DNA from: Candidatus Nitrosocaldus sp. | GTDB lineage: Archaea > Thermoproteota > Nitrososphaeria > Nitrososphaerales > Nitrosocaldaceae | Direction of reading: 5' to 3' | Assembly (NCBI GenBank): GCA_025054855.1 | Contig: JANWZS010000001.1 | Location: forward strand, 66,583-130,582 | Length of the DNA stretch: 64,000 nucleotides | Shown here: piece after piece, positions 1-64,000 of the stretch | How the letters are laid out: each line of letters starts with the position of its first letter | How positions within the stretch are numbered: the stretch's first letter is position 1 | The notes under the pieces: generated by a model | What the model saw: the letters and a program-made list of their open reading frames with translations, nothing else | Database searches by the model: none | Told to the model about the DNA's origin: nothing | Position numbers and translations under genes: made by a program

Positions 1-431
1 ATCCTACCTGCCAGTTCTATCAACTCCCTATTCTCGCCAAGTATGCCTCCATCACTGTGCATGTGCTTGCTACTCCTCCTGAACCCTCCCCTAGGTGGGG
101 CAAGGGCAAACCATGGCCTCACACCCTCCAGCCTCGATAGCACAACCTTATCGCTGGCTATTGCCTCCGCTAGCTCATCTATGCTGGAGAACCCGAGTCT
201 GGTAAGATCACCGTAACTGCCCCTCTTCTCCAGCAACTCCCTTATGAAGGATGCATCAACCCTGCACCATGCCACATGCTCCTTGACCCTCCTGAGCATC
301 CCTATGTAGGGCTCACGCTCAGGCACTATGGTGGCATTGAACCTCCTCTCCAAGTTTAGGAGTCTCAGTGTATGCCTTGCCCAGTACGGTACGTTTACGG
401 TGCCCCTCAACCTTATCACAAGGTAAGCCAT
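1..431 (-). CDS. rpl30: 50S ribosomal protein L30 (uL30), 3' end beyond window
   Basis: Large-subunit ribosomal protein that binds 23S rRNA. The frame is open from an ATG (complement of 429-431) to the window edge, giving 143 codons without a stop. It begins MAYLVIRLRGTVNVP, the usual L30 beta strand, and carries the Lys/Arg-rich stretch near residues 115-130 (PWFALAPPRGGFRRS) seen in archaeal L30. Archaeal members run about 150-160 residues, so only the last few are missing. It starts 26 nt after the S5 stop in the conserved order L18-S5-L30, so co-transcription is expected. The reading frame is too open-ended to show a stop here; identity is secure from context and N-terminus. Confidence 0.9.
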   Translation of the reverse strand, partial: MAYLVIRLRGTVNVPYWARHTLRLLNLERRFNATIVPEREPYIGMLRRVKEHVAWCRVDASFIRELLEKRGSYGDLTRLGFSSIDELAEAIASDKVVLSRLEGVRPWFALAPPRGGFRRSSKHMHSDGGILGENRELIELAGR

Positions 432-457
432 CCTGCCATCTACACCTCCTCTCCCAT

Positions 458-1105
458 TCAACCTACGCTATACGTATTCCTCAACGCATTGTACACTGCA
501 AGAGCGGTGGAGGACATTGTGCTGGTAGAGCCGAACGACCTGGTCCATGCATCCCTTATACCAGCCAGTCTGAGCATCATGGCTATATTGGTGCCTGCCA
601 CTAGCCCAAGGCCCCTAGGCCCAGGGATGACCTCTACCTTGACGCTCCCTCCCTTCCCAACCACCTTGAATGGGACGGAGTGCCTCATGTTGCACCTGCA
701 CTCCCAACTCCCACACCCAAGCTTGATGGGTATGACGTTGAGCATCGCATCCCTGGTAGCCTTGTCTATCGCAAGCCTCATCTGTGCTGCCTTCCCCCTA
801 CCTATACCGAACCAGCCATCGGAGTTGCCGCATGCAACTATGGCGCTGAACCTGGTCAGTTCACCAGCATCCGTCTGCTTCTGCACAACACCAACATGCA
901 CAACCTCGCTCTTGAGGTCTGGTAGCAGGGTCTTCACTATCTCTGGCTCCCTCAACCTGTAGCCCTGCTCGAATACCTCTTCCAGAGTAGTTATCTGCTT
1001 GCTTGCTACATACATACCAACCTTGGTCCTTGGCCTCCAGTTCTCCAAACCCTCGCCCTCCTTCCCGCTATCCCTTCCGGAAGAGTCCATGCCCACATCA
1101 ATCAC
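458..1105 (-). CDS. rps5: 30S ribosomal protein S5 (uS5)
   Basis: Small-subunit protein important for decoding fidelity and mRNA entry. The 215-residue product has the archaeal N-terminal extension, then the double-stranded-RNA-binding-like S5 domain (VACGNSDGWFGIGRGKA, about residues 90-107) and the C-terminal S5 domain (VIPGPRGLGLVAG, about residues 155-170). Length matches archaeal and eukaryotic S2/uS5. The start overlaps the end of rpl18 by 8 nt, suggesting translational coupling. A second Met six codons in is an alternative start. The first 20 residues are Ser/Gly/Glu-rich and probably disordered. Confidence 0.96.
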   Translation of the reverse strand: MIDVGMDSSGRDSGKEGEGLENWRPRTKVGMYVASKQITTLEEVFEQGYRLREPEIVKTLLPDLKSEVVHVGVVQKQTDAGELTRFSAIVACGNSDGWFGIGRGKAAQMRLAIDKATRDAMLNVIPIKLGCGSWECRCNMRHSVPFKVVGKGGSVKVEVIPGPRGLGLVAGTNIAMMLRLAGIRDAWTRSFGSTSTMSSTALAVYNALRNTYSVG

Positions 1106-1664
1106 CCTTCATTATATTAGCCTTGACCTCGTTGAAGTGCTTAACGTACTCCTCAGGTCTGAGACCCCTTGCAAGTATGGCTGAGAACCTCTTTGAGTAC
1201 AATGCGCTATCCTCCTTGAGCATCCTTGCGTAATCTGCTATATGCTTGCCAGTTATCCTATCGTCATCTGGCAGGGCATCCTCGCCCACCGGGACATCTA
1301 AGCCTGCATCTATCAGGCCCTTTGCGCACGCCCCTACCCTGCTGGAGAACCCACGGACCCCTGCGTACACTATGCAACCATCTATGCCGTTGGCCCTGGC
1401 CTTCTTACCAGCGAGTAGGCCTGTGAGGTAGCATGCCGGTATGCACCTCCTGGAACCCTTCCAGCCGTACTTGAGCAACTCCCTGCTGTGTGCTGATGCT
1501 AACACCACATCACCATTCATAGTCGCCCTGCTTATCTGAACCATGACATTCTCATCACTCACCCTTACTGTTGCAAATACATGCTTGCCTAGCAGTATGG
1601 CCCTCCTCTTCCTGTAGTCAGTCCTACCCTCTCTTATACGCTTGAGCGTCTCTATGTAACCCAA
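1098..1664 (-). CDS. rpl18: 50S ribosomal protein L18 (uL18)
   Basis: 5S rRNA-binding large-subunit protein of 188 residues, normal for archaeal L18. It opens MGYIETLKRIREGRTDYRKR, the family's N-terminal RNA-binding signature, followed by RAILLGKHVFATVRVS and the GCIVYAGVRG core. It is the first visible gene of this ribosomal cluster: a TATA-like box lies about 25 nt upstream, so the transcript should start almost at the ATG. In many archaea L32e and L19e come before L18 in the spc operon; here the cluster is broken just upstream of L18 and a TrmB-like regulator gene lies there instead. Confidence 0.95.
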   Translation of the reverse strand: MGYIETLKRIREGRTDYRKRRAILLGKHVFATVRVSDENVMVQISRATMNGDVVLASAHSRELLKYGWKGSRRCIPACYLTGLLAGKKARANGIDGCIVYAGVRGFSSRVGACAKGLIDAGLDVPVGEDALPDDDRITGKHIADYARMLKEDSALYSKRFSAILARGLRPEEYVKHFNEVKANIMKGD

Positions 1665-1684
1665 CCCCTGCTAGGATATCTGCA

Positions 1685-1694
1685 AGCACTTATA
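1685..1694 (-). promoter_or_regulatory. TATA box of the L18-S5-L30 operon
   Basis: On the minus strand the sequence reads GGTTTATAAG, a good archaeal TATA element. Its centre is about 25 nt upstream of the L18 ATG, so transcription would begin at or next to the start codon (leaderless). No SD-like sequence precedes the ATG. Confidence 0.6.
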
Positions 1695-1819
1695 AACCTT
1701 AACAAAACAGCCCATCGATAAGGGAATAGGGAGAGGAAAGAAAAAGGGTTAGGGTGGAGAGGCATAGCCTATGCTGCCTTATGTGTTATGTGAACCTCCC
1801 TATGCGTTACTGCTAACCA

Positions 1820-2668
1820 TCATTCGTCTGCTTCCTTCCATAGTAGAGAGAAGAATGATACCATAGACTCTACGAGTGTGCTAGAGTCCGTCCATAGTGC
1901 TGCCGTATCATTCTTGTTCTTCTCCCTCAGCAGATGCACCATCTCCTTCCTATCCTTTATGACCATCAACTGGAGCTTGTTCTCTACTCTCTTCACATTG
2001 CCCAAGCCTACATCCATGAATACGGATGCAACGCTTGGGGATACACTGCTTATGACCTTAACGTTGCTGCACTTCGCTATAGCATCCATTATCCCATAGT
2101 TGTACAACCTCAAGGCATCGACCTCATTGCATACCATGAGCAGTTCCTCAGCATCTGCAACCATACTGCTTATCTTTGCGTATATGTTCTCCCTACCCTC
2201 CAGTATCTGGAACCTGTCCTTATCCTCGCATGAGTTCTTTGCGAACTCTGGTAGGTTGTTCCATACCTGTAGTATCTCCTCCCTCCTCCTGTCGAACTCC
2301 CTCAGGCGTTCCATGCTCACGTTTATCATGGTCTTCAAGAGGTCATCGAACTCCACTGCAGCGTATCTTACTGGATGCTCCATTGTTGCTATCACAAGCC
2401 CCTTGCTCTGCAGCCTGTTGAGTATCTGATACGTCTCTGTCCTTGGTATACCTATGTTCTCCGCTATCTCTATAGCCTTCCTGTACCCAGTCTTCGCCAG
2501 ATACACGTACACCTTCGCCTCGTTGAGCGTCAGGCCGAGATCGAGCAGTACCTTGATTATCCTCTCTATCGGCTCCTTGTACTCATCGTTGTTGAATAGC
2601 ATGAACATACCTGCTATCATCCCCATGCTCACATCCCCTCCCTGCTCGCTTCCGTGCTCACTGCGCAT
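1820..2668 (-). CDS. TrmB-family transcriptional regulator
   Basis: Predicted DNA-binding regulator of 282 residues. Residues about 30-95 form a winged helix of the TrmB type (LTLNEAKVYVYLAKTGYRKA, then IGIPRTETYQILNRLQSKG as recognition helix). A linker helix follows (LREFDRRREEILQVWNNL), then a C-terminal phospholipase-D-like sensor region. TrmB proteins usually sense sugars or other metabolites, but the ligand cannot be read here. The first 15 residues look non-conserved, so translation may begin at a later Met (MGMIAGMF). The gene is monocistronic, with a TATA-like box at 2742-2749 and a repeat cluster about 75 nt further upstream that could be its own operator. Confidence 0.85.
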   Translation of the reverse strand: MRSEHGSEQGGDVSMGMIAGMFMLFNNDEYKEPIERIIKVLLDLGLTLNEAKVYVYLAKTGYRKAIEIAENIGIPRTETYQILNRLQSKGLVIATMEHPVRYAAVEFDDLLKTMINVSMERLREFDRRREEILQVWNNLPEFAKNSCEDKDRFQILEGRENIYAKISSMVADAEELLMVCNEVDALRLYNYGIMDAIAKCSNVKVISSVSPSVASVFMDVGLGNVKRVENKLQLMVIKDRKEMVHLLREKNKNDTAALWTDSSTLVESMVSFFSLLWKEADE

Positions 2669-2741
2669 GCCTGCCTGCCATCCGCATCCACCCCATCTGC
2701 TATTACACTCTTTGTGTTCATACCCTTAATTATTACATATT

Positions 2742-2749
2742 TATTTAAA
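2742..2749 (-). promoter_or_regulatory. TATA box of the TrmB-like regulator
   Basis: Minus strand TTTAAATA inside a very AT-rich stretch (about 2730-2800). A transcript starting about 25 nt downstream would have a 5' leader of about 50 nt before the annotated start, longer than for most genes here. This may mean the true start differs or the leader has a function. Confidence 0.45.
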
Positions 2750-2796
2750 AAGTTTGTGTAAATTTTGCTACTATTTACTAATACTTATCAAATATT

Positions 2797-2835
2797 TAGT
2801 AGAGAGTACATAGTAGAGACTCTATAGTATAGAGT
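2797..2835. promoter_or_regulatory. Three 14-nt-phased repeats with an inverted repeat, candidate operator
   Basis: TAGTAGAGA occurs at 2797 and again at 2811, and a variant, TAGTATAGAG, at 2825: three copies at an exact 14-nt period. The last copy sits in a perfect inverted repeat, ACTCTAT-agt-ATAGAGT (2819-2835). The cluster lies between the 3' end of the tRNA-Leu gene and the TrmB-like gene's promoter. Autoregulation by the TrmB-like protein is inference. Confidence 0.4.
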
Positions 2836-2868
2836 GTATCATGAACTGGATGAGGGTGATGGCTTGGA

Positions 2869-3037
2869 TGCGGGGGGTGGGATTTGAACCCACGAACCCC
2901 TGAGGGACGGGATCACCCATCGGCCCAAGACGACTCAACCCAACCCAACTCAACCCAACTCAACGGATGCAGTGTGGCCCGTGTGCAAATGCTAGATCTT
3001 GAGTCCCGCGCATTTGACCAGGCTCTGCTACCCCCGC
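2869..3037 (-). tRNA. tRNA-Leu (anticodon CAA) with an 84-nt intron
   Basis: The acceptor strand GCGGGGG (3031-3037) pairs with CCCCCGC (complement of 2870-2876); the discriminator is A at 2869 and no CCA is encoded. D-stem GCA/TGC, anticodon stem CGGGA/TCCCG with loop CTCAAGA, a long class-II variable arm and T-arm GTGGG-TTCAAAT-CCCAC are all visible. The intron, at the canonical 37/38 site, is about 2914-2997; the exons are 2998-3037 and 2869-2913, giving an 85-nt mature tRNA. The intron carries tandem CAACC/CAACT-type repeats (plus strand). The exact splice sites may shift by a base or two because of a short repeat (GAT) at the junctions. Confidence 0.93.
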
Positions 3038-3057
3038 TTACCATAGATAAGGCAACC

Positions 3058-3067
3058 TTTATTATAA
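3058..3067. promoter_or_regulatory. Shared bidirectional TATA box (tRNA-Leu and SSB-like gene)
   Basis: The element TTTATTATAA has TATA character on both strands. Its centre is about 26 nt from the tRNA 5' end on the minus strand and about 24 nt from the ATG at 3087 on the plus strand, both the normal archaeal TATA-to-start distance. One TBP site may therefore serve two divergent transcripts. Confidence 0.5.
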
Positions 3068-3086
3068 TGTGTTACGCTTGCAATCT

Positions 3087-3383
3087 ATGCGAATATCCGA
3101 TATAAAAGGTGGAATGAGCAGGGTATCTATAGATAGTGCAGAGGTGGTGAGCGTATCAGAGGCTAGGGAGGTTAGGCTGAAGGATGGTAGCAGGGCCAGG
3201 GTTGCAGACTGCATAATACAGGATGCTTCGGGCAGGATAAAGCTGACCCTCTGGAATGAGCAGATAGACATGGTTAGAGAGGGTTCCAAGATCTCCATAA
3301 GCAATGGTTACACCAAGGAGTTCAAGGGTGAGAACGTGCTGAATATAGGTAGGTATGGTAGGCTGGATGTTGTAGAGTACTAG
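3087..3383 (+). CDS. OB-fold single-stranded DNA-binding protein (SSB/RPA-like)
   Basis: Predicted small nucleic-acid-binding OB-fold protein of 98 residues, similar in size to the OB domain of crenarchaeal SSB. Strand pattern and motifs fit: SAEVVSVSEAREVRLKDGS, then VADCIIQDASGRIKLTLWNEQ (the hallmark 'D.SG.I..tLW' of RPA/SSB OB folds) and GSKISISNGYTKEFKGENVL. There is no C-terminal zinc finger or acidic tail, so it is a single-domain form. The ATG at 3087 is chosen over a GTG at 3069 because it lies about 24 nt from a TATA box and begins MRISDIKGGM. Likely role: protecting ssDNA in replication or repair. Confidence 0.83.
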   Translation: MRISDIKGGMSRVSIDSAEVVSVSEAREVRLKDGSRARVADCIIQDASGRIKLTLWNEQIDMVREGSKISISNGYTKEFKGENVLNIGRYGRLDVVEY

Positions 3384-3471
3384 CATCATGCAGATGGCAC
3401 AGGTTAGATTGATTGATTGATTGCATAGCAGGATGTAGCTATAGCTACCACTAACAGATGCTATTATCAGA

Positions 3472-4347
3472 TCAGCTTATGTAGCCCAGATCCCTATCCT
3501 TATCCTGCTCCTCCCTCAACTGCTCCTGTGTGATACCACCCATGCCACTCCTCCTCACCTGCTGCTCCAGAGCCTTTATTATCATCTCCGTATCCTTGGC
3601 CCTCTTCTCTAAACTGCTCATATCCACGCTCATGTTCACAAACTCCAGCAGTGACCTCAGTACTGCCTGTGATGCCTTTGCATCCACAACATAGCCAGAT
3701 GTCTCTGCGAGGAGGCATACCCCCTTGATCCCCTTCAACCTGGCCATGCCGATGAGCAGACCGTTCATACCAGTTATACTGCCATTGTCCATGGTAGCCA
3801 TCCCCCGACCCCTGAACTCTTCTATGAGGGAGGCATCAGTTGCTGTTGCATAGACCCTAGGCTTGTCCATGAATACACCGGTTATGTACGCTGCCAGCGT
3901 GAATACCATCCTTGTGTTCAACTCTACCGCTATATCTGTGATGATCTCAGCAAGCAGATGCTCCCCCTCTGGCGTTAGGGGTTGAGCATCCGCAGTGAGA
4001 AGGAGCAGATCGTTACTGCCTATGCTACTGTTGTATATGCCATCACCGCTACTACTACTGCTACTACTACTGCTGCTGCTACCAACATCCTGCATACCCC
4101 TCTGCCAGTAGTATATACTGCTCTTCATCAGTTCAACCGTACCATCCTGCCTTATAACCACCTGCGGGGGGAATGAGTAAGAGTATATATCTGCCAGTGG
4201 CTTTGCGTTGAGTTCCTGCACGAGATGCTCAACTGCCAGCTTACCAACGTATCCACTTCCAGGGAACCCACATATCATATAGGGGGAGTTGAGCCTTGGC
4301 CTCTCAAAATACACGGTCTTTATGTACTCATGCATACTGCTACTCAT
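3472..4347 (-). CDS. PAC2-family protein (proteasome assembly chaperone-like)
   Basis: Member of the PAC2 / COG2047 family of archaeal ATP-grasp-associated or proteasome-chaperone-like proteins. The core begins YMICGFPGSGYVGKLAVEHL (about residue 23) and continues KPLADIYSYSFPPQVVIRQD, both diagnostic. The C-terminus has a predicted helix (VNMSVDMSSLEKRAKDTE) seen in the family. A run of 11 serines (about residues 89-99), encoded by mixed CTA/CTG-complement triplets (4045-4080), interrupts the core and looks like a slippage expansion. A TTG at 4389 could extend the frame, but the ATG at 4347 lies about 30 nt from a TATA-like TTATTTAACA and fits a leaderless start. Confidence 0.85.
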   Translation of the reverse strand: MSSSMHEYIKTVYFERPRLNSPYMICGFPGSGYVGKLAVEHLVQELNAKPLADIYSYSFPPQVVIRQDGTVELMKSSIYYWQRGMQDVGSSSSSSSSSSSGDGIYNSSIGSNDLLLLTADAQPLTPEGEHLLAEIITDIAVELNTRMVFTLAAYITGVFMDKPRVYATATDASLIEEFRGRGMATMDNGSITGMNGLLIGMARLKGIKGVCLLAETSGYVVDAKASQAVLRSLLEFVNMSVDMSSLEKRAKDTEMIIKALEQQVRRSGMGGITQEQLREEQDKDRDLGYIS

Positions 4348-4427
4348 TGCATCTACAACGATTGCAGATTTAAGTGTTAAATAAACCAAGGGGTACGCAT
4401 CATGTTAAGACCGTTCGTAAGCATTGA

Positions 4428-4661
4428 TCAATCCTCAACGCATACCATCGTCTCCGTATTCTCTATCCCTTTTATCGCATGTATCCTCTGCGTGACTATA
4501 TCTGCTACACCCTTGAGGTCACTGGCCTCTATGCTTGCTATTATATCCGTATGCCCAGTTACAGCGAAAGCCTCCTTGACCCCTTCGACGCTCCTCAGCA
4601 ACTGTATTATCCTCTCTATATTTGCGCCAGCCTCTATCCTTATCTCCACGAACGCCTTCAT
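4428..4661 (-). CDS. Stand-alone Lrp/AsnC ligand-binding (RAM) domain protein
   Basis: A 77-residue protein that is just the C-terminal effector-binding domain of Lrp/AsnC regulators, without the helix-turn-helix. The beta-alpha-beta-beta-alpha-beta pattern is clear: AFVEIRIEAGANIERIIQLL, then VEGVKEAFAVTGHTDIIASI and KGIENTETMVC. Such proteins oligomerise and bind amino acids or similar small molecules; the partner is unknown. A TATA box (minus strand ATTTATAAG, 4683-4691) sits about 25 nt from the ATG. Two similar proteins occur in the window (32932-33174 and 38729-38962); the one at 38729 is the closer paralogue (KGIENTE versus KGVSDTR). Confidence 0.86.
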   Translation of the reverse strand: MKAFVEIRIEAGANIERIIQLLRSVEGVKEAFAVTGHTDIIASIEASDLKGVADIVTQRIHAIKGIENTETMVCVED

Positions 4662-4782
4662 ATGCTAGTTAGGGGCTGATGCACTTATAAATATTTGAAT
4701 GCAGGGGAGTAGACAAGAGACCATCCAGCACACCATGTAGATTGCTTTATTTACCTGGCAAGTACATAGACAGGATCGGTAC

Positions 4783-5085
4783 ATGCATCCATCACAGGTG
4801 CCAGTGATACACTCATTCGTAATCAACGATCCAAGGGAGGTAATGGATGCAATAGGTAGCATGCTCATGCTCTACGAGCAGCACAAGGCAGTGAGGTTCA
4901 GGGTGCTCCTACCGAAGGATGATAGGGCAAGGGGCATAGGCTATGCCCTGCTCAACGGGCTCAATCTGAGGATAAGGCATATGCTCAAGGGCAGTAACAT
5001 AAGATACGTTGTGTACCATCACGATAGCAGCCACTACGCCCTGCTCCTCCTGGATGAGGACTCTGCCAGCACATTCATGGTTTAA
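4783..5085 (+). CDS. Hypothetical protein, 100 residues
   Basis: I do not recognise a family. The protein is soluble and mixed alpha/beta in appearance (IHSFVINDPREVMDAIGSML, RFRVLLPKDDRARGIGYALL, RYVVYHHDSSHYALLLLDED), with no signal peptide or membrane span. It looks real: codon use matches its neighbours (AGG, ATA) and a TATA-like GCTTTATTTA (4743-4752) lies about 30 nt before the ATG. It stands alone between a divergent RAM gene and a convergent PAP2 gene, so context gives no functional hint. The C-terminal histidines and Asp/Glu could be a metal site, but that is speculation. Confidence 0.65.
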   Translation: MHPSQVPVIHSFVINDPREVMDAIGSMLMLYEQHKAVRFRVLLPKDDRARGIGYALLNGLNLRIRHMLKGSNIRYVVYHHDSSHYALLLLDEDSASTFMV

Positions 5086-5109
5086 CGTGCTTGTATGCAT
5101 TATATATGG

Positions 5110-5808
5110 TTATGATGGGGAGTGTAGCCTGAATACTATAGCCATGAAGTTACCTACTATGAGCCCCAGCAGTGTACCTCCAAGCACATCCATGGGATAG
5201 TGCTCCCCTACGTATACCCTGCTTAATGATATCAGGAGAGGATAGAGCCAGAGGAGCATCCCCATGCTCACCCTCCCTATACGCTTATCCCTGAGCATGT
5301 AACTCATCACGAGTGCAAACGCAGCGCTCCTTGCAGCATGCCCAGATGGGTAGGAACTCGTGTTCACCGCTATAGCATCCAACTCAACCCTGTACTCGAG
5401 TCCCTCAACCCTGAACTCATAGTCTGGCCTATCCCTGTACACTATGCCCTTAACCTGCAGGGATGCAAGAGCTGCAACGAGTATTACTAGTATGAGTATC
5501 GCTCCTATCCTTCTGCTCCTCTTCCTCACAAGTAGTATTATGGCTATGATCAGGAGTGGTGAGAAGTATACTGGGAATATATCCGCTGTTGTGGTTATCG
5601 CTACCATGATCAGATCCATGGTATGTGATCTGGAGCCAGTCACTGCATCGAATATTCCTTTATCGAGGCCATCAGTTACCCCTGATGCTACAAGGATGCT
5701 CACCACTGCAAATGCTATGAGTAGCGATAGGAAGGTGATGGAGCGTAAAGGCACCAGCGCTGCTCTACCAAGCACATGGAGTGGACCCAACCAAAACAAT
5801 ATTATCAT
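5110..5808 (-). CDS. PAP2-family membrane phosphatase
   Basis: Integral-membrane lipid or polyprenyl-phosphate phosphatase. All three PAP2 signatures are present: KGIVYRDRP (C1), SYPSGHAARS (C2, catalytic His) and SRVYVGEHYPMD (C3, nucleophile His with Asp). Around them are about five or six hydrophobic helices (for example ITFLSLLIAFAVVSILVASG and LLIIAIILLV). At 232 residues it matches bacterial PgpB-like enzymes. In archaea such enzymes probably recycle dolichyl or archaetidyl phosphates in envelope glycosylation, which is inference. The gene is convergent with the 4783-5085 gene and transcribed away from pgk. Confidence 0.87.
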   Translation of the reverse strand: MIILFWLGPLHVLGRAALVPLRSITFLSLLIAFAVVSILVASGVTDGLDKGIFDAVTGSRSHTMDLIMVAITTTADIFPVYFSPLLIIAIILLVRKRSRRIGAILILVILVAALASLQVKGIVYRDRPDYEFRVEGLEYRVELDAIAVNTSSYPSGHAARSAAFALVMSYMLRDKRIGRVSMGMLLWLYPLLISLSRVYVGEHYPMDVLGGTLLGLIVGNFMAIVFRLHSPS

Positions 5809-5935
5809 TACTGATGGTGGATGATTGCAATGGTTGGAGTGAGTATATGGCGGGTGAGATGATGGTCATGGTACAAAATAAAGTTTTTATCACTACATGG
5901 TCTAGCAGGTGTAGATTGACTAGGCGGGAGGGCGG

Positions 5936-7153
5936 ATGGGGATGAGGATGTTAACCATAGATGATCTTGACCTGGAGGGCAAGACTGTATTCATCAGGGT
6001 CGATATGAACGTTCCCATCCATCCAGATACGCTCAAGATAATAGAGAGCATAAGGATAGACGAGGCAAGCACGACCATAAGGGAGTTGGAGCACTCCAAG
6101 GTCATCGTAGGCTCCCACCAGGGGAGGGTCGGGCGCTACGACTACATAGATCTAAGCCAGCATGCAGAGGTGCTGGAGGAGAGGATAGGTAGGGATGTAA
6201 GGTTCGTAGAGGATGTCATGGGACCAGAGTCCAGGAGGAGCATAGAGGGTATGAGGGAGGGGGATGTGCTCCTCCTCGATAACCTCAGGTTCTGTGCTGA
6301 GGAGAACTATGAGTTCACACCAAAGGATGCAGCGAGTACTGTTATGGTGAGGAGGCTAGCAAGGCTCATGGATGCATGCATACTCGACTGCTTCCCATCT
6401 GCGCATAGAGCGCATCCATCGATAGTAGGATTCCCATACCTGCTCCCTGCATGTGCTGGGAGGCTGGTTGCCAAGGAGGTACACTCCCTTGATAGAGTGC
6501 TCACGGTAGCCAAGGGGCCATACGTGGTCGTGCTCGGTGGCTCGAAGATCTCAGACAGGCTTGAGGCCATAGAGACGCTTATACAGGGAGGGAGGGCCGA
6601 TAAGGTGCTCCTCACTGGACTGATCTCCATAATATTCCTCATGGCCCAGGGTAGGTTCAAGGCCAACAGGCTTGGTGTGAAGGAGGAGGCGCTGGTTGAG
6701 AAGGCAAAGAGGTTGATGCAGAAGTACCCGAATGTATTCATGCTCCCCGTGGATTATGCTACGGAGAACAATGGCGAGAGGGTTGAGAAGAGTCTGGATG
6801 AGTTCAGTGATGATGACACCATCCTCGATATAGGTAGCAGGACCATAGATAACTATGAGAAGGTCATAAGCGGTGCTGGAACAGTATTCATGAGCGGGCC
6901 TGCTGGCGCATTCGAGAGGGAGCAGTTCGCATACGGTACGAGGACGCTGCTCGAGATAGTAGCCAGATCACTCAGCACTACCATAGTGAGCGGGGGGCAT
7001 ATGACCGCAGCGCTCCAGAGGTTTGGGCTTGCCGACAGGGTAGATCATATAAGCACTGCTGGCGGAGCACTCGTGCTATACCTGGCAGGGAAGAAGCTGC
7101 CCATGATGGAGGTGCTTGAGATGGCGTACGAGAGGGTAGCAGCAAAGGCCTGA
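5936..7153 (+). CDS. pgk: Phosphoglycerate kinase
   Basis: Catalyses 3-phosphoglycerate + ATP to 1,3-bisphosphoglycerate, in gluconeogenesis or glycolysis. The 405-residue product has the N-terminal substrate domain (FIRVDMNVPIHPD, then GSHQGRVGR, DNLRFCAEEN, DCFPSAHRAHPSIVG) and the C-terminal nucleotide domain (VVLGGSKISDRLEAIETL and SGGHMTAALQRFG, the GG-x-T phosphate loop in archaeal form). Length is normal. Candidate starts are ATG 5936, 5942 and 5948; the true one is probably 5942 or 5948, because the family starts just before the TIDDLDLEGKTVF strand. An AT-rich promoter-like stretch (about 5874-5893) precedes it. The gene is monocistronic. Confidence 0.95.
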   Translation: MGMRMLTIDDLDLEGKTVFIRVDMNVPIHPDTLKIIESIRIDEASTTIRELEHSKVIVGSHQGRVGRYDYIDLSQHAEVLEERIGRDVRFVEDVMGPESRRSIEGMREGDVLLLDNLRFCAEENYEFTPKDAASTVMVRRLARLMDACILDCFPSAHRAHPSIVGFPYLLPACAGRLVAKEVHSLDRVLTVAKGPYVVVLGGSKISDRLEAIETLIQGGRADKVLLTGLISIIFLMAQGRFKANRLGVKEEALVEKAKRLMQKYPNVFMLPVDYATENNGERVEKSLDEFSDDDTILDIGSRTIDNYEKVISGAGTVFMSGPAGAFEREQFAYGTRTLLEIVARSLSTTIVSGGHMTAALQRFGLADRVDHISTAGGALVLYLAGKKLPMMEVLEMAYERVAAKA

Positions 7154-7215
7154 GCAGTGTCATGAGCAGCATCTATTTGTATTGTGGTGTAGAGTGTGCT
7201 GATGGTATAGCCAGA

Positions 7216-7653
7216 TCAGAAGAGTCTGGATGCCTCATCCTTTATGCTCGCTGCCTCGCTCTCGCCCATCCTCTCGGCTATGTACGAGTATACCCCAAGC
7301 TTGAATACCTTCAGTGAGAGTAGGGCACACTTGATCCTTGCTGGGCCGAGGTTTGGTAGGCCTAGTGTCTCGAGTATATCCTGCTTCCCCAGCCCCTTGA
7401 CCTCATCGAGGCTCTTGCCCATGACCATCTCTGTGAGCATGGATGCGCTCGCCTGGCTTATCGCACAGCCCTTGCCGTTGAACCTTATATCCTTCACCTT
7501 GCCATCCTCGAACTTTATGTGCATCTCCACCTCATCACCACATAGAGGGTTGGTATCCCTGACCACGACATCTGGGCTCTCAAGCCTCCCGTAGTTCCTA
7601 GGGTTCCTGTAGTAGTCCAGTATTATCTCCCTGTAGATATCTGCGCTACTCAT
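7216..7653 (-). CDS. sufU: Fe-S cluster scaffold SufU/IscU-like
   Basis: Scaffold or sulfur-relay protein that takes sulfur from SufS for Fe-S cluster assembly. The three conserved cysteines are visible: NPLCGDEV (about residue 38), GKGCAISQAS (about 65) and IKCALLSL (about 107), with the conserved Asp of the CGDE motif. At 145 residues it matches SufU. It starts 9 nt after the sufS stop, as last gene of the sufB-sufD-Rieske-sufS-sufU operon. Confidence 0.92.
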   Translation of the reverse strand: MSSADIYREIILDYYRNPRNYGRLESPDVVVRDTNPLCGDEVEMHIKFEDGKVKDIRFNGKGCAISQASASMLTEMVMGKSLDEVKGLGKQDILETLGLPNLGPARIKCALLSLKVFKLGVYSYIAERMGESEAASIKDEASRLF

Positions 7654-7662
7654 GGCATCTCC

Positions 7663-8970
7663 TCACCCTACCCTGAATATCAACCTTGCCCTCTCCAGCG
7701 ATTCTATGAACCGGTCTATCTCCTCCCTCGTGTTGTATATGTACAGGCTTGCCCTAGATGTTGCTGCCACCCCTAGCCTCTCCATCAGTGGCTGTGCGCA
7801 GTGATGCCCAGATCTTATCGCTATCCCATCCTCATCCAGTATGGTTGCTAGATCGTGGGGGTGTATATCTGCCAGGTTGAATGAGAATACCGCACCACGC
7901 CCACCTGCCTCCCTGCTCCCATACAGCCTAAGGCCCTTGACATCCCTCAGCCTTGAGAGCATGTACTCCGTGAGTTGGTGCTCATAAGCCCTGATATTCT
8001 CCATGCCTATGGCGCTGAGGTAGTCTATGGCTGCCCCAAAGCCTATGACATCTGCTATGTTGGGTGTGCCCGCCTCGAACTTCCATGGCAGATCGTTCCA
8101 TGATGCGTCGTACTTGTGCACCTCCCTTATCATATCCCCTCCACCTATGAACGGATGCATGGAGTCGAGTATATCCCTCTTGGCGTAGAGCACACCAACG
8201 CCAGTTGGGCCGAGCATCTTGTGTGCAGAGAACGCAAAGAAGTCACACCCTATATCCTTGACATCTATGGGCATATGGGGTGCAGACTGGGCACCATCAA
8301 CCAGTACCATCGTACCCTTGCCCTTATCCCTGCACACCTCCACTATCTCCTCCACGGGGTTTATGGTGCCCAGCACGTTAGACATGTGGCTAATTGCTAC
8401 CAGTTTAACGCTCTCATGTGAGAGAGCATGGTGCAGATCATCGAGCACTAGTGAGCCAGCATCACCACCGCCACCATGACCACCATCAGCATCACCCATG
8501 CTATTGCCTCCATTCCCATCGTAATCTATCCTTATGTATTGCAGTCTAGCACCCTTCTCCCTTGCAAGCATCTGCCATGGCACTATGTTGCTGTGATGCT
8601 CCATCTCACTCACGAGTATGGTATCCCCAGCCCTGATATTCGCCCTCCCCCAGGCATATGCCACGAGGTTTATGGCCTCTGTTGCGTTCCTGACGAAGAC
8701 TACCTCATCGCTCCTGGCATCTATGAACCTGGCGACCTTGGCCCTTGCGCCCTCGTATGCCTCCGTAGCCTCCTCCGAGAGCTGGTGCACTGCCCTATGT
8801 ATGTTGGCATTGTAGTTCATGTAGTAGTTGTATATGGCATCTATGACCTGCTTGGGCTTCTGTGTAGTCGCAGCGTTATCGAAGTAGATGAGCCTCTTGC
8901 CATCCCTCACCCTCCTGCCAAGTATAGGGAAGTCAGCCCTTATCCTCTCAACATCCAGCATGCTCAGCAT
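7663..8970 (-). CDS. sufS: Cysteine desulfurase SufS (class II)
   Basis: PLP enzyme that removes sulfur from L-cysteine for Fe-S assembly. The PLP lysine lies in FFAFSAHKMLGPTGVG, the catalytic cysteine loop in SGHHCAQPLM (the group II form), and YFDNAATTQKPKQVIDA is at the N-terminus. Length is 435 residues against the usual 405-420. The extra comes from a Gly/Asp-rich insertion near residues 150-170 (GGHGGGGDAG) that looks like a slippage expansion in a surface loop. The start codon overlaps the Rieske gene's stop in a TAATG arrangement, which suggests coupled translation. Confidence 0.94.
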   Translation of the reverse strand: MLSMLDVERIRADFPILGRRVRDGKRLIYFDNAATTQKPKQVIDAIYNYYMNYNANIHRAVHQLSEEATEAYEGARAKVARFIDARSDEVVFVRNATEAINLVAYAWGRANIRAGDTILVSEMEHHSNIVPWQMLAREKGARLQYIRIDYDGNGGNSMGDADGGHGGGGDAGSLVLDDLHHALSHESVKLVAISHMSNVLGTINPVEEIVEVCRDKGKGTMVLVDGAQSAPHMPIDVKDIGCDFFAFSAHKMLGPTGVGVLYAKRDILDSMHPFIGGGDMIREVHKYDASWNDLPWKFEAGTPNIADVIGFGAAIDYLSAIGMENIRAYEHQLTEYMLSRLRDVKGLRLYGSREAGGRGAVFSFNLADIHPHDLATILDEDGIAIRSGHHCAQPLMERLGVAATSRASLYIYNTREEIDRFIESLERARLIFRVG

Positions 8971-9278
8971 TAGACCACCTGCACGTATATATCATTGCCA
9001 TCTATTTTAACATTGTACCTCCTCAACGGCCTCTCCGCTGGGGGGTTGAGCGCCATACCATCCTCCAGCCTGAACGCAGATAGGTGCAGTGGGCACGTGA
9101 CCTGCCCCTCTGCAAGGAACCCCATGCTCAGGTCAGCATCCATGTGTGTGCATATCCTGTCCAGGGCATACACCTTACCATTCTGGGCTATTAGCATAAG
9201 CTGCCTCCCCTCCACATCCATGCTCAGTATCTCACCATCCCTCAGGTCCTGCCTGCTGCATACCCTGACCCAGTTCAT
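8970..9278 (-). CDS. Rieske-type [2Fe-2S] ferredoxin
   Basis: Small soluble Rieske protein of about 102 residues (NirD/BphF-like). The cluster ligands are visible as C-x-H in CTHMDADLSMG and C-x2-H in TCPLHLSAF, so the fold is complete without a membrane anchor. It sits between sufD and sufS with overlapping or tight spacing, so it belongs to the suf operon and may deliver electrons for cluster assembly or reductive steps; this role is inference from context. I choose the ATG at 9278 (MNWVRVCS) over a GTG at 9287 because a GGTGG stretch lies about 8 nt upstream of the ATG. Confidence 0.87.
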   Translation of the reverse strand: MNWVRVCSRQDLRDGEILSMDVEGRQLMLIAQNGKVYALDRICTHMDADLSMGFLAEGQVTCPLHLSAFRLEDGMALNPPAERPLRRYNVKIDGNDIYVQVV

Positions 9279-9304
9279 ATAGACCACCTGCTATTGTGCA
9301 GAGA

Positions 9305-10768
9305 TCATCTATACTTGTAGTGCTTCTCGAATATATCGCTCTCTATCCTCCTAGACTCCTCCTCCACCTCCCATATCTCCCTCATCACATCATCAGACCT
9401 TAGGATGAGTGGTCTACCCCTCCACTTGGAGTCTACGAGGTATGTGGTGTATATCCTTGCATCCACGCTGAGCCTCCTCAGGAGAGGCTCTATGAAGCCG
9501 AAGACTATGGCCCTCTTCGCCTCATCCCTGCTCATACCCCTGCTCATCATGTAGAATATCTGCCCCTCATCCATCTGAGCAACAGAGGCGGAGTGCGTAG
9601 CCTTGACCTCATTCGTCTCTATCTCGAGCGCTGGTATGGAGTCTGCCCTGGCACCCTTGTTGAGTATTATCGCATGACCAGCAAGATACGACTCTGAGCC
9701 CTTGGCCTCCTTCCCTATACTTATCATGCCCTTGAACAACGACCTGGATGAGTCCTTCACAACGGCCTTGGATAGAACCCTGCCTCTAGTATCTGACTTG
9801 AGATGGATCATGTTGGCTGTTACATCGAACGCCTGAGTACCATCACCGAATATAACGTTGAAGTGCTCTGCATTTGCACCAGGGCCATCAAGCATATTAT
9901 CGACCTTGCATCTGCTCAATGCACCACCAAAGAGACCTAGATACGAGTTGAACCTAGCATCCCTCCCAATGAAGGCCTTCCTGTTGGTCATGTACGCTAT
10001 GTTCCTGCCCATACCCTGTGTGGTTATGAGCTCCACATCTGCATTATCTGCTACGTAGCACTCATTGGACTCAAAGTAGGCCTGCCCAACACGGTCACTG
10101 CTACTACTACCAGCATCACCACCATCATCTCCATTGCTCCCATGGGTCACATCCCTTGCATAGAGCTCCTGCACTACCCTAACCCTGCTGGACTCCCCAG
10201 CGTATACTATGTTCCTCTCAACTATCGAGCCATCGTAGGGTAATGCATGTAGTATAGTTATGGGCTCATCTAGCACCATACCCTTGGGCACGTATATGAA
10301 TATGCCAGAGTTGAATAATGCATGCTCTAGAGCAAGGAACCTATCCTCAGCAGTATCTAACCTGCTGGACGATACCCTTATGATCTCCGCATACTCCCTA
10401 TCCCCCAGTGCGTCCATCACACCCTTGATGACCAGCCCCTCATCCTCCAGGCTCTTGCTCAACCCCTTGACCTCTATGCTCCTACCCATCTGGGTGATCA
10501 CTATGCCATGCCTTATCTCATCCCTCCTCCTCCTCAACTCGCCATCAAGCTCACTTGTGTAATCCATTAGTATCATCAACCTATTGGCATCGAGCAGGTT
10601 TGCGGCTGTGTACTTGTTGAATAGCGATGATGTCTCATCTGGGAGCGTCCTGTAGTTGTGGAGTGCCCTCCTCCTAGAGTCTAGGAGCCACTCTGGCTCA
10701 TCATATCTAGACCATATCTCTTCTATCCTCTGATCATCAAAATATGAGATGGGCAGTGCGCCGCTCAT
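9305..10768 (-). CDS. sufD: SufD, Fe-S assembly scaffold subunit
   Basis: SufD partner of the SufBC2D complex that builds Fe-S clusters. The 487-residue protein has the beta-helix core typical of SufB/SufD (NSGIFIYVPKGMVLDEPITI; then NEVKATHSASVAQMDEGQIFYMMSRGMS with the conserved His). The N-terminal region (YDEPEWLLDSRRRAL) matches the SufD/SufB helical domain. An Asp/Gly/Ser insertion about residue 215 (HGSNGDDGGDAGSSSSDR) is another low-complexity expansion. It lies 23 nt downstream of sufB. SufD rather than a second SufB is supported by the weaker similarity and the C-terminal RLSVDARIYTTYLVDSKW. Confidence 0.91.
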   Translation of the reverse strand: MSGALPISYFDDQRIEEIWSRYDEPEWLLDSRRRALHNYRTLPDETSSLFNKYTAANLLDANRLMILMDYTSELDGELRRRRDEIRHGIVITQMGRSIEVKGLSKSLEDEGLVIKGVMDALGDREYAEIIRVSSSRLDTAEDRFLALEHALFNSGIFIYVPKGMVLDEPITILHALPYDGSIVERNIVYAGESSRVRVVQELYARDVTHGSNGDDGGDAGSSSSDRVGQAYFESNECYVADNADVELITTQGMGRNIAYMTNRKAFIGRDARFNSYLGLFGGALSRCKVDNMLDGPGANAEHFNVIFGDGTQAFDVTANMIHLKSDTRGRVLSKAVVKDSSRSLFKGMISIGKEAKGSESYLAGHAIILNKGARADSIPALEIETNEVKATHSASVAQMDEGQIFYMMSRGMSRDEAKRAIVFGFIEPLLRRLSVDARIYTTYLVDSKWRGRPLILRSDDVMREIWEVEEESRRIESDIFEKHYKYR

Positions 10769-10791
10769 ATAAGTAGATCACTTCCTCTCCG

Positions 10792-12192
10792 TTAACCTAC
10801 TGCACCCTCCATCTCCATCTTTATGAGCCTGTTGAACTCCACAGCGTACTCCATAGGCAGCTCCTTCGTGAAGACCTCTAGGAAGCCTGAGACTATCAGG
10901 CTCAGGGCCTCCTGCTCCGTGTACCCTCTACTCATTATGTAGAAGATCTGATCCTCGCCTATCTTCCCTACACTCGCCTCATGTGTTATCGTAGCATCAT
11001 CCTCATTCACCTCTATGTATGGGTATGTATCGGTTCTGGAGATCTCATCTACGAGCAGGGCATCGCACCTCACCGTAGACTTGACGTTGGTTGCGCCCTT
11101 GGCAACGTGCAGCAATCCTCTATAGGATGTCCTCCCTCCATCCTTGCTCACAGACTTTGAGATTATCTTGGATGTCGTGTTAGGGGCAAGGTGCACGGCC
11201 TTCGCACCAGTATCCTGGTGCTGTCCCTTGCCAGCGAACGCAACGCTTAGCAGATCAGCCCTGGCATTCCTCCCTAGCAGGTACACGGATGGGTACTTCA
11301 TGGTGACCTTGCTACCTATGTTTGCATCAACCCACTCAACAACAGCATCCTCATATGCATGCGCCCTCTTCGTCACCAGATTGTAGACGTCGTTGCTCCA
11401 GTTCTGGAGCGTTGTGTACCTTACGGTTGCACCCTTCTTCGCTATAACCTCCACAACAGCACAGTGGAGTGACTCTGTGGAGTATATGGGCGCTGTGCAT
11501 CCCTCTATGTAGTGTACCTTGCTGTATGGTTCTGCTATTATTAGTGTACGCTCGAACTGGCCCATGTTCTGTGCGTTTATCCTAAAGTATGCGTTGAGTG
11601 GCATATCCACCTCAACACCCTCTGGTATGTACACGAACGAGCCCCCACTCCATACAGCACTGTTCAGGGCAGCGAACTTGTTATCGTTTGGAGGAACGAC
11701 CTTTGCAAAGTGCCTCCTGAATATATCCTCATGCTCCCTAAGCGCTGTATCCGTGTCGCAGAAGATCACACCCTTCTTCTCCAGATCCTCCCTCAACTTA
11801 TGGTATACAGTCTCAGACTCATACTGTGCACCAACACCAGCAAGGAACTTTCTCTCAGCCTCTGGTATGCCTAGGCGCTCGAACGTCCTCCTTATATTCT
11901 CTGGCACATCGTCCCAGCTCCTGCCCTTCTTGTCTGTAGGCTTTGCGTAGTAGTAGATGTTGTCAAAGTCTATCCTGCTGAGATCCCCTCCCCACTTGGG
12001 CATTGGCATCTTCAGGAACATCTCGTATGCGTTGAGCCTGAACTTGAGCATCCACTCTGGCTCATTCTTTATCCTGCTTATCTCCTCTATCGTCTCCCTT
12101 GATAGGCCCTTCCTGCTTATGTAAACGTACATGTCCACTGGGTCCTTGAAGTCATACTTGCTATAGTCCCTGATCACATCCTGACTGGCCAT
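10792..12192 (-). CDS. sufB: SufB, Fe-S assembly scaffold subunit
   Basis: SufB, the core scaffold on which nascent Fe-S clusters form with SufC and SufD. The 466-residue product carries the strongest family signatures: [20 protein letters not shown] near residue 45, [37 protein letters not shown] with the conserved cysteine, and [19 protein letters not shown] near the C-terminus. Length is normal. It heads the operon sufB-sufD-Rieske-sufS-sufU. A TATA-like element on the minus strand (about 12214-12226, GTTTAAATAT) lies about 25-30 nt upstream of the ATG. SufC is encoded 14 kb away at 26.5 kb. Confidence 0.95.
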
Positions 12193-12259
12193 GTGATTAT
12201 AACACTGTTATACATATTTAAACATTGCATCTCTCCATATTGCTGAATACATACCTACA

Positions 12260-13129
12260 TTATGGATTATCTTCATCATCCTGAATTATATTAAGCAATA
12301 ATTTGAGCGTACCCTCTACAGTATGCTCATCAGCAACATACGGGTTAAGGCCATAGCCCCTGATGGTCTCTGCTGTAACTGGTCCTATAGCGATGATCCT
12401 TGTGCTATTTGCTATAGCATCTATAAGGCTTGCCCCATCGCACACCTCGCCTATAACCGTGAAGAATGCCCTTACAGATGATGAACTTGTGAAGATGATG
12501 TAGTGTAAACTGCGATTTGCAATTGCATCTGCAACACTCTTCCAGCCATCGTGCCTGCTTGGCACTATCCTGTATATATGCTCCTCCTCAACGGCAAAGC
12601 CCAGAGATGTAAGTGCGTTGGCAAGTAGATCGCTGGCCTCACTGCTCCTCGGTATGAATACCCTCCTCCCACGCCTGCCATCACTGCCTATGGACCTGAA
12701 GAGTTCTATAAGCCCATATGAGGAGTACTTGGATGGGATGAGGTCGACTCTGACTCCATGCTTGAGCAGTTCATCCCTCGTGCTTGGGCCTACAGCAACT
12801 ACGGTGCACCTATTCAGCATCCTAGGTTCAAGTCCATTGGCAACCATGGCATCAGCTATGAATCTCACAGCACTGATGCTCATGAATACTACATAGTCGT
12901 ACTCCGATGAGAGTAGCCTGTTCAATGCCCCCATAACCCTCTCCTCATCCCTCACCGCCTCTATCGTCCTATGCATCATGATGCTGAACCCTCTACCCTT
13001 CAACGCTTCGATGGTACTGCTGCTACTGCTACTGCTACTACTACTACTGCTGCTACCTATGCTGCAGTCACCACTACTGCTGCCATCCTCCCCCAATCTC
13101 TCCCTTGTTATCAGTATAATCTTCGCCAT
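12260..13129 (-). CDS. hemD: Uroporphyrinogen-III synthase
   Basis: Cyclises hydroxymethylbilane to uroporphyrinogen III with ring-D inversion. The 289-residue protein has the two-lobed HemD pattern: YDYVVFMSISAVRFIADAM, VVAVGPSTRDELLKHGVRVD, RRGRRVFIPRSSEASDLL, then HYIIFTSSSSVRAFF and RIIAIGPVTAETIRGYGL. A run of 14 serines near residue 28-40 (complement of 13015-13060) is inserted after the first strand and inflates the length (typical 240-260). It starts 6 nt after the cobA stop and is last in the operon hemL-hemC-cobA-hemD. Confidence 0.9.
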   Translation of the reverse strand: MAKIILITRERLGEDGSSSGDCSIGSSSSSSSSSSSSSTIEALKGRGFSIMMHRTIEAVRDEERVMGALNRLLSSEYDYVVFMSISAVRFIADAMVANGLEPRMLNRCTVVAVGPSTRDELLKHGVRVDLIPSKYSSYGLIELFRSIGSDGRRGRRVFIPRSSEASDLLANALTSLGFAVEEEHIYRIVPSRHDGWKSVADAIANRSLHYIIFTSSSSVRAFFTVIGEVCDGASLIDAIANSTRIIAIGPVTAETIRGYGLNPYVADEHTVEGTLKLLLNIIQDDEDNP

Positions 13130-13135
13130 GTTGAT

Positions 13136-13975
13136 CTACCTGAAGTATCTGTATTCCCCCCCTCTGTACCACCTCAGCCTCTCCGCCAGTTGCACCACTC
13201 TACCTATTACTATCACAGCTGGTGGCCTCACATCCCCTGCATGATCAAGCACATGCCCTATGCTCGATATGGTCACTCTCTGCCTCCCCTGTACCGTACC
13301 ATACTCTATTATCGCAATACCAGTATCCCCTGCCATCCCACTCTCCAACAGCCTATGGACCATATCCTTGAGGCTGGATACACCCATGAGCACTACCAGT
13401 GTGTCTACAGCCCTCGCTACACTCGCTACATCAACGGTTTGGGTGCGCTTCATAGCATCCTCATGCCCAGTGACTATGGCCACTGAGGATGAGTACGCTC
13501 TATGCGTCAGTGGTATCCCAGCGTACGCTGGTACAGCAATGGCAGATGTTATCCCTGGAACTATCTCGAACTCCACACCATGCTCTGCAAGGAACTCAGC
13601 CTCCTCCCCTCCCCTCCCGAATATGAACGGGTCTCCGCCCTTGAGCCTCACAACACACCTGCCTTCACTGGCGTACTTGAGCATGAGCCTGTTGGTAGCA
13701 TCCTGATGCTTGTAGTCATCACCAACCTCTCTCCCAACGTACACCCTCTCCACATGACTAGGTATAAGGGCGAGCACATCCTCACTGACCAGCCTATCGT
13801 AGAGTATTACATCTGCCTCCTGTATAGCCTTGAGTGCCTTGATGGTGAGCAGCCCTGCATCGCCTGGGCCTGAGCCCACTATGTACACCTTGCCCCTCTT
13901 CTTGATGGGTTCCTTGCGTGTATCACCCTTATCCGTATCCATATCCATGCCCATATACATGCACCTCTCCCACAC
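13136..13975 (-). CDS. cobA: Uroporphyrinogen-III C-methyltransferase (SUMT)
   Basis: Makes precorrin-2 from uroporphyrinogen III with two SAM, leading to sirohaem, cobalamin and, in archaea, haem. SUMT signatures: GKVYIVGSGPGDAGLLTIKA (about residue 28), YDRLVSEDVLALIP, VVRLKGGDPFIFGRGGEEAE, PGITSAIAVPAYAGIPLTHR, and VLMGVSSLKDMV. The first 27 residues (MWERCMYMGMDMDTDKGD) are Met/Asp-rich and not part of the family fold, so the true start may be one of the later Met codons. It stands between hemC and hemD, consistent with a pathway through precorrin-2. Confidence 0.92.
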   Translation of the reverse strand: MWERCMYMGMDMDTDKGDTRKEPIKKRGKVYIVGSGPGDAGLLTIKALKAIQEADVILYDRLVSEDVLALIPSHVERVYVGREVGDDYKHQDATNRLMLKYASEGRCVVRLKGGDPFIFGRGGEEAEFLAEHGVEFEIVPGITSAIAVPAYAGIPLTHRAYSSSVAIVTGHEDAMKRTQTVDVASVARAVDTLVVLMGVSSLKDMVHRLLESGMAGDTGIAIIEYGTVQGRQRVTISSIGHVLDHAGDVRPPAVIVIGRVVQLAERLRWYRGGEYRYFR

Positions 13976-14009
13976 CTTCGCATGTATTGGTTACCCCAAC
14001 TCCCAATGG

Positions 14010-14942
14010 TCAGTCAATCTCTACTGACCTCCACTCCTCAGATATCCTCGATGCCCCCTGCTCCAGCAGTGCCCTGGCCACACGTGCCCCTAGACGCTCC
14101 GCATCATCCATGCCCGAGGATGCCCTACCCATTATCACATCCCTGCCATCTATGGAGAATATGCACGCCTCGAGGGTTAGTAGTCCAGATGGATGTGCCC
14201 TGGCGAGTGCACCGAGTGGCAACCTGCATCCGGCACTTACCCCTGCAAGTAGACTCCTCTCCGCATCCACCTCCGCCCTGGATGCCCTATCCTCTATCCT
14301 CTTCAGTAATGCTATGAGGTCTCTATCATCCTTCCTTGCCACCACTGCAAGGGCACCCTGCCCTGGTGCTGGCATCATCGTATCCTTGCTGAGCCTCTCA
14401 ACTTTGAGGCCATCCAGATCCAGTGCAAGTCTGGATAGCCCAGCCTCCGCAAGGACCAGGGCATCGTACTCGCCATTGCGCATCTTCGCTACCCTTGTAT
14501 CCACATTCCCCCTTATGGGCTTGAACATCAGATCACTCCTTACCCTCTTGAGCTGTACAAGCCTCCTCAGACTGCTCGTACCTATCACGCTATCGCTTGG
14601 TATGCTCATCAGGCCATGACTCCTTCCTATGAATATATCGTAGGGGCTCTCCCTTCTGGGCACTGAGGCTATCACTAGGTCATCGTGCAGATCGGATGGC
14701 ACATCCTTCATGCTGTGTACTGCAAAGTGTACGCTACCAGAGAGCACCGCCTGATCAACCTCCTTCTCGAATACACCCTTCCCATCCATCCTGTAGAGTG
14801 GTCTTGCATCGATATCCCCCTTGGTCTTCACCGTAACCACCTCGAACTCTAGGCTACCATCCATCTGCCTCAGTAGGGATATCACATGCTCCGTCTGCAC
14901 CAGCGAGAGCCTGCTCCCCCTACTGCCTACCAGCAACCTCAA
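14010..14942 (-). CDS. hemC: Hydroxymethylbilane synthase (porphobilinogen deaminase)
   Basis: Polymerises four porphobilinogens into hydroxymethylbilane. The protein (310 residues, normal) begins LLVGSRGSRLSLVQTEHV, carries the catalytic-loop region HFAVHSMKDVPSDLHDDLVI and the dipyrromethane-cofactor cysteine in SLLAGVSAGCRLPLGALA (about residue 243). The first codon of the frame is TTG, and the start overlaps the hemL 3' end by 23 nt; the conserved N-terminus supports this start. It continues the hemL-hemC-cobA-hemD order. Confidence 0.94.
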   Translation of the reverse strand: MRLLVGSRGSRLSLVQTEHVISLLRQMDGSLEFEVVTVKTKGDIDARPLYRMDGKGVFEKEVDQAVLSGSVHFAVHSMKDVPSDLHDDLVIASVPRRESPYDIFIGRSHGLMSIPSDSVIGTSSLRRLVQLKRVRSDLMFKPIRGNVDTRVAKMRNGEYDALVLAEAGLSRLALDLDGLKVERLSKDTMMPAPGQGALAVVARKDDRDLIALLKRIEDRASRAEVDAERSLLAGVSAGCRLPLGALARAHPSGLLTLEACIFSIDGRDVIMGRASSGMDDAERLGARVARALLEQGASRISEEWRSVEID

Positions 14943-16233
14943 CCTGCTCCCTCAACTCCCTAAACGCTCTATCGATACTCTCTCCAGTACTCCTTATAAT
15001 GGTATCATCATGTGCAAGTGATAGGAAGCAGACCTCGAACTGGGATGGTGGTATGAATATGCCCTGCTTGAGCAGTGCCCTAAAGTATGCCTTGAAGAGT
15101 TCCGTGTTGGATGATCTTGCAGTGGCATGGTCCCTGACCTCCCTTGATGTGAAGAATACCTGGAGCATGGATGCTATGGAGTTCACCCTTGCAGTGAGCC
15201 CATTATCCTCTATCGCATCATCTATCATGCTTACAAGTTCACCGCACCTCCTAGCTATCCTACTGTAGAGCGATCTATGCCTTGTGAGATACCTTATAGT
15301 TGCCAAGGATGCTGTAACACTTATAGGGTTGCCAGCGAATGTACTACCCTGATATAACCTGCCCTCTGGTGCAAGAACGCTCATCACATCCCTCCTACCT
15401 GCTATACATGCTATAGCGAAGCCATTGGCCATGGCCTTTGCGAATGTAGCTATATCTGGCTTGATGTTGTAGTACTCCTCTGCCCCTCCAAGCGCCAGCC
15501 TGAACCCTGTGACGACCTCATCGAATATCAGCAGTGATCCATACTCCCTGCAGATGCTGCTCAACCTACCCAAGTAACCATCCTCAGGGGGTATGAGCCC
15601 AGCATTCGCCATGACAGGTTCTACTATCACGGCAGCAACATCATCACCCTCTCTACGCATAGCATCCATTAGGGCATCTGGATCGTTGTACGGCAGAACA
15701 AGCGTGTTATCCGCTACCCCATCAAGGATGGCCTTATCCATCCTCTCCTCCCTGCTCATATCACGCCTTGCTAGGGTGTAGTCATGCGAACCATGGTAGC
15801 AGCCATCGAACCTTACAATCTTCCTCCTCCTCGTGTATGCCCTTGCTATCCTTATTGCATGGTATGTAGCCTCCATCCCTGTGTTTACAAGCCTTACTGC
15901 CTCTGCACATGGTATGCACCTCTGCAGTAGTTCTGCTAGCTCGACCTCCTGCTCAGTTGGCATGCAGTAGAGCGAGCCCCTTGCAAGTTGCTCCCTCACA
16001 GCATCAATTACAGCCTTGAATGCATGCCCTAGCAGCAATGCGCCATAGCCCATACAGTAGTCTATGTATTGGTTGTTATCGACATCATGGACCTTGCACC
16101 CTCTAGCACGCTTGACGAAGAATGGGTACGGCTCAAAGTACCTTATTGGACTGTTGACACCCTTGATCATTGACCTTGAGGCCCGTTCGAAGAGGCCCCT
16201 GCTGTTATCATTATCTATATACTTGCTATTCAA
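14920..16233 (-). CDS. hemL: Glutamate-1-semialdehyde 2,1-aminomutase
   Basis: PLP enzyme that makes 5-aminolevulinate from glutamate-1-semialdehyde in the C5 pathway. Signatures: SRSMIKGVNSPIRYFEPYPF at the N-terminus, NTGMEATYHAIRIARAYT, LLIFDEVVTGFRLALGGA, and PLP lysine in ATFAKAMANGFAIACI. At 437 residues it is normal. The frame opens with TTG at 16233, supported by a minus-strand TATA-like GGTTATAAGG (16247-16256) about 20 nt upstream; no in-frame ATG precedes the conserved SRS-M region. First gene of the hemL-hemC-cobA-hemD operon. Confidence 0.92.
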   Translation of the reverse strand: MNSKYIDNDNSRGLFERASRSMIKGVNSPIRYFEPYPFFVKRARGCKVHDVDNNQYIDYCMGYGALLLGHAFKAVIDAVREQLARGSLYCMPTEQEVELAELLQRCIPCAEAVRLVNTGMEATYHAIRIARAYTRRRKIVRFDGCYHGSHDYTLARRDMSREERMDKAILDGVADNTLVLPYNDPDALMDAMRREGDDVAAVIVEPVMANAGLIPPEDGYLGRLSSICREYGSLLIFDEVVTGFRLALGGAEEYYNIKPDIATFAKAMANGFAIACIAGRRDVMSVLAPEGRLYQGSTFAGNPISVTASLATIRYLTRHRSLYSRIARRCGELVSMIDDAIEDNGLTARVNSIASMLQVFFTSREVRDHATARSSNTELFKAYFRALLKQGIFIPPSQFEVCFLSLAHDDTIIRSTGESIDRAFRELREQVEVAGRQ

Positions 16234-16353
16234 ACCTGATCTATCTCCTTATAACCACAATCATCAATAATTGGTTATAATTCTATCCCTCTAGATACGA
16301 GCATGATTTCAAAGATTATTAGCTGCTTGGCCTAGAAGTACTTTATTCAGTAT

Positions 16354-17239
16354 TCAATAACACTTAATTAAAAATATTGGTCTGAGACACGAAATTAATA
16401 TGAAATAATTGGTTAGTTGTACCAGCTCCTGCGTGATTGCAGAGTCATGCAAGGGTGTCCAGTTCTTGATGTATACATTGCTAGGACAACCGTCAGGCCA
16501 TTATATTGGATATATGATTACTGCACACTCACTCTATATGGGTAAGACCATATGCATGGCTTACCTCATGCATCACAACTCTCGCCATATCTGGGGTTTG
16601 GTTACCTATCACGATCAATGGATGAGTACCTCCAGATGTTGGAATGTGACTAATGCAACCATCCCCATCATTTAGAGTCTTGCCAGTGAATCCTATCAGG
16701 ATGCTAGCACCATAATTGCCGTACAGCCAGCGTGTATCTATTGCCAGATCATCGAGAAAATCATCTAAAGAACTGGAGTAGCAAAACAGAAGTCCCCGCC
16801 GTAGACCAAGCCACACCAGGCCCAGCCTCCTGAAACTTTATGGAATGCTCCTCCCTAAACCATGGCTCTGCCGAGTATAGGTAATATCTTGCCTGATCTA
16901 TTGTCAGTCTAGATCCTACAGATGTATCATAGGCTATCTTGAATGTGACGTAAGCAAAGGATCTGGTGGATATGTTGAGATCTGGTGCAGTGCTTCCGCC
17001 ATTCACAGTGGTATCTGCTCGTGTATATATGCCTTCATTGCTGCGATAGTATATGAGTTGGTTGAATCAACAGTAAGTGTATATGATCCTACATTACCGC
17101 TCATAGATGTTTTAGTCCATTTGTACTCGCCTACTCTTTCTGCTGTAACCTTGGCATCTGCTAGACCAGCACTCCCTGCCTTTACATAACCTGTTATGCT
17201 GTATGCATACGCCTCCTGCATTGTATGCTGGATATACAT
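16354..17239 (-). pseudogene. Decayed metzincin-type secreted metalloprotease
   Basis: Read across frames, this minus-strand stretch is one protein. First comes a carboxypeptidase-regulatory/Ig-like domain (SITGYVKAGSAGLADAKVTA, GSYTLTVDS). A middle region follows (STRSFAYVTFKIAYDT), then a catalytic core with the zinc signature HEVSHAYGLTH (HExxHxxGxxH, complement about 16535-16570). Beyond a stop and a frame change lies a Met-turn-like SNIMA and then PDGCPSNVYIKNW. At least four frameshifts are needed (near 17035, 16770, 16525 and 16500), so it is a pseudogene. No signal peptide remains at the visible Met (17239); the N-terminus may be lost too. The extended zinc motif and Met-turn together are diagnostic of metzincins. 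Lies beside a TIMP-like gene. Confidence 0.75.
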
Positions 17240-17274
17240 AGCATTGCTAATGATGTAGTATATATCTCTTCATA

Positions 17275-17988
17275 TCACCCACCCAGTTCCTTGCCTATCT
17301 GGCCATACATGGATTGGAACTCTGGTAGCCTAAGTTCCTCCGAGTAAGGGCCTATATACATCAACCTTATGGTCTTGATGCCCTCATCAGTACCAACATT
17401 CAGTATGTATCCATCCTCTGCTATACGCTTCTTCAGCGCCTTAGCCTCCTCCTCACCTATCTGAACCCATCTGTATGGCTCATGTAATGCTTCAGAGATG
17501 TACCCTGCCTCCTCTTCTGATAGTACAGGGATCTCTGCCTTCTTTACCTCATCGACCTGCTCATCTATTATGCTTACAAGTATGTTGTGACTCTCAAGGG
17601 ATATTGGTACCTCAAAGTAGTTTATTGTGTAGTACCTTGTTGTACCATCTGCTAGTTTATAGGCAAACCTGTATCCTTTGTCTGAGAAGCTCTTGAAGTA
17701 CTCATCAATCTCTGTATCGGAGATGAGTGTTGTGCCCCTATTTATAGCCCTGTCTAGATAATCGTACTGGCCCTCCTGTATAGAGTAGTAATCATCATAT
17801 GCTTCTGCTGCCTCGAATGATGTCAGCATGGGTATCCCTGCCCTGTTTATCTTGCTCGGTGATGGTTCAACTGGCTCAACCTCCCTTCCATTATTCTTGC
17901 TATTATCCTGTAGAGATAGTAGACTAAACATAGCTACTGCTATAATAGCAGATGTTATTATTCCTCCAATTACTACTATAGACCTCAT
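17275..17988 (-). CDS. Membrane-anchored hypothetical protein
   Basis: A 237-residue protein I do not recognise. Residues 5-25 (VVIGGIITSAIIAVAMFSLL) form a signal anchor, followed by an Asn/Pro/Ser linker and a mostly acidic extracellular domain. Two segments resemble each other: IPMLTSFEAAEAYDDYYSIQ with KGYRFAYKLADGTTRYYTIN, and IPVLSEEEAGYISEALHEPY with DGYILNVGTDEGIKTIRLMY. This points to an internal duplication of about 100 residues. The protein ends 35 nt before the metzincin pseudogene in the same direction, so the two may once have been co-transcribed. AT-rich sequence upstream (about 18005-18095) could hold its promoter and that of the divergent gene at 18103. Confidence 0.7.
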   Translation of the reverse strand: MRSIVVIGGIITSAIIAVAMFSLLSLQDNSKNNGREVEPVEPSPSKINRAGIPMLTSFEAAEAYDDYYSIQEGQYDYLDRAINRGTTLISDTEIDEYFKSFSDKGYRFAYKLADGTTRYYTINYFEVPISLESHNILVSIIDEQVDEVKKAEIPVLSEEEAGYISEALHEPYRWVQIGEEEAKALKKRIAEDGYILNVGTDEGIKTIRLMYIGPYSEELRLPEFQSMYGQIGKELGG

Positions 17989-18102
17989 TAAAAGGAAGAG
18001 GATTAACTGCTATATATATTAAATCACATCTACAAGAATGTCTACTCCTATATACATTAAATTGAAGCAATAGTTAAATATAATTTAGCGCTATTAACCA
18101 GT

Positions 18103-18765
18103 ATGAGTAATGATAATCTATTATATTTATTATTCTTATTACTCTTAACTCATCTGATCCTCTTTCCTACAAATAGTGCTTACGCATGTGAACCAAGAGT
18201 TCCTAGCACTCCACAAAAAGGGTTCGACTCATCATCAGTAGTGTTCTCTGGCAAGGTACTCGATGTTAAGAGGCTACATACAGACATAAGCGATATCAAT
18301 GCTGTTGTATTCGATGTTGATAGGTACTGGAAGAGCACCAACGGTCACTATTACAGGGAGCTTGTAGTACTTACAGCAGTGGATGATGGTGCATGTGGTT
18401 ATAGATTTGAGGCAGGTAAGGAGTACCTAGTGTATGGATGGTCATACTCTTACGATGAGGGGTTATACTTCGTCTCCCTAGGAAGTAGGACTGCTCCTAT
18501 AGATGATGCTCATGAAGATCTCGCATTCCTTGGAGATGGCATTATACCGACAGAGCATCTGAACATCGAGGATCAGATCGCCCGTGTGCCGTTGGAGATC
18601 AAGCCATTACTACAGAAGCAGAGCCCAAAGGAGGAGGTGAACATGCTGATCGCTAGTATGGGTATAGGTATGGCAGTAGCTAGTGCTGCTATGGTACTCT
18701 TCATCATGAAGAATAGAGAGGGCAGAGAGAGAAAGGGGCGTATAAACAGGATAAATTACGCATAA
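18103..18765 (+). CDS. Secreted TIMP/netrin-like domain protein with C-terminal anchor
   Basis: A 220-residue secreted protein with signal peptide (LLYLLFLLLLTHLILF, cleavage near NSAYA-C), so the mature N-terminus would be Cys-Glu-Pro. The following OB-like domain (SVVFSGKVLDVKR, VVFDVDRYWKS, ELVVLTAVDDGACGYRFEAG, KEYLVYGWSY) matches the pattern of TIMP/NTR domains, including an N-terminal Cys and an internal Cys. A C-terminal helix (IASMGIGMAVASAAMVLFIM) followed by basic residues anchors it in the membrane. TIMP domains inhibit metzincins in animals; here the same insert carries a metzincin remnant, but inhibition is inference. Bacterial and archaeal TIMP-like proteins are mostly uncharacterised. 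Confidence 0.72.
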   Translation: MSNDNLLYLLFLLLLTHLILFPTNSAYACEPRVPSTPQKGFDSSSVVFSGKVLDVKRLHTDISDINAVVFDVDRYWKSTNGHYYRELVVLTAVDDGACGYRFEAGKEYLVYGWSYSYDEGLYFVSLGSRTAPIDDAHEDLAFLGDGIIPTEHLNIEDQIARVPLEIKPLLQKQSPKEEVNMLIASMGIGMAVASAAMVLFIMKNREGRERKGRINRINYA

Positions 18766-19078
18766 GGGATTATAACGTAGTCTGGAACCTGACCAATGGT
18801 AACATAATGCTAGCATTATGCTATACCAACAAGATTCATTATGAGACCCATAGTTATTATCACATACTGCTTCATAATGACAACCATGCGTTATTTATGA
18901 AGGCGCTGTATCACCTATAGGCATTTACCCTGCTACTTACTTGACCTAGCACATCATTCTACACGCCCATATCTTTAATCATATTATAGAGTTAATTCAT
19001 ATGAAGAGGAGAGTGCTATCGAGTATTATCACAGTTAGAAGAACCACAGAGCAAGAGAGCAGGCAGATAATCCAAAAT
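18766..19078. other. Intergenic stretch without a gene
   Basis: About 310 nt between the TIMP-like gene and the end of hemB (convergent). I find no convincing reading frame or RNA. The only notable structure is a perfect 18-nt palindrome, CATAATGCTAGCATTATG (18803-18820), which could be a bidirectional terminator hairpin or a protein-binding site. Confidence 0.5.
18803..18820. repeat. Perfect 18-nt palindrome
   Basis: CATAATGCTAGCATTATG is its own reverse complement over all 18 bases. It lies 38 nt downstream of the TIMP-like gene stop, between convergent genes, without a following T-run. Confidence 0.6.
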
Positions 19079-20164
19079 CTATCTACCATTGATTATCTCT
19101 GCAGCCCTCTTTGCAAAGTACGTTATTATGATGTCTGCTCCAGCACGCCTTATGCATGAGAGCAACTCCATAACGACTGAATCCTCATCTATCAGACCTT
19201 GAAGTGCAGCTGCCTTTACTAGTGCATACTCGCCCGAGACGCTGTACGCTGCCAGTGGGTGCCTGAACGCATCCCTTGCAAGCCTTATGACATCAAGGTA
19301 GGCTATGGCTGGCTTCACCATTATTATGTCAACTCCCTCACGTACATCCTGCTCTATCTCCCTCAGAGCCTCCCTGGCATTGGTGTAGTGGAGCTGGTAG
19401 CTCTTACGATCCCCGAACCTTGGTGCTGAATCTGCAGCACTCCTGAAGGGGGAGTAGAGCGATGAGGAGTACTTTGCAGAGTATGACATTATTAGTACAT
19501 CCTTGAACCCCTCATCGTCTAGAGCATCCCTTATCGCCCTAACTTGTCCATCCATCATGGCCGATGGTGCAACTATATCCGCACCAGCATTAGCATGGCT
19601 AACCGCTATCCTTGCGAGTACACCAAGGGTGCTATCGTTATCTACCCTACCACCATCAACTATGCCGCAGTGGCCATGGCTAGTGTACTGGCATGTGCAT
19701 ACATCTGTGATTATTGTCAGATCATCGCTGCTGAACTCCCTCCTTAGCATGGATACCGCTCTCTGCACTATCCCATCTTCAGCATATGCTGATGATGCGT
19801 ACTCATCCTTCCTGCTTGGTATACCGAATAGTATGATTGCCCTTATCCCTAGCTCAAGGAGGTGTCTGACCTCATCGACTAGCAGGGAGACTGGGAGCCT
19901 GCTCTGCCCTGGCATGGACTGGATGGGCTCCCTCCCTGCTATACCCTCCTGCACGAATACAGGGTACACGAGTGTACCAACATCTACCCTGCTCTCCTGG
20001 AGCATGTCACGTATTGCACTGCTCCTCCTAAGCCTCCTGAGCCTTACTGATGGGAACGATGAGCCATCATCGTGTAATCTGGTGGATCGATGGTCTGAAT
20101 CCTCCATTGGGGATGGCCATCGAGGCTGGTGCTGGGGTTTGGGCTTGGACCCCTTCATGCTCAT
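19079..20164 (-). CDS. hemB: Delta-aminolevulinic acid dehydratase (porphobilinogen synthase)
   Basis: Condenses two 5-aminolevulinates to porphobilinogen. Zinc-binding cysteines are present in DVCTCQYTSHGHC (about residues 137-149), so it is the zinc-dependent form. The Schiff-base lysines lie in MSYSAKYSSSLYSPFR and IIMVKPAIAYLD. Length is 361 residues; family members are about 325-340, and the excess is an N-terminal extension of about 40 polar residues, so a later Met (MEDSDHRS) may be the real start. The ATG overlaps the hemA stop as ATGA, so coupled translation supports the long form. Last gene of the precorrin-2 dehydrogenase-hemA-hemB operon. Confidence 0.93.
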   Translation of the reverse strand: MSMKGSKPKPQHQPRWPSPMEDSDHRSTRLHDDGSSFPSVRLRRLRRSSAIRDMLQESRVDVGTLVYPVFVQEGIAGREPIQSMPGQSRLPVSLLVDEVRHLLELGIRAIILFGIPSRKDEYASSAYAEDGIVQRAVSMLRREFSSDDLTIITDVCTCQYTSHGHCGIVDGGRVDNDSTLGVLARIAVSHANAGADIVAPSAMMDGQVRAIRDALDDEGFKDVLIMSYSAKYSSSLYSPFRSAADSAPRFGDRKSYQLHYTNAREALREIEQDVREGVDIIMVKPAIAYLDVIRLARDAFRHPLAAYSVSGEYALVKAAALQGLIDEDSVVMELLSCIRRAGADIIITYFAKRAAEIINGR

Positions 20165-21531
20165 ACCTCCGCCCTGTTGCCCTGCCCCTCCAACTCACGC
20201 TCATGGATGTACCTGAACAGCCTGCTAGCCACCTTTATCAACTCCACGTCCCCGCTCTCCGATGCCCTCCTCAACTCATCCATGGGTGTTGAGAGTATGC
20301 TCTCCACTATAGCATAGCTCATCTGCTCAACTACCTGCCTACTCTGCTCGTCGATGTTGAGCATGCTCAGTGCCTTATCCAGCTCCCTTGCCCTTATCCT
20401 ATCCACGCTCCTGAAGAGTGCATCTATTATAGGCTCGACCTCTAGCCTCCTCAGCCTAGCCTCCATGGCATCCACCTCCTCCCTGACTATACGCTCAGCC
20501 TCGCTCACCTCCTTCCTCCTAGCACTCATATTCCTCTCGACTATCCTTGATACCTCATCGAACCTTATCACCCTCACACCATCTATACCATCTACCCTAG
20601 GCTCCACAGTGCTTGGATTAGAGAGGTCCACTATGATGAGGAGCGTTGTTGTTGTAGTTGTCGTTGTTGTAGTAGTTGTTGTAGTAGTAGTAGGATGTTG
20701 CTCTCCTCCTCCACTGGCCTTGCTCTTCATCCTCCTCTTCCTCTCCATAACCTCTACCATCTTCTCATGCGTTATGAGCCAGTATGGTGCTGTGGTAGCG
20801 ATGAACAGTGCATCCATCCCATCCAGCTCCTGCATTGCATGCTCGAACTCCATTGGCCTGCCTCCTACCCTCTCGGAGAATGCCCTTGCCCTATCCATAG
20901 TCCTACTCGTCACTGTGAACTCTATACCCCTGTTTATGAGTGGCTTTGCCACCATGGCTGCTGCCTCGCCAGAGCCTATCAGCATGATCCTCTTCCCAGC
21001 CAGCCCGTGAAGGTGCTCATCGGCAAGCCTTACAGCCATGGAGCCATATGAGATGCTCCCCTTGTTTATGTTCGTGCTTGCCCTGACCCTGCTACCTACA
21101 CGTAGAGCCTTCTCGAATAGAAGGTTGAGGTACGGATCGATGGCGTTGCTCCTCCTCGCATTGTCCAGTGCACGCCTAACCTGCCCGAGTATCTGATCCT
21201 CCCCCACGACCAGAGAGTCAAGCCCAGATGCGAGCCTGAAGAGGTGGTGTATCGCATCCCTACCCTTGCTCAACTCTACACTCCTCTCTACTAGTGCTCT
21301 ATCTAGTTTGAGATGATCGACCCAGAGGTCTAGAAGGGATGATGGCTCATCGACCCTGCTGCTCACTGCATAGAGTTCTACCCTGTTGCACGTCTGGAGT
21401 ATCAGCATGCCATCGAACCCATACTCATCCCTCCTACCGTACACCCCTGCAGTATCCTTGAATGTGAAGCGCTCGAGCATGTGTATGGGGATGCTCCTGT
21501 AAGTCACCCTAGCATTGAGTATGCTGATCAT
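20161..21531 (-). CDS. hemA: Glutamyl-tRNA reductase with poly-Thr insertion
   Basis: NADPH-dependent reduction of glutamyl-tRNA to glutamate-1-semialdehyde, the first step of the C5 pathway. Signatures: GMLILQTCNRVELYAVSS with the catalytic Cys (about residue 48), GLDSLVVGEDQILGQVRRAL, GKRIMLIGSGEAAAMVAKPL (nucleotide binding), and VDLSNPSTVEP. A run of 16-17 threonines precedes LLIIVDLSNPS, encoded by a mixed ACA/ACT/ACG tract (complement of 20648-20693). It interrupts the nucleotide-binding domain before a core strand, yet the frame is intact. The start overlaps the preceding gene's stop as ATGA and the end overlaps hemB the same way. Confidence 0.94.
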   Translation of the reverse strand: MISILNARVTYRSIPIHMLERFTFKDTAGVYGRRDEYGFDGMLILQTCNRVELYAVSSRVDEPSSLLDLWVDHLKLDRALVERSVELSKGRDAIHHLFRLASGLDSLVVGEDQILGQVRRALDNARRSNAIDPYLNLLFEKALRVGSRVRASTNINKGSISYGSMAVRLADEHLHGLAGKRIMLIGSGEAAAMVAKPLINRGIEFTVTSRTMDRARAFSERVGGRPMEFEHAMQELDGMDALFIATTAPYWLITHEKMVEVMERKRRMKSKASGGGEQHPTTTTTTTTTTTTTTTTLLIIVDLSNPSTVEPRVDGIDGVRVIRFDEVSRIVERNMSARRKEVSEAERIVREEVDAMEARLRRLEVEPIIDALFRSVDRIRARELDKALSMLNIDEQSRQVVEQMSYAIVESILSTPMDELRRASESGDVELIKVASRLFRYIHERELEGQGNRAEV

Positions 21532-22205
21532 CCAGAACCACTCCCATACCTGCTCTCCAGAATGCTCAATGCCCTTGCCCTCGCCTCCTCCAGCCTCTTG
21601 CCCCTGAGCATATCCATTATCTCCCTATCCCTTATGACCGTGTATATGTAATCCTTTCTAGCATGGGCATCGCTTATATGCCTGAACGCTACGCCTCTAG
21701 CATAATCTGCGAGCCTTATCATCTCCACATCCTCCTCCCTTATAAGCCTCTTGAGTACCCTCTCAGCCTTTATCCTGAGCAGCCTAGCCATGGCAGGGCT
21801 GCTACCCTTGGTCGAGATCGCTATGAAGAGCGTATCATGTATGTTTATTACGGCAGGGTGTATAAAGTCGCTTATCGCTGGGTCATCTGCTGCATAGGCC
21901 AGGATGCCCATGGTCTTGGCCCTCTCTACTATGCTCCTATTCAATGCCTTATCGTTGGTGGCTGCCATGACCAGGAATGGCCTCTCCTCCAACTCATCCA
22001 GTATGGATGCATCCCTGACCCTCCTCTTCACCACGCTTATCTTCCCTTCCCTCGCAAGGTCCAGCAGGTGCCTGTTGAACCTGCTGCTCACTACGGTTAT
22101 GCTCCTGCACCCCTGCCCGAGCAGTGCCCTGACCTTCCTTGTACCCTCAACACCAGCACCTATCACCAGAACACTCCTGCCCTGGATGTTGAGGTCAACT
22201 ATCAA
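21528..22205 (-). CDS. Precorrin-2 dehydrogenase / sirohydrochlorin ferrochelatase-like (Met8/CysG-N family)
   Basis: Oxidises precorrin-2 to sirohydrochlorin with NAD; some members also insert iron. N-terminal Rossmann motif GRSVLVIGAGVEGTRKVRAL (about residues 9-28), then PFLVMAATNDKALNRSIVER and AYAADDPAISDFIHPAVINI (family core with conserved Asp), and SPAMARLLRIKAERVLKRLI. Length 225 residues matches Met8p-like proteins. It heads the operon with hemA and hemB (ATGA overlap with hemA). Together with cobA it brings the pathway to sirohydrochlorin; whether this protein does the chelation cannot be told from sequence alone. Confidence 0.9.
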   Translation of the reverse strand: MIVDLNIQGRSVLVIGAGVEGTRKVRALLGQGCRSITVVSSRFNRHLLDLAREGKISVVKRRVRDASILDELEERPFLVMAATNDKALNRSIVERAKTMGILAYAADDPAISDFIHPAVINIHDTLFIAISTKGSSPAMARLLRIKAERVLKRLIREEDVEMIRLADYARGVAFRHISDAHARKDYIYTVIRDREIMDMLRGKRLEEARARALSILESRYGSGSG

Positions 22206-22311
22206 TACGACTCATCTAGCATATGCCTGCATCTTATTTATAGATTGGGGCTAGTGGTAGGGTTACAGTTACCAATATTAATCAGTCAGGGTATGGTAAT
22301 GGAGAAGTTGT

Positions 22312-23331
22312 ATGCAGGCACAGGAGCTGGATGCTCTAGATAGGGAGATGCTCAACATCATCCAGTGGGAGTTCCCATTGGTCGCAAGGCCCTTCCTTGC
22401 AATAGGCGAGAGGCTAGGCATAAGTGAGGAGGAGGTCATGGCAAGGATAAGGAGGATGAAGGATGAGCAGATAATAAGGGAGATAGATGCCATATTCGAT
22501 ACGAGGAGGCTCAAGTACAAGAGCGCCCTCATCGCCATGAGCGTGGATGCATCAAGGATAGAGTATGTTGCAGGGGTCATAAACGGGCACCCTGGCGTGA
22601 GCCACAACTATGAGAGGGATGATGCCAACTACAACCTATGGTTCACTATAGCAGTACCTCCATACGGTAATGTGAAGCATGAGGTCGAGAGGTTTGCTAA
22701 ACTCGATGGTGTGAGGAGGTACATGATACTCCCCACGGTGAAGTTGTACAAGATAGGCGTGAGGCTGGATATGACGGGGGATGAGGATGCTATGGATGTC
22801 AAGCCTACAGATAATAGTAGCAGTAGTAGGGATGCAAAGCCAGCGGTGAACTTCGAGCCTGATGAGATGGATAAGAGGTTCATAAGGGAGCTGCAGAGGG
22901 ATATAGAGGTTGTAAGCGAGCCTTTCAAAGAACCAGCGAGGAGGCTTGGGGTGGGCGTTGATGAGTACATAGCAAGGGCAAAGTATTATGAGAGTATAGG
23001 TGTTATGAGGAGGTTTGCAGCGATACTCAGGCACAGGAATGCTGGGTTCATAGCCAACGGTATGATAGTCTGGATAGTGCCAGAGGAGAGGGTCGATGAT
23101 GTAGGCACGCTCCTTGCCTCCTTCCCTCAGGTCACACACTGCTACAGGAGGCCAACCTATCCAGACTGGCCATACAACCTGTACAGCATGGTCCATGCAA
23201 GGAGTAGGGAGGTATGCGAGGGTATAGCGAGGGAGTTCGCTTCACATACTGGTGTAAGCGACTACAGGATACTCTTCTCAACGAGGGAGTTCAAGAAGGA
23301 GAGGGTCAGGTACTTCCTTGAGGATGAGTAG
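22312..23331 (+). CDS. Fused sirohaem decarboxylase (AhbA-AhbB-like)
   Basis: Lrp/AsnC-type protein made of two full repeats in 339 residues. Each repeat has a winged helix (LDREMLNIIQWEFPLVARPF and MDKRFIRELQRDIEVVSEPF) and a RAM-like domain. The active-site-like motifs of AhbA/AhbB are seen: GVSHNYERDDANYNLWFT in repeat 1 and THCYRRPTYPDWPYNLYSM in repeat 2, with conserved His/Arg/Tyr. AhbA/AhbB decarboxylate sirohaem to didecarboxysirohaem in archaeal haem synthesis. They are normally two separate subunits forming a heterodimer; here they are covalently joined by a Ser/Asp-rich linker (about residues 155-180). It is divergent from the precorrin-2 dehydrogenase-hemA-hemB operon, in keeping with the pathway. 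Confidence 0.87.
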   Translation: MQAQELDALDREMLNIIQWEFPLVARPFLAIGERLGISEEEVMARIRRMKDEQIIREIDAIFDTRRLKYKSALIAMSVDASRIEYVAGVINGHPGVSHNYERDDANYNLWFTIAVPPYGNVKHEVERFAKLDGVRRYMILPTVKLYKIGVRLDMTGDEDAMDVKPTDNSSSSRDAKPAVNFEPDEMDKRFIRELQRDIEVVSEPFKEPARRLGVGVDEYIARAKYYESIGVMRRFAAILRHRNAGFIANGMIVWIVPEERVDDVGTLLASFPQVTHCYRRPTYPDWPYNLYSMVHARSREVCEGIAREFASHTGVSDYRILFSTREFKKERVRYFLEDE

Positions 23332-23394
23332 TCGTTACCAGTGATATGGCTATAGAGGTTAGAGATGGCTGCTGCACCACTGCTGCTACTTCTA

Positions 23395-24384
23395 CTACTG
23401 TATGCTCTGTAGCATTATGAAGTCCTTATCGTACATCTCGTTCATGATCCTCAACTCATCACTACTCAGATACTTGCCATCAGAGATGCTCACATATGCA
23501 TCCAACTCCTCTATGCTGGTTATGGTTGGTAGTACGGATGATACAGACTGCTCTGATAGTATGAACTTTATCGCTAGTTCCTGCATGCTCCATCCCCTAG
23601 CATCTGCCATTGGTTTTAGAACCTCGAGCCTCTTGCTTGCCTCCTCTACCCATGCCCTCTTCCTGAATGATCTGTGATCGTTCTTATCCAGGTTGGTATT
23701 GACTGTGAGTTTACCTGTGAGCACTCCAGATGCATCTGGTACCCTTACGAGTACGCCAACATCTCTTGCTCTAGCATACGGGAAGAACTGCCTCGCCGGC
23801 TCCTGCTCGAGTATGTTGTACACTGTCTGTAGCGCAGTGATCTTCCTCTTCTCCATGGCATATACACCCTCATCCCTCCATCCTATAGCTGGGCCTAGGG
23901 CAACGCCATAGTGCCTTATCCTCCCTTCGGACCTCAACTGCTCTAGCGCAAGGAAGAGAGGGTCATGCATCACAGCGTACATCTTTGGGTTGTGGAGGTT
24001 GTACACATCTACATAGTTGCTCTCCAACCTCTCTAGGCTCCTCTCTAGAGCGTATCTGACATACTTTGCATCGAACCTCTGAGGTAACTCGCCATGGCCT
24101 ATCTGCTCTACACTAGAGTATATATCATAGCCGAACTTGGTTGATATTACTACTTCATCCCTCATATCCTTGAATGCCCTTGCTATAAGCCTCTCACTCC
24201 TACCCTTGCCATATATATCTGCTGTATCGAAGAAGTTTATTCCTAGATCGTAAGCACGCTTGAGCATCTTTACAGCATAATCATCATCCATCTTCTTACC
24301 CCACCAGTCAAGTGCTATGCTCCATGCACCAAAACCTATCTCAGAGACAGGGATGTTGCTCTTCCCTAACCTTCTATACCTCAT
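23395..24384 (-). CDS. Aldo/keto reductase family oxidoreductase
   Basis: NADPH-dependent TIM-barrel oxidoreductase of 329 residues. Signatures: MRYRRLGKSNIPVSEIGFGA at the N-terminus, INFFDTADIYGKGRSE (catalytic Asp and Tyr), VVISTKFGYD (catalytic Lys), VDVYNLHNP (catalytic-tetrad His), and IKFILSEQSVSSVLPTITS near the C-terminus. Substrate unknown. It is last in an operon with the HemQ-like and DUF1802 genes; the start overlaps the DUF1802 stop by 4 nt, so a link with haem metabolism or a redox by-reaction is possible but unproved. Confidence 0.9.
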   Translation of the reverse strand: MRYRRLGKSNIPVSEIGFGAWSIALDWWGKKMDDDYAVKMLKRAYDLGINFFDTADIYGKGRSERLIARAFKDMRDEVVISTKFGYDIYSSVEQIGHGELPQRFDAKYVRYALERSLERLESNYVDVYNLHNPKMYAVMHDPLFLALEQLRSEGRIRHYGVALGPAIGWRDEGVYAMEKRKITALQTVYNILEQEPARQFFPYARARDVGVLVRVPDASGVLTGKLTVNTNLDKNDHRSFRKRAWVEEASKRLEVLKPMADARGWSMQELAIKFILSEQSVSSVLPTITSIEELDAYVSISDGKYLSSDELRIMNEMYDKDFIMLQSIQ

Positions 24385-24968
24385 CCATGCATCACCCCAT
24401 CAACCTCTCTCTTTATACGCTCAAATGCGTGATCATCTACCACTGCCCTGCCTACCCTAACGTTCAGATCATCCCTATCTAACCTTATCCAGGATCTGCA
24501 CCCATAGTACTCTGCGCTCATATCAAGCACTATAGGCTCTTCAAGCCTATAGGCTCTTACAAGCATAACACTAACAGGCTTATCTCTGTTCCACTGCATC
24601 CTGTAGTCTATGAAGAGATCGTTGTATATATGGTATCTATCGAGTTTGAGTAGTCTAGCCTTATCATTGCTCTCATAGTACGATGCTACCCTTGCTGCTG
24701 ATCTTATCACTACCTTATCAACTGGAGCATGCACCTCTAGCGCATCATACTCTAGCCTGTACTCATCCTTTATGTACTGTCTACTCTGATGCTCAAACGT
24801 TGGGAAGAGCAGGAACTCGTTACTTGCTACTGAGAACCCATCCTCCAGTATGCCTCCCTTCCTGAACAGGATGAAGTGTCTGCCTTGCTCAACTGCTCTA
24901 ACAACTATGGCCCACTCCTTCAGTGCATGCCAGTTCACTGCCCTAGCATTTAGATTAGCCAAGATCAC
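24381..24968 (-). CDS. DUF1802 family protein
   Basis: A 195-residue soluble protein of the DUF1802 family, which is of unknown function. Recognised from VNWHALKEWAIVVRAVEQGR, HFILFRKGGILEDGF and FLLFPTFEHQSRQYIKDEYR, the typical N-terminal core. The start is GTG and overlaps the HemQ-like gene by 14 nt; the stop overlaps the aldo/keto reductase start. This tight middle position suggests it works with its neighbours, possibly in haem handling, which is inference. Confidence 0.82.
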   Translation of the reverse strand: MILANLNARAVNWHALKEWAIVVRAVEQGRHFILFRKGGILEDGFSVASNEFLLFPTFEHQSRQYIKDEYRLEYDALEVHAPVDKVVIRSAARVASYYESNDKARLLKLDRYHIYNDLFIDYRMQWNRDKPVSVMLVRAYRLEEPIVLDMSAEYYGCRSWIRLDRDDLNVRVGRAVVDDHAFERIKREVDGVMHG

Positions 24969-25650
24969 TTATCACCTCGCCTATTGGTTTATATATACTT
25001 ACCAGCATCGGTGTATCCTTCACCACGTACCTGCTCACCTGTGTCTCCCTCAACTGCATGACCAGTTCATGGAATGCGTATATATCATCAGTCTCAAACG
25101 CAAGCATAAAGTCCTGATCATCGAGCCCGAATGAGTAGGATGTGTTGAGCCTTACTGTTGGGAACCTCCTCCCTACCATGGCATGCTCCTCCATCATCCT
25201 TCTTCGCTCCTCAAACGGGAGCAGGTACCACTCCCTGCTCTTTATGAATGGGTACACAATAACGTACTTGAGGGGCTTCTCGCCCTTGAGGAAGGAGGAT
25301 TCAGCCCTGCCAGTGTATGTAGATGGCTTGAGCACTGATATGTACACATAAGCTGGGTTGATGTACTTGCCAAGCACAGTCCTGTACAGCCTTGCTACTA
25401 TACCCTGGACCTTCTCTATGCTATCGGATAGGAACCAGAGCATAAAGTCTGCATCCTCCCTTAAGCCAACTAGCGAGTATGATCTGTACCTTACGCCATC
25501 TGCAGATGCAGACTCGAGTATTGAGATGAACTCCTTTGCTGACTCTTGCTTTGTGACATCGTTGAGCCATCTCCACTTCTGATCGACCTTGAAGAATGAG
25601 AAGTTGAAGAATGTATGTTGGGCTTCTGAGCCTACACTGCCCGTACTCAT
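24955..25650 (-). CDS. hemQ: Chlorite dismutase-family protein, HemQ-like coprohaem decarboxylase
   Basis: In its 231 residues this protein has the double ferredoxin-like pattern of the Cld/HemQ family. The HemQ catalytic tyrosine matches Tyr133 in YVIVYPFIKSREWY and the proximal haem ligand matches His156 in RRRMMEEHAMVGRRFP; the 23-residue gap is four shorter than in Listeria HemQ. The distal arginine of true chlorite dismutases is not evident. HemQ converts coprohaem to haem b. Its presence beside an AhbA/B-like fusion suggests coprohaem made by the Ahb route is decarboxylated by HemQ rather than AhbD. First gene of an operon with DUF1802 and an aldo/keto reductase. Confidence 0.83.
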   Translation of the reverse strand: MSTGSVGSEAQHTFFNFSFFKVDQKWRWLNDVTKQESAKEFISILESASADGVRYRSYSLVGLREDADFMLWFLSDSIEKVQGIVARLYRTVLGKYINPAYVYISVLKPSTYTGRAESSFLKGEKPLKYVIVYPFIKSREWYLLPFEERRRMMEEHAMVGRRFPTVRLNTSYSFGLDDQDFMLAFETDDIYAFHELVMQLRETQVSRYVVKDTPMLVSIYKPIGEVISDLG

Positions 25651-25756
25651 ACATCATGCTAGAGGGCAAGGGCTTATTTGCTTTACTGTAGTGCATACAG
25701 CGAAGTAGAGATGAGATGAAAAAATATGTCAAAAATATGTCATGAGCATGCAGTCC

Positions 25757-26320
25757 TCATGCAGTCCTCGCATTCTTTATAATCCCCACAAGCTCATTCA
25801 GCTTGTAACTCCCATACTTTGGATTGTATGCCATGTTATCCTCATCTATAGAGAACTTCTGCTGTGTCCCTGCTAGAAGGTACCCTTCCTCTCCCTTCCA
25901 TGCGCTATCTGTAGTCACATACTTCAGGAAGAGTAGAACCCTCTCACCCTTACGTATACTCACGTTGTAGTTTATGAACTTCTCTCCATCCACTAGCGTC
26001 TTTATGGTAATAACCTTATCACTGTAGTTACCTGTAAGTTCATCATCTATGCTTAAACTGTATTCGCCAACGACCCTGTATATCTTGCCATCATCGTTGC
26101 TCTGCACACCAACCCTATCACCAACAGTGCCTATGACTATCACATCTGCCCACCTTGATATCTCTTCTATGCTCATATCTATCTCTGAAAGGTATACACC
26201 CCCTCTCTTCTCGAATATACCTGTACTCGTAAGGAAGCTCAGGATGAAGTAACCGCCAACTACTATGCATACCCCTGCTATCACTATATTCATTCTAGCA
26301 CCCATACTCTCACCCCTCAT
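25757..26320 (-). CDS. Membrane-anchored hypothetical protein
   Basis: A 187-residue protein with an N-terminal signal anchor (NIVIAGVCIVVGGYFILSFL) and an extracellular beta-rich domain (ADVIVIGTVGDRVGVQ, VVGEYSLSIDDELTG, RKGERVLLFLKYV). The pattern 'ADVIV.GTV...GERVLLFL' recalls OB-like domains of uncharacterised secreted proteins; the TIMP-like protein at 18103 has a similar plan, which I offer only as a weak resemblance. The ATG at 26320 overlaps the stop of an upstream 35-residue secreted peptide as ATGA, supporting this start over the later MGARMNIV. Confidence 0.68.
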   Translation of the reverse strand: MRGESMGARMNIVIAGVCIVVGGYFILSFLTSTGIFEKRGGVYLSEIDMSIEEISRWADVIVIGTVGDRVGVQSNDDGKIYRVVGEYSLSIDDELTGNYSDKVITIKTLVDGEKFINYNVSIRKGERVLLFLKYVTTDSAWKGEEGYLLAGTQQKFSIDEDNMAYNPKYGSYKLNELVGIIKNARTA

Positions 26321-26424
26321 CCATATATACTCAGTTCACCATTGTTGGAGTAATGGGATGCATAAGCGGTGTTGATACCTACTGCAACTACAGCCATTAT
26401 GAGTGCCACAGCGAGCACTCTCAT
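26317..26424 (-). CDS. Short secreted peptide, 35 residues
   Basis: A small frame beginning MRVLAVALIMAVVAVG with a typical signal peptide ending NTAYA before Ser, then SHYSNNGELSIYG and a stop. Its TGA overlaps the ATG of the next gene as ATGA, and a TATA-like CTATATATACT lies about 20-30 nt upstream of its start on the minus strand (about 26445-26455). The mature peptide would be only about 13 residues. It may be a real secreted peptide, a leader that couples translation, or the remnant of an ancestral signal peptide. Too short to judge by codon use. Confidence 0.5.
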   Translation of the reverse strand: MRVLAVALIMAVVAVGINTAYASHYSNNGELSIYG

Positions 26425-26487
26425 AATAAAAGATTATGAGTTCCAGTATATATAGATCAACATCATTAAATTAATAACTCTAATACG

Positions 26488-27297
26488 TTAGTTGCTACCA
26501 ACGCTCTTTGCTTCCTCTTCTTCTTCTTCTTCCCTTGCCTCCTTCTCTATCCAGCCATAGCCCTTCTCCTCAAGCATCTCAGCCAGTTCCTTCCCTCCAG
26601 ATCTAACCACTCTACCATTAGCCATCACATGCACGTAATCCAGCCTATTCAGGTATCTGAGTATCCTGGCGTAATGCGTTATGACCATGACTGCAGTATC
26701 CTTGCCTATGAAGTTGTTTATGGCATTAGCAACTGCCTTCACAGCATCTATATCAAGGCCAGAGTCAGGCTCATCCAACACTGCGAACCTGGGCTTGAGG
26801 ACGAGCATCTGGAGTACTTCGGACCTCTTCTTCTCGCCTCCAGAGAAGCCCTCGTTGAGATACCTTGCAAGGAATGAACCATCAAGCCCAACGACATCTA
26901 TCTGCCTCTTCATGTACTCATGGAACTCCCTTACGGTTAGGAAGACCTCCCTGCTCTTATCCTGATACGACTTGTTCATTATGTTGTATGCGTTCCTGAG
27001 GAAGTTGCTGAAGCTTACTCCAGATATCTCCACAGGGTACTGGAAGCCTAGGAATAGTCCCTTCCTTGCCCTCTCATCCGTTGATAGCCCAAGGATGCTC
27101 TCCCCATCCAGCCTTATGTCACCTCTGCTGACTGTATACCTTGGATGGCCGAGCAGTGTGTATGCTAGGGTGCTCTTGCCAGAGCCATTAGGCCCCATTA
27201 TGGCATGTACCTCTCCACTCTCAGCAGTCAGGTTAAGGCCCTTGATTATCTCCCTGGAGTCTATGCTCACGTGAAGATCTACTATCTCCAACCTCAT
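26488..27297 (-). CDS. sufC: SufC, Fe-S assembly ATPase
   Basis: ABC-type ATPase of the SufBCD complex. Walker A GPNGSGKSTLAYTLLG (about residue 36), Q-loop GFQYPVEISGVSFSNFLR, signature NEGFSGGEKKRSEVLQML, Walker B PRFAVLDEPDSGLDIDAV, and switch His in VMVITHYARIL. The FSGGEKKR form with the following 'SEVLQ' is typical of SufC. At 269 residues it is slightly long because of a Glu-rich C-terminal tail. It is a single gene with its own TATA (minus strand ATTTATATAAG, about 27314-27324), separate by 14 kb from sufB/sufD. Confidence 0.95.
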   Translation of the reverse strand: MRLEIVDLHVSIDSREIIKGLNLTAESGEVHAIMGPNGSGKSTLAYTLLGHPRYTVSRGDIRLDGESILGLSTDERARKGLFLGFQYPVEISGVSFSNFLRNAYNIMNKSYQDKSREVFLTVREFHEYMKRQIDVVGLDGSFLARYLNEGFSGGEKKRSEVLQMLVLKPRFAVLDEPDSGLDIDAVKAVANAINNFIGKDTAVMVITHYARILRYLNRLDYVHVMANGRVVRSGGKELAEMLEEKGYGWIEKEAREEEEEEEAKSVGSN

Positions 27298-27421
27298 AAC
27301 ACCGTTATCCCAGTCATCTTATATAAATATTGGTGCACCAACTCTTATAACCTGTAGCCGTAGTGCGTAAGTTAATCGCATGCTATTGCCAAGATGTGAT
27401 AAGAATGATACCGCAAGTGCA

Positions 27422-28417
27422 TCAGGATGCTGATTTGAGCAGTAGCCTTATCCTGTAGTTACTCAGTATCTCCCTGCACCTGTTCCTTACCGTAACCTCT
27501 GTGACCCTGGAGACGTTGGAGATGTCATGCTGGAGCATCCTTATGCCCAGGAGCATCGCTGCCATGTATATGTACGCTGCCGCAAGCCCGTTTGGTGCCT
27601 TGCCATCTATCATGACGCTACGATCCTCGCACTCCACCTTCCTCGCTATATCTATTGCAAGCTTCTCAACCCTCGTATCAACCTTCGATATGTTCGAGAG
27701 CTTGGATATGTACCTGTCGAGTGTCAGCTGTGTGTAATGCGTATGCCCCTCCTCACGCCCATCCGCATCTACAGTACCTGCATCTGCACCACCACTGCCA
27801 GCCTGCTCTATCGCTATCATCCTGTAGTATCTGTACACTAGCTTCTTGCTATGCGTGCAGTTGGCAGCCTCAACTATCTCATCCACAGACCTTACTATGG
27901 AGCATCTCTTGCATGCGAGATAGACGCTCGCAGCAGCCATGCATGCTACGGATCTGCCCTTCGCCTCACTCCTGCTATCGAAGTTCCTGTACACCAGTGA
28001 TGCAGTCTCGCATACTATCTTTGGCAGTGAGAGTATGGAGCATATCTCATTTATCTTGCTCAGGACGTTGTAGAGCCTTCTATCCCTGCTAGATGATACC
28101 CTGAGCCTGCTATGCCACCTCCTTATGCTTGCTACCTGCCCCATAACATTGGAGTCTATGTTCTTGCCAGTGAAGTCCCTGTTCACATAAGGTATCTCCG
28201 TAGATATGCCTAGATCATGATACGCATAACTTGTGTGCCCACTGCTCCTCGAGCTCTTCAGCCTATCCTCTGGCTCCTTTGATATGCTCTCTGGTAGCAT
28301 GCTCGGTATATGCTCAACAGCTACATAACCACAGGAGGAGCAGAAGCACTCCCCACTACTCTGATCCTCTATCAGTATGGAGCCACACTCAGGACACGAC
28401 CGTTGGCCTGCTACCAT
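27422..28417 (-). CDS. tfb: Transcription initiation factor TFB
   Basis: Archaeal TFIIB homologue that bridges TBP-promoter and RNA polymerase. N-terminal zinc ribbon CPECGS...CFCSSCG (residues about 8-30), a B-reader/linker region (STEIPYVNRDFTGKNIDSN) that departs from the usual sequence, and two cyclin-like repeats (ASLVYRNFDSRSEAKGRSVA; KVECEDRSVMIDGKAPNGLA). A Gly/Ala/Asp-rich insertion (GGADAGTVDADGREEG) separates the repeats. It may be one of several TFBs, since archaea of this group often carry more than one. Heads a cluster with Gar1, SRP19 and S8e. Confidence 0.92.
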   Translation of the reverse strand: MVAGQRSCPECGSILIEDQSSGECFCSSCGYVAVEHIPSMLPESISKEPEDRLKSSRSSGHTSYAYHDLGISTEIPYVNRDFTGKNIDSNVMGQVASIRRWHSRLRVSSSRDRRLYNVLSKINEICSILSLPKIVCETASLVYRNFDSRSEAKGRSVACMAAASVYLACKRCSIVRSVDEIVEAANCTHSKKLVYRYYRMIAIEQAGSGGADAGTVDADGREEGHTHYTQLTLDRYISKLSNISKVDTRVEKLAIDIARKVECEDRSVMIDGKAPNGLAAAYIYMAAMLLGIRMLQHDISNVSRVTEVTVRNRCREILSNYRIRLLLKSAS

Positions 28418-28450
28418 TATACACCACCTACCTATAGCATGACCGCATGC

Positions 28451-28801
28451 CTATCCTTCACCATATTCACCATCCTCTCTCTTACTCTTCTTCTTACTCT
28501 CCCTCTCCACCCCTTTCCCCTCGTGCCTCCTCATGCCCCTGTTGCTGCTGCTATCTGGTCCAGCAGCATAGAGTCTGGCACCTATGTACTTCTTGACCCT
28601 GTCAGTCAACGGTAGAGCAGAGATGTATGGAGAATCTACTGGCCCTATGAGCTCCACAACCCGTGCAACGCTCCTCCCCTTTGCATCAACAAGGAGTGTA
28701 CCCCTGCTCAGCGCTGCTGCATTCCTGCTGCTGCTCTTTATTATCATCCTCCCACTCCTCGATATATGCAAGACCTCTCCCACCTCCCCTCTCCCCTTCA
28801 T
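28451..28801 (-). CDS. gar1: H/ACA RNA-protein component Gar1
   Basis: Small RNP protein of the H/ACA pseudouridylation complex with Cbf5, Nop10 and L7Ae. The 116-residue protein has the Gar1 beta-barrel: GEVLHISRSGRMIIKSSS, LVDAKGRSVARVVELIGPVD (the 'GxVxEIFGPV' strand) and YISALPLTDRVKKYIGARLY. The last 40 residues are Lys/Glu-rich and probably disordered, a feature of Gar1 tails. It lies 33 nt downstream of tfb's start region in the same orientation and upstream of nothing else in tight coupling; the pairing of gar1 with tfb is common in archaea. Confidence 0.85.
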   Translation of the reverse strand: MKGRGEVGEVLHISRSGRMIIKSSSRNAAALSRGTLLVDAKGRSVARVVELIGPVDSPYISALPLTDRVKKYIGARLYAAGPDSSSNRGMRRHEGKGVERESKKKSKREDGEYGEG

Positions 28802-28857
28802 TCCCTCCCCACCATGGTTATCACCATTACTGTCAATCTTTCTTTATAATATTATCA

Positions 28858-29157
28858 TCACTGCTTCTTCCTATTCCTTATCTGCACAAGTTGATCTGCT
28901 ATCCTGTTGAGTGCAATGGATTTGCTACCCTTCTTCTCAACCATTATGTAGCCTGATCTAGTGTATGCCCTCCTGGGATAGTGTGCATCACCATTCACAT
29001 CCTTTGGCTCGTAACCAGCAAGCCTTGCTGCCTCCACAAGCTCATCCATGCTTGGATCGAATACAGCCCTGCTCTTGCTCACCCTCCTCCCCTTGCCCTT
29101 GCTCAGGTTCTTGTTGAAGTACTCCAACCAGATTATATGATGCTCATAGTCCTTCAT
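28858..29157 (-). CDS. srp19: Signal recognition particle protein SRP19
   Basis: Binds the SRP RNA and promotes SRP54 binding. The 99-residue product matches SRP19: HIIWLEYFNKNLSKGKGRRV at the N-terminus, VEAARLAGYEPKDVNGDAHY, and YPRRAYTRSGYIMVEKKGSK. Length is normal for archaea. It lies about 56 nt upstream of gar1 in the same direction. The SRP RNA gene is not in this window as far as I can see. Confidence 0.92.
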   Translation of the reverse strand: MKDYEHHIIWLEYFNKNLSKGKGRRVSKSRAVFDPSMDELVEAARLAGYEPKDVNGDAHYPRRAYTRSGYIMVEKKGSKSIALNRIADQLVQIRNRKKQ

Positions 29158-29230
29158 ACATGGTGTTACCTTTGTATATGTAACATATAATATATGTCAT
29201 GATATCATCCTATCTAATCTACAAGGTATG

Positions 29231-29617
29231 CTACTCTGACACCTTGATGGCATTCACTACCCCATCCTGTCCTGGTCTAGAGACCACCCTAGCCGTCCCA
29301 GCCTCTGTCTCTATTATGGCCCCCCTGGTTATCACACCCCTCCTATCGTAATCCTTATCTGCTAGGTTCCTGACTACTCTGAGTATCTTTGCCTTGACCA
29401 CCTTCCTCTCCATGCTATCTACCACGTTCGCATACTCTACGCTCTTGCATGCGACCTTTATGTTGCCCCCCCTGACCCTCCTCACGACCCTCTCCTCCCT
29501 GCCCAGCACGGTCTCCGCCGGATACCTATCGATCTCGTACTTCCTCCTGCCCCTGTAGGCCCTCCTCTTGCCCCCGGTGGGCTTCCTCTTCAAGAGGTTC
29601 TCTACGCTCTTCTTCAT
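29231..29617 (-). CDS. rps8e: 30S ribosomal protein S8e
   Basis: Archaeal/eukaryotic small-subunit protein of 128 residues (normal). It has the basic N-terminus KRKPTGGKRRAYRGRRKYEI, the R-x-x-GGN strand RRVRGGNIKVACKSVEYANV, and the C-terminal RGAIIETEAGTARVVSRPGQ. It stands in the same orientation between scpB and srp19, a translation-related cluster conserved in parts among archaea. Confidence 0.94.
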   Translation of the reverse strand: MKKSVENLLKRKPTGGKRRAYRGRRKYEIDRYPAETVLGREERVVRRVRGGNIKVACKSVEYANVVDSMERKVVKAKILRVVRNLADKDYDRRGVITRGAIIETEAGTARVVSRPGQDGVVNAIKVSE

Positions 29618-29652
29618 ACCATCATCCCCTCACAGGTATAATAAAGTCTTTT

Positions 29653-30303
29653 CTAGCCTCCATGGGCTACGATCGTAGTTATACCATCTGCCAGATCACT
29701 GGTAGTATGAGCATCCATACCCCTCACCCTATCCCTATCCTTACCCTTACCCCTCCCATCACCATCACCATCACCAGCACCAGCAGCATCAACCCTGCTT
29801 ACAAGCAGCGACCTTACACCCTCGCTACCACCCCCATCTATGCCAAAGTACTCAGCGAACTTCGATGTTGTACGGTACATCCTGCTCCTCCTGCCCTCTA
29901 TGCTGTATGAGATGAACCCCATGGCCCTCAACTCCCTCAGATGCTCGTACACCTGCGAACCCCTGACCTCTGCAAGCCTCTTTGCATTCACAGGCTGCAT
30001 GTATGCTATGTATGCTAGGGTTCTTAGCACGGCCTTGGAGAGCAGTGGTCTCGTTGAGAACCTCCTGACCATGCTGTAGTATGAGGGCTTTATCTGGAGC
30101 ACGAATGAGCCTGATGGAGACTCTACAACCTCCAGTGCGTGGAATGTAGAGTTCACCCTCTCTGCAAGCATCCTTGCTACCTTGAGCGCCTTGCTCCTAC
30201 TCTCGGTACCTATTGCGCTCTGTATCTCCTCCAGGCTGAGAGGTCTACCAGATGCATAGAGTGCGACCTCCAGCCTTGCAAGCATCTCATCCTCTCTATG
30301 CAT
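29653..30303 (-). CDS. scpB: Segregation and condensation protein ScpB-like
   Basis: Partner of ScpA in the SMC condensin, here 216 residues with the two winged helices of ScpB: ARLEVALYASGRPLSLEEIQ and, in the second half, LLSKAVLRTLAYIAYMQPVN with EVRGSQVYEHLRELRAMGFI. The last 50 residues are a Gly/Asp/Arg repeat-rich tail (DAAGAGDGDGDGRGKGKDR) without homology. Its start is about 65 nt from the end of the scpA-like gene in the same orientation. Together these suggest an SMC-ScpAB complex in this archaeon. Confidence 0.85.
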   Translation of the reverse strand: MHREDEMLARLEVALYASGRPLSLEEIQSAIGTESRSKALKVARMLAERVNSTFHALEVVESPSGSFVLQIKPSYYSMVRRFSTRPLLSKAVLRTLAYIAYMQPVNAKRLAEVRGSQVYEHLRELRAMGFISYSIEGRRSRMYRTTSKFAEYFGIDGGGSEGVRSLLVSRVDAAGAGDGDGDGRGKGKDRDRVRGMDAHTTSDLADGITTIVAHGG

Positions 30304-30368
30304 GCAGATTCATCCCCTAGCATCTGGATTTAAATAGACTATTCATATATACTTGATCATATACTCAA

Positions 30369-31103
30369 CTACATTTGACCTGTAGGCCTCCTTACCGTTA
30401 TGCTTACATCACCATTCTCTGACTCGCTGATATCAACCCTGCCATCCATACATAGGTGGAGGAGTGCAATGAAGTACCTTGCAACCTCTATGGGCTCAAG
30501 ATCTAGAGTGAGATCGTTGAGTGATGTGCTTCCACGCTCCATCACCAGCGTGTATAGCCTGGACTTGTAATCCTCTATGATCCCCTCCAGCGTGATGAGA
30601 TACGAGTCGCCATGTGTAGAGGTGTCTAGGGGCTCTATGCTAATTCCAGTAGCAGCATCCATCGCCCCCTGCTTGCTGCTCATGTATATCCTCTCGACTA
30701 TGCTCGAGAGCATCTCCAGCAGGTCCTCAAGCGATAGATCGTATGCCACCTCATGCCTATACGGCATGGAGAGGTTCATGCTGCTGATATCGATGCTCTC
30801 CCTGCTCTCCTGCCTACGCTGGTTCGCTATCTTCTCAAGCAGGAAGATGCTCTCCACCTTGAGCCTGAATATCAGTGCTGAGGATAGTGCTGCTACACCA
30901 CATAGTCTCAGGTCCTTGCTCTTCATCCCCTCCAGTATGCTGAGGAAGCGCTCAAGCAGGTAGGATATGCTTATGCTCCACACACCCCTCCTGCTGGCCA
31001 GAGTAGGGTTGAACAGTAGGTTCACTGGTGGCTTGGATAACGATGCATGCAGATCCTCATCGCTCACTGCAGACCCCTCCCTAGATAGTGCATGATCAAG
31101 CAT
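30369..31103 (-). CDS. scpA: Segregation and condensation protein ScpA-like (kleisin)
   Basis: Predicted kleisin linking SMC heads. The 244-residue protein has the archaeal ScpA pattern: PPVNLLFNPTLASRRGVWSI at residue 30, ISYLLERFLSILEGMKSKDL, ALSSALIFRLKVESIFLLEK (conserved helix), and a C-terminal winged helix (TLDLEPIEVARYFIALLHLC, GRVDISESENGDVSITV). It is shorter than bacterial ScpA, as in other archaea. The start overlaps the end of the membrane-protein gene upstream by 8 nt. Confidence 0.85.
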   Translation of the reverse strand: MLDHALSREGSAVSDEDLHASLSKPPVNLLFNPTLASRRGVWSISISYLLERFLSILEGMKSKDLRLCGVAALSSALIFRLKVESIFLLEKIANQRRQESRESIDISSMNLSMPYRHEVAYDLSLEDLLEMLSSIVERIYMSSKQGAMDAATGISIEPLDTSTHGDSYLITLEGIIEDYKSRLYTLVMERGSTSLNDLTLDLEPIEVARYFIALLHLCMDGRVDISESENGDVSITVRRPTGQM

Positions 31104-31521
31104 TTAAACTGGTGAGCCTGATCCTGCTATACTCGTAGATGCTGCTGAGAATCAGCAGTAGTTGCAGTACGTAACCGCCTACTATGAGTATCAGTGCATT
31201 GTAGAGCGGTGTGAGGCTCACCATTATATCCATATGGGTCTTTGAGAGGGTGTTTGCTACCATGACCATGGATGCTATGGCTATAGATGGTATAGTGACC
31301 ATAGCCATCCTTCTTCTTCTTATACTGCTACCACTACCACTACCACTACTGCTACCATTGTTACTACCCATACCAGTCACCTTGAGTGAGAGTACTGCAA
31401 GTGTTATGTATGCCCCCTCTAGCAGGATCGCAGTATGTATGAACCTTGGATCACCAAGGGGTATGCCTAGCGCCCCTACCACTACTATGGCAAGCAGTAC
31501 AGCGAACGTGTACCTCATCAT
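31096..31521 (-). CDS. Four-span membrane protein of unknown function
   Basis: About 141 residues with four hydrophobic helices: YTFAVLLAIVVVGALGIPLG, HTAILLEGAYITLAVLSLKV, MAMVTIPSIAIASMVMVANT and LYNALILIVGGYVLQLLLIL. A Gly/Ser linker (NNGSSSGSGSGSS) joins the halves. I do not recognise the family. The frame could begin at 31530, but the ATG at 31521 (or 31518) is about 25 nt from a shared TATA box, so it is preferred. Its end overlaps scpA, so the two may be co-transcribed. Confidence 0.7.
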   Translation of the reverse strand: MMRYTFAVLLAIVVVGALGIPLGDPRFIHTAILLEGAYITLAVLSLKVTGMGSNNGSSSGSGSGSSIRRRRMAMVTIPSIAIASMVMVANTLSKTHMDIMVSLTPLYNALILIVGGYVLQLLLILSSIYEYSRIRLTSLNA

Positions 31522-31540
31522 ATCTTGCATGCTCCATCAA

Positions 31541-31550
31541 AGTATAATAA
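31541..31550. promoter_or_regulatory. Shared bidirectional TATA box (membrane protein/scpA and adh)
   Basis: AGTATAATAA reads as a TATA element on both strands. Its centre is about 27 nt from the adh ATG at 31573 and about 25 nt from the ATG at 31521 on the other strand, so both transcripts would be leaderless. Confidence 0.5.
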
Positions 31551-31572
31551 CTTGCCTATAGATACAGTATGC

Positions 31573-32625
31573 ATGAAGGCTGCCCGCATAATGAGGCCGA
31601 AGGAGCCATTACAGATAGACGAACTTCCAGTACCAAGGCCAAGGGGGAAGCAGGTGCTTGTGAAGGTGCTCGCCAGTGGGGTATGCCATAGCGATCTCCA
31701 CCTCTGGGAGGGAGGTTATGCTGGGCCCAGGGATATGTTCATGAGGGTTGAGGATAGAGGGGTAAGGTTCCCACTCATCCCTGGCCATGAGATAGCCGGT
31801 AGTGTGGAGGAGGTTGGGGATGAGGTCACCAATACAGGCAAGGGTGAGAGGGTGCTGGTGTACCCCTGGATAGGTGATGGTGCATGCCCAGCATGTGCTG
31901 TAGGTGAGGAGAACCTATGCGACAGACCAAGATCTCTAGGCATATTCCAGGATGGAGGTTATGCTGAGTATGTGCTGGTACCAAGCGAGAGGTATCTGAT
32001 CAGGATAGATGGGCAGGAGGCTGAGCAGGTCGCATCACTGGCATGCTCTGGGCTGACAGCGTACACAGCGCTGAAGAACTCATCTGCCAGGGCGCAGGAG
32101 TTCCTGGTTATAGTGGGTGCTGGGGGGCTTGGGCTCATAGGTGTACAGATAGCTAGGGCTGTAGCAGGCTCCACGATAGCAGTGATAGATCTGGATGATA
32201 AGAGGCTTGAGGAGGCGAAGAGGCTTGGTGCAGATCACATCATAAACTCGAGCAGGAGCGACCCTGTGAAGGAGGTGAAGGACCTGACCAACGGGCTTGG
32301 TGCAGATGTTGTCATAGACTTTGTGAACGCATCCAAGACCGTAGCCAAGGACCTGGATATGCTGAGGAAGAGGGGTAGGCTTGTACTCGTTGGGTTGTTC
32401 GGTGGCTCTACTGAGCTCAACCTCGCACTGATGCCCCTTAGGGCATTCAGGATAATAGGCTCGTACACAGGCAAGTACGCTGACCTGGTTGAGTTGGTTG
32501 CACTAGCCAAGAGAGGAATCATAAGGAGTGTCATAGGGAAGAGGTTCAGGCTGGATGAGGCCAACGATGCCCTAACCCAACTCAAGGAAGGCAAGATAAT
32601 GGGCAGGGCCGTACTCAACCCCTAG
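31573..32625 (+). CDS. Zinc-containing alcohol dehydrogenase (MDR family)
   Basis: Medium-chain dehydrogenase of 350 residues. Catalytic zinc ligands: Cys in ASGVCHSDLHLWEGG and PGHEIAGSVEEVG, third Cys/Asp in the C-terminal half. Structural zinc cysteines are in ACPACAVGEENLCDRP. Rossmann fold VIVGAGGLGLIGVQIARA with an acidic residue after the second strand (AVIDLDD), favouring NAD(H). The ATG at 31573 is preferred over an upstream in-frame codon because it lies about 27 nt from the TATA box. Substrate unknown; related archaeal enzymes oxidise medium-chain or aromatic alcohols. Confidence 0.92.
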   Translation: MKAARIMRPKEPLQIDELPVPRPRGKQVLVKVLASGVCHSDLHLWEGGYAGPRDMFMRVEDRGVRFPLIPGHEIAGSVEEVGDEVTNTGKGERVLVYPWIGDGACPACAVGEENLCDRPRSLGIFQDGGYAEYVLVPSERYLIRIDGQEAEQVASLACSGLTAYTALKNSSARAQEFLVIVGAGGLGLIGVQIARAVAGSTIAVIDLDDKRLEEAKRLGADHIINSSRSDPVKEVKDLTNGLGADVVIDFVNASKTVAKDLDMLRKRGRLVLVGLFGGSTELNLALMPLRAFRIIGSYTGKYADLVELVALAKRGIIRSVIGKRFRLDEANDALTQLKEGKIMGRAVLNP

Positions 32626-32931
32626 TCGATGAGCGTAATGCAATAATAATAACAACAATAATAATAATAATTACTTAATTTTTGTGCGCCTTTCCAGTTC
32701 ATTATGCTCTCTTCTTGCTTATCCTGCACTCTATCAACATCTCTACCGCTTCATGTTACCATCTCCACTAGCTCTGGCACCACCATCTCCTGCACCTGCC
32801 ACTGCTACCAACCAACAACACACCAACTTGAAGCATGCATTCGCCGTACTCCACTACTCTCACTCTACCCGTTCGTCTGCTCCCTGCAGTATCATGTCTC
32901 TTACTCCCTACTTCCTGCCTGCTATCTGCTC
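32626..32931. other. Intergenic stretch without a gene, with AAT/AAC repeats
   Basis: About 300 nt between convergent adh and the RAM gene. The first part (32640-32674) is a run of AAT and AAC triplets ending in a T-rich stretch (about 32675-32689), probably the adh terminator. The rest is C/T-rich on the plus strand with no frame, tRNA or clear hairpin that I can support. Confidence 0.5.
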
Positions 32932-33174
32932 CTACTCCCCCTGCCCTTCTATCACTATGAGCGTTACTGTTGAGCGAACCTTTGGTAGCCTCCTTATCTT
33001 CCATGTTATCGTATCCTTCAGTTCTTCCATGCTGTTCCCATCCACCTTCACAACTATATCATACACTCCGTATGTGCCCTTTACCTCCTTCACTCCCCTT
33101 ATCGACCTTATCTCCCTTATTATCTCATCCTCTGATCCTAGATCACAGTTTATCAGTACGTATGCTGATGGCAT
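32932..33174 (-). CDS. Stand-alone Lrp/AsnC RAM domain protein
   Basis: An 80-residue ligand-binding domain without DNA-binding part: AYVLINCDLGSEDEIIREIR, IRGVKEVKGTYGVYDIVVKV (the RAM 'G.YD..v.v' turn) and WKIRRLPKVRSTVTLIVIEG. It differs from the paralogues at 4428 and 38729 in its shorter N-terminus and the GTYGVYD loop, so it belongs to another subgroup. Likely an oligomeric amino-acid or metabolite sensor; partner unknown. Confidence 0.86.
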   Translation of the reverse strand: MPSAYVLINCDLGSEDEIIREIRSIRGVKEVKGTYGVYDIVVKVDGNSMEELKDTITWKIRRLPKVRSTVTLIVIEGQGE

Positions 33175-33281
33175 GGATTCTATTCAGGGCCTGTTATATT
33201 TAGTGGTTTACCCAGCGTGATGAGATTGTTATTATGCTACCATAATGCAATAAGTTTATCAACCATACACATACATCCAAT

Positions 33282-33668
33282 ATGATGGCTGGTAACAACA
33301 GATACAAAGATGTATGCGTGAGGATACTGATGCTCGATCCCAAGATTAGGTACGCTGGTATAATGAACAGGTTCGGCAAGACCCTGGCAGGGAGCCTGAG
33401 GAAAGACGTCAGGCCACTCTTCAGGCCTGAAGAGGCTAGGGATGAGTTCTTCCTCACCGCAGTGAGGGAGTCCATGCGGGAGAGGTTCTATGACTCCCTG
33501 GGCAGATGCAGGTTCACGCTGACAGTGCATGAGAAGGTCGATCTGGTATCCTTCCTACACGATGGATACATAGTGTACATAAGCCTGGATAAGGGTCTAG
33601 CGTATGGAGATGTGGAGAGGATAGTCAGGGAGGCAGATGTGCTACTCTCGAGTGGCTTGACGCAGTAG
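33282..33668 (+). CDS. Conserved thaumarchaeal-type hypothetical protein
   Basis: A 128-residue soluble protein. The segment MLDPKIRYAGIMNRFGKTLA followed by RKDVRPLFRPEEARDEFFLT resembles a small family common in Nitrososphaeria (DUF6659-like, from memory), with alternating strands (RCRFTLTVHEKVDLVSF, GYIVYISLDKGLAYGDVERI) and a terminal helix. A roadblock/profilin-like sensor fold is possible, but function is unknown. It is a single gene followed by a T-rich stretch (about 33677-33691) that may be its terminator. Confidence 0.72.
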   Translation: MMAGNNRYKDVCVRILMLDPKIRYAGIMNRFGKTLAGSLRKDVRPLFRPEEARDEFFLTAVRESMRERFYDSLGRCRFTLTVHEKVDLVSFLHDGYIVYISLDKGLAYGDVERIVREADVLLSSGLTQ

Positions 33669-33708
33669 CGTGATGATATATTTATTTTGTTGCGAGCTGA
33701 GGCTCTAA

Positions 33709-34299
33709 TTAATTGACCCTCTTCTCCCTTGCAAGCCTCTTGCGTAGCACTATGTAGGCAACTATAGCCGCTGCAGCAGCAAGTGATATGATCTCGAGGT
33801 TATCATCCACGAACGCTAGCATCTGCTCCCCCCACAGCATTATCAGTATGCCTTCAGCATAGAACCTTGCTCCCCTTCCGACTATGGATGCTACTATGAA
33901 CCCCTTCAGGCTCATCCTGAATACGCCAGATGCTATAGTGAAGGCCTTGTACGGGATAGGGGAGAAGGCTGCTATAAGTACAGCCCATACACCGTACTCC
34001 CTGAAGTAGTTCTCAGCCCTATCGAGCATACGCTCAGGGAATATCCTCCTCGCTATCCTCCTACCGCCCTTCAGACCTATGTAGTACCCTGCCACACCTC
34101 CAAGCACAGAGCCTATGGTTGCTATGGTAGCGTAGTAGAGTGCTAGGGCAGGGTTTGCAAGGGATAGTGCTATGAGCAGAACGTCTGGAGGCACAGGGAA
34201 TACTGAGGACTCGAGGAACGCAAGTATGAAGAGCCCAGCATCGCCTATGGGCATGAACACAGCCCTGGTCCACTCTAGCAGATCATCCACTATCCCCAA
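33709..34299 (-). CDS. VTT-domain (DedA/SNARE-associated) membrane protein
   Basis: A 196-residue membrane protein of the DedA/YqaA group. Signature helices and loops: LAFLESSVFPVPPDVLLIAL (family 'E.s.fPvP.d'), VLGGVAGYYIGLKGGRR, and AAFSPIPYKAFTIASGVF (the 'F.PiPyk..t..aG' motif). Relatives act as lipid scramblases or flippases. A TATA box (minus strand TTTTTATAAT, about 34326-34335) lies about 30 nt upstream of the ATG. Confidence 0.87.
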   Translation of the reverse strand: MGIVDDLLEWTRAVFMPIGDAGLFILAFLESSVFPVPPDVLLIALSLANPALALYYATIATIGSVLGGVAGYYIGLKGGRRIARRIFPERMLDRAENYFREYGVWAVLIAAFSPIPYKAFTIASGVFRMSLKGFIVASIVGRGARFYAEGILIMLWGEQMLAFVDDNLEIISLAAAAAIVAYIVLRKRLAREKRVN

Positions 34300-34434
34300 T
34301 CAAATCAGCGATCCTACCATATCGTATTATAAAAAGATTGGTCCTTCATATCTATTAACAAAACTGTGGTCATTGGTTATGGAGCGTGGTGGGATGCTAG
34401 TGCTCTACTATTACTACTACTACTGCTGCTACTA

Positions 34435-35160
34435 CTACTCCTCCTCCCTCCCTGTCCTGTACCTCCTGTATGCTAGCACTGCCAACATGCTCACTATAGA
34501 TGCTACCCCTCCCACCATGAACTCTGGCACAACCATGAATGGGTATACCCTAAAGTCATCCCCTGCAAGTGCAACCGGATCATTGTTCAGGAAGAATACG
34601 GCGACGAAGTACCACTCCCCCACCTCATCTATATGCACACCATCCCACCTTACAGAGAAGCACTGATCCATGCTGGAGAGCTCTGGAGGGCATTCTACTG
34701 GTTCTGTGGATGAGAGCTTTGCCAGTGCGTACATCTCGTACTGCGATGGGTCTGAACCAGGTGGCAGTATGTAGCAGACCATCTCTACCTCATTCCCAGG
34801 TAGGGGCACTGCAGCCCAGTCTATCCCTGCTATACAGTCCACATCCTCGTTGAGCATCAACGGGTCCACATTTGTGACCAGGGTACCATCCGTGTGGTAT
34901 GCCCTGACTGCTGCATCGTTCTCTAGTGCTTCAGGAGCATCGCCTCCACATATTATCGGGTTGTCTGGTGGGAATGGTGGATCTGTTATATCACATATCT
35001 CATCTAGGGGTTCAGGCTCGTCCTCGGATATTCCACCTCCACCAGACTCATCCCCAGGTGTTAGATGTCCAGTGCCACCATCACCTATAGCGTGTACTGT
35101 ACCAACCATACCTATTGCGAGCAGTAATACAAGCGCTATAATGATCCTGTACCATTCCAT
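34435..35160 (-). CDS. Secreted protein with PEF-type C-terminal sorting tail
   Basis: 241 residues. A signal peptide (YRIIIALVLLLAIGMVGTVH) is followed by a Gly/Glu/Asp/Pro-rich stretch and a Cys-containing extracellular domain (EICDITDPPF, DCIAGID, VCYILPPG, VECPPEL, DQCFSV; three likely disulfides). The tail VPEFMVGGVASIVSMLAVLA followed by RRYR has the plan of PEF/PEFG-CTERM signals handled by archaeosortases: motif, helix, basic cluster. I choose the ATG at 35160 because a TATA-like GTTTTATGG lies about 25 nt upstream. Function unknown; it is probably displayed at the cell surface. Confidence 0.7.
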   Translation of the reverse strand: MEWYRIIIALVLLLAIGMVGTVHAIGDGGTGHLTPGDESGGGGISEDEPEPLDEICDITDPPFPPDNPIICGGDAPEALENDAAVRAYHTDGTLVTNVDPLMLNEDVDCIAGIDWAAVPLPGNEVEMVCYILPPGSDPSQYEMYALAKLSSTEPVECPPELSSMDQCFSVRWDGVHIDEVGEWYFVAVFFLNNDPVALAGDDFRVYPFMVVPEFMVGGVASIVSMLAVLAYRRYRTGREEE

Positions 35161-35285
35161 ACCCCTAAGTCTTGAAAAATACCATAAAACAATTCCGTGA
35201 TCCAATACAAGTAATACACGATATATAACACGAGTTACATGGTTGAGTACAATGACTAATAAGTGGGTTAGGGTAGAGCACTGCT

Positions 35286-36692
35286 ATGCGCCTTGCTGAT
35301 GCAGATACTCTGAGTGCCGTTGTGGATGCATCCCCTGCAGAGTATACAGAGGTGAGGTACCACGCAAGGGTACTCAACGAGGTGAGGGTCGTGAATGGTA
35401 GGGTTGAGAGGGCCAGATCTGTCACAAAGTCTGGAGCAGGGATAAGGGTGCTAATGGATGGCAGATGGGGGTTCAGCAGCACAGGCGTGACCTCAAGGGG
35501 TGCACTACTCAAGGCACTAGATGAGGCGTTGAGGTGCGCAAGGGCAAGGGGGGGCGATAGGCGTGTTAAGGGCCTTGCCGAGGCCAGGGTTGCGAGGGGG
35601 CTGTTCATGCCAGAGGTCAATGGGAGGCTTGAGGATCACAGCATAGAGGAGAAGGTCAGGGTTGCCATCGAGGCTGAGAGGGAGGCTAGGGCACATCCGA
35701 GCGGGGAGGTTAGGTCTGCATCATCACTGTACAGGGAGACCATGGATGCTAAGATCATAGTCAATAGTGATGGTGCGAGTGCAGAACTGCACGACTCCAA
35801 GCCTGAGATCGTGGTCAGTGCAATAGCAGGTAAGGGTAGCAGGAGGATAAGTGCCAGTGAGGGCTCATGCGTGACCGGGGGATGGGATGACCTCTTCAGG
35901 GATAGGGATCATACGGCGATCGCAAGGGAGGCATCGGACAAGGCGGTCAGACTCCTTGGCGCAGGGCAACCGAAGGGGGAGCGCACTACCGTTATACTCG
36001 ACCCTGCCATGGTAGGGCTGCTCTCGCACGAGGCCATAGGGCATCTCGTGGAGGCTGACTTTGTGCTCTCTGGCTCTATAGCAAGGGACCTACTAGGCAA
36101 GGAGGTTGCAAGCGAGTTGGTGACGCTGGTGGATAGTGGGGCATCCAACATAGTGCCATATGCTGCCGGCACCATACTTGTGGATGATGAGGGTGTCATG
36201 GCCAGGACTGTAAGGATAATAGATAGAGGTATACTGAATTCGTACCTTCACGATAGGGAGAGTGCATACATATTCGGTGTAGAGCCTACTGGGAACGCTA
36301 GGGCATTCGAGTACGATGATGAGCCATTGATAAGGATGAGGAATACATACATAGAGCCTGGGGATTACAGCCTAGATGAGATGGTCAAGGAGGTTGGACA
36401 TGGCTACATGCTCAAGGGTGCAAGGAACGGGCAGGCCGATGCCAATGGGGAGTTCATGTTCGGGGCTGAGGAGGCATACCTCATAGAGCATGGGGAGGTT
36501 AGGCAGGTATTCAGGAGCGTGAGCATATCAGGCATAACCATGGATGTGCTCAAGAGCATCGATGCTGTGAGCAGTAGCAGGGACTTTAGATACGATATAG
36601 GTACTGGGTACTGTGGCAAGTATCAGCCGATGAAGGTGGATGGTGGAGGCTCATACGTGAGGTGCACTGCCATAGTCGGTGGTGTGCAGTGA
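35286..36692 (+). CDS. tldD: TldD metalloprotease subunit
   Basis: Catalytic subunit of the TldD/TldE protease that degrades unfolded or small peptides. The zinc motif HEAIGH (His248, Glu249, His253; HExxxH form) is in LLSHEAIGHLVEADFVLSG. Other family marks: SGAGIRVLMDGRWGFSST and GVEPTGNARAFEYDDEPLIR. At 468 residues it is normal. It overlaps tldE by the GTGA arrangement, so both should be translated together. Confidence 0.93.
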   Translation: MRLADADTLSAVVDASPAEYTEVRYHARVLNEVRVVNGRVERARSVTKSGAGIRVLMDGRWGFSSTGVTSRGALLKALDEALRCARARGGDRRVKGLAEARVARGLFMPEVNGRLEDHSIEEKVRVAIEAEREARAHPSGEVRSASSLYRETMDAKIIVNSDGASAELHDSKPEIVVSAIAGKGSRRISASEGSCVTGGWDDLFRDRDHTAIAREASDKAVRLLGAGQPKGERTTVILDPAMVGLLSHEAIGHLVEADFVLSGSIARDLLGKEVASELVTLVDSGASNIVPYAAGTILVDDEGVMARTVRIIDRGILNSYLHDRESAYIFGVEPTGNARAFEYDDEPLIRMRNTYIEPGDYSLDEMVKEVGHGYMLKGARNGQADANGEFMFGAEEAYLIEHGEVRQVFRSVSISGITMDVLKSIDAVSSSRDFRYDIGTGYCGKYQPMKVDGGGSYVRCTAIVGGVQ

Positions 36693-38080
36693 GCAGTGAT
36701 ATGAACATGGCTAATAAGGGTGATGGGGCCAAGGGTAATGGCCATGGGCATCTGCTCGATGCGTGCTCTAAGGCCATCAGGGAGGCGTTGAGATTGGGTG
36801 CCAGTGGTGCTGAGGCATATGCAAGCAGGAACAGGCAGATCACAGCATATATGGAGAGCAATGCACTGAAGCATGTCAAGGTCGGTGAGCCCATAGGTAT
36901 AGGGGTGAGGGTTGTGGTGGATGGTGCATCTGGCTTCGCATCCATAAACTCCATAGATGATGTGAGCATAGAGAGTGTTGTGGATGGTGCGTTGAGCATG
37001 GCAAGGGCATGCCCTAGGGATAGGCATAACAGGCTCCCCGAGCCCAAGGGTAGGGCTCCAGCACTCAACATATACGATGAAGGGGTTGAGGGCATGACTG
37101 TAGAGGATGTTGCTATGTACGCACGTAGCATGCTCAGGTATGCGGTTGAAGATGATGCTCGAGTCACTGTAGATAGCGGGCTCTTCGACTCATCATCTAT
37201 AGAGCATGCTGTATGCAACACCAACGGCATAGAGGCGTATGAGAGGATTAGCATAATCACGTGGAGCATAATGGGCATGGCTAGGGATGGTAGCATGGTA
37301 TCGAACTTCGATGTCCAGATGGGCTCAAGCCACCATATCAAGGGTATAGATGTTGTGACCACTGCTAGGGAGTTTGCCAGGAGCGTCCTAGGCTCGCTGA
37401 ACAGCAGGAAGGGGGAGAGCTTCAAGGGCACCATGATAATCACGCCTAATGCGTTCCTCGAGCTGGTCAAGGAGCCCGTAGCATTTGCCATAAACGCATT
37501 CAATGTGCAGAGGAGGGCTAGCAGGTTCGCTAGGATGCTGGGCAAGAGGGTCGCATCAGATCTCGTAACCATAATAGATGATGCGACTTACGCAGAGGGT
37601 ACTGGTGCCAGCAGCTTCGATAGGGAGGGTGTTGCCCACAGGAGGAGCGTTATAGTGGATAAGGGTGTGCTCAGGGGCTTCATACACAACACCTACACAG
37701 CAAGCAGGGCTGGTGTAGAGAGCACTGGTAACGCATCAGGGGGCATAGCATCCCCACCCTCCATAGATACAACTAACATGGTGGTGGAGGCAGGTGAGAT
37801 GAGTTATGGGGAGATATGCAGGGAGGTCAGGCGTGGCGTGATAATAAACAGGTTCTCTGGCAATGTGAGTGCTGTGGATGGTGCATTCTCTGGGGTAGTG
37901 AAGGGAGGGCACATGATAGTGGATGGGGAGATAGCATATCCCGTGAGGGAGGTTATGGTCGCAGGGAACATATACGATGCATTGAGGAGCGTATCGATGG
38001 TATCTAAGGAGAGGAGGCTCGTCATGGATTCGTTGATACCATGGATAGCAGTAGAGGGTGTATCGTTCACCGCTGGCTGA
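36689..38080 (+). CDS. tldE: TldE/PmbA protease subunit
   Basis: Non-catalytic (by motif) partner of TldD. It lacks the HExxxH motif, and has the family pattern GASGAEAYASRNRQITAYME near the N-terminus, PIGIGVRVVVDGASGFASIN, DRHNRLPEPKGR, and the C-terminal GRASRAGVESTGNASGG-type loop (ASRAGVESTGNASGGIASPP). About 463 residues. A GTG at 36689 overlaps the tldD stop (GTGA); ATG at 36701 and 36707 are alternatives. Together the pair forms the expected heterodimer. Confidence 0.92.
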   Translation: MSSDMNMANKGDGAKGNGHGHLLDACSKAIREALRLGASGAEAYASRNRQITAYMESNALKHVKVGEPIGIGVRVVVDGASGFASINSIDDVSIESVVDGALSMARACPRDRHNRLPEPKGRAPALNIYDEGVEGMTVEDVAMYARSMLRYAVEDDARVTVDSGLFDSSSIEHAVCNTNGIEAYERISIITWSIMGMARDGSMVSNFDVQMGSSHHIKGIDVVTTAREFARSVLGSLNSRKGESFKGTMIITPNAFLELVKEPVAFAINAFNVQRRASRFARMLGKRVASDLVTIIDDATYAEGTGASSFDREGVAHRRSVIVDKGVLRGFIHNTYTASRAGVESTGNASGGIASPPSIDTTNMVVEAGEMSYGEICREVRRGVIINRFSGNVSAVDGAFSGVVKGGHMIVDGEIAYPVREVMVAGNIYDALRSVSMVSKERRLVMDSLIPWIAVEGVSFTAG

Positions 38081-38135
38081 TACATGCATACAATGCCAAG
38101 CAAGCCACGGCAACGAAACGAATTAGTGCGCTTCG

Positions 38136-38642
38136 TTAAGCTGTTGGCTTCTTGACCACTATCACGCCCTGCATCCATGGGTGTGGTATGCAGTGGTATG
38201 GATACTCCCCTGGCTCAACGAATATGAACGACCAACTGCTACCAGGCATCAGATAGCCATTCGGTGGCAACTCATCCCAGTGCTCCTCTGCCGTAGAGTC
38301 GAATGCCCCACTGTAATGGTCGTGGTAGTGAGTATCCGATGTGACCGTATGTGCGGTTATATCCTCGTTTATCCACACTACCTTGTTGTCTATGCCTATG
38401 TTAACCGTAACCCTCTTCGGTACATAGTTATCCTTCTGGTTAGGGTCGAACGCACCGTTGACTATCCTTATCTCAGTCGTCCGTGGAGGGTTGATCCACT
38501 CCGCAGGGAATGTGGGCCTCTTATTTATCTCTGGCAGGTATGAGAAGAGGTAGTAGGATATGGCTACACCTATCATCAGCACGAACGCTATTGCACCTAT
38601 AACGAACGGACTCTTCTCCTTCATCACTGTACCCATGCTCAT
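38136..38642 (-). CDS. Membrane-anchored cupredoxin (type 1 copper)
   Basis: Blue-copper electron carrier of about 168 residues. A signal anchor (FVIGAIAFVLMIGVAISYYL) precedes the cupredoxin fold. The copper ligands are visible: His in ITAHTVTSD and Cys-x2-His-x3-Met in PYHCIPHPWMQG. The copper site favours a high-potential carrier of plastocyanin type. Ammonia-oxidising Thaumarchaeota rely on such copper proteins in place of c-type cytochromes, and a cytochrome b/Rieske pair lies 2 kb away. Start: ATG at 38642 behind a GAGGTG stretch; GTG 38654 and ATG 38636 are alternatives. TATA (minus CTTTATAAGT) at 38674-38683. Confidence 0.9.
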   Translation of the reverse strand: MSMGTVMKEKSPFVIGAIAFVLMIGVAISYYLFSYLPEINKRPTFPAEWINPPRTTEIRIVNGAFDPNQKDNYVPKRVTVNIGIDNKVVWINEDITAHTVTSDTHYHDHYSGAFDSTAEEHWDELPPNGYLMPGSSWSFIFVEPGEYPYHCIPHPWMQGVIVVKKPTA

Positions 38643-38728
38643 GCACCACCTCACCTCTACACTTCTTTACCACACTTATAAAGGTTAGTAGACATTACTG
38701 CTTTTATCGGCAGCAGGGGAATGGAGGT

Positions 38729-38962
38729 ATGCGTGCGTACATAGAGATCGACCTCGAGCCCGGGAGGGATGTGATAGCATCTGCAAGCATAATAAGGCAG
38801 ATAGATGGTGTCAGGGAGGCGCATGCTGTATCTGAGCACTGTGATATACTTGCCATAGTGGAGGCTAGGGACTTTAAGGGTATCTACAACATAGTGATGA
38901 GGAAGATACAGATAATCAAGGGTGTGAGCGATACAAGGATACTTCCATGCATAGATACGTGA
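38729..38962 (+). CDS. Stand-alone Lrp/AsnC RAM domain protein
   Basis: A 77-residue RAM domain (AYIEIDLEPGRDVIASASII, DGVREAHAVSEHCDILAIVE, IIKGVSDTRILPC), paralogous to the protein at 4428 (the two share the spacing of EA.AV..H.DI and the KG....T..L motif). No HTH. A TATA-like GCTTTTATCG lies about 25 nt upstream, and GGAGGT abuts the ATG, too close to act as SD. Likely binds a small effector; partner unknown. Confidence 0.86.
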   Translation: MRAYIEIDLEPGRDVIASASIIRQIDGVREAHAVSEHCDILAIVEARDFKGIYNIVMRKIQIIKGVSDTRILPCIDT

Positions 38963-38975
38963 TTAAAAAATAAAG
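38963..38975 (-). terminator. T-rich terminator of the frameshifted secreted-protein gene
   Basis: On the minus strand TTTATTTTTTAAT follows the end of the gene at 39023 by about 48 nt, the expected form of an archaeal T-tract terminator. Confidence 0.45.
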
Positions 38976-38997
38976 GGTTGTATTTGCGTGGTTGGTC

Positions 38998-39037
38998 CTG
39001 CCCTATTCTATCCTGCCCTATTCTATCCTGCCCTACT
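38998..39037. repeat. Short tandem repeat CTGCCCTATTCTATC
   Basis: A unit of 15 nt, CTGCCCTATTCTATC, is repeated about two and a half times (38998-39037), ending in CTGCCCTACTC. It straddles the 3' end of the frameshifted gene, so the last codons of that gene are encoded within the repeat. Confidence 0.7.
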
Positions 39038-40311
39038 CCTATGCCTTATGGCAAGGAATGCCCCTAACCCTGCCATGCCCATGAGCGGCAGTACGTAGTA
39101 CATCTCATCGCCTCTGGTAGTTGCTGGGGCTGGTGTATCACTGCTAGCACTCTTCTTACCCATACCAGCATCCTGCGCATGTACTTTACCATGTACATTG
39201 GGGTCTATGGCATACTCAACCTCAACCATCCTAACCGTTATCTGATCCAGGTCCTTCTTGCTCAGGTTGTACTTGGCAGCAAGGAATGACTTGACCACAT
39301 CCTCAACCGCAACCACCTCGCTTGGCTCATCCCTGACCTTTATGTCCAGGGTCTTGCCCATCAATGGCCTCAACTTCCTTACCAGTTCCTCATTCCCTGG
39401 TTGCGTTGGTGTTGATTGAACCTGCCTAACATCTATGGTGAATATTATCTTGTCCCAGTGGAGTGATCCCTGCATTGGCTTGCACTTCACATCCATCTTG
39501 TAGGCCAGTGCTGCAACCACCTGTGCCCTGTCCACAGCCTTGACCTCTAGCGTGTTGAGCCCTGGCTGGAGGTATGCTGATACATCGTACGTATGCACGT
39601 TACCCCACCCTGCTGGTGCAGGCTCGCTTGCCACAGAGTTGCCATTTATCTTCAGATCCATCCACTGATCATCAGCATTTATGGTGAGTGTAGCACTGTA
39701 CGAGTTCCCTGAAGGTAGAAGGAAGTACCTTGTGAACGTGTATGGGTTGTTGGTATCCATACCGCTACTCGACCATATAGGCTTTACACCTGCAACCCCG
39801 AGATCATTGCTGTTTATTGGTGCTGGCCATGGGAATGTGATGAACACTATCACCTCTATCGACGAATGTTGATGTATCGCTAACTACAGTTAGGCATGAA
39901 TTCGTGGGTTCTGGTGCTGGTGGTTTCTGCTTGTCGCATTTTACAGCGAACTTCCACTCTGCAACAACCTTTCTATTCGCATCATGGAGCGCTAGAACCC
40001 ACGTGCCCGCTGGTTCTGTTGTGGATAGCGGTATGCTTACAGTAGCACTACCAGATGCATCGATATTCACTGTAGGTTAGTGTTGTGTTATCTGGCTTGG
40101 TAACAACCAGCGTATATGCTGTGTTTGGATTACCCGATATGGTGACTACGACCTTTTGATCTACGTCACATGTATAAACTTTCTTATCTGTACCCATTTT
40201 TACGGGTCTATTCTCTGGTCTCTGCTGATCTACCTCTATAGTCTGGGCATTAATTGCTAATATGGGTAATAAGAGTAAACTTATGACCCATATTATATGT
40301 ATTTTCTGCAC
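39023..40311 (-). pseudogene. Frameshifted secreted protein (two frameshifts)
   Basis: Read across three frames, this is one exported protein of about 425 residues. It has a signal peptide (HIIWVISLLLLPILAINA) and an Ig-like domain (KKVYTCDVDQKVVVTISGNP, TAYTLVVTKPD). Next is DASGSATVSIPLSTTEPAGT, then a beta-sandwich domain (YSATLTINADDQWMDLKING, YDVSAYLQPGLNTLEVKAVD). The C-terminal helix (YYVLPLMGMAGLGAFLAIRH) is an anchor. The first break (about 40066-40075) is explained by loss of a GT from AGTGTG; the second (about 39850-39870) by a single-base change. Either a recent pseudogene or assembly errors. Start is GTG at 40311, about 25 nt from a TATA-like TTATATAAAC (40334-40343). Family not recognised. 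Confidence 0.7.
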
Positions 40312-40403
40312 TACTCCTATCTTAGGAAGGAATTATATAAACATTACTATAAATGGTAATTCAGTATGTTAAGATGGTTAATAAGTAAATTATTCAGTCT
40401 ATA

Positions 40404-40517
40404 ATGCTAGAATATGCAATTGATGATGGTCATTCACCTAAAAATGGTACTAACATGGATTATGTTGGTGCATGGCTCATGTTGGTAACTATGATCGTGG
40501 TTATAGTATTGCTGTAA
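40404..40517 (+). CDS. Small single-span membrane protein, 37 residues
   Basis: Frame MLEYAIDDGHSPKNGTNMDY then VGAWLMLVTMIVVIVLL, one transmembrane helix at the very C-terminus. It lies between the frameshifted secreted-protein gene and the end of cytochrome b (convergent with the latter). A TATA-like TTAATAAGT sits about 20-25 nt upstream. Small single-span subunits accompany respiratory complexes, so it might belong to the bc-type complex, but this is inference. Codon evidence is limited by length. Confidence 0.42.
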   Translation: MLEYAIDDGHSPKNGTNMDYVGAWLMLVTMIVVIVLL

Positions 40518-40545
40518 TGTGGCTGGATGGGATGACAGATGACCA

Positions 40546-42168
40546 TTATGCGATGTCCGTACCATCCACACTGGCCTTCACAGAACCGCTGCCTGCACTG
40601 TAGCCTAGACTGGCTGGACCAGGTCCCAGCCCACCAGTGGGGGAGGAAGGTGAAGATGATGGTACCGTAGTTGTAGACTTGCCCATGGTATCCACGCTGC
40701 TAGTCTGTACCCTTGCCTCAACCACTGGCTTAACCTCCTTCTCCTTATGCTCTATCATTGGCTTTGGTGTGGGCTCCTTTGGAGCAGGCTTTGCCATGGG
40801 CTTAGCCCTCTTCAACTGCTCGTTAATGTATCTGTAGAGGTGGAATACACCAGCGAATGTTACAAGCACCAACCCAATAAGGAAGAGCTGCACGTTCTTG
40901 AACCCGTTTATGCCAGCGTAGTATGCTGCTATGTTCAGATACACCTGGAATGCTAGGAGCACTGCAAGCAGCCACCACCCCCACCTTATGGGTATGTTGA
41001 GCCCAACCGTACCTTTAGCCTTCCTTGCTGCAGCCTCCTTCTTGTTCAACTCCTCAAAGTGCTTAGCCAGCTTGATCATCATGTAAGTGAACCCAAAGGA
41101 TAATGGCACTAGGAGCAGCATCACCGTATAGAAGAGGATGGGGTCTATGACTATCCTATCCAGCAGAGGCTTGTTGAAGTCTGGGTCTATGTAGAAGCCC
41201 CAGTAAGTAGTCACTATTATCTGTGCTAGGCTGGTTATGCCTAGTGCAGTTATCAATGGTCTATCCTTCCATGAGAGCTTCTTGTACCTGTCTATGAACG
41301 GTATCATTGCCAATGCTGCTATGAATAGCCCTGGCCAGAGCACACCTGTGACGAACTTGTCGTACTGGGTTCTGAGGAATGCGTATATCCCGCTCAGATA
41401 CCACTCTGGAACAGTGATATCTGGAGGTACTGTAGGGTCGAACTTGTTGCCCAACTCCACAGGGAAGACACCAGCGACTATGAATATCATCCCAGATACA
41501 GCCATGACCATGGGCACATCGAAGACAAGGAAGCGTGGAAAGTGCACAGCCATGAGCCCTAGCATCACTATGGGGAGGATGAAGACATGGAGCGCATAGA
41601 ACCTGAGCACGAAATCAGCAAAGCCAGCACCAAATACGATCTCCCTCAGTTGGGGCCCTATGACCGGTATGGAGTTGGTTAGAGATGAGGCTATGCTTAT
41701 TGCAAGTTCTGCCCTCTCGTTGTATATGATGTCGTAGCCAGTGAACGCCTCCAGTATGGTCACAGTACCAAGTATAACACCTGTAACCCATAGGACCTCG
41801 TTCCTTATCTTGTACCTGCCAGAGAAGTACTGGTAGTACATGTGCGCTAGGGCAAGGAACACCATTGCGTTGGATGCATGGTAGTGTATGTTCCTTATAT
41901 GGAAGCCATACGGGATGGTGTTGTTTATGGTCTTGACGCTATCCCATGCCCTATCCAGTATGGGCTCATAGTAGAACATGAGAAGGGCACCAGTTATACC
42001 CAGTATGATGAACGTTATGAATGTGAGCATCCCAAGGAAGCCCATGGGGCTCACGAACCTAGATGGGTAGGTGAACTTTATGCCCACGAATATGGTACGC
42101 TCAAGCCCCTGCCAGAGCCACTTGAAGAACCTGACTAGCCCGTTCTCGCCCCTCTGGATGCTCATCAC
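40546..42168 (-). CDS. Cytochrome b of a bc1/b6f-type complex with cytoplasmic tail
   Basis: Membrane quinol oxidase subunit. Haem-ligand histidines lie in YGFHIRNIHYHASNAMVF and LAHMYYQYFSG, and in YALHVFILPIVMLGLMAVHF. The Qo-site motif PEWY is in ITVPEWYLSGIYAFLRTQYD. It is a one-piece cytochrome b (540 residues) with a long Pro/Lys/Ser-rich C-terminal tail (residues about 460-540, KPAPKEPTPKPMIEHKEKEV) that is unlike mitochondrial or bacterial cytochrome b. It overlaps the Rieske gene by 4 nt and is co-transcribed with it. The complex likely passes electrons to cupredoxins. Confidence 0.93.
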   Translation of the reverse strand: MMSIQRGENGLVRFFKWLWQGLERTIFVGIKFTYPSRFVSPMGFLGMLTFITFIILGITGALLMFYYEPILDRAWDSVKTINNTIPYGFHIRNIHYHASNAMVFLALAHMYYQYFSGRYKIRNEVLWVTGVILGTVTILEAFTGYDIIYNERAELAISIASSLTNSIPVIGPQLREIVFGAGFADFVLRFYALHVFILPIVMLGLMAVHFPRFLVFDVPMVMAVSGMIFIVAGVFPVELGNKFDPTVPPDITVPEWYLSGIYAFLRTQYDKFVTGVLWPGLFIAALAMIPFIDRYKKLSWKDRPLITALGITSLAQIIVTTYWGFYIDPDFNKPLLDRIVIDPILFYTVMLLLVPLSFGFTYMMIKLAKHFEELNKKEAAARKAKGTVGLNIPIRWGWWLLAVLLAFQVYLNIAAYYAGINGFKNVQLFLIGLVLVTFAGVFHLYRYINEQLKRAKPMAKPAPKEPTPKPMIEHKEKEVKPVVEARVQTSSVDTMGKSTTTVPSSSPSSPTGGLGPGPASLGYSAGSGSVKASVDGTDIA

Positions 42169-42788
42169 ACATTCACTCCCTTCTCGAACCTGCCGAAGCC
42201 TATTATACCATTCTTATCCAGCGAGAATGTTGGAGGAAGTATCCATAGGTAACCATTGGCATCAACCTCAAGATCCAGCCTTGGGAGAAGGTTCGCTGGA
42301 GGCGACTGGAAGAATGCTGGTCCTGCTATTGCAATACCTGTACGCATATCGTATATGCTCCCATGGCATGGGCACTCGCCCCTCTTCTTATTCTCCTGTG
42401 GGAAGTAGTTCCATAGGCACCAGAGATGGAGGCAGACATCACTGTAGCATCTGAATGCTGATACATCGTTCCTTGCACCCCCCATCTCCTCTGGGAGCCT
42501 GACTATCTTCCATACCCTGAACGGCTCCTGGTCAAGGACCCTGTCTCCAGTCTTTGGGTATATGACGGTCTCTGCATGATTCGCAGGGAAGGTCCTGACA
42601 TTCGCCTGTGTACCATCTGGCAGCTCAACCGCTGTCCTCTCTATCCTGCCTGATGCAGCACGGGGCATGAACTTGCCCCACTCTATGAACGGTGTGAATG
42701 CCAGTACTGTACCAGCAGCGGCCATGAGTTTGAGGAACTCTCTACGGGATATCCTCTCCTCCCCCTGAGCCTCTACCCCTGCCATCAC
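42165..42788 (-). CDS. Rieske iron-sulfur protein of the bc-type complex
   Basis: A 207-residue membrane-anchored Rieske protein. Twin-arginine-type N-terminus SRREFLKLMAAAGTVLAF. Cluster motifs: CYSDVCLHLWCLW (C-x-H with the following disulfide Cys) and GECPCHGSIYD. The usual CTHLGC Gly is a Trp here (CLHLWC). The two motifs are about 22 residues apart, longer than in short Rieske proteins. First gene of a two-gene operon with cytochrome b; stop and start overlap by 4 nt. Start could be the second Met (MAGVEAQGEE). Confidence 0.93.
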   Translation of the reverse strand: MMAGVEAQGEERISRREFLKLMAAAGTVLAFTPFIEWGKFMPRAASGRIERTAVELPDGTQANVRTFPANHAETVIYPKTGDRVLDQEPFRVWKIVRLPEEMGGARNDVSAFRCYSDVCLHLWCLWNYFPQENKKRGECPCHGSIYDMRTGIAIAGPAFFQSPPANLLPRLDLEVDANGYLWILPPTFSLDKNGIIGFGRFEKGVNV

Positions 42789-42870
42789 TAGATATTCAGA
42801 TACGCCTTATTTTAAATTTATTGATGCGAGAGGTTGATTGTGCCTAAACATGTATATCATCGTAACCATA

Positions 42871-45800
42871 TCATGTATGATCTGTCTGTGCCTCGCTCAT
42901 CCTACTACCAGCCCTATGACGCATCACTGCTACCACTGCTCCTACAGATGCTGCTGCTATCACCAGTCCTATAACGAGTCCTATGGTCAGGCCTTCGCTG
43001 TGTGCACTTGACCTAGCATCCTCTATCTGTGCCCTTACCATGGGCTCGTAGTTGATTGTAGTGAACTCTATGCCTGCAGTGCTCACATGCCCTGCACCAT
43101 CCTCTGCCATCACCTCTACCCTATGCCTACCATCTATGAGGTCCATGGTGTTTATGGTGAACGAGCCTGTATTCTCCACTACCCTAGCATTCCCATCTAT
43201 CGATATGAGCAGTTGCTTGAGGTTCTCCTCTGCTACGGAGTACCTCAACTCGAATACTCCTGATACCGTCTTGCCACTCTCATCCAGTATGGATACTACT
43301 GGTGGTGTGTTATCTACACTGAACCTCCTTACCGCTTCAGATAGATTGCCACCCTTATCCTCCGCAACCACCTTGATCTCATGCACACCATCGCCCAACC
43401 TCGTGGTATCTATGCTGATCTGGCCTTGCCTCTCCATCACACTTCCGTCTGGGAGTATTATCCTGATGGAGCTGATGTTGGCATCCCTAACATCAACGCT
43501 GAATCTGAGCATGCCTGCTACTGGCCTTGAACCCATGCCATCTGCATCTTCACCCTTGGCACCATCGGTGGTACTGCTACCGCTACTGCTACCATCATCG
43601 ATGAGATATGCATCAAGCCCACCAACCATTATGAGGGGTGGAGTATTGTCAACCGTGAACACTGCGCTACTCAACGATCTATGCCCTGCCTTATCCTTTG
43701 CTATTATTGTTATGGTATGCGGCCCATCTGCCAACCTGCTGGTATCTATGCTTATCTTGCCTGACCTCAGGCTGCCTTCATTGTTGATGACGGTACTACT
43801 GCCATCACCTCTACCGCTACCATCATAGCCGTGTACCTCACCTGCCACTACTACTACTACTGCTGCTGCACCCATGCTACTACCACCACCAACACCGCTA
43901 CCATGACCGTAACCGCTCCCATCCGCAATGCCATCTATCCTGATCATGCCACCAGCACCAAGCATGGATGATGGTGGTGAACCGTCTATGCTGTACACCA
44001 ACTCCTCTATGTTATCATCCACAACCTCCACCCCCACATCTATTATACCTCTAGCGTACTCTGGTGCATCTATCCTGATAGTTGGTGGATAAACATCAGG
44101 TATTATGGATGCGGACTTCACCTCTATCTGCAATGGCTCATACAGATCCTGCTCAGCAGCGAAGAGCGTGGTATGTAGCATTATGGAGTACACTCCAGTA
44201 GAGTCTATGGGTATGTAGAGTACGCTAGAGTTCTCTCCATTGTTCTGCGATGGATAAAAGCCCCCACCACCACTGACCGCAGTCCTCCCGAGCCAGTCGT
44301 TGCTAGGCCAGTTTATGAACGTCTTGAATACACCGCCAGGCACATTGGTAGCTATTATCCTGCCCTGAGGATCAACCACGAATACATCCACACTACTCCA
44401 CATACTCTTCCATGTCAGCTTCATGCTCAGCACGTTTATGCTTGGATCTGTTATGTTGAGGTGGTAGTACTTCCACTCGCCAGAGTTGTACCTCCCAAGC
44501 ATATCGAATGCCCCTGCTATTATGGAGTTATCGTAGAGCAGGGTCACTCCATTGCTAGTGTACCTCTCCGTGACATCTACCGTTTGGCTGGTTGGAGTGC
44601 TGGAATCTTCACTGGAACCAGTGCTCCCAGTACCTGTACCAGTGCCATAGTTGCTGCTTGTACTGCTGTTGCTGTTGTTGCTGTTGTTTTTACCTATGCT
44701 TATACTGGTGCTCTCACCCTTGCTGTTGCTGTTACTGTTGCTGTTGCTGTTATCATTAGCATCACTACCACCATTCTTACCATCCATCATCGTGCTTGAC
44801 TCTACATGCTCATCCACATCAACCACCATCATACTCCCTATCACCACTGGGACATCCTTATCCCTGCTCCCTATATCCACTGGCACTACGAACGATACAG
44901 GTATGTTAGTTACCTGTACATCACTGCTCACAGTTATGAAGCCCTGGTATATGCCCTCCCTTGCATCCTCTGGCACATCTATCTCTACCCTGAACGTTGC
45001 CTTGCTCCTGGGCTCTATGAAGAGCATGTTCTTGATCCTCCCATCGCCCTCATCCCTCATCACTATACCACCATCCACATCCACCATATCCCATCTATCC
45101 TTCTTGTAGAATGCCACCACCAGCCTGTACTCGAATGGCTCGGCATCCTTCTGGGTATTACCGAACCAGTAGGAGATGGTACGTGGTACAGGGTACACAC
45201 CAAGGAGGAGTTCACCATCCACACGCTTGAACGGCTCTATAACTGAGAGATGCTGTACAGTACCCCATGCCCCAGCCCTGTTTATCATGGCGGTCTCTGT
45301 GTATGTTAGGCTTGAGTTCCTATCCTCATCCCTCCACTCGTATGCGTAGAGCGATGCTATCCTCAACTCATTGGCGTAGAGAGGGTCTCTAGTATTCATG
45401 AAGCTCTCGAATGGATAGTATACCTTCGCTACCATGAGATCCGAGTCCTTGACCCTATCCGTATCTATATCAAGCGAGCCTATACTTATGCTCTTACTCT
45501 TGGCCTCTTCCTTACCATCGCTGCTGCCTTCAGTACCAGCACCATTGCCAGTACCTGCACCAGCACTACCCATACTACCTATGGCAGCCCCGTTCTTACC
45601 AACCCTTATGTAGTTTGGTATGTAACCGTAATCCTCGCTGTTGAATGCTGGGTCCTTCTCCCTGGGTGTGGTTCTGCCATCTACGCTGCTTGCAGAGATT
45701 AGCCTGAGCATAGTTGGCTCTATGCTCACCTTGAGCCTCTCATCGCTACCATTGACTATGGTGAACTCTGCAGCCTTGCTGCTTCCCTTGCCTATGTACC

Positions 45801-48741
45801 CTGCGTACCACTTGCCAGAGATGATATCGGTGCGAGTGGGAAGTGTTAGTCTGAACCCGTAAGGATCGCCCTTCATCTCTTCCCCATCTCCCCCTCCCTT
45901 GCCTTCTCCACTATCTCCACTACTACTACTACTACCAGCCCTGCCATTGCCCTTACCCTTACCATCCAGCATGAGGTTGTGCATATCCAGTGCCTGCTTC
46001 AGCACATCCAGGTAGTTACCATACGTATCATCTGTGTACACGATGAAGGAGCCCTTGCTACCGTCGAGATACTCCAGAGCCTTAAGTGGGTCTACCCTGC
46101 CGGCGCCTTGAGTGAATGGATCATGCTTGAGGTCCCTTGCAGTACTCATGAGCAAAGCCTTGACCAGCATGGGATCGTACTCCATACCCTTCTTCTCCCT
46201 CATCCCCTCTATGAGCAGTGCCGCAGACCCAGCCACTATGGGCGCAGCCATACTCGTGCCTCCAAATACACCGAATGCATGTGCCACTGACTCGCTAGAT
46301 GCATACCTTGAGTTCACGGGCAATGGGGTGAACCCATATGCGCCAGTTGCAAGTATATCTGGCTTCACATCACCGATTACGCTTGGGCCCTTGCTGCTAA
46401 AGTCCACGATATCATCGTAGTACTCTAGACTGTTCCCGAACCTGGGCTGCTTCTTCGTGAACTCCAGACCAACTATCACGTTGTTGGTCGTTGCACCAAC
46501 GGCAAGTGCGAGGGGGGATGTTGCTGGTGCAGATACAGTACCATAGGCATGCCCAGAGTTACCGGCACTGTTGACCATCAGCACACCAGGGTACTCAGGG
46601 CTGAGGTAGCCTGGGATGCTGAGTGCTGTGGCAAGCATGCTTATTATATCGTAGCCAGCGCCATGATCCAGTATGGGTACAGATGGTATGCCCCAGCTGT
46701 TGTTTATTATATCTGCCCTATGCTTGCCAGTGTAGACCCATCTCCACTCTACTCTTACATTACCATCGCTACCCTTATCGGTGGAGTCCCTGCTGTGATC
46801 TGCATCATCATCTGCAACTGCAACTGCAACTGCATCCATGGCAGGTGATGGCTGTGATGGGGATGATGGAGAGGTTGTGCTTGTAGCATCGGTATCTCTA
46901 CCATCACCATTACTGTTAGCACTACTCTTAGTGCTCTCACTGCTATCCCCTACCTTGATCTCCTCCCTAACCTGCTCGAACCCAGATGCCCAGAGCCAGG
47001 CGTATGCTATATCCCCGAACCAGAGTGCCTTCACTGGCACTATCTTGGCATCTGGTGCTATCCCCTTGATCTTGTGCTGCTGGGACTCGTATACAGGGTA
47101 ATCTACAACACCCCTAGATACTATGGTGCCTGCAGACTGCGTACCATGGCCGAAGAAGTCGAACATGACAGTGAAGTATCTACCCTTTCTATCCACAGGC
47201 TCGAGTAGCCTGCCGTTCACAGCCCCAAGGTAAGGATCTATATGCGAGCCATTACCGTTACTGCTACTGCTACTACTACCACCACTACCACCACTACCAC
47301 TCCCCTTAGCATCATCGCCCCCTTCTCCCCCTCCCTTGCCCTCATCCTGTATCACACCCCACACATCTAGAACGTATGCACCAAGCATACCTGCTGAGAG
47401 CTCAGGGTTACCATCGTTATCAGCATCGTACAGGAGCATCTCATTACCATCCCCCACCCTTCTAGGTACCTCATCGGTGAAGTCAAAGTCGAACTTAACC
47501 TCCTCAGGATTCTTCCTCAACTCGAATGCTGCAAAGTCAGCCCAGGCAGTGGACATGTCCGCTATCACGGTATCGTATACCCCTGCCTCCCTGCTATCAA
47601 CAAGCAGTACAGGCACTATGATGAGCGATGCGCTACCAAGGTGGAAGTTCAGCTGCAGGAAGAAGCCCATCCTGTATACCCCGCTCTTAGACTGGATGAA
47701 GTCTGTAGCACTCTTGCCTATCTTCCAGTCCATGCTTGAGGTTGCGGTGAACTTGAGCGGGGATATGTATGGGTATATGGAGTTGTATACCTCGAACCTC
47801 ATACCCTTCTCCCTCTTCTTTATGTTAAGGTACACACCAGTATCATCAACATACACGTTGGATACTGACTGATCATCCTTGTACTCATCTGGAAGTGGGG
47901 CGTTGACTACCATCCCATCAACTATCCTTGCTATGAACCTTGCACTCGTGAGCACTATACCCTGGGCATCGGCATCTAGCATTATAGGCCTGTTCTGCTC
48001 ATCCCTTGCAACAGCATCCCTCATATCAGCACTGCTAAAGTCTACACCAGAATCTACTATGGCTATCCTCACACCCTTGCCAGATACTCCCTTGGCATGT
48101 ATCTCATCCAGATCATATATAAGGGAGAACCTCGAGGCATCCATACTCATACTCGCACCACCACCACCACTCCTCCCGCTACCATCACCAGTACCAGTGC
48201 CTCCCCCCTGCTTCTGCTGCTGGTATGCTATCCCCTGCCCTCCTCCTGCCTGTACTGATGACCACATCTCCTTCCCCTCGTACTGCCCGTATGCCCCTAC
48301 ACCAGTTACACCATAGCCTGCATGGTCAAGGGTCACCATGAAGTCCCTGATCACCCTCAGCCCCCTGGCCTCAAGGAAGGGTATAGCCTCATCAGCTATG
48401 GATGCTGATGCTATGTAACCTCCATCGGCACCCCTCACGTAACTGAATACCCTATCTGCTACCAACGGGTCTAGGTCACCTCTACCAACTATTATCACCC
48501 TGGATGCATCTGCTGGTTGCTCATACCCCAACCCATCGAGGGAGATGAGCATGGACTGCTTCCTAATGCCAGATAGGAGCTGTGCCCCATGGGCATCAAG
48601 GTAGATAGCATTACTGCCATCGGGTGCATCCCTAGAGTAGGGGAGCATCTGATGCGAGTTGGGTATGGTCGATATGAGCAGTAGGAGTGATAGGGTAGAG
48701 GCTAGGAGTACCCTTGCCCTCCTCCTATTCCTGTCATACAT
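42871..48741 (-). CDS. Giant membrane-anchored subtilisin-like protease (S8)
   Basis: A 1956-residue secreted protease. Signal peptide (VLLASTLSLLLLISTI), then the S8 triad: Asp230 in VRIAIVDSGVDF, His532 in FFGHGTQSAG and Ser830 in GGTSMAAPIVAG, with NSAGNSGHAYG supplying the oxyanion Asn. The Asp-His spacing (about 300) is far above the usual 35-60, so a domain is inserted, as in pyrolysin-type enzymes. The C-terminal half has Ig-like repeats ending in DNTPP (near 1600, 1760, 1850) and low-complexity Asn/Ser/Gly loops. It ends in a helix (GLTIGLVIGLVIAAASVGAV) with basic tail. A TATA (minus CATTTATAG, about 48767-48775) lies about 28 nt from the start. It is downstream of the S-layer pair and may act on them (inference). 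Confidence 0.9.
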   Translation of the reverse strand: MYDRNRRRARVLLASTLSLLLLISTIPNSHQMLPYSRDAPDGSNAIYLDAHGAQLLSGIRKQSMLISLDGLGYEQPADASRVIIVGRGDLDPLVADRVFSYVRGADGGYIASASIADEAIPFLEARGLRVIRDFMVTLDHAGYGVTGVGAYGQYEGKEMWSSVQAGGGQGIAYQQQKQGGGTGTGDGSGRSGGGGASMSMDASRFSLIYDLDEIHAKGVSGKGVRIAIVDSGVDFSSADMRDAVARDEQNRPIMLDADAQGIVLTSARFIARIVDGMVVNAPLPDEYKDDQSVSNVYVDDTGVYLNIKKREKGMRFEVYNSIYPYISPLKFTATSSMDWKIGKSATDFIQSKSGVYRMGFFLQLNFHLGSASLIIVPVLLVDSREAGVYDTVIADMSTAWADFAAFELRKNPEEVKFDFDFTDEVPRRVGDGNEMLLYDADNDGNPELSAGMLGAYVLDVWGVIQDEGKGGGEGGDDAKGSGSGGSGGSSSSSSNGNGSHIDPYLGAVNGRLLEPVDRKGRYFTVMFDFFGHGTQSAGTIVSRGVVDYPVYESQQHKIKGIAPDAKIVPVKALWFGDIAYAWLWASGFEQVREEIKVGDSSESTKSSANSNGDGRDTDATSTTSPSSPSQPSPAMDAVAVAVADDDADHSRDSTDKGSDGNVRVEWRWVYTGKHRADIINNSWGIPSVPILDHGAGYDIISMLATALSIPGYLSPEYPGVLMVNSAGNSGHAYGTVSAPATSPLALAVGATTNNVIVGLEFTKKQPRFGNSLEYYDDIVDFSSKGPSVIGDVKPDILATGAYGFTPLPVNSRYASSESVAHAFGVFGGTSMAAPIVAGSAALLIEGMREKKGMEYDPMLVKALLMSTARDLKHDPFTQGAGRVDPLKALEYLDGSKGSFIVYTDDTYGNYLDVLKQALDMHNLMLDGKGKGNGRAGSSSSSGDSGEGKGGGDGEEMKGDPYGFRLTLPTRTDIISGKWYAGYIGKGSSKAAEFTIVNGSDERLKVSIEPTMLRLISASSVDGRTTPREKDPAFNSEDYGYIPNYIRVGKNGAAIGSMGSAGAGTGNGAGTEGSSDGKEEAKSKSISIGSLDIDTDRVKDSDLMVAKVYYPFESFMNTRDPLYANELRIASLYAYEWRDEDRNSSLTYTETAMINRAGAWGTVQHLSVIEPFKRVDGELLLGVYPVPRTISYWFGNTQKDAEPFEYRLVVAFYKKDRWDMVDVDGGIVMRDEGDGRIKNMLFIEPRSKATFRVEIDVPEDAREGIYQGFITVSSDVQVTNIPVSFVVPVDIGSRDKDVPVVIGSMMVVDVDEHVESSTMMDGKNGGSDANDNSNSNSNSNSKGESTSISIGKNNSNNSNSSTSSNYGTGTGTGSTGSSEDSSTPTSQTVDVTERYTSNGVTLLYDNSIIAGAFDMLGRYNSGEWKYYHLNITDPSINVLSMKLTWKSMWSSVDVFVVDPQGRIIATNVPGGVFKTFINWPSNDWLGRTAVSGGGGFYPSQNNGENSSVLYIPIDSTGVYSIMLHTTLFAAEQDLYEPLQIEVKSASIIPDVYPPTIRIDAPEYARGIIDVGVEVVDDNIEELVYSIDGSPPSSMLGAGGMIRIDGIADGSGYGHGSGVGGGSSMGAAAVVVVVAGEVHGYDGSGRGDGSSTVINNEGSLRSGKISIDTSRLADGPHTITIIAKDKAGHRSLSSAVFTVDNTPPLIMVGGLDAYLIDDGSSSGSSTTDGAKGEDADGMGSRPVAGMLRFSVDVRDANISSIRIILPDGSVMERQGQISIDTTRLGDGVHEIKVVAEDKGGNLSEAVRRFSVDNTPPVVSILDESGKTVSGVFELRYSVAEENLKQLLISIDGNARVVENTGSFTINTMDLIDGRHRVEVMAEDGAGHVSTAGIEFTTINYEPMVRAQIEDARSSAHSEGLTIGLVIGLVIAAASVGAVVAVMRHRAGSRMSEAQTDHT

Positions 48742-48955
48742 TATATCCCTTATTGGGGGAAGGTGATCTATAAATGTTGAGTGGGCTCTGTAACTGGCTT
48801 ACCGCTGGTTATGCTCTCCTATATGCACATACTGCATGCCTGTACTATGTGCCCTCACCCTTGATATTATTCATAACCCATGCATCCTGCCTAACTATCT
48901 ACTCTACCAATCATTCTTCATCAGTAGCATGGCAGATAATCCACACATACGTATA

Positions 48956-49954
48956 TCAGCCCCTGCTCCTCCTTGCCAGTATAGTAGCCTGTAGTGCAAC
49001 AACAACCGTTATCATCCCCACTATCGGGAGCAGGAGTGAGAGCATCTGGGTATTAGCATCGCTCAGCCTCCTCATGGCATCCTCGAAGGCTGCATCCTTG
49101 GTTGCATCATCCCTCACGAACCTATCGAGCCTTGCATTGAGGCTCTCTATGCCTGAGCTGAGCCTGCTCAGTTCACCGCTGAGTGTGAGCACTGGGCTCT
49201 CCTGCACCACTACGCTCACAGCATCATACGCCAACAGATCGCTGTATGCGAACCTTGCGACTATGACATGCTCCCCAGGCATATCACTTGCAAATTCTGC
49301 TGTGAACACACCATCATCTACTGCAGTGAACTGAACCTCCCTAGCCCTTGAGTCTGGCATTATCAGCCTAGCCTGCAGCGAGGATGCATCGCTCTTGAGT
49401 AGCACACCATCCAGCGTGACCTTTGCAAGTACTCTGGCATGCTCGTTGATGCCCAGGGAGGGTGGTGCGGATAGCCTCAACTCCAGCCTCCTGCCAGCCT
49501 GCTCAGGCACCAGCCCTGTACCCGTTACGGTACCAGCACCAGTGCCATCCTGAACCGGCTGCTGTAATGCTGTTGGTGGTTGCACCTGCTCTTGAGCCTG
49601 GAAGATGAATAGCCTGCCCTGCACCATATCCTGCCTTACCGCTGACCTTGCTGCTATGGTGTATGTTCCCTGCATGAAGTTCACATCATCTGGCTTGGGG
49701 AATGTTAGGATTACCCTGGTGTATGTGCCATCAGGCTCAACATCCACCTGTGCTCTATGGACTAACCTTCCAGCGGGGTTTATGATCTCAACTATCAACG
49801 AGTCTCTGGCTATACCCTTGCCATATACCACGAGCATATCCCCTGGAAGGAATATGGACTTGCTCAGGTTGAGTGTCAGCAGGGGCTGCTGGGGTTGGGA
49901 TTGGGGTTGGGACTGTTGAGCATGAACCTGTACGCTAGCAGGTACTATAATCAT
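48956..49954 (-). CDS. S-layer anchor-like (SlaB-like) coiled-coil stalk protein
   Basis: 332 residues from the first in-frame ATG (MIIVPASVQVHAQQ). Two beta-sandwich domains follow (LNLSKSIFLPGDMLVVYGKG; RLELRLSAPPSLGINEHARV), then a helix/coiled-coil (ELSRLSSGIESLNARLDRFV, ATKDAAFEDAMRRLSDANTQ), a transmembrane helix (LLLPIVGMITVVVALQATIL) and a short basic tail RRSRG. This is the plan of Sulfolobales SlaB, the S-layer stalk. A six-T run separates this frame from a perfect signal peptide beginning at 50019, so the intact gene would start there (see the next entry). It lies 5 nt downstream of the S-layer gene counting from that upstream start. Confidence 0.75.
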   Translation of the reverse strand: MIIVPASVQVHAQQSQPQSQPQQPLLTLNLSKSIFLPGDMLVVYGKGIARDSLIVEIINPAGRLVHRAQVDVEPDGTYTRVILTFPKPDDVNFMQGTYTIAARSAVRQDMVQGRLFIFQAQEQVQPPTALQQPVQDGTGAGTVTGTGLVPEQAGRRLELRLSAPPSLGINEHARVLAKVTLDGVLLKSDASSLQARLIMPDSRAREVQFTAVDDGVFTAEFASDMPGEHVIVARFAYSDLLAYDAVSVVVQESPVLTLSGELSRLSSGIESLNARLDRFVRDDATKDAAFEDAMRRLSDANTQMLSLLLPIVGMITVVVALQATILARRSRG

Positions 49955-50019
49955 AAAAAACTAACAGTAACAGCAACGATAACAAAAGAAAGAAAGGGTG
50001 GTTTGTATTGGGCTTGCAT
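49955..50019 (-). other. Out-of-frame signal-peptide start of the SlaB-like gene
   Basis: From an ATG at 50019 the minus strand reads MQAQYKPPFLSFVIVAVTVS then FL and a stop, because a run of six T (complement of 49955-49960) shifts the frame by one. Adding one T restores VTVSFFMIIVPASVQVHAQQ, a full signal peptide ending in AQQ. This is either a homopolymer sequencing error or a slippage site. Confidence 0.65.
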
Positions 50020-50024
50020 ACCCC

Positions 50025-53000
50025 TTATGTTACGGTCACTGTTATCCTCTGCAATGGTGAGAGTGGTGATGGCTTGCCTAGTTCAGACCAGACGAACGTC
50101 TCTATGGTGTATGTCCCTGGTGCAGTAGGCATCCAGGATGCAGATACGTTCGCTGTCCTACCACCATCCAGTGTAGATGAGACTGTAGATATACTCACCA
50201 CTACCCCGTTAGCATCCTTCACCTGCACTATGTATACATAGTCCATGGCCCTAGTGGTGTTGTTCTTTATCTGTGTTGCTATGCTCACAGGTACGTTGAC
50301 TGTTGGGGTTGTTGGGTTCCCTGCCTGATCTACAGTTCTAGGCTGCTGTACAGCAAAGCGCTCAGTTGGCGCTACCGTTATGCCTATCGTTGCTGTTGCA
50401 GCAACATCTCTAGTCTGTAGTGTTCTTAGACCCTGGGTATTATCCCTATTCACAAGCTGCTGGTTTATAGTCTGTGCGCCTGGTAGAGTCTCATCTGTGT
50501 AGATGGCAGTTATCTGATCACCCTCTCTAACCTGTAATCTGTTACCAGAACTCACCTCACTTGTAAGTATGATATCTACTGTGAATCTACCTGTTCTGTC
50601 ACCCGTCTCCCTGACCGTAACCCTTATACCTGCTGGATCACTGTCAGAGACAACCTTCATAGAGAACTGGTCTGGAACATCGGGATTCCTATTCTCGTCT
50701 GCATCATCTATGGTTATCCTGGCTGTCTCACCTATCCTGTAAGAGTCCTTGTCGAAGGATACTGTACCATCGTTGAATGCTATCCTAGCAGTCTTTGATA
50801 GCTCTGCCTGTCTGTCTGCAGTCCTGTACTCAACCCTTATACCATCGCCTGGTCTAGCATTAGCATTTACATCGGTTATTGCTACACAGTTTGGAGATGT
50901 TCTGAACTGGAATACGCCAGAGTTTGGTTCAGTCTCCTCGAACTGGTTTGTGTAATCTGCAGATGTTCCTCCAACTATTATCCTTAGCCTAGCATTGCCT
51001 ACCGCACTCAACAACTCCTTCCTATCAGAGTCGGAGTTTGCGCCTGGATCAATTATCCTAATACACATCCTGTCGAATGGTGTATAGACCTCTTTATCGA
51101 ATATTATCTCTGGTTGTGTTGCTGTTATCAACACTGTCAACTTTACTTCTTGTTCTAAGCCCCCACCAGATGGTGTCTTATCGGTGTAGGTGAACTCTAG
51201 GTTCTTACCCCTGCTCACAAGTTCGGCGTTTATATTCTGTATCCTTATCTGGAATATGCCAGAGTTCTTGTCTGTTTCTCTCAGTACGTTGGATGGATCA
51301 AGTGTTATTCCCTGTATAGCGCCTATCTGCGCTAAAGTATCATCCGTTACCTTGTCACTATCGACTCTAAAGTCACCTATAGTAATTGGTATCTCATCTA
51401 CCTTATCGCTATCGTTATTCCAGTCAGACTCTCTAATCTGAAGTATTATTGTAGAGCCAAGGTCATAAGTACTCTTGTCTGTAGTTATAACTGCTGTATT
51501 CTGCACTATGCTTGCTGTAATTGTTTGCTCATCACCATTGCTATCCTTATATATAAGTCTTAATTGCCAGCCATCATTTATTGTATTGCCATCTATTGTT
51601 CTTGGAAGGTCGATGTCGACAGTGAACCTACCTGTGTTAACACCGTCCTCAGATGCAGTGGTTGGGAATGATACACCGGCAGGTACTACGGTAAATGCAG
51701 TACCGTCAGTCTTTAAGAAACCTGGCTGTATTGTTAGCGTGGTTGCACCCTTGATCAACTGCATTCTTAGCTCTCCATTCTCAAATGTATTATCAGCATC
51801 TTTAAGTGTAAGTACATCCTGTGAACCACTACTTGTGTTGAATGAGGGATCTGTTATCACTACGTGTATCTTTGTTACTCTATCACCAACGCCTGTCAAG
51901 TTTGTGCTTGGTGGGTATGATGTTCTATCCAACTCTATCACACCAGATGGCTTCCCTATCCTTACATCCACACTCCTTGTTATTGTTGGACTTTCTGTAT
52001 TGTCTATGTACTCGAATGTTATCCTATCACCATCTGCTAGAGATGCTACTGTATTGATCACACTTATCCTAACCTCCCCCCTGAATATGCCAGAGTTTGC
52101 ATCTGTCTCCTCGAAGCCTATAACTAGGTTAGGGGAAGTAAAGTTAGCACCAGAGCCTCTTACCTTTATCCTTAGATCTGCCAAACCTCTAAAATCTGCT
52201 GCATTATTCTCAGTAGCAGAGTCTGCGGTGTTAAAGGTCACAGTGTAAAAGTCCCTGCCATTTGGATTCAGGTTCAGATCCATATCGTTTATCTCTATTA
52301 TTGCTCTGCCAGTAACTGAAACTGTTGGTGTTGTTGTGCTTATATTACCAGCAACATGCTGTATCTTGGCTACAATGTTAAAGTTCCCTGTCCCACTTGG
52401 ATCCCGTGCAGGATCTGTATAGGTTAGAGTTATATCTGTATCAGCTGCAATATCACTAACACTCACCTCGAATTGTTTTGTGGTGTTATTAAATCCAGTA
52501 GCTGCAGCTGGTACTATGGCAACTTTATTATCTGAAAGATCTGGTAAGAATATACCTGTGTTATTGTCTGTTTCCTTAAATGGTACTGTCCCAGTACCGA
52601 ATATATTAGCATTAAATGTGTCCCTTGCTGTTGTATCTATATTCCTATCTGCATCTGTTATCCTTATCTGGAATCCATTACCCAGTGTTGGTGGTACAGC
52701 AAGCTCTATTCTACCATTTACATTCCTCAGCGAGACGGATTGAGTTGATGTACTTGCAGTAGATGTAGTTGCATTGTATGGAGCCTTTGAATCAGTATAT
52801 ACAGCATACACATCATGATCCTGTACTGTGAATGTTGCGCTTGATGGGAATGTTGCTACTGTTAACTGTGCACCCCCGCTCACTGATACATTAACACCCA
52901 CAACCAACTCAAATATACCTGTGTTCTGCCCTGTCTCTCTCCACTTTGCGCCAGCAGCGAATGTTACCGTCGGACTGATTAGATTAGCAGTACTAGCATC

Positions 53001-53666
53001 AAACTCATCGACCCTTGTAGGATCTACATTCGCATCCTGATCATTCAGCCTAAGTATTATCCTATTCTGATGACCTGCAGTTGTCCTATCAGTTGTTAGG
53101 ACAGCAGTGGAGCGATCAAATCTTATCTCTTTGCTCTGTCCACCATATGTTATTACTATTACATCGCCTGATTGTAGCGCAGTACTTATTCCTCTTATCA
53201 CAGGCGTACTATCATCAGCTCCTCCACCAATCTGAGTAGTTTGAGTATTAGTAGCAGGTGATGAGTATATTCTCATTATACTTACATTATCTACATCTGC
53301 CTGTGTAGGATTGGCTGGTAAAGCATCTGTATGTGCTGCTACATACAGTTCAAACTGACCAGAAGTACCTATCTCTGCTACGGGTACTGAAGCTTGACCG
53401 AGTGAGGTTGTACCTCTCCTTGCTTCTACTGTAACATTTATCTCATCTGCAGGAGACCCTGCAAGTGATCTATCCGTTATGAGTACCCTAGCAAGTGATG
53501 GACCAAAGAACCTGTTACCACGCTCATCTGTGCTAGCAGTTATAGTTACTTGCTGCTGCTGTGCTTGAACAGGAAGAACAACCACTATACTGCTCAGCAC
53601 CATTATGGCTGCAAGCCCAATACTCAATATCCTCTTGCTCATCCTTGTATTGCTTGCTTCGCTCAT
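50025..53666 (-). CDS. Large repeat surface protein, probable S-layer subunit
   Basis: A 1213-residue secreted protein with signal peptide (LSIGLAAIMVLSSIVVVLPV, ending VQAQQQQ). The body is a chain of about seven or eight Ig-like repeats, each with two motifs: an Asp/Asn-rich, calcium-site-like stretch (LNDQDANVDPTRVD; INDMDLNLNPNGRD; IDDADENRNPDVPDQ) and 'ETdxNtGIF' (TGQNTGIFELV, TDANSGIFRGE, TDKNSGIFQIR). It has no C-terminal transmembrane helix, so it needs a partner for anchoring. This is the plan of thaumarchaeal S-layer proteins. A strong TATA (CCTTATATACA, minus strand, 53694-53704) puts the start about 7 nt from the ATG. The nearby SlaB-like gene fits the anchor role. Confidence 0.8.
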   Translation of the reverse strand: MSEASNTRMSKRILSIGLAAIMVLSSIVVVLPVQAQQQQVTITASTDERGNRFFGPSLARVLITDRSLAGSPADEINVTVEARRGTTSLGQASVPVAEIGTSGQFELYVAAHTDALPANPTQADVDNVSIMRIYSSPATNTQTTQIGGGADDSTPVIRGISTALQSGDVIVITYGGQSKEIRFDRSTAVLTTDRTTAGHQNRIILRLNDQDANVDPTRVDEFDASTANLISPTVTFAAGAKWRETGQNTGIFELVVGVNVSVSGGAQLTVATFPSSATFTVQDHDVYAVYTDSKAPYNATTSTASTSTQSVSLRNVNGRIELAVPPTLGNGFQIRITDADRNIDTTARDTFNANIFGTGTVPFKETDNNTGIFLPDLSDNKVAIVPAAATGFNNTTKQFEVSVSDIAADTDITLTYTDPARDPSGTGNFNIVAKIQHVAGNISTTTPTVSVTGRAIIEINDMDLNLNPNGRDFYTVTFNTADSATENNAADFRGLADLRIKVRGSGANFTSPNLVIGFEETDANSGIFRGEVRISVINTVASLADGDRITFEYIDNTESPTITRSVDVRIGKPSGVIELDRTSYPPSTNLTGVGDRVTKIHVVITDPSFNTSSGSQDVLTLKDADNTFENGELRMQLIKGATTLTIQPGFLKTDGTAFTVVPAGVSFPTTASEDGVNTGRFTVDIDLPRTIDGNTINDGWQLRLIYKDSNGDEQTITASIVQNTAVITTDKSTYDLGSTIILQIRESDWNNDSDKVDEIPITIGDFRVDSDKVTDDTLAQIGAIQGITLDPSNVLRETDKNSGIFQIRIQNINAELVSRGKNLEFTYTDKTPSGGGLEQEVKLTVLITATQPEIIFDKEVYTPFDRMCIRIIDPGANSDSDRKELLSAVGNARLRIIVGGTSADYTNQFEETEPNSGVFQFRTSPNCVAITDVNANARPGDGIRVEYRTADRQAELSKTARIAFNDGTVSFDKDSYRIGETARITIDDADENRNPDVPDQFSMKVVSDSDPAGIRVTVRETGDRTGRFTVDIILTSEVSSGNRLQVREGDQITAIYTDETLPGAQTINQQLVNRDNTQGLRTLQTRDVAATATIGITVAPTERFAVQQPRTVDQAGNPTTPTVNVPVSIATQIKNNTTRAMDYVYIVQVKDANGVVVSISTVSSTLDGGRTANVSASWMPTAPGTYTIETFVWSELGKPSPLSPLQRITVTVT

Positions 53667-53693
53667 ACCGCTCTACCCCATCTATCTGGCCTG

Positions 53694-53724
53694 TGTATAT
53701 AAGGTTTATGAACAAAATGTTCAT
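53694..53724 (-). promoter_or_regulatory. S-layer gene promoter with upstream inverted repeat
   Basis: Minus strand TATA CCTTATATACA (53694-53704) is followed upstream by the inverted repeat ATGAACA-aaa-TGTTCAT (53708-53724, arms 7 nt). The repeat overlaps the BRE position, where a regulator could block or enhance TFB/TBP binding. Confidence 0.5.
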
Positions 53725-53935
53725 GGTAGATGAGAGCATCGATGATACAAGGGTTATGCTATGACCCTCTATCATACTGGCATAAGATGATGCTGGCCAG
53801 CACCCTAGCTTCCCTCCCCCTATACCCACCCATCCGTACACACTGCCACACTCACCTGCATCACTTGCCCGATGAAGACTGAATAATCTAGCATTCCATA
53901 TGTACACCATCAGGAGAGAGGGATCAGGAATAGGT
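53725..53935. other. Region without a supported gene
   Basis: About 210 nt upstream of the S-layer promoter. I see no convincing frame, only C-rich sequence in the middle. It probably holds leftover sequence of the decayed region to the right. Confidence 0.4.
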
Positions 53936-54228
53936 ATGAGGTATACCAAGCATGCAAGGAGGAGAAGGATGGTTGAACGGGTATAGAGGAGGAGATGAGA
54001 TGATGCTAGATGCCATACTCCATCCATCTCAGGTATATTATGATCTGAGTGCAGATGTAAGCATCGCCATAAAGGGATTAGGATCAGGCAGGAAGAGAGA
54101 ATAAGCATCTACTTGTAGTGTATGCCAATGATGGTGATGATATAAGAGTAGTAACAACATTTATAATCTGGGTGGAGAAGGTGATCAGAAGCAAGGTAGA
54201 GGCTAGAAGGTGGGTGAGGATTAGATGA
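53936..54228 (+). pseudogene. Decayed DUF4258 (putative toxin) gene
   Basis: Read across frames from ATG 53936: MRYTKHARRRRMVER, GIEEEM, MLDAILHPSQVYYDLS, KHLLVVYANDGDDIRVVTTF, then VEKVIRSKVEARRWVRIR. The pattern (YTKHA..RM.ERGI..e....l.P..v) is DUF4258, whose members pair with DUF2283 proteins as predicted toxin-antitoxin. At least two frameshifts destroy it. Its stop overlaps the ATG of the DUF2283 remnant as ATGA, exactly the layout of an intact pair. Confidence 0.65.
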
Positions 54229-54433
54229 AGGTTGAGTACGATAGGGAAGCAGATATACTATACATAAGGTTCAGGGACTCCCATAAAGGAGACCATGATG
54301 CTTGATGAGGATGCATACATGGATCTGGGTGAGAATGGTAAGCCCGTGTGCAGAGATCTGGAATGCATCGATCAATGCCATAAACCCTATCCTGAATGAG
54401 ATAGTTGAGAGGAAGGCCATTGCTAGAAGGTAA
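54225..54433 (+). pseudogene. Decayed DUF2283 (putative antitoxin) gene
   Basis: Begins MKVEYDREADILYIRFRDS, then after frame changes TMMLDEDAYMDLGENGKPV and EIWNASINAINPILNEIVER, ending KAIARR. The MKVEYDxEADxLYI start and the following D-x-GENGKPV and EIxxAS motifs are characteristic of DUF2283. At least two frameshifts (about 54285 and 54350) and stops inactivate it. Confidence 0.68.
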
Positions 54434-54593
54434 GTCATCATGAAAGAAGGGTACGATGGATCAACCCTCTCTGTATGCATGTGTGTATGTATGTATGGAA
54501 TCGATGGTATCTGGATGATGAACTCTCCCTAGGCCAAAGCCATGCAGCAGATAGCAGTCCATGCAGCAGATAGCAGTGCTTCTACCCTCATCA
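54434..54593. other. Region without a supported gene, with a tandem 19-nt repeat
   Basis: No frame or RNA found. It contains two tandem copies of CCATGCAGCAGATAGCAGT at 54540-54558 and 54559-54577. Confidence 0.5.
54540..54577. repeat. Tandem 19-nt direct repeat
   Basis: Two exact adjacent copies of CCATGCAGCAGATAGCAGT. Likely a recent duplication by slippage in decaying sequence. Confidence 0.85.
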
Positions 54594-54797
54594 TCATATA
54601 CCCTTAACCATAACACCAGCATGCTCCCTTATAGCATCTGCACCCTCAACCATTCCTCTATCGAGTGTTACAAGAGTATCTGCACCAATCTCCCTGCATG
54701 CAGGAGGTCAAGCGTCCTCAACCTAAGCCAGGCCTACCCCCAAACCTTCCTTACACTCTCCCTTACAATCCTGTACTTCCTATTCTTCACCACAACT
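54594..54797 (-). pseudogene. Remnant of a PIN-domain (VapC-like) protein
   Basis: C-terminal half only. The minus strand reads KNRKYRIVRESVRKVWG, then in another frame LRLRTLDLLHA and, after one more shift, REIGADTLVTLDRGMVEGAD followed by AIREHAGVMVKGI and a stop (TGA at 54594-54596). The 'RTLDLLHa..a.e.gAd.lvTlD' segment is typical of PIN-domain ribonucleases. The N-terminal acidic residues are gone. No antitoxin partner is recognisable next to it. Confidence 0.6.
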
Positions 54798-54798
54798 C

Positions 54799-55474
54799 CT
54801 ACTGTTGCTGCTTACCTATCAACCTATTCAGTATATCAGCAAGCATGCTCATTGCCTTGGCAAGTTCAGCCTAGTCTCCTCGTTGCTCCTCCTCAACTAA
54901 TTAAGGATCAACGTGAGTTTATGAGATCTCCCCATACTTTGCCTCTATAGGCTTGAAGTTTGCGTCTGTCCTATCAGCGAATGCCTGCAGCTTATCACCC
55001 ACGCCCCTGATCTCCTGCTTTAGTTCCTCTCTTGTAGCATGTATCTCCTGCTTGAGATCATCCCTAACCAGTCTCAACTCCTGCTTGATCTCAGCGAAGT
55101 TCTGATCGGTCCTCCTTGCAAACTCCCTGAACCCACCTATAGTCATTGAACTCATACATGAATACGCTCTGCATTGCTCCAGAGCCCTCATGCAACTCCT
55201 CAAGGCTCTCGCCGATTACCCTGAACCTGTCTAGCGATGTATCTACCGCTACCTCCTCCACATGCACCTCCCTCACGATCATGGGTGATGGTGCACCCCT
55301 TACGCGCTCAACGAACAAGTGTATCATCCTCACCCTGGGCAAGTACCTCAACCGAGCCATCTGGCAGATTCTTAACATAGCCGAGTATGCCCAGGTCCTG
55401 TGCGTTGTCAAGGGTTACCTCCTGAACCCAACTCTCTGCACCCTACCCTTGACCACAAGCCTGTATGCAGGCAT
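54799..55474 (-). pseudogene. Decayed acylphosphatase with coiled-coil tail
   Basis: From ATG 55474: MPAYRLVVKGRVQRVGFRR (acylphosphatase signature with the catalytic Arg), VTLDNAQDLGILGYVKNLPD then GSVEVLAQGEDD, and in the next frame FVERVRGAPSPMIVREVHVE and SLDRFRVIGESLEELHEGSG. A further frame follows with GGFREFARRTDQNFAEIKQE and a heptad coiled-coil (LKQEIHATREELKQEIRGVG), and yet another reads AELAKAMSMLADILNRLIGK. At least three frameshifts, so a pseudogene. Acylphosphatase fused to a coiled coil is unusual. A TATA-like element (about 55486-55498, minus) is intact. Confidence 0.72.
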
Positions 55475-55517
55475 GAGCAGGGTTCAATATATAGTATTTA
55501 AGGATTGCTGAACTCAT

Positions 55518-55579
55518 GCTGGTGATGGTGATGGTACTGGTGCTGGTACTGGTACTGGTGATGGTGATGGTACTGGTGC
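55518..55579. repeat. GGTxxT minisatellite
   Basis: 62 nt of imperfect six-nucleotide units (GGTGAT, GGTACT, GGTGCT), as a 30-nt block repeated twice. Non-coding, between two genes; its plus strand reads as Gly-Asp/Gly-Thr-like codons, matching the low-complexity expansions in nearby genes. Confidence 0.85.
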
Positions 55580-55776
55580 AAACCTGCATGGTCAGATGGG
55601 GCCTACTGCAGGATACATGCTGTACTGTCGATTAATATACTCGTTTAATATTAAGCACTGTTGTCAGTATGTAGAGAAGATGATACAGATCATACATTCT
55701 ATATAAGCGCCCATCCCCATAGCAGACCAATAGGCAAACCATCATAGATTATATTCAAGCGCATATAAGATACGTT

Positions 55777-56535
55777 ATGCAGGATAACCTGAAGGATAGG
55801 ATACTCGATATGCTTGAGAAGGATAAGGCGTTCAGGAATGCCATAGCAGGTCTTATAGGCTACAAGGAGATACTTGAGAGGATAGCGAGGCTGGACAGGA
55901 AGACCAGCATGCGCATAGCAAGGTTGGAGGCTAGGCTCAGTGAGAGGATAAGCAAGATTGAGGCTAGGATAAGCAAGATTGAGGAGAGGGTAAGCAAGAT
56001 TGAGGAGAGGGTAAGCAAGATTGAGGCTAGGATAGCTGAGCTGGATAAGAAGATTACCGAGGTAGAGGCTAGGCTCAGTGAGAGGATAAGCAAGATTGAG
56101 GAGAGGGTAAGCAAGATTGAGGCTAGGATAGCTGAGCTGGATAAGAGCATACTGGAATTGCGGAGCCAAGTAGCTGGGTTATCAGCAACCCTAGGCATGG
56201 TAGTAGAGTCAGAGGCTAGAAGGACTCTCAGGGAGTATCTCATGGACCAGGGCTACAGGCTGAGTGATGTGAGGAGGAGGATGACCATAACGGTCGATGG
56301 GGAGAGTATAGAGATCGATATATATGGGAGGGTCAGCAGGGATGGGATGGAGATGAACGTTATCGCAGAGGCAAAGTCGAGGGTCAGCGTAATGGATATC
56401 GTCAGCCTCGTGAATAAAGCTATGAAGGTTGAGAGGATCAAGGGTAAGAGTATGAAGGCACTACTCGGCTTCAGGATAGATGATGATGCGTACGATAAGG
56501 CCAAGGAGCTGGATGTTATGCTCATCCAGTTATGA
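55777..56535 (+). CDS. Coiled-coil protein with C-terminal restriction-nuclease-like domain
   Basis: 252 residues. Residues about 45-125 form a long coiled coil built from heptad/21-nt units (ERISKIEERVSKIEARIAEL, repeated). The C-terminal 100 residues (YRLSDVRRRMTITVDGESIE, IDIYGRVSRDGMEMNVIAEA, KSRVSVMDIVSLVNKAMKVE) have the D...E-A-K pattern of PD-(D/E)XK nucleases and resemble the DUF3782 group, found near coiled coils in archaea. Catalytic residues would be Asp in EIDIYG and Glu/Lys in AEAKSR. No known role; a DNA- or RNA-processing function is inference. Confidence 0.78.
   Translation: MQDNLKDRILDMLEKDKAFRNAIAGLIGYKEILERIARLDRKTSMRIARLEARLSERISKIEARISKIEERVSKIEERVSKIEARIAELDKKITEVEARLSERISKIEERVSKIEARIAELDKSILELRSQVAGLSATLGMVVESEARRTLREYLMDQGYRLSDVRRRMTITVDGESIEIDIYGRVSRDGMEMNVIAEAKSRVSVMDIVSLVNKAMKVERIKGKSMKALLGFRIDDDAYDKAKELDVMLIQL
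55925..56135. repeat. 21-nt tandem repeats inside the coiled-coil gene
   Basis: The unit AAGCAAGATTGAGGAGAGGGT and close variants recur at a 21-nt step, and a longer block (GAGGCTAGGCTCAGTGAGAG onward) occurs twice about 130 nt apart. Each unit encodes the heptad SKIEERV or SKIEARI, so copy-number changes would lengthen or shorten the coil without breaking the frame. Confidence 0.8.
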
Positions 56536-56862
56536 ATGCTGGAATTGGTTAGTGTAACAAGACTGCATACATACATACTACATAACGTAGTCGTGTAGTG
56601 CATTGTCCATCTGGCTAGTGTGTTCATTATGTGCCAAGATATGGCCATAACTATTATCCACCTATCCATCCATTGATGAGTTAGTGCAATGTAAAGAAGA
56701 TGCTTATCCACCACAATAATTGTCGATGCTAGATTCTACTGAAGTACTGTAGTGTACAGATGAGCAACAGGTAATGGAGGCAGGGAAAGGGTTGATGGTA
56801 GTCTCGTTGATAGTAGTCTCTACAGTGGGCGTGATCAGGTTATCGATCTGTAGTGATGAAGG
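56536..56862. other. Region without a supported gene
   Basis: About 330 nt. A short plus-strand frame beginning MEAGKGLMVVSLIVVSTVGV runs into the zinc-ribbon gene on the other strand and is not supported by a promoter or homology. No RNA recognised. Confidence 0.5.
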
Positions 56863-57048
56863 TCAGACCAAGGCACCCTCACGCCTGACCCTATCGGTAT
56901 GGTTTATGTTGTATATCTCCCTCAACCTCTCATCATAGCACTTGCCACATACAACACCTGGTATACCATACCTATCGAGTCTGTAGGGGAACCTTATCGG
57001 TGAGCCACATAGGGTGCATGTATCCTTACCTCTCTTGAATGTGACCAT
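56863..57048 (-). CDS. Small zinc-ribbon protein
   Basis: 61 residues with two Cys pairs: CTLCGSPIRF (positions about 11-14) and VCGKCYDER (about 34-37), which together make a treble-clef or zinc ribbon. The ends are basic (MVTFKRGKD) or polar. Short zinc-ribbon proteins in archaea often accompany translation or protein-modifying enzymes; the neighbour is a ubiquitin-like/E1 fusion gene in the same direction. Function unknown. Confidence 0.75.
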   Translation of the reverse strand: MVTFKRGKDTCTLCGSPIRFPYRLDRYGIPGVVCGKCYDERLREIYNINHTDRVRREGALV

Positions 57049-57203
57049 GCTCCTGCACCACCACCATCAACCAACCAAACCAGAGCAGAGCAGACCAGAG
57101 CAGAGCAGTCAACAAGCCGATAGGTCACTTACAGCAGGCAGATAGCCCATTGGTCTGTACATCACCCCTCCTCCCACTACCTACATTATCCATCCCTACC
57201 TCA

Positions 57204-58592
57204 TCACCCTACTACTACTACGGAGCTGTACAGCCTCAGAGCATCATCCTCGCTCTCAGCACCAACTACCACTGCTGCACCAGACTTCAGCACGCTGAGA
57301 CTCTTGCTACCATCTACCAGGGTTATGCCCATCTCGCCCCTGCTCTTCTCCCTGAAGCCAAGGGATGATGCCTTTGCTGCCAACTCATCCAGATCTAGGG
57401 CAAGTATGCCCCTTGGGGTTATGGAGAATGTTCTCTTGCCCATATCCCTACCGCAGAGCTCCTCGACCTTCAGTGCAACGCTACCTGCTGCAACGACATT
57501 GGCCTTTGCCTTTGCTTTGGCCTTACCATTGCTGCATACACACCCTTCATTCCTGCTCACCTCCACTGTGCTGAATGAGAGATCGTTGAGGTCTATGTAG
57601 AGCAGCCTGTTGAGCAGTACAGGCTCCTGCCCAGTGATTATCCTTACAGCCTCTGATACCTGTACAGCGCTCACTATGTACAGGATGGATGGGTGCACAC
57701 CCTCTATGCTGCACGTTGGCATCTCATCATCGCTCAACTCGGGGAAGATGCACCTTATGCATGCACTCCTCCCTGGGAGCACTGTACATGCAGAGCCTAG
57801 AGTGCCCAGTGCACCACCATACACGTACGGTACCCCTGCCCTCAGGCATGCATCGTTGAGAGCGTATCTGGCATCTATACTGTCAAGCCCGTCTATGACA
57901 ATATCACAGCCATTGATCACATCATCTGCAGTCCCTTCGTGTATGGATACTGCTAGAGGCTCGACATCAACATTCGGGTTTATGGCTCTAAGCCTCCTTG
58001 CTGCAGCCTCAACCTTCACATGCCCTATATCCGCATCCGTGTAGAGTACCTGCCTGTGCAGGTTGGATAACTCTACAACATCCCTATCCACCAGCCTTAT
58101 GTACCCAACACCCATGGCAGTCAGCTGCATGGCTATTGGGGAGCCCAAGCCCCCAGCACCAGTTATGCATACCCTAGCATTCCTCAACCTGAGTTGGCCT
58201 TCGTAGCCTATGCTGTCGAGCATTATTTGCCTCGAGTAACGCTCCATCTCATCATCACCGAGTTCCTTAACTCTCATCCTACCTGCTCCCATGCTGGCAT
58301 CATAACTGCCACCAGCAACAGCAGGGAGTATCACTATCCTATCGCCATCGCTCAACCTTGCTTCAAGACCTCCAGAGAACCTTGCGTTCTTACCGTTTAT
58401 GTATATGTTGATGAGGGCCTTGGGCTTGCCATTGCTATCAAGGACCCTCCTTGCAAAGTCATTGCCCATGATACTCACAAGGTTGTCTATGGCATCCTTG
58501 AGCGTATCCGCCTCCATGCTGACCTTCCTCTCCCCAGCGTTCCTGTTCAGTACGGATGGTATGGTAACCTCAACGCTTGCCATCCCTATCAC
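57204..58592 (-). CDS. Ubiquitin-like (MoaD/SAMP) and E1-like (MoeB/ThiF) fusion
   Basis: 462 residues in three parts. Residues 1-95 are a MoaD/ThiS beta-grasp domain (VEVTIPSVLNRNAGERKVSM; KALINIYINGKNARFSGGLE; LSDGDRIVILPAVAGG, with the Gly-Gly that normally ends the protein). About residues 110-360 are an E1-type adenylating domain: ERYSRQIML, VCITGAGGLGSPIAMQLTAM, DVVELSNLHRQVLY, SACIRCIFPE and PTCSIEGVHP (probable catalytic Cys). A C-terminal region of about 90 residues is unassigned. MoeB/ThiF activates the C-terminal Gly of MoaD/ThiS; here both are on one chain, so proteolysis or an intramolecular role is needed. Follows thrC without a gap. Confidence 0.87.
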   Translation of the reverse strand: MIGMASVEVTIPSVLNRNAGERKVSMEADTLKDAIDNLVSIMGNDFARRVLDSNGKPKALINIYINGKNARFSGGLEARLSDGDRIVILPAVAGGSYDASMGAGRMRVKELGDDEMERYSRQIMLDSIGYEGQLRLRNARVCITGAGGLGSPIAMQLTAMGVGYIRLVDRDVVELSNLHRQVLYTDADIGHVKVEAAARRLRAINPNVDVEPLAVSIHEGTADDVINGCDIVIDGLDSIDARYALNDACLRAGVPYVYGGALGTLGSACTVLPGRSACIRCIFPELSDDEMPTCSIEGVHPSILYIVSAVQVSEAVRIITGQEPVLLNRLLYIDLNDLSFSTVEVSRNEGCVCSNGKAKAKAKANVVAAGSVALKVEELCGRDMGKRTFSITPRGILALDLDELAAKASSLGFREKSRGEMGITLVDGSKSLSVLKSGAAVVVGAESEDDALRLYSSVVVVG

Positions 58593-59816
58593 CTACACAG
58601 CTATCATGCTAGCAACATCCATATAATTAGGTTTAACTATCCTCGGCTCCTTGAGCAGATGCTCTATCGCATCTATGCTCTTCAGCCCATTCCCAGTTAT
58701 GTAGCATACCACATGCTCATCTTTGCCTATCCTCCCATCCTCAACCAGCCTCTTGAGCGCTGCAACTGCAACCCCTCCAGCAGGCTCCGTGAATACGCCC
58801 TCGCACCTTGCAAGTAGCAGTATCGCATCCCTTATTTCATCATCGTCTGGGTCCTCAGCATACCCATGGAACTGTCTTAACCTCCTCAGAGCGTATATGC
58901 CATCCCCTGGGTCTCCTATGGCCAGGCTCTTGGCTATCGTGTTAGGATACTCTACAGGGACTATCTCATCCCTGTTCTTCTTGAATGCATCAACCACAGG
59001 GGAGCACCCCTTGGCCTGTGCTGCCGTAACCCTAGCATTATCTATGCCATCCACGAGGTTGAGTTCATGGAGCTCCTCAAGCCCTCTACATATGGCATTG
59101 AGCATAGCCCCGCTTGCAACTGGCACTATGAGATGGTCTGGCACCCTCCAGCCCAGCTGCTCCACAACCTCATACGCTAGCGTTTTAGAGCCCTCAACGT
59201 AGTAGGGTCTTAGGTTGACGTTCACTATACCTATAGGCTTCGTATCTGCCACCTGTGCCGCTATCCTATTGGCATCATCGTATGTACCATCTACAGCGAT
59301 GAACTCTGCACCATATGCCAATGCCTGAGCGATCTTTGCATACTCTATATCCCTTGGTGCGAATATGTAGCATGGCATATCACCCTTGGCTGCATGTGCT
59401 GCAGTTGCACTGGCAAGGTTGCCAGTCGATGCGCAACCTACAGCCTTCAAGCCCATCTCCCTTGCCTTGGATACCGCTACACCTGCTGGCCTATCCTTGA
59501 ATGAGAATGTTGGGTTAACGCTATCATTCTTGAGGTAGAGGTGCCTTAGGCCTAGAGCCTCACCCAACCTATCTGCCCTGTGGAGTGGTGTGAACCCAGC
59601 ATCCAGGCTCACCACACTGCTCCTCTCCACAGGGAGGAGTTCGAGGTAGCGCCAGTAGCTCTTCTCCCTGCCAGCGAATGTGCTCCTGCTCACCCTCACC
59701 CTGCTGTAATCATAAGTTACATCCAGAGGACCAAGGCACTCATCACATACGTACTTGAGGCTTGGCTCGTACTCCTGCCTGCACTCCCTACACCTCAGAG
59801 CCTTAACATTACCCAT
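58593..59816 (-). CDS. thrC: Threonine synthase
   Basis: PLP enzyme that converts O-phosphohomoserine to threonine. N-terminal zinc ribbon CRECRQEYEPSLKYVCDECL, then SLDAGFTPLHRADRLGEALG, the PLP lysine in NPTFSFKDRPAGVAVSKA, glycine-rich CASTGNLASATAAHAAKGD, and FTEPAGGVAVAAL. About 407 residues, as in archaeal ThrC. I choose the ATG at 59816 (MGNVKALRC) because GGAGGTG lies 9 nt upstream; ATG at 59843 is the alternative, with the TATA-like AACTTTAAATTAG (59859-59871) about 25 nt further up. The gene ends directly at the ubiquitin-like/E1 gene. Confidence 0.94.
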   Translation of the reverse strand: MGNVKALRCRECRQEYEPSLKYVCDECLGPLDVTYDYSRVRVSRSTFAGREKSYWRYLELLPVERSSVVSLDAGFTPLHRADRLGEALGLRHLYLKNDSVNPTFSFKDRPAGVAVSKAREMGLKAVGCASTGNLASATAAHAAKGDMPCYIFAPRDIEYAKIAQALAYGAEFIAVDGTYDDANRIAAQVADTKPIGIVNVNLRPYYVEGSKTLAYEVVEQLGWRVPDHLIVPVASGAMLNAICRGLEELHELNLVDGIDNARVTAAQAKGCSPVVDAFKKNRDEIVPVEYPNTIAKSLAIGDPGDGIYALRRLRQFHGYAEDPDDDEIRDAILLLARCEGVFTEPAGGVAVAALKRLVEDGRIGKDEHVVCYITGNGLKSIDAIEHLLKEPRIVKPNYMDVASMIAV

Positions 59817-59995
59817 AGGTATGACACCTCCCCTACCCAGCATTGGCAAATAAAGATAACTAATTTAAAGTTTAACATTACTAAATATTCCTAACGATAA
59901 TATACAACATTACTTTACAGATTGCGCCCATATACCAGATAAATTACAGTAAGACTGATCTACTTGCTGAGGATTCACACGATCGTATATAAACA

Positions 59996-60322
59996 TTATC
60001 TGATTAATCTGTTATGGAAGCATGTCCTGTTCCCTGTATGGCATGCTGGCCCACTGCTCTCAACCATGTAGATCAGAGCGTCGCTATCGCAATCGACCAG
60101 CACATCCTTCACATACTGTACATTGCCAGACTCCTCACCCTTCATCCACAACCTCTTCCTCGATCTGCTCCAGAACCATGCCTTCCCAGTCTGGATGGTG
60201 AGTTGGAGCGCTTCCCTGTTGGCATATGCTAGCATGAGCACATCCTTGCTGGTTGCATCCTGCACTATGACAGGTACAAGCCCATCGGACTTAAAGTCAA
60301 CATCGTCTATGTTGAGTTGCAT
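59996..60322 (-). CDS. hisI: Phosphoribosyl-AMP cyclohydrolase
   Basis: Opens the pyrimidine ring of phosphoribosyl-AMP in histidine synthesis. The 108-residue protein begins [20 protein letters not shown], has [20 protein letters not shown] and the metal site [20 protein letters not shown] with [11 protein letters not shown]. The start at 60322 is preferred because a TATA-like TTTTTATAG (about 60343-60351, minus) lies about 25 nt upstream; earlier in-frame codons would add 34 residues unlike the family. Single gene; no other his genes are in the window. Confidence 0.93.
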
Positions 60323-60454
60323 GTGACCGCTACAGTCGAGATCTATAAAAAGTTTGATATGGGATTGGTGGATGCTAGTGATACGGTACGAAACCCGCTG
60401 GATGATGGATGGGCATGCATGCATGGATGGATGATTGGTTGGTTGGTTGGTTGG

Positions 60455-60562
60455 CGGGCCTGGTGGGATTCGAACCCACGACCTACTGGTTAAGAGCCAG
60501 CCGCTCTAGGCACTGCTAGGTTGCTCTGCTTTAGCAGTTCTGCCTGGCTGAGCTACAGGCCC
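60455..60562 (-). tRNA. tRNA-Lys (anticodon CTT) with a D-arm intron
   Basis: Acceptor GGGCCTG (60556-60562) pairs with CAGGCCC (60456-60462); discriminator G at 60455. CCA follows on the minus strand (60452-60454) but may be chance, as it is part of a TTGG repeat. Anticodon loop CTCTTAA gives CTT; T-arm GTGGG-TTCGAAT-CCCAC. The D-arm is interrupted by 34 nt (about 60505-60538), removed to give GCTCAGCCAGGCAGAGC. The intron has arms CTGCTA and TAGCAG, as expected of a bulge-helix-bulge. D-arm introns are non-canonical and need the broader-specificity splicing endonuclease of Crenarchaeota and Thaumarchaeota. Confidence 0.93.
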
Positions 60563-60643
60563 CATCCCATATCGGGTTCAAGCTCTATATTTAAAGCTTG
60601 AATGGTCTGAGTATAAACAAAATGATGGCAACTAACCTATAGC

Positions 60644-61228
60644 TCACTTTGCTATTGGCTTGCTCTCCTCTATCAGCCTGACTATGGCCTCAGATACGCT
60701 GCAGTTCATGCTCTCCTTTACCTTCAGGAGCCTCCTGTACGCATCCAGCGTTATATACACTGGTATGGAGCCAGTACCCTCCAACAGGGCCTTAACCCTG
60801 TACAGCCCATTCTCTATCCCCCTCTCAGCCTCCTTCTCCACCTTCACCTTATCCATTATGCTCCCTATGAAGCTCAGTGGCAGATCATAGTCGACTGTCA
60901 TCCTGGTTCTGGTCCTATCCTCGCCTAGAGCCTCGAACTCAACAGTTATCATCCACCTCTTGAATGGTCCGTCTATCTGCTTTGCTACTATCTTCCTCCC
61001 TGGTATGTACTCGAGCGTCTCACAGTCCCACTCAAGCACCTTGCCCCCAAAGTTCCCTGTGATCCTGAATACCGTACCAACACCAAACCCATCCTTGACC
61101 TCTATGGGTATAACGTTCATGCCTATCTCCTTTGGGAACTGCTCAGATATGTGCTCTGGCCTAGCGAAGTACGTGAATACCTCCTTCACTGGTGCGTTTA
61201 TTATAACCTCCTTGCTTATCGTGGCCAT
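60644..61228 (-). CDS. SRPBCC-fold protein with C-terminal ribbon-helix-helix-like part
   Basis: 194 residues. The first 145 form a START/polyketide-cyclase-like domain (ATISKEVIINAPVKEVFTYF, GVGTVFRITGNFGGKVLEWD, RWMITVEFEALGEDRTRTRM), which binds lipids or hydrophobic ligands. The last 45 residues (TGSIPVYITLDAYRRLLKVK, CSVSEAIVRLIEESKPIAK) resemble a ribbon-helix-helix or VapB-like antitoxin DNA-binding domain. If so, it would be a ligand-responsive DNA-binding protein, which is inference. Normal start by position; single gene with TATA-like region upstream. Confidence 0.76.
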   Translation of the reverse strand: MATISKEVIINAPVKEVFTYFARPEHISEQFPKEIGMNVIPIEVKDGFGVGTVFRITGNFGGKVLEWDCETLEYIPGRKIVAKQIDGPFKRWMITVEFEALGEDRTRTRMTVDYDLPLSFIGSIMDKVKVEKEAERGIENGLYRVKALLEGTGSIPVYITLDAYRRLLKVKESMNCSVSEAIVRLIEESKPIAK

Positions 61229-61323
61229 TGTGCTTCTTATCTGGACTCAGGATTTAAAGGTTTCCTCATTGCACTCCTGTACCACAATGCATAAATTGAA
61301 TGTGGTAGTAGCAAGGTAGAGTG

Positions 61324-64000
61324 ATGAGATCATCCTTCCTATTTGCAGTGGCCATAACCATAACGGTAATAGCGATCATAACCAACTATGGGAATAGTGC
61401 ATATGCCCATCCCGTACTGCTGGAGTCTCAGCCAGCTAACCTTGCAAGGCTTGACAGCGCACCATCAGAGGTGAGGATGAGGTTCAGTGAGGCAGTGGAG
61501 ATAGGCTTCAGCAGGGTTGAGGTACTCGACTCATCTGGCAACAGGGTGGATAACAACGATCTTGCATACGATGGGGATGAGTTGACGCTCAAGATAACAC
61601 TGAAGCCTCTGCATGATGATATCTACACGGTAAAGACCAGGGTACTCTCCAAGATAGATGGGCATGTGGTGGATTACACAACCATATTCGCCGTTGGTAG
61701 TGCTGAGTTGAGGGTGGAGGATGTACCTACCATAAGCAGCAAGGAGATAGTGCTGCTCCCAGAGTCACTAGCCAGGTTCCCAGGGATGGTCGGGCAGAGC
61801 GTGGCCTTGGGTACCGGGATCGCTGTACTGCTGCTTGCAGGAGGGCTGGCAGGGTACACATCTAGCATGCATGACTCTAGGCTCAGGATGCTCCTCATCT
61901 ACTCATCCATCGCAGTGATAGCATCAAGCATAGCAATGATAGGCGTGAGCACTGTAAGGCTGGAGACGGGTATAGTAGATGCGATGACCAACAGGTTCGG
62001 CACAATAGTCCTCGTTAGGCTTGGACTTGCACTGTTACTACTTGCAGTACTTGCAGCAAGGAGCAGGTATACAGCATACGCATCCATAGCAGTAGGGTCC
62101 ATACTCATAGCAACCAACAGCCTGCTGAGCCACTCCGCAGGTCTCGCAGATCCAGCACTACCAACTCTAGCGGACTTTGTGCACAATGTAGTTGCATCTG
62201 TATGGGTTGGGGGGTTGATATACATGGCATACACGCTCTTACCATCATCTAGGGCAGAGGCGCCAGTGGCATTGGCAGCCATACCAAGGTTCTCAAGCAT
62301 GATAGTCGTATGCCTTGCCATAGCATCCATAACTGGAACGTTCATGATCTTTGCCATAGAGAGCAACCCTGGCAAGTTGCTCAACAGCACATATGGCATG
62401 CTGCTACTCATGAAGCTCGGTATAATTGGTGTTATGACTGGGTTTGGGGCATACAACCAGATCCTCCACAGGAGGGGCATGAACCTGCTCATCACTACAG
62501 GAGGGAGGGGTACTGGTAGTACTGGCACAGGTACAGCAGCAACTGCATCATCACTGAACAGGGTATTTGCAAGGAGCGTGAGGGTAGAGGCGGGCATAGG
62601 CATAGCGCTGATGCTTGTGATAAGCATGCTAGTGAATACCGTACCCCCAGAGGGTGAGGTTATAAAGCTCTTTGCTGTACAGGCTAGCGATGGTACAGGT
62701 ACAGCACCTAACAGGCTCACATCCTACTGGCTCGATGACCAGGTCAGGGTTAGGCTCAGCATAGAGCCAGCTCTGCTTGGAGAGAACAGGTTCACGCTTG
62801 TGCTTACAGCACCAGACGGGAGTGCTCTGGATGATGTATCATCAGTCAGGCTCAAGGCATCGATGCCGAGTGAGGGTATTGCGCCAGTGGAGTATCAAGC
62901 TGTGCGTGCAGGTGATGATGGTGTGTACACTGGGAGTATAACACTGCCTGCATACGGTCCATGGACTATAGAGGTGCTTGCAGCCAGAGAGGGGGCACTC
63001 AACATAGCAGTACCGCTGGAGTTCAACCTGAAGCCAAGGCTTGATGATCTTGGGCTTGAACTGGTGGAATACGAGATGCCAGATGGTGCAAAGCCCTACC
63101 ATCTCATCCTGGATGGGAGGATGCTCTGGATAAGCGATGTTGGAGGGCCAAGGATATGGCTATACAGCATAGACAGTAGAGAGTTCAAGGAGTACAGGAT
63201 AGATGGCGTGAACCTTGTGACCATACTGAGCAAGGATGCAACTGGCAGGGTATGGTTCATAGACCCATCGAGCAGCAAGTTCGGTTACATAACCAAGGAT
63301 GGTAGGCAGAGGCTGTACGATGCGCCAGATGGTGCAAGGATAGGCTACATAATGGTGGATAGCAGGGGCATGGTATGGCTGGCACTGCTCGATAGGGATG
63401 CTGTTGCATCGTTCAATGCTAGGGATGGTACGTTCAAGGTGTACAGGCTACCTACCAAGGACTCATTCCCCATAGCACTACTTGAGGATGACCAAGGCTA
63501 TATATGGGTTGCAGAGTCCATAGCAGGCAAGATAGCAAGGATAGATCCAGAGAGCATGGATGTGAAGGAGTATATGCCAGAGGAGCCCCTGAAGGAGCCC
63601 ACAGCACTGCTCATGGATAGCAACGGTAACATATGGGTAGCGGAGCATCTGGGCAATAGGGTAGTTATGTTCAACCCCATACTTGAGAGGTTCACAGGGT
63701 ACAGTGCAAATGACAAGAACTCGCTACCATTTGGACTTGCAGAGGATAGGTACGGGAATATATGGTTTGCACAGCATGTGATCCCAAAGATAGGTGTGCT
63801 CGACCCTGTTACTGGTAAGGTCAGGGATGTTGAGATACCTACTAGGAATCCGTTCAACCAGTGGATTGCAGCAGAGTCCAGCACTGTATGGTTCGCTGAG
63901 CCTGAAGGTGGTAAGATAGGTAGCATAGCGATAACAGCAAGGCCAGTGCTTGCACCCATAGGTGAGCAGGCTGCAGATGGTGTGAGCAATGGTGAGCAGA
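61324..64000 (+). CDS. CopC-CopD fusion with C-terminal beta-propeller, 3' end beyond window
   Basis: The plus frame is open from ATG 61324 to the right edge (about 892 codons). It has a signal peptide ending SAYA, then HPVLLESQPANLARL, the CopC N-terminus with its copper-ligand His, and MRFSEAVEIGFSRVEV. Next is a CopD-like membrane domain of about eight helices, including HSAGLADPALPTLADFVHNV and the glycine-rich VGGLIYMAY. The last 350 visible residues are NHL/Vgb-type propeller blades (NIWVAEHLGNRVVMFNP, NIWFAQHVIPKIGVLDP, TVWFAEPEGGKIG). Role is likely copper uptake or homeostasis for the cupredoxin-based respiratory chain. A GTG at 61321 precedes in frame. Confidence 0.88.
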   Translation, partial: MRSSFLFAVAITITVIAIITNYGNSAYAHPVLLESQPANLARLDSAPSEVRMRFSEAVEIGFSRVEVLDSSGNRVDNNDLAYDGDELTLKITLKPLHDDIYTVKTRVLSKIDGHVVDYTTIFAVGSAELRVEDVPTISSKEIVLLPESLARFPGMVGQSVALGTGIAVLLLAGGLAGYTSSMHDSRLRMLLIYSSIAVIASSIAMIGVSTVRLETGIVDAMTNRFGTIVLVRLGLALLLLAVLAARSRYTAYASIAVGSILIATNSLLSHSAGLADPALPTLADFVHNVVASVWVGGLIYMAYTLLPSSRAEAPVALAAIPRFSSMIVVCLAIASITGTFMIFAIESNPGKLLNSTYGMLLLMKLGIIGVMTGFGAYNQILHRRGMNLLITTGGRGTGSTGTGTAATASSLNRVFARSVRVEAGIGIALMLVISMLVNTVPPEGEVIKLFAVQASDGTGTAPNRLTSYWLDDQVRVRLSIEPALLGENRFTLVLTAPDGSALDDVSSVRLKASMPSEGIAPVEYQAVRAGDDGVYTGSITLPAYGPWTIEVLAAREGALNIAVPLEFNLKPRLDDLGLELVEYEMPDGAKPYHLILDGRMLWISDVGGPRIWLYSIDSREFKEYRIDGVNLVTILSKDATGRVWFIDPSSSKFGYITKDGRQRLYDAPDGARIGYIMVDSRGMVWLALLDRDAVASFNARDGTFKVYRLPTKDSFPIALLEDDQGYIWVAESIAGKIARIDPESMDVKEYMPEEPLKEPTALLMDSNGNIWVAEHLGNRVVMFNPILERFTGYSANDKNSLPFGLAEDRYGNIWFAQHVIPKIGVLDPVTGKVRDVEIPTRNPFNQWIAAESSTVWFAEPEGGKIGSIAITARPVLAPIGEQAADGVSNGEQ

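Follow-up and report, generated by a model that had tools for sequence, protein, structure and literature searches.

Can a ubiquitin-like protein (Ubl) that is encoded in one chain with its own activating enzyme ever be activated, and what would it be used for? E1 enzymes activate a free C-terminal glycine, and the internal Gly-Gly of the protein described here can therefore not be activated as it stands. The gene, termed Ubl1-E1, lies in the window, the whole stretch of 64,000 nucleotides analysed here, directly downstream of a gene for a threonine-synthase-like PLP enzyme, ThrC1. The features discussed are:

57204..58592, minus strand: Ubl1-E1 fusion gene, 462 aa in one open frame (Pfam ThiS and ThiF, relatives, structure model)
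58308..58592, minus strand: Ubl1 domain, a CysO-like beta-grasp, residues 1-95 (PF02597; best solved relatives 3dwg_C and 4n6e_B)
58308..58313, minus strand: Gly94-Gly95, with the predicted cut after Gly95 (Gly-Gly conserved in the relatives and in the fused loci)
58242..58307, minus strand: linker, residues 96-117, 22 aa (low model confidence, poorly conserved)
57540..58241, minus strand: E1 adenylating core, residues 118-351, with zinc-type Cys pairs and Cys294 (PF00899, invariant residues, closest folds)
57207..57497, minus strand: C-terminal domain, residues 366-462, named TBP-like in the literature (weak TBP match, E 0.08; strand/helix order; PMC2948915; conserved EELCGR..GKRT)
58593..59849, minus strand: ThrC1, threonine-synthase-like PLP enzyme directly upstream, the proposed sulfur acceptor (PALP, TIGR00260, adjacency, non-canonical substrate motif)

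Domain organisation of Ubl1-E1

The frame starts with a GTG at 58592 or, more likely, with an ATG at 58583. An earlier note, made from the letters of the window, described a MoaD-like beta-grasp domain with Gly-Gly near residue 95, followed by a MoeB/ThiF adenylating domain with an ATP loop, a CxxC and a catalytic-like Cys. Both domains were confirmed. Pfam places ThiS at residues 21-95 (E 9e-10, above the cut-off) and ThiF at residues 119-351 (E 8e-75), and Gly94-Gly95, the ATP-site motifs, C278xxC281, C351/C353 and Cys294 (in PTCS) are all invariant in an alignment of 37 relatives. The predicted structure, with a mean pLDDT of 81, consists of a folded Ubl, the E1 core and, at the C-terminus, a domain of strands and helices; pLDDT falls below 50 at residues 93-117. 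Structure comparison gave ThiF and MoeB as the closest solved folds to the E1 core, and a rhodanese domain is absent from this E1.

The C-terminal piece of about 95 residues is present as noted earlier, but it need not be left unassigned. Its weak sequence match and strand order fit the TBP-like domain that most archaeal E1s carry (PMC2948915). The Ubl, the E1 core and the TBP-like domain thus stand in one chain. A small gene downstream, on the minus strand at 56863-57048, encodes a 61-aa protein with two CxxC pairs. This is the zinc-ribbon gene that was seen to follow, but it adjoins the locus only in four Nitrosocaldaceae among the loci compared; we therefore place it outside the conserved unit and rejected it as a member of the system.

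Distribution and origin of the fusion

A match to the protein was found in 138 of the 151 genomes of the order, and the genomes of about 60 ammonia-oxidising archaea (AOA) carry the fusion itself. Candidatus Nitrosocaldus and Nitrosothermus are the closest named relatives, and the source of the window is thus very likely a thermophilic AOA from the Nitrosocaldaceae. Among the loci parsed from other AOA genomes, 61 carry an in-frame fusion; the GG is present in every one of them, and the linker mostly measures 9-10 residues. The outgroup form, found in 12 loci of other families, has a Ubl that ends exactly in GG-stop and an E1 within 84 bases downstream. In a tree of the E1 part, fused and GG-stop forms are divided by a branch with support 100/99, which supports a single origin of the fusion by loss of a stop codon. 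The possibility that separate genes were joined here by a sequencing error was rejected, given these in-frame relatives and the one supported fusion branch, and the single chain with its internal GG is genuine.

Three Nitrosocaldus relatives have separate genes. In the tree they form one derived split nested in the fused group (support 97/94), and their Ubl retains 8-15 residues past the GG, so that the Ubl is not Gly-terminal even in these congeners.

Two further variants were observed. In one genome (G018, locus L094) a low-complexity repeat has lengthened the linker to 47 residues, rich in Ser and Asn, and in neighbouring relatives the frame is broken at this place. Families f8 and f10 (G057:C128, G033:C67, G050:C88, G069:C128, G120:C43) encode a different single-frame Ubl-E1 of about 430-490 aa, which adjoins a JAMM gene and gave no match to the TBP-like part. 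It may have arisen as a separate fusion, with its protease encoded next to it.

Probable release of the ubiquitin-like domain

Exactly two PF02597 matches were found in each of the ten single-contig Nitrosopumilaceae genomes checked, both within long fused frames. One frame is the Ubl-E1; the other, at about 260 aa, is as long as a described Ubl-Cgi121 fusion (PMC2948915). Three of five single-contig Nitrososphaeraceae likewise have only fused Ubls, and in genome G039 the Ubl-E1 is the only PF02597 Ubl. In these genomes the Ubls must therefore either never be activated or be cut. Since a free Ubl of the Ubl1 family was not found in most of the complete AOA genomes checked, the E1 would be left there without another Ubl to activate, and these archaea thus offer a clean way to test if a Ubl fused to its E1 has to be cut.

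The GG tail (residues 86-95) is conserved at 93%, versus 28% for the linker (commonest-residue fraction 0.28). The genome of the window encodes one E1, two Ubls, two JAMM proteases and no MoaE, so that the search for a JAMM protease suggested in the earlier note had a positive outcome. The larger protease, JAMM1, is closest to Pyrococcus JAMM1. Both JAMM genes are on other contigs than Ubl1-E1, and not within the cluster as in the CysO/CysM type. With residues following its GG and a JAMM encoded in the genome, Ubl1-E1 has the layout expected of a JAMM-processed Ubl precursor. The earlier note had left a choice between a Ubl that is cut free and one that is regulatory. The lack of a free Ubl, the invariant GG beside a variable linker and the two JAMMs favour release, and by analogy Ubl1-E1 is probably a precursor cut after Gly95.

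That the fused Ubl is never released, and has a structural or auto-regulatory role within the E1, seems improbable to us. One long-lived fusion across the AOA would suit such a role, and the fusion could keep the Ubl near the active site, but the E1 of G039 has no other Ubl of the family to work on, the GG, unlike the variable linker, is preserved just as it is in free Ubls, the outgroups have free Ubl-GG-stop orthologues, and Nitrosocaldus tolerates re-splitting. An internal translation start in the linker was also rejected as a general route to a free E1, because an in-frame ATG, GTG or TTG occurs there in only 29 of the 61 fused loci.

Wherever the fused gene was found in families f1, f2, f7 and f9, the genome also has a JAMM match of about 3e-12 or better. 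Genomes that have this operon but no JAMM all belong to family f14, where the GG-stop form occurs, and the contrast between fused state and JAMM presence is thus weakly independent. As no JAMM was found in most members of f14 (gene order ThrC1-Ubl-GG-stop-E1), a release step like that of Mec+ is not universal. The JAMMs also have other work, since they are kept in G075, G140 and G146, genomes without this E1.

The second Ubl, Ubl2 (L033:1432-1734, plus strand; L064-L070), is Urm1-like and adjoins the KEOPS gene Cgi121. It ends in HGG followed by CL, CI or GCL and a stop in Nitrosocaldus relatives, and in HGG-CLRYDGEVE in the genome of the window. The short caps resemble those of QbsE. The Ubl2 frame of Nitrosopumilaceae continues into the fusion of about 260 aa.

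ThrC1 as the constant neighbour

In 94 of 100 loci (80/80 from AOA and 14/20 distant ones), ThrC1 is found upstream of Ubl1 on the same strand, at a distance of 2 to 109 bases. Five further genomes have ThrC1 beside Ubl1 and no E1 within the 4-5 kb stretch examined, which suggests that the stable pair is ThrC1 and Ubl1, with the E1 more loosely attached. Genome G015 has ThrC1 with no Ubl1 nearby. Ubl1-E1 and ThrC1 are both absent from G019, G047, G075, G103, G139, G140 and G146. In the fused clade, genomes without Ubl1-E1 are also without ThrC1, but they retain a weaker match to ThrC, consistent with the second copy, ThrC2. We treat this co-loss as supporting evidence only, because adjacent genes can go in one deletion or assembly gap. 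Three of these genomes, G075, G140 and G146, are Nitrosopumilaceae of 1.2-1.4 Mb that are 98-99% complete; neither Ubl1-E1 nor ThrC1 was found in them, but they retain TtuA, the JAMMs and the second Ubl fusion. A phosphoribosyl-AMP cyclohydrolase gene (59996-60424, minus strand) is located upstream of ThrC1 here and in most AOA loci.

ThrC1 scores 296 bits against the threonine synthase model TIGR00260 (cut-off 167), which speaks against the role proposed below, and 300.9 against PRK08197, narrowly below the threshold of 303. The motif NSxNPxRxEGQKT, taken from five solved threonine synthases, is not conserved in ThrC1: all 90 orthologues have Tyr at the position of the motif's Arg, and EGSKT stands in place of EGQKT. 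ThrC2 retains both the Arg and the motif. This Arg, Arg160 in Thermus numbering, has a phosphate-related role, and we infer that its change to Tyr would abolish the use of phosphohomoserine by ThrC1.

Proposed role in sulfur transfer

By sequence, the best solved relatives of Ubl1 are CysO (3dwg_C, 7e-16) and a CysO-type protein of the ThiS/MoaD family (4n6e_B, 2e-15); the next best match is at 2e-5, and SAMP1 and MoaD are about ten or more orders of magnitude weaker than the CysO-type matches. The earlier note had considered a distinct system of either sulfur transfer or protein conjugation. With a threonine-synthase-like PLP enzyme as partner and a Ubl closest to CysO, the former is favoured over the latter.

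We propose the following chain of events, for which we see about an even chance and which draws on analogy with CysO. The precursor would fold into a Ubl, a mobile linker, an E1 core and a C-terminal domain. A cut would free Gly95, with the SAMP-type JAMM1 as the most likely protease; the E1 part would then adenylate this glycine, and a sulfur donor would convert it into a thiocarboxylate. The released Ubl, as sulfur carrier, would pass the sulfur to ThrC1, as CysO-COSH does to CysM in Mycobacterium tuberculosis. Either cysteine or homocysteine may be the product, and a JAMM could also free it from the Ubl, as Mec+ does. At one locus (L042, G000:C40), a cysteine desulfurase gene, which might supply the sulfur, has LarE-like and LarC-like genes next to it.

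If this is correct, a gene annotated as threonine synthase would encode an enzyme of sulfur amino acid synthesis. The wider proposal, that AOA make homocysteine or cysteine via a protein thiocarboxylate, using an enzyme derived from threonine synthase and an E1-fused, JAMM-matured carrier like CysO, is tentative, and we hold it to be somewhat less probable than its negation. It would be relevant to a gap stated in the literature, namely that at least one more homocysteine route awaits discovery (PMC5764234, which names other thermophilic autotrophs, not AOA).

Alternatively, the released Ubl1 could be a SAMP-like protein modifier with ThrC1 as its target, charged by the E1 for isopeptide conjugation and removed by a JAMM. 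The two JAMMs, the larger of them with its Pyrococcus likeness, and the conserved Cys294 would agree with this, and SAMP1 is described as regulating MPT synthase by conjugation in Haloferax (PMC4443979). We nevertheless consider a modifier unlikely, as Ubl1 is far closer to CysO than to SAMP1, a fixed pairing with one metabolic enzyme suits a donor and its acceptor better than a general modifier, and a JAMM is absent in some lineages. The cut-offs of the curated SAMP1 and UbaA models are not reached (45.3 versus 60 and 203 versus 450, respectively).

Ubl1-E1 could also mainly serve tRNA 2-thiolation by a PP-loop enzyme of the TtuA/NcsA type. A TtuA-like gene is present, and such a role has been proposed for archaeal E1-MoaD pairs (PMC2948915). 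The genome moreover has no protein of the ThiF family besides Ubl1-E1, so that any Ubl-dependent thiolation must use it. As the main purpose this is nonetheless quite unlikely, because G075, G140, G146, G103 and G139 have TtuA although no E1 was found in them; the Urm1-like Ubl is Ubl2, beside the KEOPS gene, and no tRNA gene adjoins Ubl1.

A MoaD-MoeB fusion for the molybdenum cofactor (Moco), the role under which PMC11237513 catalogues this architecture, is very improbable. Apart from that published label it is favoured by the MoeB/ThiF-like E1 core, yet the score against the MoeB equivalog TIGR02355 is 165.8 with a cut-off of 376.55, the neighbour is a PLP enzyme and no Moco gene, and MoaE was not found in this genome, which is 98.9% complete (11 of the 14 controls in the MoaE search were detected). 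The molybdopterin filing thus fits neither the ThrC1 neighbour nor the absence of MoaE.

Comparison with known systems

The arrangement is not unrecorded. The Ubl-E1-TBP architecture has been described in Thaumarchaeota (PMC2948915) and catalogued as MoaD-MoeB cluster 356.1 (PMC11237513), and as architecture and lineage are the same, Ubl1-E1 is a member of this published class. The pairing with ThrC1 and the problem posed by the internal GG are absent from the discussion in the portions of both papers on which we draw. A literature search of partial coverage found nothing on ThrC paired with sulfur carriers in archaea, and in the literature that it returned the ThrC1 pairing, the likeness to CysO and the argument from the lack of free Ubls were not found.

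Other Ubls are also made as precursors. In MoaX of M. tuberculosis and the MoaD-MoaE protein DR2607 of Deinococcus, a Ubl is fused via its GG to a partner and cut after the second Gly, in Deinococcus by the JAMM DR0402 (DRJAMM); here, in contrast to Ubl1-E1, the partner is MoaE and the function Moco synthesis. In the capped carriers QbsE and, by analogy, PtmS2/PtmS3, a JAMM removes the residues past the GG before activation, and the same applies to the carrier of the HcyS pathway. These caps consist of one or a few residues, whereas Ubl1 carries a whole E1. The ubiquitin and SAMP precursors of Caldiarchaeum are archaeal and are cut at the GG by CsRpn11 or CsJAMM, but their tails are short and the ubiquitin has separate conjugation machinery. 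ThiF of the Campylobacter type has an N-terminal Ubl before the E1 core, described as a family distinct from ThiS.

For the proposed function, we compare Ubl1-E1 with CysO-CysM-Mec+ and MoeZ, the cysteine synthesis system of M. tuberculosis in which the PLP enzyme CysM receives its sulfur from CysO-COSH. Both systems have a CysO-like Ubl with conserved GG, a paired PLP enzyme of fold type II, an E1 of the MoeB type and a JAMM in the genome. They differ in that the AOA enzyme is not CysM but of the threonine synthase type, the Ubl is fused to the E1, a TBP-like domain takes the place of the rhodanese, and the JAMM lies outside the cluster. By this analogy there is about an even chance that the locus is a sulfur transfer unit like CysO/CysM, in which the acceptor is of the threonine synthase type and the carrier is made as part of a Ubl-E1 precursor.
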